Position numbers and translations under genes: made by a program. Below are positions 1 to 64,000 of a stretch of DNA of 64,000 nucleotides, piece by piece; position 1 is the first letter of the stretch; every line of letters starts with the position of its first letter. This stretch comes from Candidatus Methylacidiphilales bacterium (GTDB lineage Bacteria; Pseudomonadota; Gammaproteobacteria; JASGCS01): positions 1-64,000 of the forward strand of contig JASGCS010000001.1 in the NCBI GenBank assembly GCA_030054035.1. The letters run 5' to 3'. The notes beneath the pieces were generated by a model. That model did no database searches. It saw only the letters and a list, made by a program, of their open reading frames with translations, and was not told the origin of the DNA.

Positions 1-1
1 A

Positions 2-1453
2 ACCTCAGGAGCTTCAGGAACAATATCTCTTACCGCAACTGCAGGTTCTATCGGCTCCTCAACGAATCCCATTATCATTGAACGAACTTCAGGTAATTGG
101 ACTAGCTCAAACCTTACCCTCAAAGCCACCAATGGCTCTCTCTTTATTAAAACTGCATCTACTGGTGCACTCTCAGCGCTCACCGATGCAACACCATCTA
201 TTACCTTCTTACCAACTGGCACCTTCTCACTTGAACAAACTATTGGAGATATAACATTAACTAATTCTATAAATTTACCAAACTCAACAGTAATTATTAA
301 AACTTTTGGAACTAATGCGTCAATTAATTTACAATCATATTCAATAACCGCTTCAGTTGTATCACTTTCAGCATTAAACTCAATTCATTATTTTCCAAAC
401 TCTAGCGCAAGTATACAAATAACTGCAAGTTCAATTAAACTCACTGCTAAAACTATTGCAACATACTCATATCCATTGAATCTAGATATGTTAAATACCA
501 TAGGTAATAAATATATCTACATTTTTTCTTCGTATGTTTATTTTGGTAAAATTATTGGTCGAGGTGATTTATTTATTAATGCAGACAGCCCTAATGCAGA
601 CAGCACTAATGCAGACAGCCCTGTTCCCTCTAACCAGAATGTTAAATTAAGTGTTCAGGAAGTAGGTAATAGTGATAGTGCGCTTCGATTTAATAATATT
701 ATGATAGGCAGTTCTGGCAGTTCTGGCAGTTCTAGCAGTTCTAGTGTTCAGTCGATTTCAAATGGACATTGCGCAGAAGACTCAAGAGGTAGAGTGTTAA
801 ATTTTGATGAAAGTAATTGTGTTAACTCTAAACCTTTTTATAAAGTAGCAAATTTTAATTTTAACGACACTCTAAAAATCTACACAAGTTCTTATATTGG
901 AACAGAAACTAAGGCACTATATATTGATTTTGATGCGGTAAATAAAAGACATAAATTAGCACCAAATGACGTGTTGGTTACGGCAAGTTCAGGTTTGGAA
1001 GCGTATCTGTACGCTAATACATCAATACTAGATCAGCAAAATGATATTAGAAAAGCTATAGCTGATGGATATATTGTAATTACAAATTTTAGCACTATTG
1101 CTGTACCGAATTTTAATATTGTTTTGACTTTTCCAATTGTCTATGTACAGGTCGAACCACCTCAAGAAATTGCATTGTTTAAAGTCTCTGATGAGCCAAT
1201 ACAAACCTGCCCAGATCAGGCTTTGTCAGAACAAGCCTACTTAGAGCTAAAAAAATTGAATATTCCTGGATGCGAAGATTCCTTAAGGATTGCTAGTGCT
1301 GATGCAAACAGGGTAGATTCCTCTGAATTAAAAAACAATTCGGTCAATGTTACTTTACCATCCCCAACCCCGCCCACCATTCCGTTAACGACATCTGAAG
1401 AGCCCCAGAATTTAGCACCCTCATCTGCTCCTGCCACTTCTCAAGGTAAATAA
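2..1453 (+). CDS. C-terminal part of a large filamentous-haemagglutinin-like surface protein (5' end outside window)
   Basis: The frame is open from the first complete codon in the window to the TAA at 1451-1453 (483 residues), so the gene starts upstream; the TTG at 476 is only an internal codon. The first ~150 residues are rich in Ser, Thr, Ala, Gly and Asn with short alternating strands (GTISLTATAGSIG, LTLKATNGSLFIK), typical of the right-handed beta-helix of FHA-type adhesins. Then come an NADSP/NADST repeat, a Gly-Ser run, a more globular region with two well-separated Cys pairs, and a Pro/Thr/Ser-rich tail. No autotransporter barrel or LPXTG motif ends the protein, so two-partner secretion is possible, but no TpsB gene is visible. 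The family call rests on composition and repeat pattern; function is inferred. Confidence 0.6.
   Translation, partial: TSGASGTISLTATAGSIGSSTNPIIIERTSGNWTSSNLTLKATNGSLFIKTASTGALSALTDATPSITFLPTGTFSLEQTIGDITLTNSINLPNSTVIIKTFGTNASINLQSYSITASVVSLSALNSIHYFPNSSASIQITASSIKLTAKTIATYSYPLNLDMLNTIGNKYIYIFSSYVYFGKIIGRGDLFINADSPNADSTNADSPVPSNQNVKLSVQEVGNSDSALRFNNIMIGSSGSSGSSSSSSVQSISNGHCAEDSRGRVLNFDESNCVNSKPFYKVANFNFNDTLKIYTSSYIGTETKALYIDFDAVNKRHKLAPNDVLVTASSGLEAYLYANTSILDQQNDIRKAIADGYIVITNFSTIAVPNFNIVLTFPIVYVQVEPPQEIALFKVSDEPIQTCPDQALSEQAYLELKKLNIPGCEDSLRIASADANRVDSSELKNNSVNVTLPSPTPPTIPLTTSEEPQNLAPSSAPATSQGK
578..622 (+). repeat. 3 x 15-bp in-frame tandem repeat
   Basis: Three consecutive copies of a 15-base unit (aatgcagacagccct, the middle copy with one change) encode NADSP-NADST-NADSP in the surface-protein gene. 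The unit is a multiple of three, so copy-number change by slippage would keep the frame. Confidence 0.9.
707..742 (+). repeat. 4 x 9-bp in-frame tandem repeat (Gly-Ser-Ser linker)
   Basis: Four copies of ggcagttct (the last begins with agc) encode a Gly-Ser-Ser / Ser-Ser-Ser run that looks like a flexible linker between the beta-helix part and the C-terminal globular part of the surface protein. Confidence 0.9.
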
Positions 1454-1455
1454 AA

Positions 1456-4272
1456 TTAAATTAAATACGGGCGTAAATACTTGCCAGTCTCAGATTTTTT
1501 ATTTTGTGTGACTTCTTCAGGTGTCCCGGTGGCAATAATTTGACCACCAAGATTACCACCTTCAGGTCCCAAATCGACCAGATAATCAGCTATTTTAATA
1601 ATGTCTAAGTTGTGTTCGATGATTACAAGAGTGCTACCTTGATCTCTTAACTTTAACAAGAGTTGAATTAATTTTGCAATATCATGAAAATGCAAACCAA
1701 CTGTTGGCTCATCAAGTAAATATAACGTTTTTCCAGTATTTCTTTTTGAAAGTTCTTTACTCAGTTTAATTCTCTGCGCCTCACCACCTGATAAGGTTGT
1801 TGCAGATTGACCAAGTGTTAAATACCCAAGGCCAACATCAAGTAAGGTTGATAATTTAGAGTAGATATGAGGATGATTTTTAAAGAACTCGCACGCTTGA
1901 AGTATGGTTAAGCATAAGACATCGTAAATATTTTTATCTCTGTAATAAATTGAGAGTGTTTCCTGATTAAAACGTTTGCCTTTACAAAGCTCACAGGTGA
2001 CATAGACATCAGCTAGAAAATTCATTTCAACATGCTTGAGCCCATCTCCTTCGCATTCCTCACATCTGCCACCGCTGACATTAAAACTAAATCTACCCGG
2101 ATTAAAACCTCTTGCTTTTGCATCAGGTGTTTGAGAAAAGAGCATTCTGATTAAAGTAAATAATCCGACATAGGTTGCTGGGTTTGATCGTGGCGTTCTT
2201 CCAATTGGACTCTGGTCAATATTTATAATTTTATCTAGTAAATCTAGATTTTCAATCCCATCACAGTTTTTTGGATTGCTTTCACTTTGATGCAAGTGAT
2301 GCGCAACGATTGGGTAGAGTGTTCCGTTTATCAAAGTTGATTTTCCTGATCCTGAAACACCTGTAACACAGGTAATACACCCAACTGGAAATGAGACCGT
2401 TACATTTTTTAAATTATTGCCATGCGCGTTTTTAATTGTAATTTTTGGTTTGTCTAAATAAGATTTTCGCTGAGATGGTATCGGTATGAGGAGTTCTTCT
2501 CTTAAGTATTTTCCCGTTAATGAATCAGGGTGTTCCATTATTTTCTTTGGAGTGCCACTGGCAATGACGCTACCTCCTTCAACGCCCGCACCGATACCTA
2601 AATCAACGATATGATCAGCGTTCAATATAGCGTCCTTATCATGTTCTACAACAATTACGGTGTTGCCTAGGTCTCTCAAATTAAAAAGCGTTTGAATAAG
2701 TTTTTGATTGTCTCTTTGGTGCAATCCAATCGAAGGCTCGTCTAACACATACATCACACCTACTAATCCAGCACCAATCTGGCTCGCCAGCCTAATTCTT
2801 TGTGTCTCTCCCCCTGAAAGCGTGTTGGCGTTTCGATTTAAACTTAAATAGCGCAATCCAACGTTGGTTAAAAATGTTAACCGTTGAACTATTTCATTAA
2901 TGATTGGAGATGCAATATTTTTTTTATTTCCCAGTAACGGTAATGATGTAAAAGCGCTAAGCGCTTCTTCTATGTTTAGATTTGCTAGATCAGGAACACT
3001 AATTGTACCTATTTTCACGGAGCGGGCGGTGGGGTTTAATCTTGAACCTTCACATTCTTGACAAACACTTGTGCTAAATAATTTCAATAACTCGTCTCTA
3101 ACTTCTGGAGATTCTGTTTCTTTATACCTTCTTTCAAGTTGTTTGGCAATACCTTCAAAGCTATGTTTTCTAATAATATCCTGACCTCTGCTACCTTTGT
3201 AAGTAAAAGGGATTCTCGTATGGTTATTACCATAAAATAGGATAGAACTGTGTTTTGCCGAAATTTTTCTGACCGGAATGTCAAGGCTAAACCCATAATA
3301 GGTAGCCAAGCTCTCTAGTAATTGCAGTGAGTAGTGATTTTGTTTCCCCCATCCAAGTATTGCCCCTTCGCGAATACTTAACTCAGGGTGCACAATGAGC
3401 TTCTCCTTATCTATAAAACTTGTAACTCCCAAACCATCACATGACAAACAAGCGCCAAGGGGATTGTTAAATGAAAACAATCTTGGTTCTAGTTCTCCCA
3501 ACGAGAAATCGCATTGTGGGCAAGAGAATTTGGTTGAAAATAATATTGGCTGTTCAAGTTTCTCTGAAGTTATTTTGATAATACCTTTACCAAACACAAT
3601 TGCCAGTTCAAGTGCGTCAGAAATTCTTTTACGTTTTGAATTTGTCAATACTAATGAGTCAATAATTAATGAAATATTGTGTTTTGTTTTTGGTTGTATT
3701 ACTGGCATTGCATCAAGCATACAAACCTTACCATTGAGTTCAATTTTCATAAATCCCTTTGACTTTAACTCTTCAAATAATTGCTGATGACTCCCTTTGC
3801 CGTTTGTTATTAATGGTGCTTGTATGGAAACCATTTCGTTCTGAAGTTGTTCAAATAGACCCTCAATCATTCGGTCAACACTTTTAGCTTCAAGTGAAAT
3901 TTGATGGGTAGGGCAGTGTGGAGTACCTACTCTAGCAAACAATAATCTCACATAGTCGGAAATTTCTGTAATTGTCCCAACTGTAGATCGTGGATTATGC
4001 GAGGTGGATTTTTGTTCAATTGAAATCGCTGGTGAAAGTCCTTCAATTGAATCAACATCTGCTTTATCCATCATGGTAAGAAATTGTCTAGCGTAAACTG
4101 ATAGTGATTCAATATATCTCCGATTACCTTCTGCAAAAAGTGTGTCAAATGCAAGAGATGACTTTCCTGAACCTGAGACACCAGTAATAACTACAAGTTT
4201 GTTTCTAGGAATTTCTAAGGAAATATTCTTTAGATTGTGCGTTCTTGCACCCTTAATTACTATTTGTTTCAT
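1456..4272 (-). CDS. uvrA: UvrABC system protein A (excinuclease ABC subunit A)
   Basis: Damage-recognition ATPase of nucleotide excision repair, acting with UvrB. At 938 residues it is full length (E. coli 940). Two ABC ATPase halves are visible: Walker [10 protein letters not shown] at residues 31-39 and GVSGSGKST near 640, with signatures LSGGETQR near 490 and LSGGEAQR near 830. Zinc-finger cysteines appear as CPQC...CLSC near 250-280 and CEEC...CELC near 735-765. The start ATG (4270-4272) precedes the canonical [16 protein letters not shown]; no clear Shine-Dalgarno is seen. It faces the MFS gene across 42 bases, and its stop lies 2 bases from the stop of the convergent surface-protein gene. 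No LexA-type operator (CTGT-N8-ACAG) was seen upstream. Confidence 0.98.
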
Positions 4273-4314
4273 TACGATATAATATTAATGTAGGTATTAT
4301 ACGAAATTTACTCA
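4273..4314. promoter_or_regulatory. 42-bp divergent promoter region between uvrA and the MFS gene
   Basis: Two TATAAT hexamers lie in this short gap: one on the plus strand at 4278-4283 and one on the minus strand at 4301-4296. Each could serve as the -10 of the gene it points to, with -35 regions extending into the opposite coding sequence. Neither has a good TTGACA partner, so the assignment rests on -10 boxes and geometry. Confidence 0.4.
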
Positions 4315-5481
4315 ATGACCATATTTGCTTTAGTAACCATGTTTATGACAAGGATGTTTGGTCTTTTCTTGTTGTTTCCTGTATTTATGATAAGTGCCCG
4401 TGATTACCCAGCTTATTCACCTCTACTTGCTGGTTTAGCTATAGGAGCCTACGGCCTTACCCAGGCATTGTTCCAAGTTCCCTATGGGGCATTATCTGAT
4501 CGTTATGGACGTAAACTTGTTTTAGGGATAGGTTTTTTTATTTTTTCCCTAGGCTCGTTTATCGGGGTTTATGCAACTACAATGTATCACTTGTTGATTG
4601 CAAGAATAGTGCAGGGTTGTGGTGCGGTAAGTGCAATAATTCTTGCTCTTGCTTCTGACTCAACTTCGGCCAACCATCGCCCCTTAGTTTTTTTATTCTT
4701 TGGCCTTTCAATTGGCTTTGCTTTTATTATTTCTTTAAGCGTTGCGCCACTGCTTGTTTCGCACATCGGACTTTCAGGAATATTTTTAATTACCGCAATC
4801 TTATCACTTGTATGCATTTTTTTATTGTTTTGTGTAAATTCAAATCCTAGTAATTCAATGGAAGAAACTATTGCGATGCCTCAAATTGAGGAGAATAGTT
4901 ATAAACAATCTTTTCACTCCGCCTGTATTTCTATAGCATTTTTACATGGGCTACTGACAATTATTTTTACTCGAGTCCCTGTGGTGTTATTGGATATGTA
5001 CCATATCCCACTTACCAATCATACCTATGTTTATTTAGCTGTTCTTGTTGTTTCGACTTTTCCAGTGTACGCCATCATACGTAAACCTGTTTTGTTAGCA
5101 CATTGGCGAAAAGTACTATTTAGCTCACTTGGGATTTTTGTGCTCACAGTACCGGTGCTGTTATTAGGGACTTTCTCTTTTAATTGGTACTGTTTATTCT
5201 TAGTGGTGTTTTTCACTGGTTTTTCACTGTTAGAAGGTTTTTTACCGCATATCTCTGTACAAGTAATCCCAAAATCTAAAAGAGGGGCATTACTCGGTGT
5301 TTATTCTACTTGTCAGTTCTTTGGAGCGTTTATAGGTGGTGTTTTAGGTGGTTTGGGTTCTCATTATTTATCTATCCATCAATTTACTTTTGGGTTATTT
5401 GTGCTATTATTTATATGGCTATTTGTATTACTATTAATAAACAATCTTGGTAGGGTAAAATTAAGACTGTTGCGAGGTTAA
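4315..5481 (+). CDS. MFS transporter
   Basis: A 388-residue inner-membrane protein with about 12 hydrophobic segments and the MFS motif A loop SDRYGRK at residues 61-67 after the second helix; the sequence FQVPYGALSDRYGRK and the motif-C-like RIVQGCGAVSAIILAL are typical of drug/proton antiporter-like MFS proteins. Substrate cannot be read from sequence. The start is fixed by an in-frame stop (TAG) 24 bases upstream of the ATG. An MFS gene between uvrA and ssb is a recurring betaproteobacterial arrangement, which supports a chromosomal core location rather than an acquired efflux pump. Confidence 0.88.
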   Translation: MTIFALVTMFMTRMFGLFLLFPVFMISARDYPAYSPLLAGLAIGAYGLTQALFQVPYGALSDRYGRKLVLGIGFFIFSLGSFIGVYATTMYHLLIARIVQGCGAVSAIILALASDSTSANHRPLVFLFFGLSIGFAFIISLSVAPLLVSHIGLSGIFLITAILSLVCIFLLFCVNSNPSNSMEETIAMPQIEENSYKQSFHSACISIAFLHGLLTIIFTRVPVVLLDMYHIPLTNHTYVYLAVLVVSTFPVYAIIRKPVLLAHWRKVLFSSLGIFVLTVPVLLLGTFSFNWYCLFLVVFFTGFSLLEGFLPHISVQVIPKSKRGALLGVYSTCQFFGAFIGGVLGGLGSHYLSIHQFTFGLFVLLFIWLFVLLLINNLGRVKLRLLRG

Positions 5482-5501
5482 AAAAATCAGAAAATAGTAT
5501 A

Positions 5502-5543
5502 AGTTAGTTTTTATAAAATGTAGTGAAATATACTAAACTAACT
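5502..5543. repeat. 9-bp perfect inverted repeat upstream of ssb
   Basis: AGTTAGTTT at 5502-5510 is matched by its reverse complement AAACTAACT at 5535-5543, separated by 24 AT-rich bases that include a TATACT (5529-5534). It ends 3 bases before the ssb Shine-Dalgarno. It could be an operator pair or an RNA hairpin in the ssb leader; no U-tract follows, so it is not a standard terminator. Confidence 0.6.
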
Positions 5544-5556
5544 AGTGGAGAAAAAA

Positions 5557-6021
5557 ATGAAAGGTATAAATAAAGTATTTTTAATTGGTAGAGTGGGACA
5601 AGATCCTGAATTCAGAACTTTACCTAGCGGTGAGAATTTTGCAAGTTTTAGTCTTGCAACCTCAGATCGATGGCGGGATAAAGCTTCTGGGGAGATGCGT
5701 GAGCGAACTGAATGGCACAGACTAACTTGTTGGGGGCGTACCGCTGAAATTGTTAAAGATTATGTCTCTAAGGGACTTTTATTATATATAGAAGGTCGGT
5801 TGAGAAATAATAAATGGCAAGACAAAGATGGGAACGAGCGACAAAGAACTGAAATCGATGTCCAAGAATTACAGATGTTATCACCTAAAAATACTTCTAG
5901 TGATCAAGGGGGCGGTGGTTATTCAAAAAACCAACCTGCACCATCCCAACCTACCCAATCAGGCCCTCCTGATAGTATGAATGGTCCTTCCAGTGAACTT
6001 GAGGATGATTTACCGTTTTAA
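5557..6021 (+). CDS. ssb: Single-stranded DNA-binding protein
   Basis: Tetrameric OB-fold protein that coats single-stranded DNA in replication, repair and recombination. With the ATG at 5557 the product is 154 residues, beginning MKGINKVFLIGRVGQDPEF as in the family. The GTG at 5545 gives a four-residue extension but is part of the likely Shine-Dalgarno TGGAG (5546-5550, 6-base spacing), so the ATG is preferred. The OB fold covers residues 1-110 (FASFSLATSDRW, WHRLTCWGRTAEIV); a Gly/Pro/Gln-rich linker follows, and the protein ends in the acidic tip ELEDDLPF that recruits partner proteins. Confidence 0.97.
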   Translation: MKGINKVFLIGRVGQDPEFRTLPSGENFASFSLATSDRWRDKASGEMRERTEWHRLTCWGRTAEIVKDYVSKGLLLYIEGRLRNNKWQDKDGNERQRTEIDVQELQMLSPKNTSSDQGGGGYSKNQPAPSQPTQSGPPDSMNGPSSELEDDLPF

Positions 6022-6036
6022 TTGTCTTGCTGCGTT

Positions 6037-6076
6037 GAACTGATAGATGATAGGTAAATCTTTTGGCTATCAGTTC
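6037..6076. repeat. 10-bp perfect inverted repeat between ssb and miaB
   Basis: GAACTGATAG (6037-6046) and CTATCAGTTC (6067-6076) are perfect reverse complements around a 20-base loop; G-U and U-A pairs would extend the RNA stem outward. It lies 15 bases after the ssb stop and 14 bases before the miaB ATG. There is no T-run after it, so a leader or processing hairpin fits better than an intrinsic terminator. Confidence 0.65.
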
Positions 6077-6090
6077 GATTGGCTTGTAAA

Positions 6091-7317
6091 ATGTTACTCA
6101 TGGCCCAATTGTTAGAGACTGAAAGTGATACGTTAAAGAGCCAAGTGCTACCTGTATTTGTGCATACCTATGGTTGCCAGATGAATGAGTATGACACAAC
6201 AAGATTAATGGATGCTCTAAAAAACACATTTACCATTGATGTAGTTTCCTCGCCGTATCTTGCAACGTTACTAATTATGAACACATGCTCGGTGAGAGAA
6301 AAAGCCGTTGATAAAATGTTTTCTGAATTAGGGATATGGAGCAAAATTAAAGCTAAAAATAAAAATCTAATTATAGCAGTCGGTGGTTGTGTCGCGAGCC
6401 AGGAGGGTACGTATGTGTTTAGGCGTGCCCCTTATGTTGATATTGTTTTTGGGCCCCAATCCTTACATCTACTTCCTACCCTGGTCACAAAAGCCGTCCA
6501 AGGAAAACGACACCAAACTGCAATTTCTTTTTTAGCGGAAGAAAAATTTGATCAATTACCTGACCATGTTGTTGAAACTGCTGAACACAATAAAAAACAC
6601 TCATTTGTTTCTATTATGGAAGGATGTGGTAAATTTTGTTCATATTGCATCGTTCCGCACACAAGAGGTTCTGAATTTTATCGCGCCGTGGACAGTATTG
6701 TCCATGAAGTAAATTCACTGGTATCACAAGGGATCACTTCGGTTACCTTATTAGGCCAAAATGTAAACGCCTGGAAAGGTTTTTGGAAAGGAAGGCGAGT
6801 AGATTTTGCGTGGTTGCTTCATGTAATTGATGCGATTAAAGGTGTTTCAGAGCTTCGCTTTACCACCTCCCATCCACTTGAAATGACCAAGCGTTTAATA
6901 ACTTGTTACTCAACAACCCGTTCCCTCGTTGCTGAGTTACATTTGCCAGTGCAATCTGGTAGCGATAGAATTTTAAAAAAAATGAAGCGGGGATACACCG
7001 CGGCTCAGTATATTTCGATAATTCAAGAGCTGAGAAAGATTTCACCAAATATCATACTTACTACGGATTTTATAGTTGGGTTTCCTGGTGAGACCGATGA
7101 AGATTTTCAATCAACCGTTTCTCTGATTAAAGAGTGCGATTTTGTTCGGGCGTATTGTTACATGTATAGTAAACGGCCTTTTACCAGTGCGCAACATATG
7201 GACAATCAAGTCCCACTAGCCCAAGCACAAAATAGACTTAAACATCTTCAAGACATGTTCATTAGTCGGAAAAAAATTGTGCAAAAAAACAATTACCAAC
7301 CGATTTTATTTACATGA
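6091..7317 (+). CDS. miaB: tRNA-2-methylthio-N6-dimethylallyladenosine synthase, lacking the TRAM domain
   Basis: Radical-SAM methylthiotransferase acting on i6A37 of tRNAs that read UNN codons. The N-terminal UPF0004 domain has its three cluster cysteines (TYGCQMN at C29, NTCSVREK, GGCVASQEG), and the radical-SAM motif CGKFCSYC lies near residues 179-186. LPVQSGSDRILKKMKRGYT and DFIVGFPGETDEDF are strongly MiaB-like. The protein is only 408 residues: it stops at NNYQPILFT, where the C-terminal TRAM RNA-binding domain should begin, and the stop overlaps the phoH start. The ATG at 6091 was chosen over TTG 6079; ATG 6100 is also possible and no strong Shine-Dalgarno decides. Confidence 0.92.
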   Translation: MLLMAQLLETESDTLKSQVLPVFVHTYGCQMNEYDTTRLMDALKNTFTIDVVSSPYLATLLIMNTCSVREKAVDKMFSELGIWSKIKAKNKNLIIAVGGCVASQEGTYVFRRAPYVDIVFGPQSLHLLPTLVTKAVQGKRHQTAISFLAEEKFDQLPDHVVETAEHNKKHSFVSIMEGCGKFCSYCIVPHTRGSEFYRAVDSIVHEVNSLVSQGITSVTLLGQNVNAWKGFWKGRRVDFAWLLHVIDAIKGVSELRFTTSHPLEMTKRLITCYSTTRSLVAELHLPVQSGSDRILKKMKRGYTAAQYISIIQELRKISPNIILTTDFIVGFPGETDEDFQSTVSLIKECDFVRAYCYMYSKRPFTSAQHMDNQVPLAQAQNRLKHLQDMFISRKKIVQKNNYQPILFT

Positions 7318-8303
7318 AAAATATCAGGCCAACTGAACATTTTGTTTTATCTCCAGAAAATAACCAGCAGTTACTTTGTGTCAATGGACATTTAGATTCC
7401 AATCTTAGATTTATCGAGGCTGCATGTCAGGTTTCAATCCATAATCGTGGCCATGAGTATTTTATTTTTGGCAATCAAAAAAATAGCTCAACGGTACGAG
7501 AGACGATTGAGTATTTTTACCATGAACAAAATCAACAACCCATCACAAAAGAAGAGATTATCACACATCTAGGTAATCAAAATCTACCTCTAACTTCTAT
7601 CCATCATACCGAGACCAAAAGTTCTGAAAGTGTAACTATAGCGACACCATTAAAACTAATTTCGGTGAGTACACAAAATCAAAAAAATTACATTAATTCA
7701 ATTAGAAAAAATGTATTAACATTTGGAGTTGGTTTTGCTGGTACCGGTAAGACCTACTTGGCTGTGGCTTCTGCAGTATCATTATTGTGTGAAGGTAGTA
7801 TTAATAAAATTGTATTGGTCAGACCTGCGGTTGAGGCAGGTGAAAAATTAGGATATCTACCTGGCGATATTCAAGAAAAAGTAAACCCATATTTAAGACC
7901 TGTGTATGACGCATTAACTGAAACATTAGGACATACTAAGGTTTCTGATTTACAAGCAAGGGATGTTATTGAGATTGCGCCGTTAGCATATATGAGAGGT
8001 AGGACCCTGCAAAATGCTTTCATCATTCTCGATGAAGCACAAAACACTACACAAGATCAGATGAAAATGTTTTTAACTAGACTTGGTTACGGTAGTAAAA
8101 TGGTTATAACTGGTGACGAATCCCAAATTGATGTGCCAAGACACCGCTCCGGACTACAACATATCTTGCATTTAATACAAGGTTTGCTTGATCGACGCCC
8201 CATAGGAGTGGTGAGATTTTATGCAAATGATGTTATGAGGCATCCACTAGTGGCAGATATAGTTCAAATTTATGAAAGTCAAGAAAAAAAACAAGCAGGG
8301 TAA
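7314..8303 (+). CDS. ybeZ: PhoH-family ATPase (YbeZ)
   Basis: PhoH-like P-loop ATPase of 329 residues, thought to work with YbeY in RNA/ribosome quality control. Walker A GFAGTGKTYLA lies near residues 141-151 and Walker B FIILDEAQNTT near 235-245; PAVEAGEKLGYLPGDI is the family signature. The N-terminal ~100 residues match the small domain seen in YbeZ proteins, so the protein is complete. It starts in an ATGA overlap with the end of miaB and overlaps ybeY by 32 bases, implying translational coupling in the miaB-ybeZ-ybeY-ybeX-lnt string. Confidence 0.95.
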   Translation: MKNIRPTEHFVLSPENNQQLLCVNGHLDSNLRFIEAACQVSIHNRGHEYFIFGNQKNSSTVRETIEYFYHEQNQQPITKEEIITHLGNQNLPLTSIHHTETKSSESVTIATPLKLISVSTQNQKNYINSIRKNVLTFGVGFAGTGKTYLAVASAVSLLCEGSINKIVLVRPAVEAGEKLGYLPGDIQEKVNPYLRPVYDALTETLGHTKVSDLQARDVIEIAPLAYMRGRTLQNAFIILDEAQNTTQDQMKMFLTRLGYGSKMVITGDESQIDVPRHRSGLQHILHLIQGLLDRRPIGVVRFYANDVMRHPLVADIVQIYESQEKKQAG

Positions 8304-8790
8304 TGCCTCTTCACCATTTCCCCTAACAATACAGAATTATTGTTACGAATTTAAGCCCCCTATACATCTCATGAAAACTTGGTTACAGGCTGCTGGTTGG
8401 AAAAAACACCAACCCCTCAGTTTGCTTTTTTTTGGACTTAGCAGAATGAAGACAATTAACGGTAACACACGGGGACGAAATGTACCTACTGATGTTTTGA
8501 GTTTTCAAGTGCATAACCCAACACTTTCAAAATATACCTGTGTTCAAAATAATATCTCTGTCCCAATAGCATACTTTGGTGAAATTGTTTTATGTCCTTC
8601 GTATATCGCCTCCGATGCCAAGCGATATGGCTTACCCTTTACCCAAAGACTTGCGCATGTAACCATTCACGCCTTTTTACATCTGATTGGTTATGATCAC
8701 GTTACTAGCCGAGATCAATTAGTGATGGAAACGAAAGAAATAAAGGTGCTGCGCTCACTTGATATTCCCAATCCATACCTATGGCAATGA
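8272..8790 (+). CDS. ybeY: Endoribonuclease YbeY (16S rRNA maturation)
   Basis: Single-strand endoribonuclease needed for 16S rRNA 3' maturation. The zinc site is intact: HVTIHAFLHLIGYDH gives His133, His137 and His143 in the family H-x3-H-x5-H arrangement, preceded by the conserved NVPTDVLSFQ and a GEIVLCP segment. At 172 residues it is somewhat longer than E. coli YbeY (155), mainly through a lysine-rich N-terminal stretch that overlaps the end of ybeZ; the true start could be slightly different, but no better in-frame ATG precedes the conserved core. Confidence 0.95.
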   Translation: MKVKKKNKQGNASSPFPLTIQNYCYEFKPPIHLMKTWLQAAGWKKHQPLSLLFFGLSRMKTINGNTRGRNVPTDVLSFQVHNPTLSKYTCVQNNISVPIAYFGEIVLCPSYIASDAKRYGLPFTQRLAHVTIHAFLHLIGYDHVTSRDQLVMETKEIKVLRSLDIPNPYLWQ

Positions 8791-9641
8791 ATTCTATACA
8801 AACAATGAAGCGCTTTTTATTTGCTCTGGTACGGAAAGAGTTAAACTATTTACCAACTACTTCCACCGAATTAGCCCTACTTATCGAGGAAGTCGCAAAT
8901 AGATCACAAGGTAAGGTAATTGATTTTTCTGTAGTCCCAATGTTAAAAAGTTTACTAAGATTTTCTGAGTTAACCGCTAGACAAGTAATGGTACCCCAGT
9001 CGACGATGAAAGTGGTTAATAAGGAAAGTGATTTGGATGAAATTATTGAAGTGATGAGTTCGTCTGGTCATTCAAGGTTTCCGGTCATTGGTAAATCAAG
9101 AGATAATGTCGAGGGTATTGTGTTGGCAAAAGAAATATTTTGCTTCGCATCTCATTTTAAAAAAGAAAAAGAACGATTTGTATGGAATGATTTTATCAGA
9201 ACTCCACAGTTCGTTCCTGAATCTAGATCCATTAATGTCTTACTCAATGATTTTAAACGCACCCATAATCACATGGTTTTAGTGGTTAATGAATATGGAA
9301 GTGTTTCTGGTCTGGTAACCATTGAGGATGTGTTAGAGGAGATTGTGGGCGAAATTGTTGATGAAAGTGAAAGAGAGATTGTCGAGCAAATTATCCAATT
9401 AGATAAACATCACTATCTTATTCACCCACACACAACATTATCAACTTTACAAAAACAGTTACAAATTGATCTACAAAGCGATACCCAAGACACTATTGCG
9501 GGATATATATTTGAAAAATTAGGTAGATTAGCGAAAAAAAAAGATGTGGTCTCCTTTGATACCGGTGAGTTTGAGATTGTGAAAGCCAATAAACGAGGAA
9601 TTGAAAAAATAAGATTAACCTTGTTTGATTCTGATCATTAG
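8781..9641 (+). CDS. corC: CorC/YbeX-type CBS-domain protein
   Basis: A 286-residue cytosolic protein of the HlyC/CorC group, linked to magnesium/cobalt efflux and, in E. coli (YbeX), to ribosome homeostasis. Residues ~66-125 and ~130-185 form two CBS domains (RQVMVPQSTMKVV; HNHMVLVVNEYGSVSGLVT), followed by the CorC_HlyC domain (HYLIHPHTTLSTLQKQL...). No membrane segment is present. The ATG overlaps the ybeY stop by 10 bases; a second ATG two codons downstream is equally possible. The end overlaps the lnt start. Confidence 0.93.
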   Translation: MAMNSIQTMKRFLFALVRKELNYLPTTSTELALLIEEVANRSQGKVIDFSVVPMLKSLLRFSELTARQVMVPQSTMKVVNKESDLDEIIEVMSSSGHSRFPVIGKSRDNVEGIVLAKEIFCFASHFKKEKERFVWNDFIRTPQFVPESRSINVLLNDFKRTHNHMVLVVNEYGSVSGLVTIEDVLEEIVGEIVDESEREIVEQIIQLDKHHYLIHPHTTLSTLQKQLQIDLQSDTQDTIAGYIFEKLGRLAKKKDVVSFDTGEFEIVKANKRGIEKIRLTLFDSDH

Positions 9642-11091
9642 TCATAGTGTGGTGCAGAGTTTTGTAGCATTTCTAGTAGGAGGGCTAGGCGCGTTTGGTT
9701 TTGCTCCTTATTCAAGTGTCCCCCTGCTTGTATTAAGCCTATGGTATTACTGTGTTTCAAAAGGAGGTTTTTTTTGGGGAGTAGGCTTCTTTCTTACTGG
9801 TGTTTACTGGGTCTATGTCCCAATAATTCAATTTACTAGCGCTACTTGGTATTTGGCAATTGTAATGGTATTTTTGTTAGTAGTTGTGCTCGCGTTATTT
9901 TCCTATTTGCCAAAAGTTATCTTGGCGCGATGTATCCCAGATTCTATACACTATCTCGCGCTCCCTGTCTTGTTTTCTATCGGCGAGTACTGCAGAACTT
10001 TTATCGGCGGAGGGTTTCCCTATCTTATGATTGGTGACGCATTAAGTGGCACAGTGCTTGATGGATTGCATCCAATCTTGGGTTCGTTAGGCAGTGGTTT
10101 TTTATTACTAGCTACCGTTTCTTTTGTATCTAGATTAGCTAAGAAAAAACAATGGTCAGGTATACTTCTAACCACAACAATTGTTATTTTTATTCAAACT
10201 AGTTTAGGTTTTATTTCTTGGACAAAACAGGTTTCTTCAGATCATGCTATAGCGCTTATCTCAACCCAAGTCAAGCAAAGTATTAAATTTACCTCATCTC
10301 AAGCGTTGCAAACTCTTAAGAATATTGAACTACTCTCCACAAGTACTCTTTCAAATAATTCAGTGCAGATTATAATTTTTCCAGAAACAGCAATTCCTTT
10401 TAGTAGCGATAGCGTTATCCCGATGTTGCAATCCATCAAAAAACAAATGCGAGATGATCAAATGGTCATTACTGGAATATTTTTACCTCATACGCAAGGC
10501 TATTCTAATGGGATCCTTGCGTTTACTTCTACCAATCAATATGAATATCGTAAAAGGCAATTAGTGCTTTTTGGTGAATTTTGGCCAAACATTCCAGGTG
10601 CAAACATTATTTCAAATCTTTTGAATATTCCGTTTTCTTCACTCAAGTCGGGTGCAAAACAACAAATGCCATTGATATATAAAGATTTTTATCTAATTCC
10701 TACGATTTGTTTTGAAGTAGGTTACTCAAGATTATTCAGACACAATCCCGCTCAAAAAAGTGCATTTATTTCAATTAGTAATAACGGTTGGTTTGGTAAT
10801 ACCAGAGCGTCAGATCAGCAATTACAAATAGCAATCAGTAGAGTTCGAGAATATGGTAAACCGTTATACCTTGTTTCAAATTATGGCACTACTACTCTAA
10901 TAACCACTGATGGAAAAACTCAAAATCCAATTACTTCTACTGATGGTGTAATGAAATATCCTCTTTTAGCGACTTTGGGAAGTACCCCTTATAATATATG
11001 GGGGAATATACCAGTGGTTATAATCTGGTTACTGATTTTGAGTATTGTTATAAGGTATGTCATTAAAGAAAAACGAAAATTACCAGTTTGA
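9625..11091 (+). CDS. lnt: Apolipoprotein N-acyltransferase
   Basis: Inner-membrane enzyme adding the third acyl chain to lipoproteins in the periplasmic leaflet. The N-terminal half is hydrophobic with about seven membrane segments; the nitrilase domain carries a plausible catalytic triad: Glu254 in IIIFPETAIPF, Lys310 in YRKRQLVLFGEFWP and Cys362 in ICFEVGYS. SISNNGWFGNT is also conserved. Length 488 is near the usual ~510. The start is uncertain: TTG 9625 keeps the N-terminal segment but GTG 9649/9652 is possible. The end overlaps leuS by 35 bases. Confidence 0.94.
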   Translation: MILIISHSVVQSFVAFLVGGLGAFGFAPYSSVPLLVLSLWYYCVSKGGFFWGVGFFLTGVYWVYVPIIQFTSATWYLAIVMVFLLVVVLALFSYLPKVILARCIPDSIHYLALPVLFSIGEYCRTFIGGGFPYLMIGDALSGTVLDGLHPILGSLGSGFLLLATVSFVSRLAKKKQWSGILLTTTIVIFIQTSLGFISWTKQVSSDHAIALISTQVKQSIKFTSSQALQTLKNIELLSTSTLSNNSVQIIIFPETAIPFSSDSVIPMLQSIKKQMRDDQMVITGIFLPHTQGYSNGILAFTSTNQYEYRKRQLVLFGEFWPNIPGANIISNLLNIPFSSLKSGAKQQMPLIYKDFYLIPTICFEVGYSRLFRHNPAQKSAFISISNNGWFGNTRASDQQLQIAISRVREYGKPLYLVSNYGTTTLITTDGKTQNPITSTDGVMKYPLLATLGSTPYNIWGNIPVVIIWLLILSIVIRYVIKEKRKLPV

Positions 11092-13654
11092 TCTAATAGA
11101 AAAAGAAGTTCAAGAATTTTGGCAACATGACAAAACGTTTGAAGTGGAAGTGGATAATACAAAAGAAAAATTCTATTGTCTTTCTATGTTCCCTTACCCG
11201 TCAGGGAAGTTGCATATAGGTCATGTAAGAAATTATACTTTAGGAGACATAATTGCACGCTATCAGAGACATCAAGGTAAAAATGTATTACAACCTATAG
11301 GGTGGGATGCGTTTGGATTACCGGCTGAAAATGCTGCGAGAATAACTAATAGCTCACCTGAAGTTTGGACTAAAAAAAACATAGCTGAAATGCGCACCCA
11401 ATTAGTACGTCTAGGCTATGGCTATGATTGGCGCCGAGAATTAGCAACATGCGATCCAAGTTATTATAAATGGGAGCAGTGGTTATTCACCAAATTAATT
11501 CAAGATAAAACCAAAGGATCTCCCTTAAGAAAATCCGCAACTGTAAATTGGGATCCGGTTGATCAAACAGTGCTTGCCAACGAGCAAGTCATAGAAGGGA
11601 AGGGATGGAGAAGTGGTGCGCCAGTTGAAAAGCGTGAAATTCCTAGCTGGTATTTTAAAATTACTGACTATGCCGAAGAGCTCTTAGTTGGACTTGATCA
11701 ATTAACCGGGTGGCCAAAAGAAGTAATTCAAATGCAAAAGAATTGGATTGGAAAGTCTGAAGGAGCAACTGTTAGATTTTTACTCAACCTACCTTCCCCC
11801 TCAACCTACCCTTACTTGGAGGTCTATACAACTAGAGTTGATACTTTATTTGGAGTAAGTTATCTTGCTATTGCAAAAGAACATCCATTAGTGTCATTGT
11901 CGAAATATAAAAATGAAATAAAAGACTTTATTGAGATATGTAAATTAGGAAGTACTTCGGAGAAAGAAAGGGCTACTGAGCAAAAACTTGGATTCTTAAT
12001 TCCTGATTTACATGCTATTCACCCATACACCAATACAGTAATTCCGATTTATATCGCAAATTATGTATTAATGGAATATGGTAGCGGCGCTATCATGGCT
12101 GTCCCGGCTCATGATGAGCGTGATTATGAATTTGCAATTAAATATACCTTACCTATTAAAGAAGTAATTTCACATGCAACCTTACCAATCCCTCACGCTG
12201 AGGAAGGTGTCTTGATTAATTCAGAGGAGTTTACAGGTCTTCCCAGTAAGGTCGCTAAAAATAAAATTGTTCAGTATCTATCTGCTAAAAATCTTGGCTT
12301 TGTTACTACTACATACCGACTAAGGGATTGGGGGGTTTCCAGACAACGGTATTGGGGATGCCCTATACCAGTCTGTTATAGTGAAGACGGCGCCGTTCAT
12401 GCCCAAAATACTCTTCCAATTGTTTTACCAAACAAAGATTTCCAGACTTCGAATATTCAATCATTGGCTCACGATAAGGAGTTTCTGCACTCTTGTGCCC
12501 CAGGCTTGACTCGTGACCCAGATACTTTTGACACTTTTGTCGAATCAAGTTGGTACTATGCACGGTTTCCAAGTTATGACTCTGCTAACGCAATGATCGA
12601 TCAAAGAGCTTCTTACTGGCTTCCAGTTGACCAGTATGTAGGTGGGATTGAGCACGCTGTATTGCATTTACTCTACGCAAGATTTTTTAATAAATTATTA
12701 CGAGATCAGGGTTTAGTGCAATGCGATGAGCCTTTTATTTCTTTGTTGACTCAGGGCATGGTTTTGGCTCCTGCATATAAGCATGTAACTAAAGATGGCG
12801 GAATTGAATGGGTTTCGCCAGAAGATGTTATCACCCATAAAAAAGGAACAGATAGTTACTACACTGATAAGAGAGACGGCTCTCAGATACTCTGTGTTGG
12901 TAAGGAGAAAATGTCAAAATCTAAAAAAAATGGCGTTGACCCAGATCGATTATTAGATGAATATGGGGCAGATACATTACGTCTGTACATAACGTTTGCT
13001 GCCCCTCCTGAGCAAACGCTCGAATGGTCACCTGCTGCATTAGAGGGCTGTTCTAAGTTTTTAAAGAAAGTATACCTTTTATGTAGAAGCCATTCGGAAG
13101 ATTTAATTACGCTGTACCAAGAATTCGGAATACCAAAAAAAACTATTGTCTCTCCATCAGCAACACTTAATCGAATTTGTGACGCTACTCAAAAAGCACT
13201 TTATGATTACGAGCGAAAACAATTTAATACAGTTGTTTCAAGTGCCATGATTATCTATAATGAGCTCGTGGATCACACAATTAAACAAAAGGATCAAACG
13301 TTGGTGTTTTTTTCAATTTACACTATTTTATTGCTCTTGTCTCCTATTACCCCTCACGTATGTCAATATTTATATCGTGAGTTGGGTTTCGGAGAAAATA
13401 TCCTTAAAGCACCCTGGTTACAATCTAGTGAGTATAAAAATTCAAGCGAGTCTGTAACAATGGTGATTCAAGTGCATGGCAAAAAAAGAGGAATTTATGA
13501 GTGCCCGAGAGACTCTACACAATCAGAAGTAATTGCACTGCTCACCAATCATTCGCAGTATAGCAAACTCCTAACAACACAACCAAAAAAAATTATATTT
13601 ATACCAAATAAAATATTAAATATTATTCCTAGTGAGAATGAGCCACATTCTTAA
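11057..13654 (+). CDS. leuS: Leucyl-tRNA synthetase
   Basis: Class I aminoacyl-tRNA synthetase charging tRNA-Leu. At 865 residues it is full length. The HIGH motif appears in YPSGKLHIGHVRNY near residues 47-60; the CP1 editing domain contains TTRVDTLFGVSYL and AVPAHDERD; the KMSKS loop is at 618-622 (EKMSKSKKNGVDPD). The C-terminal anticodon-binding and leucine-specific domains are complete. The ATG lies inside the end of lnt, and its stop lies inside the start of the lptE-like gene, so translation along this string is probably coupled. Confidence 0.98.
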   Translation: MSLKKNENYQFDLIEKEVQEFWQHDKTFEVEVDNTKEKFYCLSMFPYPSGKLHIGHVRNYTLGDIIARYQRHQGKNVLQPIGWDAFGLPAENAARITNSSPEVWTKKNIAEMRTQLVRLGYGYDWRRELATCDPSYYKWEQWLFTKLIQDKTKGSPLRKSATVNWDPVDQTVLANEQVIEGKGWRSGAPVEKREIPSWYFKITDYAEELLVGLDQLTGWPKEVIQMQKNWIGKSEGATVRFLLNLPSPSTYPYLEVYTTRVDTLFGVSYLAIAKEHPLVSLSKYKNEIKDFIEICKLGSTSEKERATEQKLGFLIPDLHAIHPYTNTVIPIYIANYVLMEYGSGAIMAVPAHDERDYEFAIKYTLPIKEVISHATLPIPHAEEGVLINSEEFTGLPSKVAKNKIVQYLSAKNLGFVTTTYRLRDWGVSRQRYWGCPIPVCYSEDGAVHAQNTLPIVLPNKDFQTSNIQSLAHDKEFLHSCAPGLTRDPDTFDTFVESSWYYARFPSYDSANAMIDQRASYWLPVDQYVGGIEHAVLHLLYARFFNKLLRDQGLVQCDEPFISLLTQGMVLAPAYKHVTKDGGIEWVSPEDVITHKKGTDSYYTDKRDGSQILCVGKEKMSKSKKNGVDPDRLLDEYGADTLRLYITFAAPPEQTLEWSPAALEGCSKFLKKVYLLCRSHSEDLITLYQEFGIPKKTIVSPSATLNRICDATQKALYDYERKQFNTVVSSAMIIYNELVDHTIKQKDQTLVFFSIYTILLLLSPITPHVCQYLYRELGFGENILKAPWLQSSEYKNSSESVTMVIQVHGKKRGIYECPRDSTQSEVIALLTNHSQYSKLLTTQPKKIIFIPNKILNIIPSENEPHS

Positions 13655-14111
13655 ATTTCTTACTCTCACTATTTTGATTCAAAGTTGCTCTACCGTTTCT
13701 TACCAACAAGCACAGGCATTAGTATTAGATAAGAAAGTCTATATTCAATACCTACAAGCGAACAATGATTTTCAAACTGCGCTTGAAAAAGTGGTTCCTT
13801 TAGCCCAAGCACCTTCGGACATAGCGCTTACCATACATACAATTGAGATTAGAAATTCAACCGCATTATATAATTCACTTGGAGGTAGGCTTGAGAATGT
13901 TATTCTTGTCGTAGTTCAATTCTCAGTTACCTATCTTGGTAATCAATCAATGCTTTATCAAGCTCGTTCAATTTCTTTTTTCCCATCATTTCAATCGGAA
14001 CAAAATAAATTTAATGCATTTAGTAATTCTGAAACATTAGTGTTGCTTGCCGATGTTTCACAACAGATTAAAAATAGAATCGATTGGTTTGTCTCAAGCG
14101 TTATGCCTTAG
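13638..14111 (+). CDS. lptE: Probable LPS-assembly lipoprotein LptE-like
   Basis: A 157-residue product with an N-terminal hydrophobic stretch ending in LIQSC (Cys17), a plausible though imperfect lipobox (Gln at -2). The body is mainly predicted beta, with TIEIRNSTALYNS and VVVQFSVTYLGNQ resembling the LptE fold, which plugs the LptD barrel and delivers LPS to the outer surface. The main argument is position: lptE follows leuS throughout proteobacteria. Sequence similarity visible by eye is weak, so an unrelated outer-membrane lipoprotein is possible. ATG 13638 is preferred to GTG 13632 because it places the signal peptide normally. Confidence 0.7.
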   Translation: MSHILKFLTLTILIQSCSTVSYQQAQALVLDKKVYIQYLQANNDFQTALEKVVPLAQAPSDIALTIHTIEIRNSTALYNSLGGRLENVILVVVQFSVTYLGNQSMLYQARSISFFPSFQSEQNKFNAFSNSETLVLLADVSQQIKNRIDWFVSSVMP

Positions 14112-14137
14112 TAGTAACTATTCATGAGATAATTTAA

Positions 14138-14143
14138 TATAAT
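14138..14143 (+). promoter_or_regulatory. Candidate -10 box for pyrD
   Basis: A perfect TATAAT sits 14 bases before the pyrD ATG in the 46-base gap after the lptE-like gene. No convincing -35 is seen 16-18 bases upstream, so this is a weak promoter call. Confidence 0.35.
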
Positions 14144-14157
14144 AGAGCAAAAGAATC

Positions 14158-15144
14158 ATGGATTTTATCTACCCTTTAATTAGGCCCCTATTATTTTTAC
14201 TTGACGGTGAGTTTTCTCATACTATCACCATTCAATTACTAGATAAATGTCCGTGGTTAGTTAGAAAGTTCAGCTTTTATAAACCTGTAGTGGTCTCTGG
14301 AGTTCAATTTAAAAATCCAATTGGCATAGCTGCTGGATTAGTTAAAAATGCAGATGCGCTTATTGCATTAGCTCGTATGGGGGTTGGCTCAATTGAGGTC
14401 GGTACCGTAACTCCTCATTGGCAATCAGGTAACGATGGTCCTAGGCTCGAAAGAATAATTTCAGATCAAGCACTCGTCAATAGAATGGGTTTTAATAATA
14501 AAGGTTTTTTAATAGTGCGTGAGCGCTTACTTGCTGTGAGAAAAAAGTTACAAAATATGAATGTCGTGATTGGGGTTAATATTGGCAAACAAAAATCAAC
14601 TCCAATTGAAGAAGCGCATCTTGATTATATAGAAGGAATTCGTTTTTTCAAAACTTGTGCAGATTATTTTGTTCTCAATATCTCTTCCCCTAACACTAAA
14701 GATCTTCATTTGCTTCAATATGGAAATAGATTTAGTGATATGTTATCAAAAGTTACTACCTATTGGCAACAAATTGATTTACTTAATCAAGCGAAACCTC
14801 CTATTTTTATTAAAATATCTCCAGTCTTATCTGAAAAGGAAATTTCATTTATTATTGATTGTTGTGTTTCAGCTGGTATCAATACTATAATTGCTACTAA
14901 TACTTTACCTACCGAACAAGGCGGCTTATCTGGATTACCGCTAGCTCAAAGAAGTAAAGAAACCTTAACTTTAATAAAAAAAATCAACCCTTCAATTCAA
15001 GTCATTTCTAGTGGGGGAATAATGTCTTCTCATGAGGGAATAGAAAGATTTCAGTTAGGCGCCTCAATTATTCAATTATATAGTGGCTTAATTTATCAAG
15101 GACCAGGATTAATTAGAAACATTGCCAAATTACTTGACAAATGA
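14158..15144 (+). CDS. pyrD: Dihydroorotate dehydrogenase, quinone-dependent (class 2)
   Basis: Membrane-associated FMN enzyme oxidising dihydroorotate to orotate with quinone in pyrimidine synthesis. The N-terminal helical pair typical of class 2 is present (FIYPLIRPLLFLLDGEFSHT). FMN/substrate motifs include NPIGIAAGLVKNADA, NRMGFNNKG, NISSPNTKDLHLLQYG (catalytic Ser177 by alignment to the class 2 serine) and VISSGGIMS. Length 328 is normal. It lies between the lptE-like gene and the rubrerythrin module, an unusual place, since lptE is usually followed directly by holA. Confidence 0.97.
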   Translation: MDFIYPLIRPLLFLLDGEFSHTITIQLLDKCPWLVRKFSFYKPVVVSGVQFKNPIGIAAGLVKNADALIALARMGVGSIEVGTVTPHWQSGNDGPRLERIISDQALVNRMGFNNKGFLIVRERLLAVRKKLQNMNVVIGVNIGKQKSTPIEEAHLDYIEGIRFFKTCADYFVLNISSPNTKDLHLLQYGNRFSDMLSKVTTYWQQIDLLNQAKPPIFIKISPVLSEKEISFIIDCCVSAGINTIIATNTLPTEQGGLSGLPLAQRSKETLTLIKKINPSIQVISSGGIMSSHEGIERFQLGASIIQLYSGLIYQGPGLIRNIAKLLDK

Positions 15145-15162
15145 TATAAAATATATTAGAAT
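15134..15162 (+). promoter_or_regulatory. Promoter of the rubrerythrin operon
   Basis: A consensus -35 TTGACA (15134-15139) lies over the end of pyrD and is followed after 17 bases by TAGAAT (15157-15162), one mismatch from the -10 consensus. A transcript would start near 15169-15171, about 18 bases before the ATG, with the Shine-Dalgarno AAGGAG at 15176-15181. This is the best sigma-70 promoter in the window. Confidence 0.8.
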
Positions 15163-15171
15163 AATTCTAAA
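15155..15171. promoter_or_regulatory. Irr-box-like (iron control element) palindrome over the -10 of the rubrerythrin promoter
   Basis: TTAGAAT (15156-15162), one central A, and ATTCTAA (15164-15170) form a perfect 7-1-7 palindrome. Read over 17 bases it matches the iron control element of alphaproteobacterial Irr (TTTAGAA-N3-TTCTAAA) at all but the first position; it also resembles PerR boxes. It covers the -10 hexamer, so a bound regulator should block RNA polymerase. The Irr-like regulator at 17492-17926 is the natural candidate. Match to the site is seen; the regulator-site link is inferred. Confidence 0.75.
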
Positions 15172-15187
15172 ATATAAGGAGTCAAAA

Positions 15188-15607
15188 ATGGAACTAAAAA
15201 ATAGTAAAACTGAAAAAAATTTAAAAGATGCGTTTTCTGGTGAGTCGCAAGCCAACAGAAGATATTTGTATTTTGCTGCGAAAGCAGATGTTGAGGGTTA
15301 CAATGATGTTGCATCTGTTTTTAGATCTACCGCAGAAGGTGAAACAGGTCACGCACATGGCCATCTAGAATTTTTAGAGGCAGTGGGTGATCCAGCTACT
15401 GGAAAGCCAATAGGCCCAACTGACGATAATTTGCGCGCTGCTATTGCAGGAGAAACACATGAATACACTGATATGTATCCAGGTATGGCAAAAGTTGCTC
15501 AGGAAGAAGGTTTTGCAGAAATTGCAAATTGGTTTGAGACCTTAGCAAAAGCTGAGCGATCTCATGCAAATAGATTTCAAAAAGCTCTTGATAGCTTAAA
15601 ATCTTAA
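15188..15607 (+). CDS. Rubrerythrin (short form, no rubredoxin domain)
   Basis: Non-haem di-iron protein of the ferritin-like superfamily that reduces hydrogen peroxide. The 139-residue product has the four-helix set of ligands: SGESQANRRY, AEGETGHAHGH, AGETHEYTDMYP and AKAERSHANRF. The C-terminal rubredoxin CxxC pairs of classical rubrerythrins are absent, so an outside electron donor is needed, possibly the Fe-S protein encoded next. The ATG at 15188 is fixed by AAGGAG six bases upstream; the longer open frame from 15122 runs through the promoter and is not real. First gene of a three-gene operon. Confidence 0.95.
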   Translation: MELKNSKTEKNLKDAFSGESQANRRYLYFAAKADVEGYNDVASVFRSTAEGETGHAHGHLEFLEAVGDPATGKPIGPTDDNLRAAIAGETHEYTDMYPGMAKVAQEEGFAEIANWFETLAKAERSHANRFQKALDSLKS

Positions 15608-15628
15608 TTTTCTTAGCGTAAATTTTAA

Positions 15629-16942
15629 ATGAGTTTGCGTGAGGGAGGGCTAGATGCCCCAACCAGACATCCAGTTCTTTGGGATAAGCCAGAGTTTTAT
15701 GATCAAGCCGAATTAGATAAAGAACTAACTAGGGTCTTCGATGTATGTCATGGGTGTCGTAGATGTGTTTCTCTCTGTGAATCATTCCCAACTCTTTTTG
15801 AACTTGTAGACTCGTCTACAAGTTTTGAAATTGATGGAGTGGATACAAAAGATTTTCAAAAGGTAGTTGAACAATGCTTTCTATGTGATCTTTGTTATAT
15901 GACAAAATGCCCTTATGTGCCTCCCCATGAATGGAATATAGACTTCCCTCACTTGATGCTTCGCGCAAAAATTGTTAGATTTGCTAAAACAGGTAGTTCA
16001 CTTCGCGAGAAAGTTCTTTCATCTACAGATATAGTTGGTAGGATTGCTTCAATCCCAGTTGTTAAGTCTGTAGTTAACTCAACTAATACAGTAAAACCAT
16101 TTAGAGTTCTTTTGGAAAAAGCGCTAGGAGTGCATCGTGAGGCATCTTTACCTACCTATCAACGATTATCACGATCATCACTTATTGACAATCAACCCAT
16201 TTCAAAATATAAAGTTTTGTTATTTGCAGGTTGCTATGCTAATTACAATAACCCATCTCTAGCTGAAGATCTAGTTTCGGTATATCAACACCAATCCGTC
16301 TCTATTTCATTATTACCTAAAGAACAATGTTGTGGAATGCCAAAGTATGAGCTTGGTGATATTGCCTCTGTGGTAGCTATCAAAGAGGCCTTAGTTGACG
16401 CTCTCTTTCAAGCGGTTTGTGATGGTAAAAAAATCGTTATTCCAGTTCCATCATGTGTATTGATGATGCGACAAGAGTGGCCACTATTGTTTCCAAATGA
16501 TGAAAAAGTACTTGCAATATCTAAATCAATTTATGATCCATGTGAGTTTTTAATGAAAATTCATCGTGAACAATTGCTCAATACTAATTTTAAAAATACT
16601 CTGGGTGTTGTAAGTTACCATGCTTCTTGCCATCAACGAGTGCAAAATATAGGCTCGATGACTAGGCAATTACTTCAACTTGTGCCAGGCACAACTGTCC
16701 ATACTATAGAGCGCTGTTCAGGACATGATGGAACCTATGGAGTAAAAAAAGAGACATATCCAATTGCTAAAAAATTAGCCAAACCTATTAGCGACGCACT
16801 TAGTAAACAAAAGTCAAATTATTTTTGTAGTGATTGTTCTTTGGCAGGCAACCATATTGTTCATATTCATGCAAACGCGACCAATCATGTGTTCACTAAT
16901 TATCACCCACTTTCACTAATTAAAATCGCATATGGAATCTAA
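15629..16942 (+). CDS. (Fe-S)-binding CCG-domain oxidoreductase, GlpC/HdrD-like
   Basis: A 437-residue soluble protein with two [4Fe-4S] motifs near the N-terminus (Cys40, 43, 46, 50 in CHGCRRCVSLC; Cys83, 86, 89, 94 in CFLCDLCYMTKCP) followed by two CCG-type domains (GCYANYNN...CCGMPKYELGD near 200-240; ASCHQRVQ...RCSGHDGTYG near 335-370). This is the layout of anaerobic glycerol-3-phosphate dehydrogenase subunit C and heterodisulfide reductase D, which pass electrons between carriers. The second CCG motif reads CSG. Sitting between rubrerythrin and DUF3501 genes, it may be the electron donor to rubrerythrin; that role is inferred. Confidence 0.9.
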   Translation: MSLREGGLDAPTRHPVLWDKPEFYDQAELDKELTRVFDVCHGCRRCVSLCESFPTLFELVDSSTSFEIDGVDTKDFQKVVEQCFLCDLCYMTKCPYVPPHEWNIDFPHLMLRAKIVRFAKTGSSLREKVLSSTDIVGRIASIPVVKSVVNSTNTVKPFRVLLEKALGVHREASLPTYQRLSRSSLIDNQPISKYKVLLFAGCYANYNNPSLAEDLVSVYQHQSVSISLLPKEQCCGMPKYELGDIASVVAIKEALVDALFQAVCDGKKIVIPVPSCVLMMRQEWPLLFPNDEKVLAISKSIYDPCEFLMKIHREQLLNTNFKNTLGVVSYHASCHQRVQNIGSMTRQLLQLVPGTTVHTIERCSGHDGTYGVKKETYPIAKKLAKPISDALSKQKSNYFCSDCSLAGNHIVHIHANATNHVFTNYHPLSLIKIAYGI

Positions 16943-17528
16943 TCTTTCAAAATTGCATATTTCCGATTTTCTAAATATTCGTGAGTATGAATTAGTTAGA
17001 AACGAATGGACAAAAAAGATTATCGCCCATAAACAAACGAGAAGATTACAAATTAACGAACATATTATGTTGTGCTTTGAAGATAAACGTACCATTTGGT
17101 ATCAAATTCAAGAAATGATCAGAATAGAAAAAATCCATTCTTCAGAACTTTTGTTAGAGGAAATTGATGCCTACTCGCCGCTAATCCCTAATGGTAGTGA
17201 GTTTAAAGCAACGATGATGATAATGTATGAAGATGCTTCCACGCGAAAAGAGTGGTTGACTAAATTAAAAAATATTGAGCATACGGTTTGGGTTGCGATT
17301 GGTGATCACCCACCTATTTACGCAATTGCTGATGAGGATTTGCCTAGAAGTGACGAAGAAAAAACCTCTGCGGTTCATTTTTTGCGTTTCCCCTTAACAG
17401 AATCTCAATGTAAAGATTTTAAGAAAGGGGCGCAGGTGTCAATTGGGGTTGATTGTAAAGTGATTACCTTAGATACTATTATGCTTTCAGATCATTTACG
17501 CAAAGCATTACTGAAGGACTTGCTGTAA
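16932..17528 (+). CDS. DUF3501 family protein
   Basis: A 198-residue cytosolic protein of unknown function, recognised as DUF3501 from its start (LHISDFLNIREYELVRNEW), the central FEDKRTIWYQIQEMIRIEK and the context: this family is regularly found with rubrerythrin and CCG-domain Fe-S proteins. No cofactor motif, signal peptide or membrane segment is visible; the only cysteines are isolated. It overlaps the end of the Fe-S gene by 11 bases, so the pair is translationally coupled, and its last 37 bases overlap the convergent regulator gene. Confidence 0.85.
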   Translation: MESNLSKLHISDFLNIREYELVRNEWTKKIIAHKQTRRLQINEHIMLCFEDKRTIWYQIQEMIRIEKIHSSELLLEEIDAYSPLIPNGSEFKATMMIMYEDASTRKEWLTKLKNIEHTVWVAIGDHPPIYAIADEDLPRSDEEKTSAVHFLRFPLTESQCKDFKKGAQVSIGVDCKVITLDTIMLSDHLRKALLKDLL

Positions 17529-17926
17529 AAAATAATCTCTGCCCCATTTAAAGTATCTGAACACAAGCCAAACTCTTTTGCTAATTCTTTAACCAAGTCT
17601 TGAGGTAGTTTATTTTTTGGATACAGGTCAATTAACTCTTTTGTTGTAGAGTCAAACATATGAAAATGAGGTGCTGTATTGGTATCATAATATGTGCGAT
17701 TAGGCTCAACGACAACTTCATTAAGTAGCCCTTTTTGTACAAAAATCTTTAATGTGTTGTAGATCGTGGCAAGAGAAATAATTTCCTCCTTTTTGTTAAT
17801 TGAATTGTATAGTTGCTCAGCAGTCACATGCATGTGAGATTGGAGTAAAAATTCCAGTAGCACAACCCTTGGCTTGGTAATTCCTAAACCATATTTACGA
17901 AGAGTGGCGACGCTTTCATTCGACAT
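17492..17926 (-). CDS. Fur-family transcriptional regulator, Irr-like
   Basis: A 144-residue regulator with the Fur winged helix (residues ~15-80: GITKPRVVLLEFLL, HVTAEQLY, ISLATIYNTLKIF). The hinge YYDTNTAPHFHMFD with His87-x-His89 and the following KELIDL resemble the haem- and iron-responsive Irr group. The structural-zinc CxxC pairs of Fur, Zur and PerR are absent; the only cysteine is Cys122. Its own TATAAT (minus strand, 17940-17935) lies about 8 bases before the ATG, leaving almost no leader. It converges on the rubrerythrin/Fe-S/DUF3501 operon and probably binds the palindrome at 15155-15171. PerR-like function is the main alternative. Confidence 0.88.
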   Translation of the reverse strand: MSNESVATLRKYGLGITKPRVVLLEFLLQSHMHVTAEQLYNSINKKEEIISLATIYNTLKIFVQKGLLNEVVVEPNRTYYDTNTAPHFHMFDSTTKELIDLYPKNKLPQDLVKELAKEFGLCSDTLNGAEIIFYSKSFSNALRK

Positions 17927-17967
17927 TTTTTGTTATTATATCACTTTGAGGGTTAAAATAGTATTAA

Positions 17968-18840
17968 ATGAACCCAGTCTATTGGTATGCGTCTGACGAT
18001 CATGTTATCGTGAATGAGTATCTTGAAGTTTGTAAAAAAAAACATGGTTGTAGCAAAGCTATCTTAGAAATTATTGATGACTATCGAAGTTTTGATTGGA
18101 ACATGATTGTGGAGTTAAGAGATGCACAAAGTATTTTTGATACAAAAGAGAGCATAGTAGTAATTCTAAATCTACCTTCTGACCCAGATAAATCACTTAA
18201 CGCTGCAGGAAAGCAAGTAATAGACGACTGGATGGTAAAATCTAAATCTACCGTATTGTTTATCCGTTCACCTCTGTATTCTTATGGGGTTAAGAACACA
18301 ACGTGGTATAAACAATATAAAAGTATTGGGATAATCCATGAAATTTCTTTGACACAAGATGAAATCGTAACTTGGATTGATAGGCGGGCAAAACAGAAGG
18401 ATCTGAATTTAACTCAAGATCAAATAGATAAACTCATAGGAACATTTAGTGGTAAATTAGATTCAATTGAAAATGAACTTACCATCATGTCTTACTCTTC
18501 ACACGCCCTCAAGGTGTTGCCAAATGTATCTAGATCACTTTCTGAATTAAGTGAAGAGCTTCCAAAGAAATCGCTCGCAAACCTCATTGCCTTAATTAAT
18601 ACTTATGAAAAACAAGCCGAGGACCCTATGCAGGTATTTTCAATAATCTCTTTCTTTATTAATAAGTGTTTTAAGACAGATATTGGACTCTGGAATTATA
18701 AAAGTGGCGTTACCATTCGTGGAAAAGCTGCTGCTGCGCGCTTTTATGAATTATTAGCAGTAGAATTAGCAATAAAAGGTATGAGAGGTGCTCCACCTTG
18801 GTTTGCAATACGTGAGTACGTTAGACGTATTGCTTCATAG
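17968..18840 (+). CDS. holA: DNA polymerase III subunit delta
   Basis: Clamp-loader subunit that opens the beta clamp. The 290-residue product is shorter than E. coli HolA (343) and diverged, but the delta pattern is visible: MNPVYWYASDDHVIVNEYLE (the clamp-binding N-terminus), a central helical region (LSEELPKKSLANLIALINTYEKQ) and a C-terminal collar-like domain (ELLAVELAIKGMRGAPPWFAIREYV). Position before proA supports the call. The preceding gene in related genomes is lptE; here pyrD and the rubrerythrin module lie between them. Confidence 0.88.
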   Translation: MNPVYWYASDDHVIVNEYLEVCKKKHGCSKAILEIIDDYRSFDWNMIVELRDAQSIFDTKESIVVILNLPSDPDKSLNAAGKQVIDDWMVKSKSTVLFIRSPLYSYGVKNTTWYKQYKSIGIIHEISLTQDEIVTWIDRRAKQKDLNLTQDQIDKLIGTFSGKLDSIENELTIMSYSSHALKVLPNVSRSLSELSEELPKKSLANLIALINTYEKQAEDPMQVFSIISFFINKCFKTDIGLWNYKSGVTIRGKAAAARFYELLAVELAIKGMRGAPPWFAIREYVRRIAS

Positions 18841-18843
18841 AAG

Positions 18844-20091
18844 ATGAAAAACTACATACATTCTTTAGTCATATCCGCCAAAGATGCCGCTATAACTATG
18901 AGAGAAAGTGGGCCCCTGCAACGCAATGAGGCCTTACGGATTGCTGCATTGGAAATTAAAAATCGAGCTTCATATATACTTGATGAGAATGAAAAAGATT
19001 TTATTCAAGCAAAATCACAAGGGTGCGATCAGTTCATTCTTGCGCGATTGCGTTTAACCAAAGAAAAAATTGATAGAATTTTTGATTCTATTCAGGCTGT
19101 GGTTCAGCTTCCTGAAGTAATTGGCGTGACTGATTCTAAACCCCAGCAGAATGGCATCACGGTTGGTACTATGAGAGTTCCAATTGGAGTGATTGCAATA
19201 ATTTATGAGTCTAGACCGAATGTTACTTCAGAATGCGCTTCACTCTGCTTAAAATCAGCTAATGCTGTGATTCTTCGTGGTGGTAAAGAGTCTATCAATA
19301 CAAACCGAGCAATACATACTTGCTTTCAAGTTGCGCTAGAAAAAGTTTCACTTCCAAGTGGGTGTGTGTTGTTTATTGATAACACTGATTACGCATTAGT
19401 ACAGTCTTTATTATCTATGAATCAGTGGATTGATTTAATAATTCCTCGCGGTGGAAAATCATTAATTGAAGCGGTAAGAAAACACTCTACTATCCCTAGA
19501 TTAGATCACCTTGATGGGGTATGTCATATTTACCTAGATGAAACAGCCGATGAATCTATTGCTATTCGGATTTGTAAAGATGCAAAAATGCCACATTATG
19601 CTATGTGCAATTCCGTAGAAACAATTCTAATTCACCATTCTAGGGTTCCTGACCTAGCCCCAAAGTTGGTAGATGAGTATCAGAAATTAGGCGTCGAAGT
19701 TCGTGCCTGCCCAATAATTTCTTCTCACGTTTCTGGCACTGTTCCAGCCACAGAAGAAGACTGGCATACAGAGTATTTAGCCCCAATCATTTCTATCAAG
19801 GCAGTTCCCACCCTAACAGCCGCTATCGCTCATATAGAAACTTTCGGATCCCATCATACTGATGCAATTATCTCTAAAGATCAAAAGTCTATTCAAATAT
19901 TTCAAAAGCATGTAGATTCAAGTTCCGTGATGATAAATACCTCAACAAGATTAGCGGATGGGTTTGAGTATGGCCTTGGTGCAGAAATAGGAATTTCTAC
20001 TGCCAAACTACATGCCCGTGGACCGGTTGGATTAGAAGGGCTAACTTCAAAAAAATTTATTGTATTTTCTGATGGATCGGTTAGAAATTAA
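18844..20091 (+). CDS. proA: Gamma-glutamyl phosphate reductase
   Basis: NADPH-dependent reduction of glutamyl-5-phosphate to glutamate-5-semialdehyde in proline synthesis. At 415 residues it is full length. The aldehyde-dehydrogenase-type fold shows PIGVIAIIYESRPNVT, the cofactor-site VILRGGKES, IPRGGKSLIE, the catalytic cysteine in MCNSVETILI (Cys255) and the C-terminal HARGPVGLEGLTSKKF. Only 3 bases separate it from holA, and its end overlaps nadD by 20 bases. The partner kinase gene proB is not in the window. Confidence 0.97.
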   Translation: MKNYIHSLVISAKDAAITMRESGPLQRNEALRIAALEIKNRASYILDENEKDFIQAKSQGCDQFILARLRLTKEKIDRIFDSIQAVVQLPEVIGVTDSKPQQNGITVGTMRVPIGVIAIIYESRPNVTSECASLCLKSANAVILRGGKESINTNRAIHTCFQVALEKVSLPSGCVLFIDNTDYALVQSLLSMNQWIDLIIPRGGKSLIEAVRKHSTIPRLDHLDGVCHIYLDETADESIAIRICKDAKMPHYAMCNSVETILIHHSRVPDLAPKLVDEYQKLGVEVRACPIISSHVSGTVPATEEDWHTEYLAPIISIKAVPTLTAAIAHIETFGSHHTDAIISKDQKSIQIFQKHVDSSSVMINTSTRLADGFEYGLGAEIGISTAKLHARGPVGLEGLTSKKFIVFSDGSVRN

Positions 20092-20686
20092 ACCAAGTAA
20101 AACATTGTGTATTTATGGCGGTGCGTTTGATCCACCTCACCGTGGACATCTGCATTGCGTATTAATCGCAAAAAAGTATTTTCCTAATGCAAAAATTATT
20201 GTGTTACCTACACCAACAAACACTACATCAAAAAATACAAAAAGTTCTTTTTATCATAGATTTAAAATGGTTAAGTTACTCATGCCGCCCTATGTTTATG
20301 TTAGTGCCATTGAACAGCGCCGAAAATTTATTTACTCATATCAAACCCTTCGCTACTTAAAACAAGGTCGTTTTAAACAATATGTATTCCAATGTATTAT
20401 CGGGGATGATCAATTAACTAATTTCACAAACTGGGAATATTGGAAAAAAATTCTTACCTTAGCTCATTTATTTGTTATCCCTAGACTTTTATCTAAATCG
20501 GCAATCGATACATTATGTGTTCGTTTGCGCAAACAAGTTCCAATGATGTTGGGAGTATCCGTTGCTTCTCAGAAACCTGTTTTAATTAGTTCAACTCACT
20601 TGAGAGAAAGTGTTTTTGAACCCCCACCTAACATTCGCATGTACAGCAAAAAAAACAAACTCTATCGATATGCCACGTATTCCTGA
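20072..20686 (+). CDS. nadD: Nicotinate-nucleotide adenylyltransferase
   Basis: Converts nicotinate mononucleotide to deamido-NAD. The nucleotidyltransferase motif GGAFDPPHRGH is at residues 16-26 and the second ATP-binding motif ISSTHLRE is near the C-terminus; the central IGDDQLTNFTNWEYW is the substrate-binding region. The ATG at 20072 gives 204 residues and places the motif normally; an upstream TTG (20060) would add four residues. The frame overlaps proA upstream and rsfS downstream. Confidence 0.94.
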   Translation: MDRLEIKPSKTLCIYGGAFDPPHRGHLHCVLIAKKYFPNAKIIVLPTPTNTTSKNTKSSFYHRFKMVKLLMPPYVYVSAIEQRRKFIYSYQTLRYLKQGRFKQYVFQCIIGDDQLTNFTNWEYWKKILTLAHLFVIPRLLSKSAIDTLCVRLRKQVPMMLGVSVASQKPVLISSTHLRESVFEPPPNIRMYSKKNKLYRYATYS

Positions 20687-20990
20687 ACTTCTAACTTCAA
20701 TTATCTCTATCTTAGAGGATCAAAAAGCAACTGAGATATTTTATACTTCAGTAAAAAAACACACGAGCCTGTGTTCGTATATTGTTGTCGCTTCTGCGCG
20801 ATCTACCAAACATGCGTACGCTTTAAGCGATATGGTCATAGAGCTATGTGAGGATAGCTCATTACCGTTAGCGCATAGGGAAGGTGATAGTTCTAGTGAG
20901 TGGATCTTGATTGATGCTGGCAGTATTATTGTGCATGTTATGACCCCAGAGATGAGAGCTTTATATTGCTTAGAAAAGTTATGGCACTAA
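20670..20990 (+). CDS. rsfS: Ribosomal silencing factor RsfS
   Basis: Binds ribosomal protein L14 and blocks subunit joining when nutrients are scarce. With the ATG at 20670 the product is 106 residues, normal for the family, starting MPRIPELLTSIISILEDQKA; the core YIVVASARSTKHAYALSD, HREGDSSSEWILIDAG and VHVMTPEMRALYCLEKLW are diagnostic. The longer open frame from 20610 lies within nadD and is not used. The rlmH gene that commonly follows rsfS is absent; the YhdP-like gene starts inside the rsfS end instead. Confidence 0.95.
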   Translation: MPRIPELLTSIISILEDQKATEIFYTSVKKHTSLCSYIVVASARSTKHAYALSDMVIELCEDSSLPLAHREGDSSSEWILIDAGSIIVHVMTPEMRALYCLEKLWH

Positions 20991-23900
20991 CTTTGACGAT
21001 TAGAAATTGGTCAAAGCGAATATTTATTTGGTTATTTTCATTTAGTATCGTGTGGTTGTTGATTATGCACTTGATAGTCTACGGAATAAACACAAGTTTA
21101 TCCAAACCAGTAAATGATTTTATAACCACCTATTTTAAAAATAAAACTAACCTGACTCTTTCCCATGCTGGAATAGTAGCAAGTACTAACGGATATTCGG
21201 TTACATTCTTAATAAAAAACGTCGCTATCTCCACCAGTGATAAAAAAAATATTGTTCCGAATATTGATCATATTGAAATAACTCTTGCATTACTCAATTA
21301 TTTCAATTTTATAAATCCCTCAATCGCAGAAATTGTAATCTCAGGGTTGAAAATTAAAATAACTCGAGTTTCTGATTTTGATTTTAACGTGGCGAATTAT
21401 GCATTATCATTTCAAAATAAATCTACAAGCAACCCGTTAGCTAAGCTCGGTAGAGTTCCATGGACTGTTATCATACTATCAAGTGAGGTTGAGTATAGTG
21501 ACTTGGCTCATCCAACTCAAATTATAATAAATCCAGAAATAACTATAGCCAACAGCGCAAAGCAACTTTCGGTAACATTAAAGAGTTCACTTCCTATTCA
21601 ATACGGCACTAATCTACAAGCCTTAATTGAATTAAACAAAAGTGATGCTACAATCCAAAGTTTTAGCTTAAGACTTAATAATATTAATATTAAACCAATA
21701 TTTGAGGTTACTAGATTGGCTAAATATCTGAAACATAGTAATGCTAATCCCAATATATCCTTTGTATTATTTGGAAATAAAATACAAAAGCAATTACAAA
21801 TCAAGGGTTCGTTTATTGTGCAAGAATTAGAAAATAAAACTTCACTCCAATCTAGTTTTACTCTCGATGATTTAGGAAATACCTATTCTTTGTGGATCAA
21901 ACGACTTTCGGTTTTGCAAGGAGAGAGAAAAGTTTTACTAGGAAATGATATTCAAGTCGTTATCGATACCCATTTAGATAATACTATTCAGTTCAAAAGT
22001 GCTTATATTTCCCATCTTGTTTCACATCGATTTGAGCTATCTCCTTTTTTAATCACCGACCATATCCCAAATCATGTCAACTTACAAAATACTTATTTTT
22101 CTGGAGAATTAAATAAAGTGTCCATTGCGTTTGAAAATGGTTTTGCTTCTCGGATGTCTATGAACGGCCTTATCTCTATTTCTGAAGCAGCAATTAATGA
22201 TCAATATTACATCACCAATACTCGACTAGTAATTACCTCTGTACCAGGAGATATACGAATAGCGGTAACTGGCATTAATGTTACACTCAAAGTATTCGAG
22301 TTGTTTCCTCTAAACAAATACGCTGATTCGTTATCAGGCATATTGAGAGTTAGAAGCTCAGGCGATAATGTATCATTAATAAGCGAACGTATTACATTAC
22401 AAAATAATGGGAGCAAGCTTTATGGTCAATTACTTTTAAGGTATAAAAAAAATTACTCTCCTTATTTGAACTTATATCTCGTTGCCGATACTTTTGATGG
22501 TGTGACTGGATTGAATTCAATACCACACAGTATACTTAACACCCAGCTATCATTTTGGCTTACTAACTCGGTTACAAGCGGCGTCGCAACAAATTTTAAA
22601 CTTTTGTATGCAGGTAACTTGTTATACTCATTACCTTCTGCGGGTCCAGAGGTGCTTGAAATTAACTTTGATTTTCATTCAGTATCATTACGATATCAAT
22701 CTCAGTGGCCAATTGTTAAATCATTGGTTGGACGATTTAACTTCGCTAATAATTCACTTCGGATTATCATTGATGATTCAATGATTTACACTATGCACAC
22801 AAAGGGGACAATTGAAATTACTGATTTTAAGCAAGTTGTACTACACGCAACGTTACATGTTTCTGGCAGCGCAACAGAATTTAAGGAGTTTGTTCTTAAT
22901 TCGCCACTTACAGCTTTTCTGGGAAAATTTGTCAATACTGTCACAATGGAAGGCCAATTTAAATCTTTACTAGCTTTTTCAATTCCGATACTAGACCCTA
23001 CACTTGATCGAGTTGCTCTTCAAGGTTTAGTTATCCCCACAATATCAAATTGTAAAATAAATCAAAGTCATATAACGGTGTCAGATGTCAATGGATTAAT
23101 TTATTATAACGAACATTCAGTTTATAGCGATTCTATATCGGCTCAATATGATGGTGAGCGCCTTGAGACATCAATTCGTACAATTTACAATAATGATAAC
23201 CATCAAGTAGTATTAGAAATGAAAGGGCGTGCATCGCTACAGGCTCTCAGCGGTGTTCCAAATATCATTACCACCTTAGGAGTTCATGGTAAGACAAATT
23301 TTACTTTAGATATGTTGATCCCCATGCGTACCGCAGTATTACCTTCTGTGGCCACAATTAAATCAAACATGATCGGTATTTCAATACAACAATCAAACCA
23401 GCTTCAAAAGAAAATCGAAGAAGTAAATCCTTTACTAGCACAAGTATACATTTATAATGACAAACTCGTAATAACAGCTCGGCTAGAAAAAAAAGCCAGT
23501 ACCACACTGTCTTTTTTAAAACAAGCCGGTCAATTTCAGTTAGCTAGTGGGGTAATAACTTTAGGGGAAGGGATGGATCAGGTCCAAACTCTGGAACTAC
23601 TTTCAAAACAAAAATTAGATATTAACGCTAAGCTATCAAAAATAGGGATCGATCCTTGGCTTGAGCTAAAAAATGCAGCTTCTGCATCTTTAATACCAAT
23701 CCCAATTATATTGAAATTAAAGAGTGAGCAATTATTTTATAATAACTATATAATCAACAATAATGAGATGAAATGTGAGCTTAGTTCACAAACTCAGTTT
23801 AATTGCGATTTGACCTCAACTGAAATAGACGGCGCAGTGTTAAAAACTCCTAATCAACCACTCACGTTCTTAATAACAAGACTTGTAATAGGAAATAGAA

Positions 23901-24772
23901 ATCTCGCAAAAAAAATTGGATTTAGTAAGTTTAGACCCACCCAACTCCCAGCATTTGTAATGGATTGTGCTTATTGCCAATACCAGGACAAAATTTTCAG
24001 GGATACTAAAATTTACAACTCTCCCCAACCAAATGGAGCATTACTGACGTTAATTATGCAAAATAAAATTACAGATTATTTAGGAAAAGTTCAATGGTTG
24101 CATGATGAAAATACTAATAGTGATCTTTCCAGGCTAGAATTTAATATTTCTAGTAAAAATATGGGTGGGGTGATGAGTGACATTGGATTCCCACAGGTGC
24201 TTGAAAAAGGTGAAGGTACTGCAAAAATTAAACTTGCATGGTCAGCCCCATTATTTTCAATTGATATAAACACTTTGAGTGGCGATGCTGATTTTGATCT
24301 TAAATCAGGAGTACTAAAATCTATTTCTCAAAACGAAGCTCAAAATTTACTAAGTATTTTAAATATTACACAGATTCCCAATAGAATTTTATTTGATTTT
24401 GATGATATTTCTAAACATGATAACTCAGACACTATTTTTGATCACATTACTTCGTCGTTTACACTCTCTCAAGGTGTGGCCTCAACATCTAATGCAAAAA
24501 TACAAGGCAGTTTTGGATCCATTACGCTTTTCGGTACCGTTGATTTTAATGAACAACGCTTTAATTTAAACGCGCTTGTAATACCTAATATTTCTGATGC
24601 TTTGCCAATAATCACAGGATTTTTAGGAGGTCTCCCATTACTTCTTGGGTCACTTATTATAAACAAGGCAGTTGATAGCTCAGGAAAGAGCGTAAACACA
24701 TTGGGTGCAGTAAACTATTCAGTAACTGGAAATTTCAATAATCCCACTATCGTTAAAGTTGAAAAAAAATAA
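20981..24772 (+). CDS. yhdP: YhdP/AsmA-like giant envelope protein
   Basis: A 1263-residue protein, the usual YhdP length, with one N-terminal membrane anchor (IFIWLFSFSIVWLLIMHLIVYG) and a long periplasmic repeat of beta strands. The C-terminal region is the most characteristic: SISQNEAQNLLSILNI, ILFDFDDISKHDN, TIFDHITSSFTLSQGVA and the final FTGFLGG-like hydrophobic turn match the YhdP family. In E. coli, YhdP with TamB and YdbH forms bridges that move phospholipids to the outer membrane. ATG 20981 is preferred to TTG 20966. It overlaps the last 10 bases of rsfS, an unusual neighbour. Confidence 0.9.
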   Translation: MALTLTIRNWSKRIFIWLFSFSIVWLLIMHLIVYGINTSLSKPVNDFITTYFKNKTNLTLSHAGIVASTNGYSVTFLIKNVAISTSDKKNIVPNIDHIEITLALLNYFNFINPSIAEIVISGLKIKITRVSDFDFNVANYALSFQNKSTSNPLAKLGRVPWTVIILSSEVEYSDLAHPTQIIINPEITIANSAKQLSVTLKSSLPIQYGTNLQALIELNKSDATIQSFSLRLNNINIKPIFEVTRLAKYLKHSNANPNISFVLFGNKIQKQLQIKGSFIVQELENKTSLQSSFTLDDLGNTYSLWIKRLSVLQGERKVLLGNDIQVVIDTHLDNTIQFKSAYISHLVSHRFELSPFLITDHIPNHVNLQNTYFSGELNKVSIAFENGFASRMSMNGLISISEAAINDQYYITNTRLVITSVPGDIRIAVTGINVTLKVFELFPLNKYADSLSGILRVRSSGDNVSLISERITLQNNGSKLYGQLLLRYKKNYSPYLNLYLVADTFDGVTGLNSIPHSILNTQLSFWLTNSVTSGVATNFKLLYAGNLLYSLPSAGPEVLEINFDFHSVSLRYQSQWPIVKSLVGRFNFANNSLRIIIDDSMIYTMHTKGTIEITDFKQVVLHATLHVSGSATEFKEFVLNSPLTAFLGKFVNTVTMEGQFKSLLAFSIPILDPTLDRVALQGLVIPTISNCKINQSHITVSDVNGLIYYNEHSVYSDSISAQYDGERLETSIRTIYNNDNHQVVLEMKGRASLQALSGVPNIITTLGVHGKTNFTLDMLIPMRTAVLPSVATIKSNMIGISIQQSNQLQKKIEEVNPLLAQVYIYNDKLVITARLEKKASTTLSFLKQAGQFQLASGVITLGEGMDQVQTLELLSKQKLDINAKLSKIGIDPWLELKNAASASLIPIPIILKLKSEQLFYNNYIINNNEMKCELSSQTQFNCDLTSTEIDGAVLKTPNQPLTFLITRLVIGNRNLAKKIGFSKFRPTQLPAFVMDCAYCQYQDKIFRDTKIYNSPQPNGALLTLIMQNKITDYLGKVQWLHDENTNSDLSRLEFNISSKNMGGVMSDIGFPQVLEKGEGTAKIKLAWSAPLFSIDINTLSGDADFDLKSGVLKSISQNEAQNLLSILNITQIPNRILFDFDDISKHDNSDTIFDHITSSFTLSQGVASTSNAKIQGSFGSITLFGTVDFNEQRFNLNALVIPNISDALPIITGFLGGLPLLLGSLIINKAVDSSGKSVNTLGAVNYSVTGNFNNPTIVKVEKK

Positions 24773-24810
24773 CACCCGTGAAACTGTATCCATTTTAATT
24801 TATATGATAC

Positions 24811-24816
24811 TATAAT
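24811..24816 (+). promoter_or_regulatory. -10 box of the pst operon
   Basis: A perfect TATAAT overlaps the first in-frame ATG (24815) of the pstS frame, so transcription would begin near 24823 and that ATG cannot be the start. No good TTGACA lies 16-18 bases upstream, as expected for an activator-dependent promoter, but a full PhoB box (two CTGTCAT-type repeats) could not be found; only a single CTGTATC at 24784-24790 is present. Confidence 0.55.
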
Positions 24817-24838
24817 GCAGAATAATATGGAGAATAAA

Positions 24839-25849
24839 ATGAAAAAAACAAGGGTTATTAAAACAGTAATTTTAATTACACTAGTACTAGGTACTCGAAG
24901 CAGTTTTGCTGAAATTCATGTTGTTGGTTCAGGAACTGTCTATCCATTTACTGTAAAAGTTGCAGAAGTTTTTGCTAGTAAATCATCAGCGAAAATACCA
25001 CGAGTTGAAGGCATTGGTACTGGAGCTGGGATTAAACTTTATTGTAGCCCTTCCACAAGTGTTAGACCACAACTTTTAAACGCATCGCGATTGATAAAAG
25101 ACGAAGAGCGGGAACAATGTGAAAAAAATGGAAGAAGTAATCTCGTTGAGATGAACATTGGGTATGATGGCGTGGTGCTCATTAGAGGGTTGAAAAATAG
25201 TAATGCACAACTAACCCTGTATCAACTCTATCGAGCCATTGCTCGCTATGTACCAAACTCTGACGAAACTAATTTTATTGAAAACTCAACCAAGTTTTGG
25301 AGTGAAATAGACTCAAGTCTTCCGAAAACTAAAATTGAAATCTACGGCCCATATGCGGCTTCAGGTACCAGAGACACTATAGATACACTTATCGTTGAAA
25401 ATATCTGCAAGAAAATAAAGAGTAGTAAACAATTATCCAAAGCAGATTTTGAAAAATATTGTAGGTCGATAAGAATTGATGGCGGCTACATTGAAACTGG
25501 TGATAATTTTAGTCTAACTGTTTCAAAAGTCTCAAGAAGTCAAAATGCGTTTGGTTTAGTTGGTTTTAGTTATTTAATTGAAAATAAAAACAAAGTTGGT
25601 TCTGTGGCTATAGAGAGTGTTATTCCAACTATCAAATCTATTTCTAATGGCACATATCCATACTCAAGAAAATTATATCTTTATGCAACTGAAGCGGAAA
25701 TGAAAAGCAACCAAGAGCTCAATGAATTTCTGAAAGAATATTTTTCTGAGCGTGCAATAGGTGAAAATGGTTACGTAACTAAGATCGGACTTATCGCTTC
25801 ACCACTAGAAAATCGCAAACAGCTACGAACGTATCTTAACAAAAAATAA
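24839..25849 (+). CDS. pstS: Phosphate ABC transporter, periplasmic phosphate-binding protein
   Basis: Periplasmic receptor of the high-affinity phosphate importer. The ATG at 24839 has TGGAG six bases upstream and gives 336 residues with a clear signal peptide (MKKTRVIKTVILITLVLGT, likely cut after SSFA at residue 24). The mature start EIHVVGSGTVYPFT and the phosphate-site segment PYAASGTRDTID are PstS-like. With VEGIGTGAGIKLYC and ASRLIKDEEREQCEKNG it belongs to the PstS branch common in alphaproteobacteria and marine lineages rather than the E. coli type. First gene of pstSCAB-phoU. Confidence 0.94.
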   Translation: MKKTRVIKTVILITLVLGTRSSFAEIHVVGSGTVYPFTVKVAEVFASKSSAKIPRVEGIGTGAGIKLYCSPSTSVRPQLLNASRLIKDEEREQCEKNGRSNLVEMNIGYDGVVLIRGLKNSNAQLTLYQLYRAIARYVPNSDETNFIENSTKFWSEIDSSLPKTKIEIYGPYAASGTRDTIDTLIVENICKKIKSSKQLSKADFEKYCRSIRIDGGYIETGDNFSLTVSKVSRSQNAFGLVGFSYLIENKNKVGSVAIESVIPTIKSISNGTYPYSRKLYLYATEAEMKSNQELNEFLKEYFSERAIGENGYVTKIGLIASPLENRKQLRTYLNKK

Positions 25850-25882
25850 ACTTGAAGGTTTTGAAAATAAATAGGATTGTTT

Positions 25883-26767
25883 ATGGTTGAAAGAATAGCA
25901 CGATTTTATTTTATCTGTAGTGCTATTCTTGTATCGTTAATTACTGTTTGCATTGTTGGCAGTATATTGTTTGAGAGCATTTCTTTTTTTGGCACTATTT
26001 CAATATGGGAGTTTTTTTTATCGACTCAATGGGAGCCTTCTAGCAATAGCAATGAGCACTATGGTGCAATCCCACTCTTTTTCGGCACCATCGCAATATC
26101 GTTAATTTCGATGTCAATTGCAGTCCCGTTTGGAGTTCTTACTGCAATATATTTATCTGAATACATTAAACCAAATATGAGAAAATGGTTAAAACCAATC
26201 ATTGAATTTATTGCCGGCATTCCAACAGTGGTCTATGGTTTTTTTGCAGCCATGGTTGTTGGACCACAACTTAGATCTTTTGCTGAATTTTACGACATTC
26301 CCGCAACTACTGAAAGCTCATTAGCCTGTGGTATTGTTATGGGGGTAATGATTATCCCATATATTTCATCAATGAGCGACGATATCATTCAATCAATACC
26401 TGAAAATCAAAGACAAAGCTCACTCGCACTTGGAGCCAATAAATCTGAAACCATATTAAGAATTGTAATACCGGCCGCTTTACCCGGCATAATTGCAGCT
26501 TGTATTCTTGGCTTATCTAGGGCTATCGGAGAGACCATGATAGTGGTTATGGCTTCTGGACTTACTGCTCGAATTTCTTTAAATCCTTTTGAGTCGCTTA
26601 CAACTGTCACCGTTCAAATAGTTGGGTTACTTACTGGCGATCTCTCTTTTGAAGGAGTAAGCGTAAAAGCAGCCTATGCGTTAGGGCTCACGTTATTCAT
26701 CTCTACTTTTATTTTTAATGCACTAGCGATTCGAATTATAACGTATTATCGGAAAAAATATGTTTAG
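25883..26767 (+). CDS. pstC: Phosphate ABC transporter, permease PstC
   Basis: Inner-membrane permease subunit, 294 residues from the ATG at 25883 (TAGGA at 25872-25876, six-base spacing; the TTG at 25877 is not needed). Six hydrophobic segments are visible, with the permease loop SSLALGANKSETILRIVIPAALPGI that docks onto PstB. FIAGIPTVVYGFFAAMVVGP is the typical PstC helix. It overlaps pstA by 8 bases. Confidence 0.96.
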   Translation: MVERIARFYFICSAILVSLITVCIVGSILFESISFFGTISIWEFFLSTQWEPSSNSNEHYGAIPLFFGTIAISLISMSIAVPFGVLTAIYLSEYIKPNMRKWLKPIIEFIAGIPTVVYGFFAAMVVGPQLRSFAEFYDIPATTESSLACGIVMGVMIIPYISSMSDDIIQSIPENQRQSSLALGANKSETILRIVIPAALPGIIAACILGLSRAIGETMIVVMASGLTARISLNPFESLTTVTVQIVGLLTGDLSFEGVSVKAAYALGLTLFISTFIFNALAIRIITYYRKKYV

Positions 26768-28004
26768 TGTAACTTTTCGCCGAGCTTTCAAAGATCGAAT
26801 GTTCGCCATAATTAGTTTTTCCTCGGTGTTAGTTACGTTACTATTTTTAGGCTTCTTTTTGTACACTGTTATTTATAAAGGCATTAATGTATGGTTTTCA
26901 CATTCACTTACCCTTACGATTACTGAATGGGTAGTAGAAAAAAATATTGATGAAACTGGTAATGAAATAAATTCATTAACTCCAGATAGCTATGCTACCC
27001 TTGAACATTCGCTTCAAAAAACTCTACCAATCTACTTGCTTAATAAAGCCAACCTCGAACAAGTTGAACTTACTAATTTAATATCTTCAGGTTCGTCGCT
27101 TATTCTAAATTCACAATTTCATAAAAATAATCAAATTACTAAATCAACATTCGTTCAATCAGTACCACTAGATAATGAAGTGATGCTTTTTATAAATGAA
27201 GAAAATGAGTCAAGCTTAACTGACTTAGAAAAAGAAATTGTAAGGTATTGGTCAGCGAAAGGTCTAATAAAGAAAAGTTTTAATAAAAATTTCTTCACTT
27301 CATATGATTCAAAATCTCCAGAATTAGCTGGAGTTTATGGAGCTCTGGTCGGCTCTGTTACTATGTTACTTATTGCGTTTATGATTTCTTTTCCAATTGG
27401 ACTTGGAGCATCGGTTTATTTTCAAGAACTCGCTCCTAAACATAAAATCACTGATTATTTAGTGATCAATATTAATAACCTAGCAGCTGTACCATCCGTT
27501 ATCTATGGAATACTCGGATTGACTTTATTTATTACCATGTTTGGTCTACCTCGGGCTTCTGCTTTGGTGGGTGGGATGGTGCTTTCGTTGATGGTAATGC
27601 CCCTGATAATAGTAACTGGTATGTCAGCTTTAGCTAATATTCCAAAATCAATTGATGAAGCGGCGTTAGGACTCGGGGCTAGTCGCATACAAGTTATTCT
27701 CCACCATAAAATCCCTTTGGCCTTACCAGGACTTTTAACTGGTTCTATCATTGGGGTCTCAAGAGCGCTAGGTGAATCATCACCTCTTTTACTTATTGGA
27801 ATGTTATCATTTATTTCAAATAAAACTGAGTCTATCACCGACCCGATTGCTTCACTACCTACCATCATCTACTTATGGAGTCAACAGCCTGAACAGTATT
27901 TTGCAGAAAAAGCCGCCGCTGCAATTTTCGTACTATTAGTCGTATTAGTATTTCTTAATTTATTTGCTATACTATTACGAAATCGGTTCCAAAAAAGATT
28001 TTAA
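26760..28004 (+). CDS. pstA: Phosphate ABC transporter, permease PstA (long form)
   Basis: Second permease subunit. At 414 residues it is much longer than E. coli PstA (296) because a ~150-residue, mainly hydrophilic region (residues ~45-195) lies between the first and second membrane segments, as in the DUF3333-containing PstA group. The C-terminal permease domain is standard: [33 protein letters not shown] and the docking loop [20 protein letters not shown]. It overlaps pstC by 8 bases; pstB follows 22 bases after its stop. Confidence 0.95.
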
Positions 28005-28026
28005 TAAAGAAAGGTTTATTCAAATA

Positions 28027-28851
28027 ATGCAAGATACTATATTTAATATTCAAAACGCAACATTTCAAGAAACTTTTGGTGAAATGTATGTCGAATCTCC
28101 AGTAATTACTGTGAGAAATCTTAACGTCTTTTATAATAAAAAGCAAGCTATTTTTAATAGTAATCTTGATATCGGTAAAAAAGAAGTTTTAGCTTTGATT
28201 GGACCATCAGGTTGTGGAAAATCAACTTTTATCAGATGTTTAAATAGAATTAATGATACCATAGAAGGATGCACCATAGATGGAACGGTAACATTTGAAG
28301 GTAGGGATATCTATGAGGCAACGCAAAATCTTGCCCAATTGAGAAAAAATATCGGAATATTGTTTCAAAAACCGAATCCTTTTCTAAAATCAATTTTTGA
28401 TAATGTTGCCTATGGACCGAGAATCCATGGATTGGCTAAAAATAAAAAAGAGCTTGAAGAAATAGTTCTTACAAGTCTCAATCGAGTTGGTTTGTTAGAC
28501 GAAGTTAGGGATCGCTTACATGCACCAGGAACTAGCTTATCTGGGGGACAGCAACAACGCTTGTGTATAGCGCGCACCATTGCGATTAATCCTCAAGTAA
28601 TTCTTATGGACGAACCTTGTTCAGCTCTTGATCCAATCGCAACTGCAAGAATTGAGAAATTAATCAATGAATTAAGAGAAAAGTATACTATTGTAATTGT
28701 TACACATTCTATGCAACAAGCCGCAAGAGTTAGCCAGCGTACCGCATTTTTCCATTTGGGTAAAATAATTGAAGTTGGGCAAACCTCACTTATTTTCACC
28801 ACACCAAAACATCAGCTAACTGAAAACTATATAACAGGGAGATTTGGCTAA
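28027..28851 (+). CDS. pstB: Phosphate ABC transporter, ATP-binding protein PstB
   Basis: ATPase that powers the importer. From the ATG at 28027 the product is 274 residues. Walker [11 protein letters not shown], the Q-loop [14 protein letters not shown], signature [13 protein letters not shown], Walker [14 protein letters not shown] and the switch His in [12 protein letters not shown] are all intact. The frame is open back to 27964 inside pstA; GAAAGG at 28009-28014 with long spacing supports ATG 28027, while ATG 28084 would match the E. coli length but has a ribosome site that is too close. Confidence 0.96.
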
Positions 28852-28853
28852 CC

Positions 28854-29573
28854 ATGCAGGAAAACAATAATTCAACATACTTTAAACACACCTCTCCAGA
28901 TTATTCTCAGGAGTTAGAAAAATTACATCAGCAGTTAGTTAGTATGGCTGTAGAAGTTCTGCAACAAGTTACCAATGCTTTTACTTCACTATTGGAAAAT
29001 AATATCCAACTTGCAAAACAAGTAATGAAAAATGATCAACGTATTAATGATTCTGAAAAAAGAATCGATTCTCATATTATTACCACCATTGCGTTGAGAC
29101 AGCCGGCTGCCAGAGATTTAAGGATGTTAGTTTCTGGACTTAAACTTATTCAAGATCTTGAGAGAATTGGTGATGAAGCAAAACGTTTTGCTTCTATTAG
29201 TGCGTTTATAATTGACGATCAAATGGCCGATTCTGCCAAACCACTTTCCGAACTTAGCGAGTTAGTTACCCATCGATTGCAAAAATCCTGTCACGCCCTT
29301 TCGTCATTAAGTCTTAGTGATGCGCTAATTCAATTACGTAAAGATTCAGAAATTGAAATTGAATTAAGAAATCAAACGAATAATTTGGTTAAGTTATTAA
29401 AGGATTTTCCAGAGCATGCTTGGACTTACTTGCGTTTAAGTAATTGTATCCGATCCTGTGAGCGGATAAGTGATCATTGTAGTAATATTTGTGAGTATAT
29501 TGTCTATGAAGTGCAGGGTCTTGACGTCAGACATTTAGGTAATCAGTCAGAAGTTCCAACTAAAAATTCATAA
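28854..29573 (+). CDS. phoU: Phosphate signalling protein PhoU
   Basis: Cytosolic two-repeat helical protein that couples Pst activity to PhoR/PhoB control and restrains phosphate uptake. At 239 residues it is normal length; both PhoU repeats are visible (ITTIALRQPAARDLRMLVSG with LERIGDEAKRFA, and RLSNCIRSCERISDHCSNIC). It starts 2 bases after pstB. No phoB or phoR gene follows; the last 14 bases overlap the convergent argF. Confidence 0.96.
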   Translation: MQENNNSTYFKHTSPDYSQELEKLHQQLVSMAVEVLQQVTNAFTSLLENNIQLAKQVMKNDQRINDSEKRIDSHIITTIALRQPAARDLRMLVSGLKLIQDLERIGDEAKRFASISAFIIDDQMADSAKPLSELSELVTHRLQKSCHALSSLSLSDALIQLRKDSEIEIELRNQTNNLVKLLKDFPEHAWTYLRLSNCIRSCERISDHCSNICEYIVYEVQGLDVRHLGNQSEVPTKNS

Positions 29574-30480
29574 GTTTTAACAACAGACTTTTTTGCACAT
29601 GGAGTCTATTTTCCGCTTCATCCCATACTCTAGAAGTTGGCCCATCAATAACATCACCTTCAACTTCTTGGTCTCTTTTAGCTGGAAGGCAATGTAAAAA
29701 TATTGCATTTTTATTGGCAAATTTCATAATTTGTTTAGTGACTTTAAATGGGCTAAATAATTTTTTTCGTTCATCTTGTTCGCTTTCTGAATGATGCATA
29801 CTCAACCATACATCTGTCATGACTACATCAGCACCTCTGACCATGGTCTCGGTATTTGAACTCGCTTTTACTCCTTGCTTGATTAGATAATCTTTATTAA
29901 TTTGAATTATAGATTCTGGGCAAGCAATGCGTATTTCAAAATCACAAATTTCACTCGCTTTTACTAATGAAAAAAATACATTATTACAATCACCAATCCA
30001 GCAGATAACTTTATTTTTTACTGATCCAAATTCTTCTTGTATGGTCATAATATCTGCCAAAACCTGACAGGGATGTTCCTTGTCACTTAATCCGTTTATA
30101 ATTGGAATAGATGAATACTTTGCAAATTCAATTAAGGTTTCATGATTTTTAGTTCGAACCAAGATGGCATCACAGTAACGTGAAAGAACTTTAGCGCTGT
30201 CTGAAATACTTTCTCCTCGTGCTAATTGCGAATCTCCATACGGCAAGACTATCGCGTTACCATCTAAGTGGTTCATCGCTACTTCAAATGAAATTCTTGT
30301 CCTTGTAGAGTGACTTTCAAATACCATCGCAAGTGTTTTGTTAGTAAGCAACTTGCTATGTTTTTTTTTCTGCCTATGTTCCGCTTTTAACTCTATTGCA
30401 GTTTTGATAATGCATTCAAATTCAGACTTAGTTAAGTCTCCAATAGAAAGCAAATGCCTAAGAGAAATATTTAAACTCAC
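29560..30480 (-). CDS. argF: Ornithine carbamoyltransferase
   Basis: Forms citrulline from ornithine and carbamoyl phosphate in arginine synthesis. The 306-residue protein has the carbamoyl-phosphate motif STRTR (in FESHSTRTRISFEVAMNHL), the HPCQVLADIMT segment and the ornithine-site HCLPAKRDQEVEGDV. The start MSLNISLRHLLSIGDLTKSE is standard. It is convergent with phoU, with coding regions overlapping by 14 bases, and 33 bases from the membrane-protein gene upstream on the same strand. Confidence 0.97.
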   Translation of the reverse strand: MSLNISLRHLLSIGDLTKSEFECIIKTAIELKAEHRQKKKHSKLLTNKTLAMVFESHSTRTRISFEVAMNHLDGNAIVLPYGDSQLARGESISDSAKVLSRYCDAILVRTKNHETLIEFAKYSSIPIINGLSDKEHPCQVLADIMTIQEEFGSVKNKVICWIGDCNNVFFSLVKASEICDFEIRIACPESIIQINKDYLIKQGVKASSNTETMVRGADVVMTDVWLSMHHSESEQDERKKLFSPFKVTKQIMKFANKNAIFLHCLPAKRDQEVEGDVIDGPTSRVWDEAENRLHVQKSLLLKLMNF

Positions 30481-30513
30481 GACAAAATTAAATAAATGAT
30501 TGGTTAAACGATA

Positions 30514-31113
30514 TCAGTAAAAAATATAGCCACCATGACCATAGGAAACCATAGATAAAATCATTGGAATAGAAAGTATGGCGTTGGTACGTGATGCGTA
30601 AAAGGCTACCATTCTAGCTTTATTTTTTTCTTCATCGGTTGCTTCTACAATTCCGAGAACTTTTTTCTGATTTGGCCAGATAAAAACCCAAACATTAAAT
30701 AACATAATGGTACCTAACCAGGCACCAATACTCATTACTGGAGATGAAAATTTAAAAAAGATATCTATAATTTTACCATTACCAAAGAGCAACTCGATTG
30801 CGATTGCTCCAGTTAACCAAGTTGCAACGGCACCCCATCTAAACCACAAAAGTGCTCGAGGTGCTAGGTATTTTGTTATTCCTTTTCCGCCGGGCCCATT
30901 AGTGTCTGAAGCGGCTTCTGCTAGAGCTGGAACTTGAACAAAATTAAAATAATACAATAAGCCAATCCATATAATTCCAAAAAATACATGTAACCACACT
31001 ACAAGACTTAAGGTATTTAAAGCAATTTCTTGTTTTCCTGATAGGAAAGAAATAATTATTGCTAATATAAAACCAACAACCAATGTGCCAGTAATAGTTT
31101 TTAATGGGTTCAT
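30514..31113 (-). CDS. PuuD-domain (urate hydroxylase N-terminal-like) membrane protein
   Basis: A 199-residue inner-membrane protein with about five hydrophobic segments. LVVWLHVFFGIIWIGLLYYF and VPALAEAASD...APRALLWFRWGAVATWLTG match the membrane domain of PuuD-type urate oxidases, where histidines probably bind haem. The C-terminal cytochrome c domain of full PuuD is absent and no purine-catabolism gene is nearby, so urate oxidation should not be assumed. ATG 31113 is supported by AAGGAG on the minus strand (31126-31121, seven-base spacing); the longer open frame to 31152 is not needed. Confidence 0.8.
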   Translation of the reverse strand: MNPLKTITGTLVVGFILAIIISFLSGKQEIALNTLSLVVWLHVFFGIIWIGLLYYFNFVQVPALAEAASDTNGPGGKGITKYLAPRALLWFRWGAVATWLTGAIAIELLFGNGKIIDIFFKFSSPVMSIGAWLGTIMLFNVWVFIWPNQKKVLGIVEATDEEKNKARMVAFYASRTNAILSIPMILSMVSYGHGGYIFY

Positions 31114-31145
31114 AATTTTACTCCTTGTTTGATCACGCCAACATT

Positions 31146-31175
31146 TTACCACATACTGTAAACTATTCTTACAAT
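31146..31175 (+). promoter_or_regulatory. Candidate asnB promoter giving a near-leaderless mRNA
   Basis: TTACCA (31146-31151) and TACAAT (31170-31175), separated by 18 bases, resemble -35 and -10 boxes. The predicted transcript start, about 6-7 bases after the -10, coincides with the asnB ATG at 31180-31182, which has no Shine-Dalgarno. A leaderless transcript is inferred. Confidence 0.4.
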
Positions 31176-31179
31176 ATCA

Positions 31180-32964
31180 ATGTGTGGAATTTTTGGAGAA
31201 TTTAGGATAACTGCCAAGGCTCAAGAGCAACATCTCTACTATCAAGCCTTACAGAAAATAGCCTATCGCGGACCTGATCACCAAGCCATAGTTCATTACC
31301 AGCATTGCACGCTGGCTCATGCCAGGCTTTCTTTGATTGATTTAGATCAGCGCGCCCATCAACCTCTTATTTCTCTTGACAAACGTTACACAATAGTGTT
31401 TAATGGAACTATCTATAACTATAGAGAGATTACTAAAACGTTACAAAAACTTGGCCACCAATTTGTAACAAGTGGCGATACAGAAGCCATTTTATTAGGG
31501 TATAAAGAATGGGGATCTGCTATTTGTGAAAAATTAGACGGGATATTTGCCTTTGCGATTTATGATGAAGTTAACCAGCAATTATTTTTAGCTAGAGATA
31601 GATTTGGTGTTAAACCATTATATATCTATAAGAATAGCCAACTGATTAGATTTGCTTCAAATATTGATGCGCTATTGTCTTTTCCTGATATTTCAATTAC
31701 TTTTAATCAACCTGCGCTTCATTACCAATTCTCATTTCATGGCGCCGTTCCCGCACCACATACTATAGTCAAAGAGATTACAAAATTACCTCAAGCTACG
31801 TATAGTTTTTTTTCAAGAACCCAAGATGAGGTTTCTTATCAATATTGGTCACTTATTTCATGCAGAGCTAAAACCATGATCTCGGTACAAGAAATGCAAG
31901 ATCAAACAAAACAATTGCTCTTATCTGCAGTCAGAAAGCAAATTAACGCGAATGAAGTACCGGTTGCCATATTGTTATCTGGTGGACTAGATTCTAGTTT
32001 GCTAGCTGCCCTAATGACCAAATGCAGCGATCAGCCAGTTTGCACCTTTAGTATTGGATTTGAAGATCATCCAAGTGAAGAGGGTAATGAATTTAGATAT
32101 TCAAACCTAGTCGCGGATCATATAAGCAGTACGCATAAGGTCTTTCTTATCCCAACAATTGATCTTATGAAAACGCTTCCGAGCGTTATTGCTTCAATGA
32201 GCGAACCAATGTTCGCACAAGATGCAGTGGGGTTTTATTTACTTGCTCAGGAAGTGAAAAAAGAATTTAATATTGTTTTAAGTGGACAGGGTGCTGATGA
32301 AGTTTTTGCAGGCTATCATTGGTATCAGCAGTTTCACGCAAATCCCCAGTTCTCAACGTTCGACTTGGCTTACCTAGATCGATCTCATGAAAATCTACTT
32401 TCTCTGTTAAATATATCTCCAACTACTCCTGACTACAGTCGTCAATTAGCGCAGCGAGAACTTTCTAAACCATTTGCTGATACTTTTTTAGATCAGGCAC
32501 TTAGATTTGACATAACCAAGTTGCTCGTAGATGATCCTGTCAAGAGGGTTGATTCAATGACAATGGCTCATGCGCTGGAAGCGCGAGTACCTTTTTTAGA
32601 TCAGTTCTTAGTTGAATTTGTCGCCACTTTACCACCTGAAGTTAAATTACAAAATCAAGGAAAAGGGATTTTGAAAAAAATTGCAGAACAATATTTACCT
32701 AGAGAAGTGATTTATAGAAATAAAGGATATTTTCCTGTCCCTCCACTTAAATATCTTCAAGGAGAAACTCTCACTCTTGTTACCGATACATTAACATCTC
32801 AAAATTGTAAACATAGAAATTTATTTAACCAAAAAACTATTGAGCGGTTGCTTACTGATCCCAATAATCTTGGTAGAACCCCCATAGCAGGTAATACTCT
32901 TTGGCATGCTACCTTGTTTGAGCTCTGGCTACAACAAAAATTACCTAACTGTAGGCTAGATTAG
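31180..32964 (+). CDS. asnB: Asparagine-synthase-family amidotransferase, resembling N-acetylglutaminylglutamine amidotransferase
   Basis: Class II glutamine amidotransferase: Cys2 (MCGIFGEF) is the nucleophile, with RLSLIDL and NGTIYNYRE in the glutaminase half; the synthetase half has the pyrophosphate loop SGGLDS at 267-272 and GQGADEVFAGY. Length is 594. DPVKRVDSMTMAHALEARVPFLD and KGYFPVPPLKYL are more like the osmoprotectant (NAGGN) amidotransferases than housekeeping AsnB. The dipeptide-forming ligase that accompanies NAGGN amidotransferases is not adjacent, so it may instead be the cell's asparagine synthetase. Subtype is inferred. Confidence 0.85.
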   Translation: MCGIFGEFRITAKAQEQHLYYQALQKIAYRGPDHQAIVHYQHCTLAHARLSLIDLDQRAHQPLISLDKRYTIVFNGTIYNYREITKTLQKLGHQFVTSGDTEAILLGYKEWGSAICEKLDGIFAFAIYDEVNQQLFLARDRFGVKPLYIYKNSQLIRFASNIDALLSFPDISITFNQPALHYQFSFHGAVPAPHTIVKEITKLPQATYSFFSRTQDEVSYQYWSLISCRAKTMISVQEMQDQTKQLLLSAVRKQINANEVPVAILLSGGLDSSLLAALMTKCSDQPVCTFSIGFEDHPSEEGNEFRYSNLVADHISSTHKVFLIPTIDLMKTLPSVIASMSEPMFAQDAVGFYLLAQEVKKEFNIVLSGQGADEVFAGYHWYQQFHANPQFSTFDLAYLDRSHENLLSLLNISPTTPDYSRQLAQRELSKPFADTFLDQALRFDITKLLVDDPVKRVDSMTMAHALEARVPFLDQFLVEFVATLPPEVKLQNQGKGILKKIAEQYLPREVIYRNKGYFPVPPLKYLQGETLTLVTDTLTSQNCKHRNLFNQKTIERLLTDPNNLGRTPIAGNTLWHATLFELWLQQKLPNCRLD

Positions 32965-32970
32965 TTACAT

Positions 32971-33010
32971 AGCTCCCAACTTCTACGCTATGAGTAGGGC
33001 TTTATTTTAT
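32971..33010 (+). terminator. Possible terminator after asnB
   Basis: An imperfect hairpin (AGCTCC... pairing with ...GGGCT, loop of about 12-15 bases) is followed directly by a T-rich run (TTTATTTTAT, 33001-33010). The stem has a bulge and mismatches, so this is a moderate call, but the place, between asnB and the tRNA promoter, is right. Confidence 0.45.
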
Positions 33011-33011
33011 G

Positions 33012-33040
33012 TTAACTCTTAATTTATTTTGTGTTATAAT
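33012..33040 (+). promoter_or_regulatory. Promoter of the tRNA-tuf-secE-rpoBC region
   Basis: TTAACT (33012-33017), a 17-base spacer and TATAAT (33035-33040) preceded by TGT, giving an extended -10. A GC-rich stretch (GGCCG) follows the -10, as in stringently controlled stable-RNA promoters. It lies 31 bases before tRNA-Tyr. Confidence 0.7.
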
Positions 33041-33071
33041 AATTGGCCGTAGTATTGGGCCTTGAACGCAA

Positions 33072-33156
33072 GGAGGGGTACTCAAGCGGTCAACGAGGGC
33101 AGACTGTAAATCTGTTGGCTATGCCTTCGTAGGTTCGAATCCTACCCCCTCCACCA
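33072..33156 (+). tRNA. tRNA-Tyr (GTA)
   Basis: Acceptor stem GGAGGGG (33072-33078) pairs with CCCCTCC (33146-33152); T-arm GTAGG-TTCGAAT-CCTAC; anticodon loop reads CTGTAAA with anticodon GTA. A long variable arm, as expected for bacterial tRNA-Tyr, makes it 85 bases with the CCA encoded. First of three tRNAs before tuf. Confidence 0.97.
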
Positions 33157-33176
33157 GGTGGTAGATAATTTTAACC

Positions 33177-33250
<74 letters not shown>

Positions 33251-33258
33251 CTACTGAT

Positions 33259-33334
<76 letters not shown>

Positions 33335-33338
33335 TACT

Positions 33339-34552
33339 ATGAAATAAGGAGAATGATAATATGTCAAAAGAAAAATTTGAACGCACTAAACCCCATGTTA
33401 ATGTAGGTACCATAGGCCATGTCGATCATGGTAAAACCACTCTTACTGCCGCACTTACTATGGTTATGGCTAAGAAATTTGGTGGTGAGGTTAAAGGGTA
33501 TGATCAAATTGATAATGCCCCTGAAGAAAAAGCTCGAGGTATCACTATCTCTACTTCTCATGTTGAGTATTACTCAACTAACCGTCACTATGCGCATGTG
33601 GATTGCCCTGGCCATGCTGACTATGTTAAAAATATGATTACAGGTGCCGCCCAAATGGATGGTGCAATTTTGGTGGTATCAGCAAATGATGGACCTATGC
33701 CACAAACCCGAGAACATATTCTCCTTGCTCGTCAGGTAGGTGTTCCTCGCATCGTCGTCTTCCTCAATAAGGCAGACATGGTCGATGATAAAGAACTCAT
33801 TGACTTGGTTGAGTTAGAAGTTCGCGATTTACTTAAAAAGTATGAATTCCCAGGCGATGAAACACCAATCATCATCGGAAGTGCGCTCAAAGCTGTTGAA
33901 GGTGACCAGTCAGACATCGGCACTAAAGCAATTGAAAAATTAGTAGAAGCCATGGATTCATTTATACCAATTCCAGAACGACCCATTGATCAACCATTCC
34001 TACTCCCTATTGAAGATGTCTTTTCAATATCAGGTCGAGGTACCGTAGTTACTGGTAGGGTTGATCGAGGTAGGGTGCTGGTTGGCGATGAAATAGAAAT
34101 AGTTGGCATCAGACCAACTCAAAAAACTACCTGTACCGGAGTTGAGATGTTCAGAAAGCTGCTTGATGAAGGGCAAGCCGGCGATAATGTTGGTGTTCTT
34201 CTGAGAGGCACTAAACGAGAAGAAGTAGAGCGGGGTCAAGTGCTTTGTAAACCAGGAAGCATAACTCCACATACAAAATTTGAAGCAGAGGTGTATGTGC
34301 TCTCAAAAGATGAAGGTGGAAGACACACTCCATTTTTTAATGGATATCGACCACAGTTCTATTTTAGAACTACCGATGTAACCGGTGAGGTACAACTACC
34401 GAGTGGAACAGAAATGATCATGCCTGGAGACAATGTAAAAATTAATGTAAACTTGATTAACGCAATTGCAATGGAAAACGGTGTGCGTTTTGCAATACGA
34501 GAAGGTGGAAAAACAGTGGGTGCAGGGGTAGTAACAAAAATAATTGAATAAT
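33339..34552 (+). repeat. Copy 1 of a 1214-bp exact duplication containing tuf
   Basis: This segment appears identical to 49001-50214: it covers 22 bases upstream of the ATG (including the Shine-Dalgarno), the whole tuf gene and one base beyond the stop. The sequences differ directly outside both ends. Offset between copies is 15,662 bases, same orientation. Confidence 0.93.
33361..34551 (+). CDS. tufB: Elongation factor Tu, copy 1
   Basis: GTPase delivering aminoacyl-tRNA to the ribosome. The 396-residue protein has all G motifs: GHVDHGKT (residues ~18-25), DCPGHADY and NKADMVDD, then domains II and III ([32 protein letters not shown]). AAGGAG (33346-33351) lies 9 bases before the ATG. It sits between tRNA-Thr and tRNA-Trp, the place of tufB in E. 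coli and of the first tuf in betaproteobacteria. The product is identical to copy 2. Confidence 0.99.
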
Positions 34553-34567
34553 ACGGAGATTATGTTT

Positions 34568-34643
<76 letters not shown>

Positions 34644-34662
34644 CTGAATATATAGAAATTAA

Positions 34663-34926
34663 ATGAATAAAATATCTAAATCATTAAAAATTGATAAGAA
34701 TCATCCAAAAGAATCTTTCAAACAAAGATTCTTTGAATTATCAAGCAGTCTTTTTGTTTTTATTAAAGAATCTGCATTTGAATTAAAGAAAATGGTTTAC
34801 CCGACACGAGTTGAAACAATGACAGTAACTTTTCAAGTTTTAGTTGCGGTTATTGTGTTAAGTTTGATACTTTGGCTCATCGATTTATTTTTTGGATGGG
34901 TAGTGAGAAACTTTTTAGGATTTTAA
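34663..34926 (+). CDS. secE: Preprotein translocase subunit SecE, short one-helix form
   Basis: Essential clamp subunit of SecYEG. The 87-residue product has the conserved amphipathic segment and hinge (FIKESAFELKKMVYPTRVETM) and one C-terminal membrane helix (VLVAVIVLSLILWLIDLFFGW). E. coli and many other betaproteobacterial SecE proteins are about 110-130 residues with three membrane helices; the two N-terminal ones are absent here and replaced by a charged tail. nusG begins 1 base after the stop. Confidence 0.95.
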   Translation: MNKISKSLKIDKNHPKESFKQRFFELSSSLFVFIKESAFELKKMVYPTRVETMTVTFQVLVAVIVLSLILWLIDLFFGWVVRNFLGF

Positions 34927-34927
34927 A

Positions 34928-35479
34928 ATGACCGATCAGCAGATAGAAATGAAATGGTACATAGTTCAAGCCTATTCAGGAAATGAACAAAAAGCAGTAG
35001 TAACTTTAAAAGAACGAATTGCTCGATTAAATATGACACAATTTTTTGGTGAAATATTAGTTCCAACAGAAAATGTGATTGAAATTAAATCAGGACAGAA
35101 GAGAAAAGTAGAACGTCGGCTGTACCCCGGTTATATTTTTATTCAAATGGCTTTAACAAGTGAGAGTTGGCACTTAATTAGGCACACTCCAAATCTTTTA
35201 GGATTTATTGGGGGCAGGGGAGATCAACCTGAGCCGATCGCTGATAATGATATTAATAGCATTAGAGGTCAAATTGAAGAAGGCGTCAACAAACCAAAGC
35301 CAAAGGTACTATTCTCACCCGGTGAGTTTGTTAGAGTTACCAGCGGTCCATTTAACGATTTTAGTGGTACTGTAGAAGAAGTTGATTTTGAGAGAAATAG
35401 ATTAAAAATTTCTCTGACGGTTTTTGGTCGTCCGACTCCTGTTGATATGGAGTTTAGTCAAGTAGTTAAATTAAAATAG
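34928..35479 (+). CDS. nusG: Transcription termination/antitermination protein NusG
   Basis: Elongation factor binding RNA polymerase and either Rho or S10. The 183-residue protein has the NGN domain ([29 protein letters not shown]) and the C-terminal KOW domain ([21 protein letters not shown]). Length and sequence are normal. It follows secE by 1 base and precedes rplK by 14. Confidence 0.98.
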
Positions 35480-35493
35480 GAAAAGGAGAATTT

Positions 35494-35925
35494 ATGGCAA
35501 AAGAAATAACAGGGTATGTAAAATTGCAAGTTGCAGCAGGCCAAGCTAATCCAAGTCCTCCAGTTGGCACTGCTCTTGGCCCAAGAGGAATTAATATTAT
35601 GGACTTTTGTAAACAATTTAACGCTAAGACAGAAAGCATAGAAAAAGGTCTTCCGATACCTGTTGTCATTACTATCTATAAAGATAAAAGTTTTACCTTC
35701 ATAATGAAGTCACCTCCTGCAACAATACTTTTGAAAAAAGCATCTGGAATCCAAAAAGGAAGCGGGGTGCCAAATAAAAATAAAGTTGGTAAAGTCACAA
35801 GAAAACAGCTTGAAGAAATCGTCAAGGTAAAGCAAGAAGACCTTAATGCTTTTGAACTTGATGCTGCTATTCGGATAATTGCTGGTTCCGCTAGAAGTAT
35901 GGGTTTGGAAGTTGATGGAGTGTAA
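35494..35925 (+). CDS. rplK: 50S ribosomal protein L11
   Basis: Component of the GTPase-associated centre of the 50S subunit, 143 residues. The N-terminal domain has [16 protein letters not shown] and [15 protein letters not shown]; the C-terminal RNA-binding domain ends [15 protein letters not shown] strong AAGGAG (35483-35488) lies five bases before the ATG. It precedes rplA by 2 bases. Confidence 0.99.
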
Positions 35926-35927
35926 AA

Positions 35928-36617
35928 ATGAAAAGAAGTAAAAGATATATTTCTGCCCAATCAAGTATTAATAGAGAAACGTTCTATGTTCTAATTGACG
36001 CCATTGAAATTTTAAAAAAGACTCCGATTACTAAATTTAATCAATCGGTGGATATTGCAATCGTTCTCGGTATAGACGCATCTAAATCTGAGCAAACAGT
36101 TCGAGGGGCGATAACGTTACCTCATGGAGTAGGTAAAACTAAACGTGTTGCAGTTTTTGCCGAAGGTGAACATGCTCATAAAGCTTCACAGGCAGGCGCA
36201 GATATTGTTGGTACTGATGATCTAGCTAAATCAATCAAAGAAGGCGTTTTTGATTTTGATATTTTAATTGCCATGCCTTCTACTATGAAATATGTTTCAA
36301 CATTAGGACAAATTCTCGGTCCTAAAGGATTAATGCCCAATCCGAAACTTGGCACCGTTTCAAACGATGTTGAAATTGCGGTAAAAAACGCTAAATCAGG
36401 GCAAGCAATATTTAGAAATGATAAAGCTGGAATTATTCATACATCAGTTGGTAAAATCAACTTCTCTAGTGATAAAATAGTGGACAATATAAAAACCTTA
36501 CTCAGTGAAATCCAAAAGTTAAAACCATCTTCAAGTAAAGGCTTGTTTTTACAGAAACTGTATGTGTCTGCAACTATGAGTCCTTCAGTGAGAATTGATA
36601 TGTCTGGACTGAGGTAG
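35928..36617 (+). CDS. rplA: 50S ribosomal protein L1
   Basis: L1-stalk protein, 229 residues; in E. coli it also represses the L11 operon by binding its mRNA. The signature ILGPKGLMPNPKLGTVS and the N-terminal region LKKTPITKFNQSVDIAI are standard. Only 5 bases separate its stop from rplJ, so the usual long L10 leader is missing. Confidence 0.99.
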   Translation: MKRSKRYISAQSSINRETFYVLIDAIEILKKTPITKFNQSVDIAIVLGIDASKSEQTVRGAITLPHGVGKTKRVAVFAEGEHAHKASQAGADIVGTDDLAKSIKEGVFDFDILIAMPSTMKYVSTLGQILGPKGLMPNPKLGTVSNDVEIAVKNAKSGQAIFRNDKAGIIHTSVGKINFSSDKIVDNIKTLLSEIQKLKPSSSKGLFLQKLYVSATMSPSVRIDMSGLR

Positions 36618-36622
36618 TAATT

Positions 36623-37144
36623 ATGACATTAAATAGAAGTCAAAAAGAATTAATTGTTGCGGAAATAAAAGAACTTGCAGAGAAGTCAAGTTCTTTAGTT
36701 GTTGCAACCTATACTGGTATGAATAATGCTGAGCTCACATTGCTTAGAAGCGCAGCAAGAAAAGCTCAAGTGAAAATTAAAATAGTTCAAAATACATTAG
36801 CACGAGTAGGATTCAAGAACACTTCTTTTGAAAGCGCTAATGATAGACTTCATGGACATTTGCTTTATGCTTTTTCGCTTGGAGAGATGGTAGGTGCTCC
36901 GCGTTTGATTAATCAAGCACTTGCGTCTTATTCAAATTTAAAACCTGCTTTAATTGTTATTGAAGGAAGGGTATTTGAAAAAGACGAACTAGGTAGGGTT
37001 GCTAACTTACCGAACCGTCAAGAAGCAATTGCTATACTTGCAGGATTATTAAAAATGCCAGTGACTAAACTTGCTCGCACACTTTTTCAAATCCCGCAAA
37101 AACTAGCATCAACAATTCATGCAATTTCATTAAACAAAAAATAA
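36623..37144 (+). CDS. rplJ: 50S ribosomal protein L10
   Basis: Base of the L7/L12 stalk, 173 residues. The N-terminal rRNA-binding domain starts [19 protein letters not shown] with [17 protein letters not shown]; the C-terminal helix that binds L7/L12 dimers is present ([19 protein letters not shown]). The upstream gap is 5 bases, leaving no space for the autoregulatory L10-binding leader found in many bacteria. Confidence 0.98.
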
Positions 37145-37163
37145 AGTAAAGGAGAATATAAGT

Positions 37164-37544
37164 ATGTCGCTTACAAATGATCAAATAATAGAAGCTATTT
37201 CAAGCAAGTCAGTAATGGAAATCGTTGACTTGGTCAAAGCCATGGAGGAAAAATTCGGAGTTACTGCCGCGCAAGCAGTTGTGGCAGCAGGTCCTGCAAG
37301 TGGTGGTGCTGCTTCGGTAGCTGAACCAGTAAAAGACTCTTTTAATGTAATGTTATTAAAATCTGGGGATAATAAAGTTGGTCTAATTAAGGTAGTCAAA
37401 GAGCTAACTGGACTAGGCCTTAAAGAAGCAAAAGATTTAGTTGACGGAGCTCCAAAAATTATTAAGGAAAATCTACCTAAAAAAGATGCAGAAGAAGTAG
37501 CTAAGAAATTGACAGACGCTGGCGCACAAGTTGAGCTTAAGTAG
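37164..37544 (+). CDS. rplL: 50S ribosomal protein L7/L12
   Basis: Multicopy stalk protein that recruits translation GTPases, 126 residues. The N-terminal dimer domain ([20 protein letters not shown]), an Ala/Gly hinge ([13 protein letters not shown]) and the C-terminal domain ([19 protein letters not shown]) are all clear. TAAAGGAG at 37147-37154 is a strong ribosome site, as needed for its high copy number relative to L10. Confidence 0.99.
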
Positions 37545-37606
37545 CATCTTGTTCTTTATAAATATTTGTCCTTCACTTTATAACAATATAGGTGTCAATT
37601 AATTAC

Positions 37607-40600
37607 ATGCAGTCAATTTCTCATACTGAAAAAAAAAGAATTCGTAAGTTTTTTGGTGTACATACCAATATTTCTTCTGATCAACAAATTCAGACAAAGC
37701 TACTTGATATTCAGTTACATTCGTACAAGTTCTTTCTAGAAAAAAGAGCTGAAAATGGGGTTGAGATATCTTCGGGTATAGAGCGTGTCCTTAGTGCTTT
37801 TTTTCCATTAAAAAGCCATTCTGGTAATATTCAAATTGAATATGTAAGTTCAAAATTAAAACCACCCTTATTTAATGTAAGAGAAGCAATTATTAGAAAT
37901 GTTAGTTATGTTTCTCAATTGGTTGTTACGGTTCGTGTCGTAATGTATCAAAAACAAAAAGATAATGAAACTAGAAAAAAAGTAAAAGAAATTAGCCAAC
38001 ATGAAATTTATTTAGCTGAAATACCGCTTATGACTGAGTATGGCACCTTTGTCGTTAATGGCGTCGAAAAAGTACTTGTTTCACAACTGCATAGATCACC
38101 AGGTGTGCTATTTGATCATGACGAAGGCAAAACTCATACTTCTGGTAAATTGCTTTATTTAGCTCGAATTATACCCTATAGAGGATCATGGTTGGATTTT
38201 GAGTTTGATACTAAGGATTGCTTGTATATTAGAATTGATAGGAAGAGAAAAATTCCTGCAACAGTTTTGCTAAAAGCACTTGAATACGATGAAGAGTCTA
38301 TTCTTAAATTGTTCTATACTTGTGTTGATATTCTTCACACTGATGGAATTGGATACACCATCGAATTTAATCCCGAATTATTTCTAAATGAATTAGCCCC
38401 GTTTGACATTATGCTGAACAAATCAATAGTAGTTTCAAAGGGTAAACGTATAACAGAAAAACATATTCAGGAATTAGCGGATGCAAAGGTAAAATTTATT
38501 AGTTTGCCAGAACACTGGTTATACCAAAAACGATTATCCAAACCAATGTATGATCGAAAAACCGGTGAAATATTACATCACATTAACACACCTGTAACTT
38601 CTGAGCTATTGAGTGATCTAATTAAACACAGTATAGATAAGTTCCCAATTATTTTGACAAATGAAATTGATCGTGGACCCTATATCGCTCAAACCCTAGA
38701 TATTGATAAATGTAACAGTACCACTGATGCCCTCACAGAATTGTTTAGATTAATGCGACCTGGTGAACCTGTCACCCAGGATGTTCTCAATGATTTTTTC
38801 AAAAATCTTTTTTTTCAACCTGCTCGGTATGATCTATCTGATGTTGGTCGGATGAAATTTAATTTAAGAATGAAAAGAAAAGATTTAACTGGTCCTACAG
38901 TCCTAACCAAAGAAGATATTGTTGACACTATGAGAGTTCTAATTAATATTAGAGATGGTAGAGATGAGGTTGATGATATTGATAATCTTGGCAACAGAAG
39001 AATCAGAACTGCAGGTGAGATGATTGAAAATCAATTTAGAATAGGTTTAGTGAGACTAGAAAGATCTGTTATGGATCGCTTGTCGCAGTATGAAAATGAC
39101 GAAGCAGAGTATCACGAAATTATTAACTCCAAACCTGTTACATACGCATTAAAAGAGTTTTTTAACAAAAGCCCTCTTTGTCAGTTTATGGATCAAATCA
39201 ATCCATTATCTGAAGTAACACACAAGAGAAGAATTTCAGCGCTGGGACCAGGTGGTTTGGCTAGAGATAGAGCTGGTTTTGAAGTTAGAGATGTGCACCC
39301 TACTCATTACGGTAGAATTTGCCCTATAGAAACTCCAGAAGGTCCAAATATTGGATTGATAAATTCTTTGGCGATGTATTCAAAGATTAATCGATATGGT
39401 TTTTTAATTACCCCATATTTTAGAGTTGATAAAGGCATTGTATCCAAGCATGTGGTTTATCTAAGTGCGATTGAAGAAAGTAATTTTATAATTGCTCAGG
39501 CACGCACCCCCGTGGATTCAAATGGAAAATTGACGAGTGAGTTAGTTACTTGCAGATATAAAAACGAATTTCTCCTAATTTCATGCGACCAGGTACAGTA
39601 CATTGACGTCTCACCTAGTCAAATTGTGTCTGTAGCTGCGGCATTAATACCATTTCTTGAACATGATGACGCGAACAGAGCGCTTATGGGTTCAAATATG
39701 CAAAGACAAGCTGTGCCTTTACTTAGACCAGAAAAACCACTTGTTGGAACAGGTCTTGAGAAAATTGTTGCCATAGATTCTGGAGCAACTGTTGTTGCAA
39801 AAAGAAGTGGTGTTGTTGATCGGGTTGAGTCAAATCGAGTTGTTGTGCGGGTTAATGAAGATGAAATAGAAAAGCATAAAATCCAATCTGGTGTAGATAT
39901 ATATAATTTGGTTAAATACACTAGATCCAATCAAAATATGTGTATCAATCAAAAACCAATAGTTAAAATTGGTGAAAAAGTTCACGCTGGTGATGTGTTG
40001 GCGGATGGTCAATGCAGTGATTTGGGAGAGCTTGCCCTAGGTCAAAACATGCTTGTAGCTTTTATGCCTTGGAACGGATATAATTTTGAAGATTCAATAT
40101 TAATATCTGAGCGAGTTGTCAAAGAAGATAGATTTACATCAATCCATATTGAAGAATTGGAATGTATTGCTAGAGATACAAAACTAGGTAAAGAAGAGAT
40201 CACTTCTGACATACCTAATGTCTCCGAACACCTACTGAATAAACTTGATGATTCGGGTGTTATTTATATTGGTTCTGAGGTCAAACCGAATGATATTTTA
40301 GTTGGGATGGTCACCCCCAAAGGGGAAATTCAGCAGAGTCCAGAAGAAAAACTTCTTAGGGCTATATTTGCTGAGAAAGCTACTGAAGTCAAAGATAGCT
40401 CACTTAGAGCTCCTCAAGGAATGGAAGGTGTAGTCGTTGATGTGCGAGTGTTTACACGTGAGGGCATACCAAAAGACTCCAGGGCACTGTCAATTGAAAA
40501 AGAAGAGGTTGCTAAACTTAAGAAGAATATCGACGATGAGGTTAGAATTCAAAAAGAAGATATTATTAAACGCGTCAAACTTGTTGTTAAAGGTCACAAA

Positions 40601-41719
40601 TTACAACATTCACTAGGTTCTTGTAAATCTGGTGTGGTTTTAGATGATAATTTACTAAATCAATTTAGCTCAGATGAGATATTTGAAATTAGAATTAAAG
40701 ACCCAACAGTAGCAGATAAGTTAGAAATTCTTTCCTCTCAAGCCGATGATTTAAATAAAAAATATAAAAAAATGTTTGATGAAATGAAAGCAAACATTAC
40801 TCGACATGATGATCTGCCACCTAATGTTCTGAAGATGGTAAAAGTGTTCATTGCAGTAAAACGTAGATTACAACCAGGTGACAAAATGGCTGGAAGGCAT
40901 GGTAATAAAGGAGTTATTTCTATGGTTGTGCCTGTAGAAGATATGCCATTTTTGGAAGATGGTACGCCTGTTGATATTGTACTAAATCCGTTAGGTGTGC
41001 CTAGCCGTATGAACATTGGCCAAGTTTTGGAAACGCATTTAGGATGGGCTTCTAAAGCATTAGGTAATCAACTCGCTAAATTGTTAGAAAAGAATGCGAC
41101 TCAAATTGAATGCAAAGAATTTTTAAATTTAGTATATGGCTCATCTGACCCAACTGTAAATAAATTTAAAAATTTTTCAGAACATGACTTTACTCAACTT
41201 GTCAATAATCTGATTGGCGGAATCCCTTTTGCCACTCCAGTTTTTAACGGAGCCTCAGAAGAGGATATTAAAAAAATGTTGACACTTGCTAAACTTCCTA
41301 CCAGTGGTAAAGTTACTCTATATGATGGAGTTACAGGCGATAAATTTTTAAATCCTGTCACAATTGGTTATATGTATATGCTCAAGTTAAACCATCTAGT
41401 CGATGAGAAAATGCATGCACGTAGTACCGGACCTTATTCGTTAGTTACTCAGCAGCCTTTAGGTGGGAAAGCTCAATTTGGTGGTCAGCGATTTGGCGAA
41501 ATGGAAGTTTGGGCACTACAAGCGTATGGCGCTGCACATACATTACATGAGCTATTGACTTATAAGTCAGATGACATTTCTGGAAGAAATAGAGTGTATA
41601 AAAACATTATTGAGGGTGGGCAATCCTTTGAATCTGAGGTTCCAGAATCGTTTAATGTGCTGATAAAAGAAATTCGCTCAATTGCACTCGATATTAAAGT
41701 GCACGAAATGGAGAAATAA
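37607..41719 (+). CDS. rpoB: DNA-directed RNA polymerase subunit beta
   Basis: Catalytic beta subunit. ATG 37607 gives 1370 residues starting [17 protein letters not shown], matching the family; GTG 37592 would add five. Conserved blocks include [61 protein letters not shown] and the C-terminal [17 protein letters not shown]. The rifampicin-site segment (39164-39246) reads [18 protein letters not shown] and differs from E. coli at several positions. The 62-base gap after rplL shows no clear hairpin. rpoC follows after 5 bases. Confidence 0.98.
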
Positions 41720-41724
41720 AAAGT

Positions 41725-44700
41725 ATGAATATTCAGTTTGATCAAATATTTTCAAAGCAATTTCAGTCGAAGCAAAGAAAGCTTAAATCTGTGGATGCGA
41801 TTGAGATTTCAATTGCTTCTCCAGAAACTATTCGAAGTTGGTCTTTTGGTGAAGTAAGAAAATCAGAAACGATAAATTACAGAACTTTTAAGCCAGAACG
41901 TGACGGATTATTTTGTGCAAAAATATTTGGGCCTGTAAAAGATTTTGAATGCTTGTGTGGAAAATATAAACGATCCAAACATAAAGGTCAAGTTTGCGAA
42001 AAATGTGGCGTAGAAGTAACTTTGTCAAAAGTCAGAAGAGACCGAATGGGTCATATTGAATTGGCGTCCCCAGTAGTTCATACTTGGTTCGTGAACTCAC
42101 TTCCTTCAAGAATTGGATTGCTCTTAGATTTGACTTTAAAGCAATTACAAAGTATCTTAGCGTTTGAAAGATTTTTAGTTATTGACCCTGGGTTAACTGA
42201 TTTAAAGAAAGGCCAGTTACTTACAGACCAAGAGTACTTGGATAAAATTAAGCAGTTTGGAGAAGATTTTGATGCCAAGATGGGACCTGAAGCTATTCAT
42301 TCGATGTTATGCGAGATCAATCTAGAGAACGAAAAAAAAGCCACTCACGAGTTACTCCAAAAAAATAAATCAGAAATTAAACTAAAAAGACTATCTAAAC
42401 GGCTAAAAATTATTGACTCGTTTATAACATCCAAAAATCGTCCTGAATGGATGGTTATGACAGTGTTACCTGTACTACCTCCGGATCTTAGACCTTTAGT
42501 GCCTCTTGATGGTGGAAGATTTGGATCGGCAGATTTGAATGATCTATACCGTAAAGTCATCAATCGTAATAATAGATTAAAACGACTTTTGGAGATTCAT
42601 TCCCCTGATATCATTATTAGAAATGAAAAAAGAATGTTGCAAGAAGCCGTAGACGCGCTCATTGATAATAGTAGACGTTCACGCGCTACTCTGGGGACAA
42701 ATAGAAGACCTTTAAAATCTCTCGCAGATGTGATTAAAGGAAAGCAAGGAAGATTTAGACAGAATTTACTTGGAAAAAGAGTTGATTATTCTGGTCGATC
42801 AGTGATTGTTGTTGGTCCGAATTTAAGACTGCATCAATGTGGATTACCAAAAAAAATGGCTTTAGAATTGTTTAAACCATTTATAATTTCCAAACTTCAA
42901 CTACGAGGTCTAAGTACGACAATAAAGCTAGCACGAAAAATGGTAGATCGAGAAGAATCAATCGTTTGGGATATTCTTGATGAAGTAATTAAAGGACATC
43001 CTATTTTGTTAAATCGCGCTCCAACATTACATCGACTAGGAATTCAAGCTTTTGAACCTGTATTGATTGAAGGAAAAGCAATACAGTTACATCCATTAGT
43101 CTGTACTGCATTTAATGCAGATTTTGATGGTGACCAAATGGCAGTCCATGTCCCGCTTTCAATAGAAGCTCAACTAGAAGCTAAGATTCTGATGCTTTCA
43201 TCTAATAATATACTATCTCCCGCAAACGGAGAACCTAATATTGTACCTTCCCAAGATATTGTTTTAGGTTTATATTCAATGACAAAAGAAAGACTCTTCG
43301 ATTTAGGTGAAGGTAGTTTTTATGTTGATCCTGACGAAGTTGAGAGAGCGTATTTGACTGGTCAATTGGGCCTTAATGCTCAAATATTTTGCAAAATAGA
43401 GGAGCGAAATTTTAATAAAGATGGTGAAATAACTTCTGAATGTCGCGTTTATAAAACTACAACTGGTCGCGCGATATTATCTAGATTGCTTCCTATTGGA
43501 TTAAGTTTTAATGTTCTTAACTTAGTCATGACAAAAAAAGCAATTTCGAGTGCTATTAATAAGTGCTATCATGCAATTGGCATTAAAGAGACTGTTACTT
43601 TTGCTGATAATCTTATGGCCTACGGTCTTCAATTTGCAACAAGAGTTGCTGTTTCAATAGGTATGGATGATATTTTAGTCCCTAAAAACAAGGATATTCT
43701 CATTAATCGAGGGCATGAAGAAATTAAAAAGATCTTTAACCAATTTAATAATGGATTGATTACAGAAGGTGAGCGTTACAATAAAGTAATTGATGTCTGG
43801 TCAAAAATTAATGAAGAGATTACAATTTCTATGAGAAATAATTTAGAGACTGAAACAGTCACTAACCCACTTACTGGCGAAAATCAAAAGCAACCATCTT
43901 TCAACTCTATTTACATGATGTGGGATTCAGGAGCAAGAGGTTCTTTGCAACAAATTAGCCAACTTTCTGGAATCCGAGGATTGATGGCGAAACCTGATGG
44001 AACTATTATTGAAACCCCAATAACTGCAAACTTTAAAGAAGGGTTAGATGTGCATCAGTATTTTATTTCAACCCATGGAGCGAGAAAAGGACTTGCCGAC
44101 ACAGCTCTAAAAACAGCGAATTCTGGTTATTTAACTCGACGACTTGTTGATGTTGCACAAGATTTAGTTATAGTTGAGGAAGATTGTGGCACGGCTAACG
44201 GTATAACAAGCAGTAGCGTTATTGAAGGTGGTGAGATTGTTGAATCATTATCATCTCGTGTACTTGGTAGAGTGTGCGCGGAAGACTTACAAACCCATAA
44301 AAATACAGATCAAATATTAATAAAGAAAAATACTTTACTAACAGAAAAACACATTGAATTACTCGAAAAACATAAGATAGACTCAATTTTTGTCCGTTCA
44401 GTAATTACTTGTGAGTCAAAATATGGTCTATGTGCTATGTGCTACGGCAGAGATTTAGCACGAGGTAAATTAGTTTCTATTGGTGAAGCGGTTGGTGTTA
44501 TTGCTGCGCAATCAATTGGTGAGCCTGGTACACAGTTGACTATGCGTACTTTCCATATCGGTGGTGCGACTTCTAGAACTGTTGCCCAAAATAAAGTTGA
44601 CTCACCTGTCGATGGTAAAGTTGTGTATCAAGATCTCAGAACTATTGTTAATAGAGACGGTACAAGAACTGTCATTTCTCGATCAGGTAGGGTTAGTATA

Positions 44701-45936
44701 TTGGATAAAAACGACACTGAAAAAGGTCGTTATAAAGTACCATACGGTTCAGTAATTAACTATAATAACTTGGACGAAGTCCAAGTTGGAAAATTAGTTG
44801 CTAGCTGGGATCCGCACACCTACCCAATTATTTGTGAACATAAGGGGTATGTAAAGTTTGAGAACTTTGTTGACAGGGTGAATGTTGAGTATCAAGAAGA
44901 TGCCCAAACAGGTATAGGTAATTATGTAGTACTTGATGCAAGTAAGACTTCTTCTACTTCAGACACTTCTATTAAACCAACTATTAAGCTTGTGGATGGT
45001 AGTGGGAACGAACTATTTTATAAAAGTTCAGAGATACCAATTTCATATTTACTTACAGAATCTTCGTTACTGAGAGTGGCTGAGAAACAAGAAGTGTTAC
45101 CAGGCGATGTACTGGCTGTTATACCTGAAGAGTCGGCACGAAGTTCTGATATAACTGGTGGATTACCAAGAATTGTAGATTTATTTGAAGCAAGGCATCC
45201 CAAAGATACTGCCGTGTTAGCAAAATTTGATGGTGTAATAGCTTTTGGAAAAGAAACCAAAGGCAAAAGACGCACTCATATTATCAGTGAAACTAATGAA
45301 ATCTTAGAAGAAATTATGTTACCTAAATGGAGAAAAATAAATGTCCATGAAGGTGAGAAAATAGAAAAAGGTGAAATTATAAGCGAAGGAAAAGAAGTTG
45401 ATCCACATGACATTCTTAGGTTGATGGGGGTAGCGAAGCTTTCCGAATATTTGGTAAAAGAAATTCAAGATGTTTATAGACTTCAAGCTGTTAAAATTAA
45501 TGATAAACATATAGAATTGATCATTAGACAAATGCTCAGAAAAGTAGAAATTGATAATTCTGGCGATTCTTTATTTCTTCCTGGTGAGCAAATTGATAGA
45601 ATTAAAGTTGATATTGCTAATCAAGAGCTCATTCAGAAAAACCAAAAACCAGCAGAGTACACAAATGTGTTGCTAGGAATAACACGAGCCTCCTTAGTGA
45701 CAGATTCCTTTATATCTGCAGCGTCATTTCAAGAAACAACTAGAATTTTAACTGAATCTGCAATTAGAAGAAGGATAGATCCGCTATTAGGGCTAAAAGA
45801 AAATGTTGTTGTGGGTGGGCTTATCCCAGCTGGAACCGGTTTTTCATTAAAAGTTAAGAAAAAAATTAAAGCTGTATCTGAAAGAAAAAATGCAGAGATT
45901 GAAATTGCAAAACAATTAGCATCATTAGACAAATAA
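41725..45936 (+). CDS. rpoC: DNA-directed RNA polymerase subunit beta'
   Basis: Catalytic beta' subunit, 1403 residues. The active-site Mg motif NADFDGDQM is at about residues 464-472. The N-terminal zinc site reads CLCGKYKR...CEKCGVEV and the second zinc site uses CGTANG with [13 protein letters not shown]. The trigger-loop region ([20 protein letters not shown] followed by [10 protein letters not shown]) and the C-terminal [18 protein letters not shown] are intact. Product is complete and ends before the rpsL promoter region. Confidence 0.99.
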
Positions 45937-45967
45937 TTCCTACTTTTTATAATTTTTAGGGTATAAT
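45926..45967 (+). promoter_or_regulatory. Candidate promoter(s) for the str operon (rpsL)
   Basis: TAGACA (45926-45931) with a 16-base spacer to TATAAT (45948-45953) forms a good sigma-70 promoter that starts inside the end of rpoC. A second TATAAT lies at 45962-45967 without a clear -35. The leader to the rpsL ATG (46031) is then about 60-70 bases and shows no strong hairpin. Confidence 0.55.
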
Positions 45968-46030
45968 AATCGTCCTTATCAGGAGATTTTTAGTAGAAAA
46001 TATTTTGAACTCTAGATAAGAATACTAATT

Positions 46031-46408
46031 ATGACTACCGTTAATCAATTGGTTAGAAAACCAAGATTGTCACCTTCATACAAAACGAAGGTACCTGCGC
46101 TTACATCTTGTCCCCAGAGAAGAGGAGTGTGTACTCGTGTCTACACTACAACCCCTAAAAAACCGAACTCTGCCTTAAGAAAAGTAGCAAGAGTTAGGTT
46201 AACTAATGGTTTTGAAGTAACTTCATATATTGGAGGTGAGGGACACAACCTTCAAGAACATTCGGTCGTGCTTATTAAGGGCGGAAGAGTAAAAGATTTA
46301 CCTGGTGTGAGATACCACATTGTTAGAGGGACACTCGATACTCAAGGAGTGAAAAATAGAAAACAAGGTAGATCATTATATGGAACAAAAAAACAAAAAA
46401 CAACTTAA
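46031..46408 (+). CDS. rpsL: 30S ribosomal protein S12
   Basis: Decoding-centre protein, 125 residues. [17 protein letters not shown] and [13 protein letters not shown] carry the lysines where streptomycin-resistance changes occur, and both are wild type. [11 protein letters not shown] includes the conserved region near the methylthiolated aspartate (here PGVRYH context is normal). It starts the str gene set rpsL-rpsG-fusA-tuf. Confidence 0.99.
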
Positions 46409-46414
46409 CGAAAT

Positions 46415-46885
46415 ATGTCAAGACGTCATTCAGCTGTTACAAGAAAAATCAAACCTGATCCAGTGTATCAAAGTTTAATACTTTCTAAGTTCATTAATAT
46501 GATTATGGAGCGTGGAAAAAAATCTATTGCAGAAAAAATACTATATGGCGCTATGGCAATTATAGAATCAAAAGGCCATCAAAACCCTCTTAAGGTAGTT
46601 GAACAGTCACTTGAAAATGTTAGCCCATTTGTTGAAGTTAAGTCAAGAAGAGTTGGAGGCGCTTCTTACCAAGTTCCAATAGAAGTAAGGCCTTCAAGAA
46701 AGCTTTCTTTAGCAATGAGATGGGTCCTTGATGCAGCACATAATCGAAAGGATAAAAATATGGTTCAAAAATTATCATCCGAATTACTTGATGCGTTTGA
46801 AAATAAAGGACAAGCAATTAAGAAGCGTGAAGATACTCACAGAATGGCTGAAGCGAATAAAGCCTTTGCTCATTTCAGGTGGTAA
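46415..46885 (+). CDS. rpsG: 30S ribosomal protein S7
   Basis: Primary 16S rRNA head-binding protein, 156 residues. [33 protein letters not shown] and [19 protein letters not shown] are diagnostic. It begins 6 bases after rpsL and is followed after 15 bases by fusA. Confidence 0.99.
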
Positions 46886-46900
46886 AATTCAGGAAATGGT

Positions 46901-49000
46901 ATGTCTAGAGCGGTCCCAATAGAAAACTATAGAAATATAGGTATAATGGCTCATATCGATGCCGGTAAAACTACAACCACTGAACGCGTACTGTTTTATA
47001 CCGGAGTCACTCATAAAATTGGAGAAGTTCATGATGGAGCTGCAGTTATGGATTGGATGCCACAAGAACAAGAACGGGGTATAACCATCACTTCGGCTGC
47101 TACAACTTGTTTCTGGAAAGGTATGGCAGCTAACTTACCTGAACATAGAATTAATATTATTGACACTCCCGGGCATGTCGATTTCACTATCGAAGTTGAG
47201 AGATCTTTACGTGTATTGGATGGAGCCGTTGGTCTTTTTTGTGCAGTTGGTGGTGTTGAACCTCAATCTGAGACCGTTTGGAGACAGGCTAACAAATATA
47301 AAGTTCCAAGAATTGCTTTTGTTAACAAAATGGATAGAGCAGGGGCTGATTTTTATAGAGTACTTGAGCAAATTAAAACTCGCTTAAATGCTAAACCTGT
47401 CGCAGTGTCACTTCCAATAGGCTCAGAAGATAATTTTACCGGCGTCATCGATTTAGTTAAAAGAAAAGCCATCCGCTGGAATGACACCAATCAAGGGTTA
47501 ACTTTTACTTTAGAAGAAATCCCAGAGAATTTAAAAGAAGTGGCTGATACCTATTATGAAAAGTTATTAGAAAATGCATGTGAGGCTGATGAAAAATTGA
47601 TGAATCAATATCTTGAACACTCAACACTTTCAGAAGATCAGATATATCAAGGTCTACGAAAACGGACTATTCAAGGCGAAATTATTCCAGTTTTTTGTGG
47701 GTCAGCTTTTAAAAATAAAGGCGTCCAGTTGGTACTTGATGGGGTGATTAGGTATTTACCTTCACCTGCTGATTTACCACCCATTAAAGGAGTCGCTTTG
47801 GATAATAAAATACCAGACCAACGTAAGGCTAGCGATGACGAACCATTTAGCGGTATTGCGTTTAAAATCGCAACAGATCCTTTTGTTGGCACTCTGTCAT
47901 TTTTTAGAATCTATTCAGGAAAAATTGCAACAGGCGATACTGTTTTTAATCCAATCAAAGATCGTAAAGAGCGTATAGGTCGACTGGTTAGAATGCATGC
48001 AAATTCTCGTGAGGAAATAAAAGAGGCTTTCGCAGGTGATATAGTTGCTGCTGTTGGGCTGAAAGATGTAACTACTGGCGACACTTTGTGCGATCTCCAA
48101 AAACAAATTACCTTAGAAAAAATGGAATTTCCTGAGCCCGTTATATCGGTTGCAATTGAACCTAAAACTAAAAATGATCAAGAAAAAATGGGAATTGCAT
48201 TATTTAGATTAGCCCAAGAAGACCCATCCTTTCGGGTTAGAACAGATGAAGAGTCTGGTCAGACTATTATTTCTGGAATGGGTGAGTTGCATCTTGAAAT
48301 AATTGTGGATCGACTGAAAAGAGAATTCAAAGTTGAAGCAAATGTAGGAAACCCTCAAGTTGCATATCGAGAAACTATTAGAAAACCTGTTGAGCAAGAA
48401 GGTAAATTCATTCGCCAAAGTGGTGGAAGAGGACAATACGGCCATGTTTATATTAAAATTGAGCCCCTACCACCCGGTACCGGCTATCAATTTGCGAACG
48501 AAGTTGTTGGGGGATCCATTCCTAAAGAATACATACCAGCAATTGACAAAGGTGTAAAAGAGCAAATGACAAATGGAGTACTTGCAGGATACCCTGTAGT
48601 TGATGTTAAAGTAACTGTTTTTGATGGCTCTTACCATGATGTGGACTCATCTGAAATAGCTTTTAAACTCGCAGCTTCTTACGCATTTAAAGAAGGTGCA
48701 TTAAAGGCACACCCTATCATTTTAGAACCAATTATGAAGGTAGAGGTAATTTCACCTGAGGATTATATGGGTGATGTAATGGGAGATTTGAATCGTAGAA
48801 GAGGGGTACTTAGCGGAATGGAAGACACACCTATGGGTAAATTGGTTCGCGCAGAGGTTCCGTTGTCCGAGATGTTTGGCTATGCTACAGATTTACGTTC
48901 TGCAACTCAAGGGCGAGCTACTTACACTATGGAATTTTCTAAATATTTAGAATTACCAAATCAAATCGCGGAAAGTTTAATTAAACGTAAATCACAGTAA
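46901..49000 (+). CDS. fusA: Elongation factor G
   Basis: Translocase GTPase, 699 residues. G motifs [28 protein letters not shown] and NKMDRAGAD are intact, followed by domains II-V ([34 protein letters not shown]). The stop directly abuts the 22-base leader shared with tuf copy 1. Confidence 0.99.
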
Positions 49001-50214
49001 ATGAAATAAGGAGAATGATAATATGTCAAAAGAAAAATTTGAACGCACTAAACCCCATGTTAATGTAGGTACCATAGGCCATGTCGATCATGGTAAAACC
49101 ACTCTTACTGCCGCACTTACTATGGTTATGGCTAAGAAATTTGGTGGTGAGGTTAAAGGGTATGATCAAATTGATAATGCCCCTGAAGAAAAAGCTCGAG
49201 GTATCACTATCTCTACTTCTCATGTTGAGTATTACTCAACTAACCGTCACTATGCGCATGTGGATTGCCCTGGCCATGCTGACTATGTTAAAAATATGAT
49301 TACAGGTGCCGCCCAAATGGATGGTGCAATTTTGGTGGTATCAGCAAATGATGGACCTATGCCACAAACCCGAGAACATATTCTCCTTGCTCGTCAGGTA
49401 GGTGTTCCTCGCATCGTCGTCTTCCTCAATAAGGCAGACATGGTCGATGATAAAGAACTCATTGACTTGGTTGAGTTAGAAGTTCGCGATTTACTTAAAA
49501 AGTATGAATTCCCAGGCGATGAAACACCAATCATCATCGGAAGTGCGCTCAAAGCTGTTGAAGGTGACCAGTCAGACATCGGCACTAAAGCAATTGAAAA
49601 ATTAGTAGAAGCCATGGATTCATTTATACCAATTCCAGAACGACCCATTGATCAACCATTCCTACTCCCTATTGAAGATGTCTTTTCAATATCAGGTCGA
49701 GGTACCGTAGTTACTGGTAGGGTTGATCGAGGTAGGGTGCTGGTTGGCGATGAAATAGAAATAGTTGGCATCAGACCAACTCAAAAAACTACCTGTACCG
49801 GAGTTGAGATGTTCAGAAAGCTGCTTGATGAAGGGCAAGCCGGCGATAATGTTGGTGTTCTTCTGAGAGGCACTAAACGAGAAGAAGTAGAGCGGGGTCA
49901 AGTGCTTTGTAAACCAGGAAGCATAACTCCACATACAAAATTTGAAGCAGAGGTGTATGTGCTCTCAAAAGATGAAGGTGGAAGACACACTCCATTTTTT
50001 AATGGATATCGACCACAGTTCTATTTTAGAACTACCGATGTAACCGGTGAGGTACAACTACCGAGTGGAACAGAAATGATCATGCCTGGAGACAATGTAA
50101 AAATTAATGTAAACTTGATTAACGCAATTGCAATGGAAAACGGTGTGCGTTTTGCAATACGAGAAGGTGGAAAAACAGTGGGTGCAGGGGTAGTAACAAA
50201 AATAATTGAATAAT
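49001..50214 (+). repeat. Copy 2 of the 1214-bp exact tuf duplication
   Basis: This is the partner of 33339-34552. Identity begins on the base after the fusA stop and ends one base after the tuf stop, so it includes the whole intergenic leader but none of the neighbouring genes. Confidence 0.93.
49023..50213 (+). CDS. tufA: Elongation factor Tu, copy 2
   Basis: The protein is identical over 396 residues to copy 1, and the DNA also appears identical. It is the str-operon copy, following fusA and joined to the S10 genes, with only 11 bases before rpsJ. The same AAGGAG site lies 9 bases before the ATG. No S10-type leader separates it from rpsJ, so the str and S10 gene sets are physically merged. 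Confidence 0.99.
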
Positions 50215-50224
50215 GTAAAAACTA

Positions 50225-50545
50225 ATGTCAATAAATAAACAAAATGTAAAATTAAGGTTGCAAAGTTACGATCATCGTATACTTGACTCTTCTGTAAAAG
50301 AAATTATAGATACTGTTAAGAGAACTGGTGCTCGAGTGCGGGGCCCTGTACCATTGCCTCGTACAATTGAACGTTTTACTATTTTAACTTCTCCCCACAT
50401 AGATAAGGATGCTAGGGATCAATATGAAATAAGAACATATTCTAGAATTATATATATAATTGAACCCACTGATAAAACCATGGATGCTTTGAATAGATTA
50501 GCATTAGCTGTTGGTGTATCAATTGATATCAAATTAACAGGATAA
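50225..50545 (+). CDS. rpsJ: 30S ribosomal protein S10
   Basis: Head protein of the 30S subunit and NusE of antitermination complexes, 106 residues. [38 protein letters not shown] and [16 protein letters not shown] are typical. First gene of the S10 set, only 11 bases after tuf. Confidence 0.99.
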
Positions 50546-50550
50546 GAGAC

Positions 50551-51222
50551 ATGAACGAGAATAATTTTTCATTTATTGCAAAAAAAATTGGGATGACTAA
50601 TGTTTTTAATGAGCAAGCATCTAATATTCCTGTTACGGTTCTAACATACACTAAACATACTGTAGTAAGGATTAAAAATCAATCGTGTGATGGGTATGAT
50701 GCACTTTTAATTTCTACAGGTAATGAAGTTAAGGATTCTAAAATTAATAAATCAAATAAGTCATTATTCCATAAATCTTCAACACCTTGCATGTCAAAAC
50801 TTTATGAAGTACGCCTGAATTCCCCTGAACAACCTTTTGTAGTTGGATCTGTATTAGCAATTGAGAATCTTGCAATTGGTACATTGTTAACTGTTAGAGG
50901 AGTATCAAAAGGAAAAGGTTTTGCAGGCACTGTAAAAAAATATGGATTTGCCACACAAGACGCTTCACATGGTAATTCACGTTCTCATCGTGTTCCTGGG
51001 TCTACCGGTCAGCGTCAGACACCTGGTAGGGTTTTTATTGGAAAAAAAATGCCAGGTCAAATGGGGAATAAGATTTCAACCGTAGAGCATATTCCAATTT
51101 TTCAAATCGATCCAACAAGAAATATAATTGTATTGCAAGGTTCTATTCCAGGTGCTCCAGGGTCATATGTTACATTAACTACGAAACTCAAACAAATTTC
51201 TGAAATGATATTTAAAAATTAA
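50551..51222 (+). CDS. rplC: 50S ribosomal protein L3
   Basis: Early-assembly 23S rRNA binder, 223 residues. IAKKIGMTNVF at the N-terminus and SHRVPGSTGQRQTPGRVF in the loop reaching the peptidyl-transferase centre identify it; the glutamine that PrmB methylates in E. coli is in GSTGQ. It lies 5 bases after rpsJ. Confidence 0.98.
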   Translation: MNENNFSFIAKKIGMTNVFNEQASNIPVTVLTYTKHTVVRIKNQSCDGYDALLISTGNEVKDSKINKSNKSLFHKSSTPCMSKLYEVRLNSPEQPFVVGSVLAIENLAIGTLLTVRGVSKGKGFAGTVKKYGFATQDASHGNSRSHRVPGSTGQRQTPGRVFIGKKMPGQMGNKISTVEHIPIFQIDPTRNIIVLQGSIPGAPGSYVTLTTKLKQISEMIFKN

Positions 51223-51229
51223 TTTTATT

Positions 51230-51853
51230 ATGGATATAACAGTTTTAGGTACAAAAAATATTATTTCATTTTCTGATGAATTGATGAAGACAACTTTAAA
51301 TAACTCTCTCGTCCATCAAGTCGTAACTTCATATCTGGGTATTCAAAGAGCAGGTTCAGCTAAGCAAAAAAATAGATCTGAAGTTCGTGGAGGGGGTATT
51401 AAACCTTGGAAACAGAAAGGTACTGGCCGTGCGCGAGCTGGTTCAATAAGAAGTCCTTTGTGGCGAAAGGGTGGCGTAACTTTTGCTGCGCGTGGTAAAA
51501 GATCATATGGCGGAAAAATTAATAAGACAATGTATAGACTTGCGATCAAGCAATTGCTTATTTCAAAAATACAAAAAGGAAATATATTTATAGTGGAAGA
51601 ATTAAATTTCCAAAAACCATCTACAAAAGACTTCATACAAAAATTTAATCTTTTTAAGATACCACTTGTTTCTACTGTCATCATTCTTGATCCAAATAAT
51701 CACAACGCACATCTTTCGTCAAGAAATATCCCTCGTGTGTATACTTGTTCTGCGCAAGACCTAAATCCTTATATTCTGTTAAAATATGATCATTTCGTCT
51801 TTGAAAAAACAATCTTCGAGCAATTACAATATTTACAAAATGATGAAAAATAA
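51230..51853 (+). CDS. rplD: 50S ribosomal protein L4
   Basis: Lines the exit tunnel; in E. coli it also represses the S10 operon. The 207-residue product has the tunnel loop RGGGIKPWKQKGTGRARAG and SPLWRKGGVTF. The S10 leader that L4 controls in E. coli has no counterpart here. It overlaps the start of rplW. Confidence 0.98.
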   Translation: MDITVLGTKNIISFSDELMKTTLNNSLVHQVVTSYLGIQRAGSAKQKNRSEVRGGGIKPWKQKGTGRARAGSIRSPLWRKGGVTFAARGKRSYGGKINKTMYRLAIKQLLISKIQKGNIFIVEELNFQKPSTKDFIQKFNLFKIPLVSTVIILDPNNHNAHLSSRNIPRVYTCSAQDLNPYILLKYDHFVFEKTIFEQLQYLQNDEK

Positions 51854-52139
51854 TTTCTATACAATTATTAGGCCTATAATTACTGAAAAAACAAATGCAC
51901 TTGTTTCTAATAGTACCTATGTATTTGCTGTACGAGTAAATGCTGATGTTCTAGAAATTAAAGAAGCAATCCAAGAACATTTTAAAGTTTCCGTACTAAC
52001 CGTTAGAACATGTATAATGCAAGGGAAAGCTAAAAATTTTAAACAAAGAAAAGGTAAAAAATCAGATTGGAAAAAGGCATATGTTGTACTCAAAAATAAC
52101 GATTCAATTGATTACTCTACCTACACTACGACAACCTAA
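51840..52139 (+). CDS. rplW: 50S ribosomal protein L23
   Basis: Exit-tunnel rim protein that docks trigger factor and SRP, 99 residues from the ATG at 51840 (ATG 51843 is equally possible). YTIIRPIITEKTNALV and VLEIKEAIQEHFKVSVLTV are diagnostic, and KAKNFKQRKGKKSDWKKA is the basic rRNA-binding loop. The first 14 bases overlap rplD; the longer frame to 51786 is not used. Confidence 0.97.
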   Translation: MMKNNFYTIIRPIITEKTNALVSNSTYVFAVRVNADVLEIKEAIQEHFKVSVLTVRTCIMQGKAKNFKQRKGKKSDWKKAYVVLKNNDSIDYSTYTTTT

Positions 52140-52142
52140 CAT

Positions 52143-52967
52143 ATGAGTTTATATAAATTAAGACCTACTTCTCCCGGTGCAAGATTTGTCATAAGGGTTA
52201 AAAATACTGATTTAAATAAAGACAAACCACATAAACCGTTATTATCTTTACTTCACAAACAAGCAGGTAGAAATAATTATGGAAGAATTACAGTAAGACA
52301 TCAAGGTGGTGGTAATAAGCGTTTTTATAGAGAAATTGATTTTATTCGTACAGTGGATAATTGTAAGGCGGTAGTGGAAACAATCGAGTATGATCCAAAC
52401 AGAAGCGCAAGAATAGCTAGAATATGTTACGCTAATGGGAAAAGATCTTATATTATCGCTACTGAGCAAATGAAAAAAGGTGTCTCCATTTTAAATGGAC
52501 CATCAGCACCGATTTCTGATGGAAATTGTTTACCTCTATCCTCAATCCCATTGGGAACTCAAATATGTTGTGTAGAAATGAAATTTGGTAAAGGAGCACA
52601 GATAGCACGAAGTGCTGGCTCAGTCGCACAATTACTATCAAGAGACGACCAATATGTAACAATAAAACTTAAATCTGGTTTTGTTATTAAAATTAATTCA
52701 AATTGTCGAGCTGTTATAGGTACTGTCAGTAATTTTGAACACAACTTAAGAAAGTTAGGTAAAGCTGGGGCCAGCCGTTGGCGAGGTATAAGACCAACAG
52801 TTAGGGGCGTAGTAATGAATCCAGTAGACCACCCACATGGAGGTGGTGAAGGTAAAACTTCTGGAGGTAGACATCCTGTTACTCCTTGGGGTAAAAAAAC
52901 TAAAGGTTTAAAAACAAGAAAAGTTAAACGCACTAACTCAACTATTGTGAGTCGTAAAGTAAAATAA
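52143..52967 (+). CDS. rplB: 50S ribosomal protein L2
   Basis: Needed for subunit association and peptidyl-transferase assembly, 274 residues. [34 protein letters not shown] and the C-terminal [15 protein letters not shown], containing the functionally important histidine, are present. It starts 3 bases after rplW. Confidence 0.99.
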
Positions 52968-52980
52968 TGGATAAAATAAT

Positions 52981-53268
52981 ATGAGTAGATCAATTAAAAA
53001 AGGACCGTTCGTCGATTTGCATTTGCTAAAGAAAATTGAAAAAGCAAAACTTGGAAATCAAAAGAAATCTATTAAAACTTGGTCACGCAGATCTTTAGTT
53101 ATTCCTGAAATGGTTGGTGTTACTCTCCTTATACATAATGGAAAAACCCATGTCTCGGTTTTTATTACTGAAAATATGGTCGGCCATAAATTAGGTGAAT
53201 TTGCGCCTACAAGAATTTTTAAAGCTCACTCAGCATCAGCAAGTAAAGCGGCACCTTCTCTTAAATAA
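52981..53268 (+). CDS. rpsS: 30S ribosomal protein S19
   Basis: Head protein at the subunit interface, 95 residues: [33 protein letters not shown] and [18 protein letters not shown]. It starts 13 bases after rplB and ends 3 bases before rplV. Confidence 0.99.
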
Positions 53269-53271
53269 TAC

Positions 53272-53613
53272 ATGATTATCACTTCTTCGTATCGCTTTGC
53301 TAAATCTTCAAGTCAGAAATGTAGATTGGTTGTTGATTTAATAAGAAATAAACCAGTTTTAGAAGCTGAAACTATTTTGCAATTTACAAATAAAAAAGCC
53401 TCGAAGCTTGTAGCGAAAGCACTAAACTCTGCTATTGCTAATGCAAGCCATAATCATGGTATATCGAAGGAAGCGTTAATTGTGAAAAAAATATTAGTTG
53501 AAAAAGGACCGGCGGTAAAAAGAATCCATGCAAGAGCAAAAGGTAGGGCTTATAGAGTCGTTAAACAATATTGTCATATTTTTATACATTTATCAAACAC
53601 AGGAGTTTCATAA
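53272..53613 (+). CDS. rplV: 50S ribosomal protein L22
   Basis: Exit-tunnel constriction protein, 113 residues. SSQKCRLVVDLIRNKPV at the start and the tunnel beta-hairpin region KRIHARAKGRAYRVVK are standard; macrolide-resistance insertions in this loop are not seen. Confidence 0.98.
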   Translation: MIITSSYRFAKSSSQKCRLVVDLIRNKPVLEAETILQFTNKKASKLVAKALNSAIANASHNHGISKEALIVKKILVEKGPAVKRIHARAKGRAYRVVKQYCHIFIHLSNTGVS

Positions 53614-53619
53614 CATACT

Positions 53620-54318
53620 ATGGGTCAAAAAGTTAATCCAAATGGATTTAGATTAGGCATCACCACGGATTGGTCGTCTAAATGGTACGCTAACAGACAG
53701 TTGTTCCGTTTGCAACTTCTACAAGATTTAGTCATTAGAAAGACGCTTCAAAATAAACTTGAAAACGCTTCTGTGAGTAAGATTTTAATCCATAGAGAAG
53801 CAGATACTTGTATTATTACGATCACAACTTCTAGACCAGGTATTGTTATAGGTAAAAAAGGTGAAGATATCGAAAAGCTAAAAGTTGAAGTTGAGAAATG
53901 TAGTCTTGATTTTCAAAAGAAACATCACACACATAAACTGATTAATAACATTAAAATTCAAATCGAAGAAATTAAAAAACCTGAGCTCGATGCAACTCTT
54001 GTTGCAGAAGGTATTGCACAACAAATTGAAAAAAGAGTCATGTTTAGAAAAGCAATGAAAAGGGCCATCACTTCAACTATGAGATTAGGTTCGTTAGGAA
54101 TCAAAGTCAGAGTTTCTGGAAGATTAAATGGCGCTGAAATTGCTCGGGCTGAATGGAATAGAGAAGGTAGAATCCCACTTCATACATTACGAGCTGAAAT
54201 CGATTATGGTACAGCAATAGCAAAAACAACCTACGGTATTATAGGAATCAAAGTGTGGATTTATCGTGGTAATAAATTTTCAATGATTGAGTCTAAAGAT
54301 TCAAATAAAATAAATTAA
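53620..54318 (+). CDS. rpsC: 30S ribosomal protein S3
   Basis: mRNA-entry protein with helicase function, 232 residues. [18 protein letters not shown] is the family start; the KH domain shows [15 protein letters not shown], and the C-terminal domain [18 protein letters not shown] is complete. Confidence 0.99.
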
Positions 54319-54327
54319 ACTTCGATT

Positions 54328-54735
54328 ATGTTATTACCTAAAAAGACTAAATATAAAAAACAACATAAAGGCAGAAATAGAGGTTTTGCAACATCAGGAG
54401 TTACAATTGCTTTTGGTGAATTTGGTTTAAAAGCTATAGAACATGGTAGAATAACAGCTAAGGAAATTGAAGCTGCTAGAAGGGCTATAACTAGATATAT
54501 AAAACGTGGCGGTAAGGTTTGGATTCGAATTTTCCCAGATGTACCAGTTACTAAGAAACCAATTGAAGTCAGAATGGGTAAGGGTAAAGGTCCAGTAGAA
54601 TATTGGATTTCTCGGATTCAACCTGGTAAAGTTTTATTCGAGTTAGAAGGCGTGACGAAGGAAATTGCACAAAAAGCTTTTTTACTTGGCTCGGCAAAAC
54701 TTTCTGTGAAAACAGTTTTTATATCCAGATTGTAA
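54328..54735 (+). CDS. rplP: 50S ribosomal protein L16
   Basis: Binds near the A site and organises tRNA, 135 residues. [36 protein letters not shown] and [18 protein letters not shown] identify it. The arginine hydroxylated by YcfD in E. coli lies in this conserved segment. Confidence 0.98.
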
Positions 54736-54744
54736 AGGAAAAAA

Positions 54745-54933
54745 ATGTCTAAAAAAAATAAAAATATCGAAAATTTATCAACTGTAAAAGAATTGCGTGA
54801 CTTGTTATTTCGTCAATCAATAATTAAAAAACTTAATCCTGGCATCAACAATACTTTTTCAGCTAAATCAACTAAAAGATTAGTAGCAAAAATAATTACT
54901 AAGCAACATGAAGAAGCAAAATTAAAATCATGA
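54745..54933 (+). CDS. rpmC: 50S ribosomal protein L29
   Basis: Small tunnel-exit protein, 62 residues: LSTVKELRDLLFRQSIIKKL followed by a lysine-rich C-terminus (RLVAKIITKQHEEAKL). Diverged but in the expected place. It overlaps rpsQ in an ATGA junction (54930-54933). Confidence 0.93.
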   Translation: MSKKNKNIENLSTVKELRDLLFRQSIIKKLNPGINNTFSAKSTKRLVAKIITKQHEEAKLKS

Positions 54934-55223
54934 ATACTGTTAATCATCTGCGCAAAGTAAAAGGCACTGTTGTCAGTCATAAACCTAATAAAACTATTGT
55001 TGTTGAGGTAGCAAGATTGGTTAAGCATCCATTGTATGGAAAATTTATCAAAAAAAAATCTAAAATATACGCTCATGATGAAAAAAATCAATGTAGCCAA
55101 GGTGATTATGTGGTGTTATTTGAAACTAAACCAGTTTCAAAAACTAAATCATGGTGTTTGGAGTCAATTATCAATAAAGCTCCTTTAGACGATACTCGCA
55201 TAACTGTGGAGAAGATTTCATGA
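54930..55223 (+). CDS. rpsQ: 30S ribosomal protein S17
   Basis: 16S rRNA-binding OB-fold protein, 97 residues: [36 protein letters not shown] and [20 protein letters not shown] overlaps at both ends imply coupled translation with rpmC and rplN. Confidence 0.97.
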
Positions 55224-55588
55224 TACAAATGAGGACCGTGTTAGAAGTTGCAGATAACAGTGGGGCAAAAAATCTAAAATGTATTAGTGTTCGTGGCTCT
55301 ACAAAAAAGAGAATAGCGAATATAGGTGAGGTCATTAAAGTAAGTATAAAATCAGCGCTCCCACATACCAAAGTAAAAAAGGGAGAAGTGTATAACGCAG
55401 TTATTGTTAGAACTAAACACCCAATTCGAAGAAATGACGGATCGATCATCAGATTTTCTGGTAATGCAGCGGTGTTGCTGAATGATAAACTAGAACCAAT
55501 TGGTACTAGAATATTTGGCCCACTACCTAGAGAACTTAGAAATAAAAATTTTACTAAAATTTTGTCACTAGCGCCTGAGGTTTTATAA
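55220..55588 (+). CDS. rplN: 50S ribosomal protein L14
   Basis: Subunit-interface protein and the target of RsfS, whose gene is at 20670. The 122-residue product reads [33 protein letters not shown] and [17 protein letters not shown], all typical. Confidence 0.99.
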
Positions 55589-55589
55589 T

Positions 55590-55898
55590 ATGAAGCATTT
55601 AAAAAAGGGTGATGAAGTAAAAGTTCTTTCTGGTAAAGACAAAGGTAGGGTAGGTAAAATTTTAAAAATTATTAATCCTTCTCATTGTATTGTTTCAGGT
55701 ATTCAAGTGCAGAAAAACTCTATTAAGGCAAATCCAAATCAAAACCAACAAGGTGGTTTTGAAAATAAAGAAATGCCTATACCACTTTGCAAGGTGTCAA
55801 AATATAATTCTAAAAATAAAAAATCTGAAAGAACATTTGTCTTGGTGCAAGAAAATGGAAAAAAAATAATAGAATTTGTTTCAAATAGAAGTAAATAA
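55590..55898 (+). CDS. rplX: 50S ribosomal protein L24
   Basis: Assembly initiator of the 50S subunit, 102 residues, with the KOW motif HLKKGDEVKVLSGKDKGRVG and the following IQVQKNSIKANPNQ. It starts 1 base after rplN. Confidence 0.98.
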   Translation: MKHLKKGDEVKVLSGKDKGRVGKILKIINPSHCIVSGIQVQKNSIKANPNQNQQGGFENKEMPIPLCKVSKYNSKNKKSERTFVLVQENGKKIIEFVSNRSK

Positions 55899-55901
55899 AA
55901 A

Positions 55902-56465
55902 ATGAATACAGCTATAAATAAAAAAACTCGTCTTGAAAAACACTATAGAGAACATATTGTTCCAAGTTTACAAGATACTTTCAAATACCCTAATGTTATG
56001 TCAGTACCAAAATTGTTAAAAATTACCTTGAATGCGGGATTGGGTGAGGCTGTTGAAAATAAAAATGTAATTACAAATGCTTTAGAAGATTTGAAAAAAA
56101 TCACTGGTAGGAAAGCTGTAGTCACGAAAGCAAGAGTTTCAATCTCAACTTATAAAATAAGGGTTGGAATGCCAATTGGTGTAAAAGTTACTTTACGAGG
56201 AGATGTCATGTATGAGTTTTTAGACAGACTTATCTCAATAGCAATTCCTAGAATTAGAGATTTTAGGGGACTGAGTAATCGCTCTTTCGATGGAAGAGGT
56301 AATTATAGTTTTGGTATTAAAGAACAGATCATTTTTCCAGAAATTGACTACGATAAAATTGACATGATTCGCGGACTTGATATATGTATCTCAAGTAATG
56401 CAAATACTGACCAGGAAATGCGTGCCTTATTGCAAGGATTTTCATTTCCGTTGAGGGCAAACTAG
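55902..56465 (+). CDS. rplE: 50S ribosomal protein L5
   Basis: 5S rRNA-binding protein contacting P-site tRNA, 187 residues. [38 protein letters not shown] and [19 protein letters not shown] are diagnostic. Its TAG shares one base with the rpsN GTG start. Confidence 0.99.
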
Positions 56466-56770
56466 TGGCTAAATTATCTATCAGAGTTAGAAATTATAAA
56501 AAGATATCTTTAGTGCAAAAACATCTTAAGAAAAGAATGGAATTAAAATTAAAAATTAAAAATTATAAGTTATCAAATGAGGAAAGAGAATTGGCAAAAA
56601 TTGAATTGATGCGACTACCAATTAATTCTAATCCTATTAGAGTTAGAAATAGATGTGAATTAACCGGTAGACCACGTGGCTATTACCGGAAATTTGGTTT
56701 GTCTCGGTGTGTTTTGAGAGAGGTTGCGATGCGTGGTGAAATTCCAGGATTAACAAAAGCTAGTTGGTGA
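56465..56770 (+). CDS. rpsN: 30S ribosomal protein S14 (zinc-free form)
   Basis: Head protein, 101 residues, starting with GTG in a TAGTG junction with rpl[20 protein letters not shown] and [17 protein letters not shown] mark the long, zinc-independent form; only isolated cysteines are present, without the CxxC pairs of the short form. Confidence 0.98.
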
Positions 56771-56777
56771 TGCTATT

Positions 56778-57179
56778 ATGAGTTTAACAGATCCAATCGC
56801 CCAACTTTGTACTGTAATTAGAAACGCCCAACATGCTGGTTTAAAATCAGTCACTGTACCTTTTTCTAATGTCAAGGAAAAAATTGTGTCATTATTAGCA
56901 AAAGAATTGTATATAGAAAAATTTGAAATTATTGATAGTGAAATAGTAAGTAAAAAATCTATCCTCATCATATTGAAATATTATGAAGGAAAAGCGGTCA
57001 TAAAAAAAATTAGAAGGGTAAGTAAACCAGGTTTGCGTGTTTATACAACATATGAGACTATGCCTAAATCTTTGGGCGGTGTTGGTATGTATTTAATATC
57101 TACATCCCGCGGTATTATGACAGACGCTGAAGCAAAAGAGCATAAATTAGGTGGAGAGCTTCTCTGTGAGGTAGTTTGA
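56778..57179 (+). CDS. rpsH: 30S ribosomal protein S8
   Basis: Central 16S rRNA binder and, in E. coli, repressor of the spc operon, 133 residues: MSLTDPIAQLCTVIRNAQHA, RRVSKPGLRVYTTYETMPK and STSRGIMTDAEAKEHKLGG. Confidence 0.98.
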   Translation: MSLTDPIAQLCTVIRNAQHAGLKSVTVPFSNVKEKIVSLLAKELYIEKFEIIDSEIVSKKSILIILKYYEGKAVIKKIRRVSKPGLRVYTTYETMPKSLGGVGMYLISTSRGIMTDAEAKEHKLGGELLCEVV

Positions 57180-57183
57180 TACT

Positions 57184-57720
57184 ATGTCAAGATTTTCAAA
57201 AAGACCAATTTTAATCCCTCCAAATGTACAAGTTACATTTGAGAATAGTTTTTTGATTTTTAAGGGGGCGTTAGGCGCTATTAGATTACTAGTAGATAAC
57301 TCTGTCATGGTAAATATTTCTGAAAATTCTATAATTATAAAATCTAAAAATATTGCTGATAATTTTAATTATCCTAAACTCGGCACAACTTGTGCGTTAA
57401 TCAAAAATTACTTTATTGGCGTTACGACTGGGTTTGTTAAAAAACTTGATCTTGTTGGGGTTGGTTATCGTGCGCAAGTTCAACAAAAAAAATTAATTCT
57501 GACACTAGGATTTTCTCATCCGGTAAGTGTAGATCAGCCTGAAGGTATTACTTTTGAAACACCTTCACAGACTGAGATTTTGATTAAGGGCATGGACAAA
57601 CATATTGTTGGTCAAACAGCAGCCTACATTAGAAGTTTACGACCACCTGAACCATATAAAGGTAAAGGAGTTAAGCTTTCAGATGAAGTTATTGTTAGAA
57701 AAGAGGTTAAGAAAAAATAA
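57184..57720 (+). CDS. rplF: 50S ribosomal protein L6
   Basis: Protein near the factor-binding site, 178 residues with two similar domains: RPILIPPNVQVTFENSFLI, the middle VTTGFVKKLDLVGVGYRAQ and the C-terminal RSLRPPEPYKGKGVKLSDE. The stop shares one base with the rplR start (TAATG). Confidence 0.98.
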   Translation: MSRFSKRPILIPPNVQVTFENSFLIFKGALGAIRLLVDNSVMVNISENSIIIKSKNIADNFNYPKLGTTCALIKNYFIGVTTGFVKKLDLVGVGYRAQVQQKKLILTLGFSHPVSVDQPEGITFETPSQTEILIKGMDKHIVGQTAAYIRSLRPPEPYKGKGVKLSDEVIVRKEVKKK

Positions 57721-58076
57721 TGACACGAAACATAAATACAAGAGTTAGAAGAGCCAAAAAAACTAGAATCAAAATCCGCTTACAATCTACCCATCGCTTA
57801 ATGGTATATAAAACACCTAGACACACCTACGCACAAGTAGTCAGTCCTGACGGATCAAAAATTATAGCTTGTGCTTCTACTTTAGGTAAAGTGATGAGGG
57901 ATAAAGTTAAACATGGTGGAAATATTGAGTCAGCAAAAATTGTTGGTAGGTTGATAGCTGAAAAATCAATTCAGAAAGGAATTTCCATAGTAGCTTTTGA
58001 TAGATCAGGTTTTAAATACCATGGTAGAATTAAGGCATTGGCAGAAGAGGCTCGAAATGCAGGATTGCAATTTTAG
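57720..58076 (+). CDS. rplR: 50S ribosomal protein L18
   Basis: 5S rRNA-binding protein, 118 residues: [36 protein letters not shown] and [20 protein letters not shown]. Start overlaps rplF by one base. Confidence 0.98.
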
Positions 58077-58084
58077 GAGACATT

Positions 58085-58603
58085 ATGGCAACATTCGAAG
58101 AAGCGTTAACATATACAGGATTTAAAGAAAAATTAGTTTCTGTTAACAGAGTTACTAAAGTTGTTAAAGGTGGTAGGTTGTTTTCTTTCGCCGCTCTTAC
58201 TGTTGTCGGTAATGGTAATGGTAGAGTAGGTTTTGGATACTGTAAATCTAAAGAAGTCCCGAACGCAATTGCTAAATCGTACGAGCAGGCCAAACGCAAT
58301 ATGATCGAAATAAAATTAAAGAAAAGAACTATTCATTCTCCTGTTACTGCCAAACATGGTGCTGTAAAGATATACCTACAACCAGCTACTGAGGGCACTG
58401 GTTTGATTGCCGGTGGTGCTATGCGTGCAATTTTGGAATGTGTTGGTGTCCATAATGTACTTGCTAAATGTTATGGTTCAAGGAATCCCATTAATGTAGT
58501 ACGAGCTACAATTAAAGGACTGCAATTGATTGACTCGCCTTTCCATGCTTCTAAAAGAAGAGGGAAAAAAATGATAAAAAATATCAAAACTGAACAAACT
58601 TAA
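58085..58603 (+). CDS. rpsE: 30S ribosomal protein S5
   Basis: Accuracy-related 30S protein, 172 residues: [19 protein letters not shown] (the spectinomycin-loop region, unaltered), [19 protein letters not shown] and [25 protein letters not shown] just upstream (58075-58079) supports the ATG. Confidence 0.99.
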
Positions 58604-58615
58604 TAAATAGCCTAC

Positions 58616-58822
58616 ATGAATTCAAAAATATCAAAAAAAGGTAACACAATTACACTGACTTTAATTAAGAGTGTCGCTAAATTTACAGTTAAACAGAAAC
58701 AAACAATTGCTGGATTAGGATTGAGAAAATTTGGCAGTGTTTCTACTCTTACCAAAACACCTTCTGTGGAAGGTATGATTCGTTCAATGCGTTTTGCACT
58801 AAAAGTTGAGGAATCAACATGA
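58616..58822 (+). CDS. rpmD: 50S ribosomal protein L30
   Basis: Small 50S protein, 68 residues: ITLTLIKSVAKFTVKQKQTI followed by AGLGLRKFGSVSTLTKTPS and VEGMIRSMRFALKVEE. It overlaps rplO by ATGA (58819-58822). Confidence 0.96.
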   Translation: MNSKISKKGNTITLTLIKSVAKFTVKQKQTIAGLGLRKFGSVSTLTKTPSVEGMIRSMRFALKVEEST

Positions 58823-59253
58823 AACTGAATCAGTTCTCCCCCGCGCCAAATAGTAAAAAAAGTAAGCACCGGGTTGGTCGAGGTAAAGGCTGTGGTTGGG
58901 GTAAAACTTCTGGCAGAGGACACAAAGGGCAACATGCTCGTGCTGGTGGTTATCATAAAATAGGTTTTGAAGGTGGACAGATGCCTTTAGTTAGAAGATT
59001 GCCCAAATTTGGATTTACTTCCCTTATTAAGCCTTTTCGTGCCGAATTAACGCTTGCGAGACTAAATACCTTGGATAACAGTGAGATCACGATAGATTTT
59101 TTAAAGCAAACAGGTATTATTAGTTCAAAGGTAGAGAAAGTAAAAATTATTGCAACAGGAACGTTGAGTAAATCTTTTAGTGTGGTCGGTGTTTCTGTAA
59201 GTAAAAAAGCGAGACAGTTGATCGAACAAGCTGGAGGAAAAGTCGTCAACTAG
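58819..59253 (+). CDS. rplO: 50S ribosomal protein L15
   Basis: Late-assembly 50S protein, 144 residues. The glycine-rich N-terminus (KKSKHRVGRGKGCGWGKTS, GRGHKGQHARAGGYHKIG) and GFEGGQMPLVRRLPKFGF are diagnostic. secY follows after 3 bases. Confidence 0.99.
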   Translation: MKLNQFSPAPNSKKSKHRVGRGKGCGWGKTSGRGHKGQHARAGGYHKIGFEGGQMPLVRRLPKFGFTSLIKPFRAELTLARLNTLDNSEITIDFLKQTGIISSKVEKVKIIATGTLSKSFSVVGVSVSKKARQLIEQAGGKVVN

Positions 59254-59256
59254 TAT

Positions 59257-60576
59257 ATGGTTGTAAGTCCTTCTAATAAACTACAAACTGGCGTAGTTGA
59301 TCTTTGGTATAGAATTGCTTTTGTATTTTTTGCGATAGTCATTTTTAGATTTGGTTCATTTATTACATTGCCAGGCATCGATGTAAATGTGCTAACTACT
59401 TTTTTTGATGATAGTAAAAATACAATTCTAGATTTAGCAAATGTTTTTTCTGGAGGTGCATTACACAGAATGTCTATTTTCGCACTTGGAGTAATGCCTT
59501 ATATTAGTGCTTCTATTATTTTACAGATGCTCACTCATATTGTACCATCTCTTATCGCATTGAGAAAAGAGGGGGAGTCAGGTAGGGTTAAGATTACAGA
59601 ATACACTAGGATACTCACAATATTATTTGCCACACTTCAGTCTATCGGTACAACATACGCGCTGAGCAATCAAAATATTAATGGCGAACAATTAGTTATA
59701 ATCAACCAAGTTAGTTTTATCTTCATCTCAACAATAACGCTAGTTACTGGCACTATGTTTTTAATGTGGTTAGGTGAGCAAATAACTGAACGTGGTTTGG
59801 GAAACGGCATTTCATTAATTATTTTTTCAAGTATTGTAGCTGGTCTACCCACAGCAGTGTCAGGAACCTATGATCTATACTCACAAGGCGAATTGAACCC
59901 GCTCTCACTCATATTTATTTTTGTAATTGTTTTGGCAGTTGTTTTTTTTGTTGTGTTCATCGAAAGAAGTTTTAGAAAAATCCCAATTCAATACCCTCCT
60001 CGGCAACAGGGACGGACTATGGTATTGCCTCAATCGAACCATCTACCTTTAAAACTTAATATGTCAGGTGTCATCCCTCCAATATTTGCTTCGGCAATTG
60101 TTTTATTTCCTGCTACTGTGATAAAATGGTTTAGTAATGTTTCTACAGATACTTGGTTGGGAAATATAGTAAATCAACTTCAACCGGGAAAAATGGTTTA
60201 TGAGTTTGTTTATGTTCTTGCAATCGTATTTTTTGCTTTTTTCTATACCAGCCTAGTGTTTAATCCAAAGGAAACTGCTGAGAACATTAAAAAAAGCGGA
60301 GGCTATATACAAGGAATTAGACCAGGTGAGCAAACTGCTTGGTATATTAAATTTATAGTTAACAGATTAACTGCAATCGGTGCATTTTATCTAGCATTTG
60401 TATGTTTGGTACCCGAGTTGTTAATTTTATACTTTAATGTACCATTTTATTTTGGAGGCACATCTATTCTAATTGTTGTGGTGGTTGTTATGGATTTTAT
60501 GGTGCAAATACAAACACATTTAATGTCCTTTCAGTATGAAAAACTAATGAAACGAGCTAATTTAACGATGAGATAA
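59257..60576 (+). CDS. secY: Preprotein translocase subunit SecY
   Basis: Channel subunit of the Sec translocon, 439 residues with ten membrane segments. GVMPYISASIILQMLTHIVP, GNGISLIIFSSIVAGLP and the cytoplasmic loop PRQQGRTMVLPQSNHLPLK are typical, with NMSGVIPPIFASAIVLFPA following. Its partner here is the one-helix SecE encoded at 34663. The infA gene often placed next is missing; rpmJ follows after 3 bases. Confidence 0.98.
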   Translation: MVVSPSNKLQTGVVDLWYRIAFVFFAIVIFRFGSFITLPGIDVNVLTTFFDDSKNTILDLANVFSGGALHRMSIFALGVMPYISASIILQMLTHIVPSLIALRKEGESGRVKITEYTRILTILFATLQSIGTTYALSNQNINGEQLVIINQVSFIFISTITLVTGTMFLMWLGEQITERGLGNGISLIIFSSIVAGLPTAVSGTYDLYSQGELNPLSLIFIFVIVLAVVFFVVFIERSFRKIPIQYPPRQQGRTMVLPQSNHLPLKLNMSGVIPPIFASAIVLFPATVIKWFSNVSTDTWLGNIVNQLQPGKMVYEFVYVLAIVFFAFFYTSLVFNPKETAENIKKSGGYIQGIRPGEQTAWYIKFIVNRLTAIGAFYLAFVCLVPELLILYFNVPFYFGGTSILIVVVVVMDFMVQIQTHLMSFQYEKLMKRANLTMR

Positions 60577-60579
60577 AAA

Positions 60580-60693
60580 ATGAAAGTAAGAGCTTCAGTA
60601 AAAAAAATTTGTAAAGATTGTAAGATTGTTAAAAGAAAAGGTACAGTAAGGGTACTTTGTAAAAATGCACGCCATAAACAGCGTCAAGGATAA
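60580..60693 (+). CDS. rpmJ: 50S ribosomal protein L36
   Basis: A 37-residue protein too short for routine gene thresholds: [18 protein letters not shown], then a basic stretch ending [10 protein letters not shown]. The zinc ligands Cys11, Cys14, Cys27 and His32 are all present, so it is the zinc-binding form. It lies 3 bases after secY. Confidence 0.97.
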
Positions 60694-60716
60694 CAGATTA
60701 TTATGGGAATAGAAAT

Positions 60717-61073
60717 ATGGCAAGAATAGGTGGGATTAATTTACCAATTAACAAACATGTTAGTGTTGGCCTAACTTCTATCTATGGTATTGGTAGAAGT
60801 AGAGCAATAAAAATTTGCACGTTGGCAAATGTTAACCCTTCAGATAAAATTAAAGTCCTCAATGAAGAACAATTGGAATCAATCAGAGAGCAGGTTGCTA
60901 AGTTTCAAATTGAAGGGGATTTAAGGCGCGAAGTTACAATTAATATCAAAAGGCTTGTGGATTTAGCTTGTTATCGAGGGATTAGACATAAAAAAGGTTT
61001 GCCTTTAAGGGGCCAAAGAACCAGAACAAATGCTAGAACTAGAAAAGGACCAAGAAAAGGAAGAACAAAATGA
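60717..61073 (+). CDS. rpsM: 30S ribosomal protein S13
   Basis: Head protein contacting P-site tRNA and the 50S subunit, 118 residues: [34 protein letters not shown] and [19 protein letters not shown]. It starts the alpha-operon set and overlaps rpsK by ATGA (61070-61073). The 23 bases upstream leave no space for the pseudoknot leader bound by S4 in E. coli. Confidence 0.99.
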
Positions 61074-61453
61074 CCACTACCCCAATAGTTAAGAAAAAAA
61101 ATAAAATTGTATCGGATGGAGTTGCACATATTTTTGCATCATTTAATAATACTATCATTACTATAACTGACAAACAAGGTAATTGTATTGGCTGGGCGAC
61201 GGCTGGTGGTTCTGGCTTCAAAGGATCCAAAAAAAGTACACCTTTTGCTGCGCAGGTTGCGGCAGATAAAGTTGGTGCCATTATTAAAGAACATGGAGTT
61301 AAAACATTACAGGTATTAATTAAAGGCCCAGGTCCTGGTAGAGAATCTGCAGTTCGAGTTTTACATAATTTAGGGTTTAAAATTTTATCAATTTCAGACA
61401 TAAGCCCAATTCCACATAATGGCTGCAGGCCCCCAAAACAAAGGAGAGTGTAA
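61070..61453 (+). CDS. rpsK: 30S ribosomal protein S11
   Basis: Platform protein, 127 residues: [39 protein letters not shown] and [19 protein letters not shown] at the C-terminus. Its end carries the AAGGAG (61441-61446) used by rpsD. Confidence 0.99.
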
Positions 61454-61454
61454 A

Positions 61455-62075
61455 ATGGCTAGATATCTAGGTCCAAGTTGTAGATTATCAAGAAGAGAGG
61501 GAGTTGATTTAGAATTTAAATCTGGTTTACGAAGTATAGAAAGTAAATGTAGATTTTCAAAACTTCCTGGCAGGTTCAGTGAACAAAAAACAAAACCATC
61601 TGAATACTGTACTCAATTACGCGAAAAACAAAAGTTAAAACGAACATATGGTTTATTAGAACGTCAATTTAGTATTTATTATAAAAAGTCTTTAAAGTTA
61701 AAAGGTAATACTGGTGAAAATATTTTTAAAATGCTTGAGCAAAGACTTGATAATGTTGTTTACCGGATGGGTTTTGCTACTACTCGAGCTGAAGCCAGGC
61801 AATTAGTTTCACATAGACTTATTTTGATTAATAACAACTATGTCACAATTCCTTCTTTTCAGGTTAAAGCAGGTGACATAGTTAAAATTAAGCAAACCGC
61901 ACAATCCCAATCAAGAATCAAAACATCTTTAGATTTGGTTGTTAATAAAGGAATCCCTGAGTGGTTAGAAGTTGATAAAGGTAAATATTCTGGAGTTTTT
62001 TTGAGATCTCCCAATCGATCAGAATTATCTTCTGATATAAATGAAAGTTTAATTATTGAACTTTATTCTAAATAA
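61455..62075 (+). CDS. rpsD: 30S ribosomal protein S4
   Basis: Primary 16S rRNA binder, 206 residues from the ATG at 61455 (eight bases after AAGGAG). MARYLGPSCRLSRREGVD, QLREKQKLKRTYGLLERQF and the S4 domain RLDNVVYRMGFATTRAEARQ are clear. The open frame back to 61419 lies within rpsK. Confidence 0.99.
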   Translation: MARYLGPSCRLSRREGVDLEFKSGLRSIESKCRFSKLPGRFSEQKTKPSEYCTQLREKQKLKRTYGLLERQFSIYYKKSLKLKGNTGENIFKMLEQRLDNVVYRMGFATTRAEARQLVSHRLILINNNYVTIPSFQVKAGDIVKIKQTAQSQSRIKTSLDLVVNKGIPEWLEVDKGKYSGVFLRSPNRSELSSDINESLIIELYSK

Positions 62076-62098
62076 TAAAATAGTAGAGGAAAAGAAAT

Positions 62099-63106
62099 AT
62101 GTTTATACCAGTAGAGTCGTTCTTAAAACCAAAAATTGTCGAGATAAGTAAAATCGCACACAATAACTCAGTGATAGTTCTCGAGCCATTTGAAAAAGGA
62201 TTTGGACATACATTCGGTAATGCGTTAAGAAGAACGTTGTTATCTTCTATGCCAGGTTGTGCAGTAACTGATGTTCAAATATCAGGTGTTTTGCACGAAT
62301 TTCAGTCGATAGACTCTGTAGAGGAAGACATGCAAGATATTTTATTTAATTTAAAAAAGTTAGCTGTAATAATACATGAAGGTGATCGAGCTGTATTACA
62401 ATTACAAGCAAACGCTACCGGTGATATTTTTGCTAAAGATCTGATTATTCCTCATAATGTTGAGATTATTAACCAGGATTTACATATTGCAAGGCTTCAT
62501 TCATTAATAAAAAATGAAAAATTTGAAATGAATATAACTGTTCAAAGAGGAAGGGGTTATGTTACAGTACCAATGAGAAATATTCTGCAAGAAGGAGTAA
62601 GTCATAATCCAATTGGGAATATAAGACTCGATGCTAGTTTTAGTCCTGTTACGAGAGCTACCTATAGAGTTGAAAATGCTCGTCTAGATAACAGAACAAA
62701 TTTAGATAAGTTAATAATTGAAATAGTAACTAACGGAACTATTGATCCTGAAGATGCTATTAGACGATCGGCAACTATTTTACGTGATCAATTAGTTTGT
62801 TTTGTGAACCTTGAGGCTGAATCTTCTCAAGATGTCATACAGAAAATCATTAACCCTTTATTTTCCCGACCAATTGAAGATTTGCAACTTACCGTACGAT
62901 CTACAAATTGTTTAAAAGCTGAAGATATTTATTACATAGGAGATTTGGTACAAAGAACGGAAAACGATTTGTTAAGAACACCTAATCTTGGAAAAAAATC
63001 ACTGACAGAAATTATAAGTATTTTAAGTTCACATGGATTAAAATTAGGTATGGAATTAGATAATTGGGTTAGCCCTATTAAAATTAAAATTGATGACCCT
63101 AGATAA
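62099..63106 (+). CDS. rpoA: DNA-directed RNA polymerase subunit alpha
   Basis: Assembly platform of RNA polymerase, 335 residues. The N-terminal dimer domain has [19 protein letters not shown] and [19 protein letters not shown]; the C-terminal DNA/activator-binding domain has [28 protein letters not shown] upstream (62084-62093) serves the ATG. Confidence 0.99.
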
Positions 63107-63115
63107 TCGTTTTAT

Positions 63116-63517
63116 ATGAGACATAGATATTCACAAAAAAAACTTCAAGTAACATCTTCACATCGAAAAGCAATGCTTAGAAACTTAAGTGTTGCGATTA
63201 TTAACCATGAACGAATTGTTACTACTGTGCCAAAAGCTAAAATGCTGCGTTCATTTATCGAACCATTAATTACATTGTCTAAGAATGACTCAGTTAATAC
63301 TAGAAGAGCGTTATTCAACATTTTAAGAGACCGATCAGTTGTTAGTAAACTCTGTTTGGTGATAGGTAAAAGATTCACTGAACGTCCCGGTGGTTATACT
63401 AGAATTTTGAAGTATGGCTTTAGACCAACTGATAATGCGGCAAGAGCTATAATTGAACTTGTTGATTATGTTTTACCAGTTACTGAAGAGATTAATAAAT
63501 TAGCAAAAGTTGACTAA
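63116..63517 (+). CDS. rplQ: 50S ribosomal protein L17
   Basis: Last ribosomal gene of the alpha set, 133 residues: MRHRYSQKKLQVTSSHRKAM, NHERIVTTVPKAKMLRSFIE and RILKYGFRPTDNAARAIIEL. The final 8 bases overlap the next gene's TTG start. Confidence 0.98.
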   Translation: MRHRYSQKKLQVTSSHRKAMLRNLSVAIINHERIVTTVPKAKMLRSFIEPLITLSKNDSVNTRRALFNILRDRSVVSKLCLVIGKRFTERPGGYTRILKYGFRPTDNAARAIIELVDYVLPVTEEINKLAKVD

Positions 63518-64000
63518 TATTTTACCTCAATGTTTCTGGTTTACAGGACTCTCTGGATCTGGAAAATCCACATTAGCTGAATATACTAAAAACCAATTAA
63601 TTTCTAATAATTTCATAGATAAAATTATTATTCTTGATGGTGACGCGATTAGAACTGGGTTAAGTTCAAATCTTGGTTTTTCTCAATTAGATAGAACAGA
63701 AAATCTTAGAAGGATTGCTGAGGTTGCCAAGCTGTTTTTGAGTGAAAAATATTTAGTGATAGTTTCTTGTATCACCCCATTGAATTCACAAAGGAATCTA
63801 GCAAGAACAATACTAGATAGTTATATATTTACTCTTTGCTATTTACAGTGCGCTTATCAAGTTTGTGAAAAAAGAGACGTTAAAGGGTTATATAAAAAAG
63901 CAAAAAATAATTCGTCTATAAAGTTAACAGGAAGTGGTAGTGAGTTTGAAGAACCCACTACCAGTGACTTAACAATCAAAACAGACGAACTTTCACTTCA
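63510..64000 (+). CDS. cysC: Adenylylsulfate (APS) kinase, 3' end outside window
   Basis: Phosphorylates adenosine 5'-phosphosulfate to PAPS. The frame is open to the window edge. [17 protein letters not shown] is the P-loop; ILDGDAIRTGLSSNLGF, DRTENLRRIAEVAKLF and CEKRDVKGLYKKAK are APS-kinase signatures. An in-frame TAG at 63501-63503 leaves TTG 63510 (MTNILPQCFWF) as the only reasonable start, overlapping rplQ. The segment VSCITPLNSQRNLARTIL replaces the usual SFISPYRxxR, with Thr for Ser/Tyr, so it is diverged. An alpha-operon-end location is unusual; cysC normally joins cysDN. Confidence 0.88.
   Translation, partial: MTNILPQCFWFTGLSGSGKSTLAEYTKNQLISNNFIDKIIILDGDAIRTGLSSNLGFSQLDRTENLRRIAEVAKLFLSEKYLVIVSCITPLNSQRNLARTILDSYIFTLCYLQCAYQVCEKRDVKGLYKKAKNNSSIKLTGSGSEFEEPTTSDLTIKTDELSL

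Follow-up and report, generated by a model that had tools for sequence, protein, structure and literature searches.

A close known counterpart of the operator reported here is the iron control element (ICE) of the Irr system in Bradyrhizobium, Rhizobium and Rhodobacter sphaeroides, which has the form TTTAGAA-N3-TTCTAAA. Irr is described as an iron and haem regulator that, with few exceptions, is confined to Alphaproteobacteria (PMC7762939), and Irr-type regulators outside that class have been noted earlier, for example in Acidithiobacillus (PMC2631029). Irr adopts the FUR fold but lacks the Cys4 zinc site, and it carries an HXH motif. In R. sphaeroides, Irr binds the promoters of the rubrerythrin-like mbfA and of the cytochrome c peroxidase gene ccpA, and loss of Irr leads to higher peroxide resistance (PMC3413700). 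A second relative, PerRA of Leptospira interrogans, represses catalase, AhpC and cytochrome c peroxidase (CCP) (PMC8638851). The Zn(Cys)4 site is absent in Leptospira PerRA and PerRB, and the autoregulatory sequences of PerRA resemble Irr boxes (PMC8638967).

Bacillus PerR, which does have a Zn(Cys)4 site, controls a peroxide regulon comparable to the one described below. The Bacillus subtilis PerR box is TTATAATNATTATAA, also a 7-1-7 palindrome, from which the box studied here differs at two symmetric bases. The rubrerythrin-RFO-DUF3501 gene cluster is already known as well, and the text of the paper describing it makes no mention of Fur, PerR, Irr or a promoter (PMC5114695). Irr, PerRA and this type of box were thus each known before, and the operon was known without a regulator. 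Here we analyze a stretch of 64,000 nucleotides (the window) in which the same three gene kinds, with a rubrerythrin of the aerobic type as in that cluster, are accompanied by a candidate regulator and a candidate operator.

Operator and operon in the window

The features of the locus are as follows.

15134-15139, plus strand: -35 hexamer TTGACA, overlapping the 3' end of pyrD
15155-15171, no strand: operator ATTAGAATAATTCTAAA, a 7-1-7 palindrome of the Irr-box/ICE type, conserved in orthologous promoters
15157-15162, plus strand: -10 hexamer TAGAAT, inside the operator
15188-15607, plus strand: rbr, aerobic-type rubrerythrin without a rubredoxin domain, 139 aa (Pfam PF02915, E=1.7e-31)
15629-16942, plus strand: RFO, GlpC-like Fe-S oxidoreductase (Pfam CCG and Fer4_17; named in PMC5114695)
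16932-17528, plus strand: DUF3501 protein (Pfam PF12007, E=1e-62)
17492-17926, minus strand: irr-like gene, FUR-family regulator of the Irr/PerRA clade (Pfam FUR, E=8e-19; tree; structural model)

The palindrome proper, TTAGAAT-A-ATTCTAA, occupies 15156-15170. A reading made from the sequence alone (the sequence-only reading) had described it as embedded in TTGACA-N17-TAGAAT and as differing from TTTAGAA-N3-TTCTAAA in its first base; both descriptions were confirmed in the sequence, the former also by a promoter scan, which ranked the rbr promoter first in the region with 11 of 12 consensus bases. With a spacer of 17 nt between the hexamers, the operator covers the -10, and the ATG of rbr lies 17 bp downstream of it. 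Upstream, pyrD (14158-15144) adjoins rbr, an arrangement also present in three other genomes (G254, G350 and G141; L286-L288). The rbr product shows 77-90% identity to that of relatives.

The irr-like gene is convergent to the operon and overlaps the DUF3501 gene by 37 bp. Its Pfam match identifies it as a real FUR-family gene, and it is the sole FUR-family match in a search of the 96%-complete genome, where neither Fur nor Zur was found to account for the control of iron uptake. Searches of the regulator and the DUF3501 protein against anti-phage defence models gave no match.

Conservation of the box and its association with the Irr-like gene

The sample comprised 369 genomes of the class, namely the window genome and 368 relatives. 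All 368 are kin at the class level only. Betaproteobacteria form a large order in GTDB Gammaproteobacteria and would appear as same-order kin, so the betaproteobacterial context assumed by the sequence-only reading is unsupported. The class itself is given by one genome (G092), whose locus matches a named Gammaproteobacteria MAG at 100% identity. The window lineage appears to be isolated within GTDB Gammaproteobacteria and is not evidently betaproteobacterial.

DUF3501 was found in 160 of the 369 genomes; about 120 of these loci were fetched, and the 300 bp before rbr were read. Among the first 61 upstream regions, 42 contain TTAGAANNNTTCTAA at no more than two mismatches, compared with 1.8% of shuffles. 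The refined consensus across Gammaproteobacteria is TTTAGA(A/C)-N3-(G/T)TCTAAA, and an alignment of 88 sites shows hardly any variation in the half-sites TTAGA and TCTAA. Of sites with no more than one mismatch, 74 fall in 36,262 positions upstream of rbr against 1 in 655,965 elsewhere in the same loci, and shuffled upstream regions yield such a site in 0.02% of trials.

These counts bear on the idea that the palindrome arose by accident in AT-rich DNA between genes. In the full genome of 1,716,532 bp, the core TTAGAANNNTTCTAA has a single occurrence, and a palindrome found once per genome could by itself be accidental; the sequence is indeed AT-rich, and weaker matches in the genome are no commoner than expected by chance. 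However, the box is present in orthologous promoters at more than 1000-fold the rate of neighbouring DNA. This conservation refutes a chance origin, to which we give practically no weight. The examination of orthologous promoters, which the sequence-only reading had itself proposed, thus found strong conservation of the palindrome and a distribution that follows the regulator gene.

Across the promoter set, the distance from TTGACA to the box is 16-18 nt in 14 promoters and 34-36 nt in 44. The box thus overlaps the -10 or sits just after it, a placement that fits repression. The longer form, with the box just after the -10, is the commonest in two series of loci (L063-L122 and L224-L283), and the overlap with the -10 seen in the window is a minority form.

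A profile built from 24 Irr-like proteins was run on the 369 genomes and set Irr-like genes, with E values below 1e-27, apart from cross-hits to Fur, most of them near 1e-13. An Irr-like gene is present in about 150 of the sampled Gammaproteobacteria. The sequence-only reading had considered an Irr-type circuit in a betaproteobacterial context worthy of note; at this frequency, Irr-like genes outside Alphaproteobacteria are no rarity. With boxes of up to three mismatches counted, 83 of the 88 genomes that carry an Irr-like gene have a box, against 9 of the 29 that lack the gene (odds ratio 37; Fisher p=2e-11, a value that overstates independence, as the compared genomes are related).

The nine genomes with a box and no detected Irr-like gene run counter to the link with the regulator and lend some weight to the notion that a different regulator uses the site and that the nearby gene is incidental. 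For six of these nine, sampled relatives from the same family do carry Irr, so that missing assembly or recent loss is a plausible account. The strength of the association, the lack of any other FUR-family gene in the window genome, the membership of the box in a known type of Irr target and the recurrence of the gene adjacency in Alpha- and Gammaproteobacteria also stand against another regulator, which we regard as highly improbable. Conservation together with co-occurrence upholds the claim of an Irr-box-type operator, and the neighbouring Irr-like protein is most likely its regulator, since the conserved box tracks the regulator gene.

As for the adjacency itself, irr lies directly before rbr-RFO-DUF3501, with the box in between, in Reyranella (L156) and in two other loci (L191, L202), and an irr-like gene is found near rbr in four more (L149, L159, L105, L106). 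We notice that in five alphaproteobacterial loci (the three just named, L170 and L203) irr is codirectional with the operon and just before it, usually with an Irr-type box between them. In Candidatus Obscuribacterales (Melainabacteria; L163:5954-7230), an Irr-like gene is followed by a rubrerythrin gene, and TTTAGATTTAGTCTAAA stands just before the regulator; the pairing of the two genes thus extends beyond Proteobacteria. Upstream regions of irr hold degenerate dyads only (two to three mismatches), in some genomes, and autoregulation is not claimed.

Affiliation of the Irr-like protein

The window regulator, a protein of 144 aa, contains one Cys and no CXXC, and the Zn(Cys)4 structural site is therefore absent, as in Irr and Leptospira PerRA and in contrast to Bacillus PerR. 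NCBIfam ranks IrrA and Irr first for it, at scores below the curated cut-offs (93.2 bits where 170 are required, and 93.6 where 150 are). Irr-like proteins of other Gammaproteobacteria do not reach them either, at 100-122 bits. In the tree, the protein lies in the Irr group, divided from Fur and from Bacillus and Streptococcus PerR by a starred split (99/93), and Fur sequences from this class make up a starred clade of their own. The window protein joins alphaproteobacterial Irr at 85/92, on a long branch and with an uncertain exact place, and Leptospira PerR stands near the base of the Irr group. The AlphaFold model has a mean pLDDT of 85.6, lower in the C-terminal part. Its best PDB match by E-value, in sequence and in fold, is the zinc-less Leptospira PerR 5nl9 (TM 0.77), which comes from a different phylum and shares 31% identity over the aligned fold.

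Residues H33, D81, H87, H89 and D100 align with the sensing site of PerR, so that the five metal-ligand positions are those of Bacillus PerR, including the Asp where Fur has Glu. D100 and N57, the latter in the recognition helix, match the PerR Asp and Asn. Both are common to Irr too (PMC8638967), and they do not discriminate between PerR and Irr. The HXH haem-binding motif is present as H87-F-H89, with both His invariant. Since Irr has the same metal ligands together with HXH, the protein sequence cannot separate peroxide sensing from haem sensing. On the other hand, the C-terminal tail, KLPQDLVKELAKEFGL..., is PerR/Fur-like, in contrast to the short tail of Irr (LPxLPxGT...VDVIIRVR), which is absent, and it also sets the protein apart from other Irr-like proteins. 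The best explanation is that the regulator is an Irr/PerRA-clade protein that controls a regulon of the PerR type through a box of the Irr type.

In the recognition helix, proteins with a residue other than K at position 52 (L, M or Q) occur only with A/T-type half-sites in a small sample, and K-type proteins occur with both A- and C-type half-sites. This weakly hints that residue 52 may determine specificity for the A/C base of the half-site.

Predicted box targets and the likely signal

In the window genome, TTTAGAANNNTTCTAAA has only two one-mismatch sites, one before rbr and the other before katG. The latter, TTTAGAATGATTATAAA, is located on contig C9 (G000:C9:17140-17156; L124:1501-1517), and the ATG that follows it after 13 bp starts a gene for a catalase-peroxidase that has a signal-peptide-like N-terminus and is apparently exported. 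Among katG genes of Irr-bearing genomes, 5 of 20 are preceded by a box with no more than one mismatch, compared with 0.1% of shuffles; the box is exact in one (G120) and has one mismatch in two others (G117, G330). Exact or one-mismatch boxes also precede genes for a di-haem cytochrome c peroxidase (G121) and a peroxiredoxin (G078). The predicted regulon thus points to a PerR-type set of peroxide-scavenging genes. From the two sites, the Irr-like protein very likely represses katG too, with the counterpoint that the remaining 15 of the 20 katG genes are without a box.

None of 20 complete or near-complete genomes contains the exact box more than once, which indicates a small regulon, unlike the global iron regulon of Irr. 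A larger regulon in the window genome was considered and rejected: at three mismatches the forward pattern gave 345 matches and the reversed control 492, hence no excess, and the two-mismatch sites inspected lie mostly inside or beside unrelated genes. As weak sites are not above chance, we claim rbr and katG alone as targets here. One-mismatch boxes also lie between the divergent ftsH and rlmE in two related small genomes (G254 and G350; L297, L298).

The site, its conservation, its association with the regulator gene and the peroxide-scavenging nature of the further targets are observed; direct binding, repression and the signal are inferred. In the proposed mechanism, which is PerR-like, the protein encoded at 17492-17926 would repress rbr-RFO-DUF3501 from the operator at 15155-15171. 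Loaded with Fe(II) or Mn(II) at the H33/D81/H87/H89/D100 site, it would hold the operator and cover the -10. Hydrogen peroxide would oxidise the iron-bound form and cause its release, upon which rubrerythrin, its predicted electron-transfer partner RFO, and KatG would be made. Targets such as rubrerythrin, KatG, CCP and peroxiredoxin are in keeping with a switch that responds to peroxide, for which Leptospira PerRA offers a parallel. We consider this mechanism probable.

The same operator and regulator might instead serve sensing of the Irr type, in which rbr would be repressed at iron or haem scarcity, and the protein released or degraded when haem binds at HXH. Low-iron repression of rbr would then spare iron from an iron-using enzyme. 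The kinship of the box to the alphaproteobacterial ICE, at one mismatch, the ranking of Irr first by NCBIfam and the conserved HXH speak for such sensing, as do the iron-protein nature of rubrerythrin and KatG and the binding of alphaproteobacterial Irr to the mbfA and ccpA promoters (PMC3413700). Against it, none of the inspected box sites lies before an iron-uptake, haem-synthesis or iron-storage gene, and the window protein combines the Fur/PerR-type tail with the absence of a GCP haem regulatory motif. We therefore judge Irr-type sensing to be rather unlikely, and prefer peroxide sensing as the prediction for the window protein.

In the openly available papers searched, we found no account of an Irr-type box and an Irr-like repressor serving peroxide defence across Gammaproteobacteria; part of this regulon may have been predicted earlier, in Rodionov et al. 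2006 or RegPrecise. We tentatively propose, as an idea more likely wrong than right, that the Irr/PerRA clade began as a peroxide switch without zinc that governed the aerobic rubrerythrin operon, and that it became widespread in Alpha- and Gammaproteobacteria and reached other groups. The haem and iron sensing of Irr would then be a later alphaproteobacterial specialisation, and the window protein, the genome's only FUR-family protein, with a PerR-type tail on an Irr-type core, would be an intermediate.

Our findings show that the Irr-type box and the Irr-like gene travel together across Gammaproteobacteria, marking peroxide-scavenging genes and chiefly rubrerythrin-RFO-DUF3501. What is known from Alphaproteobacteria as an iron regulator would in this setting probably serve to switch on peroxide defence, and a poorly understood operon gains a candidate regulator. 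For about 150 sampled Gammaproteobacteria there is now a putative peroxide regulon that is open to study in cultured species, and it becomes possible to ask by experiment whether Irr arose from a sensor like PerR.
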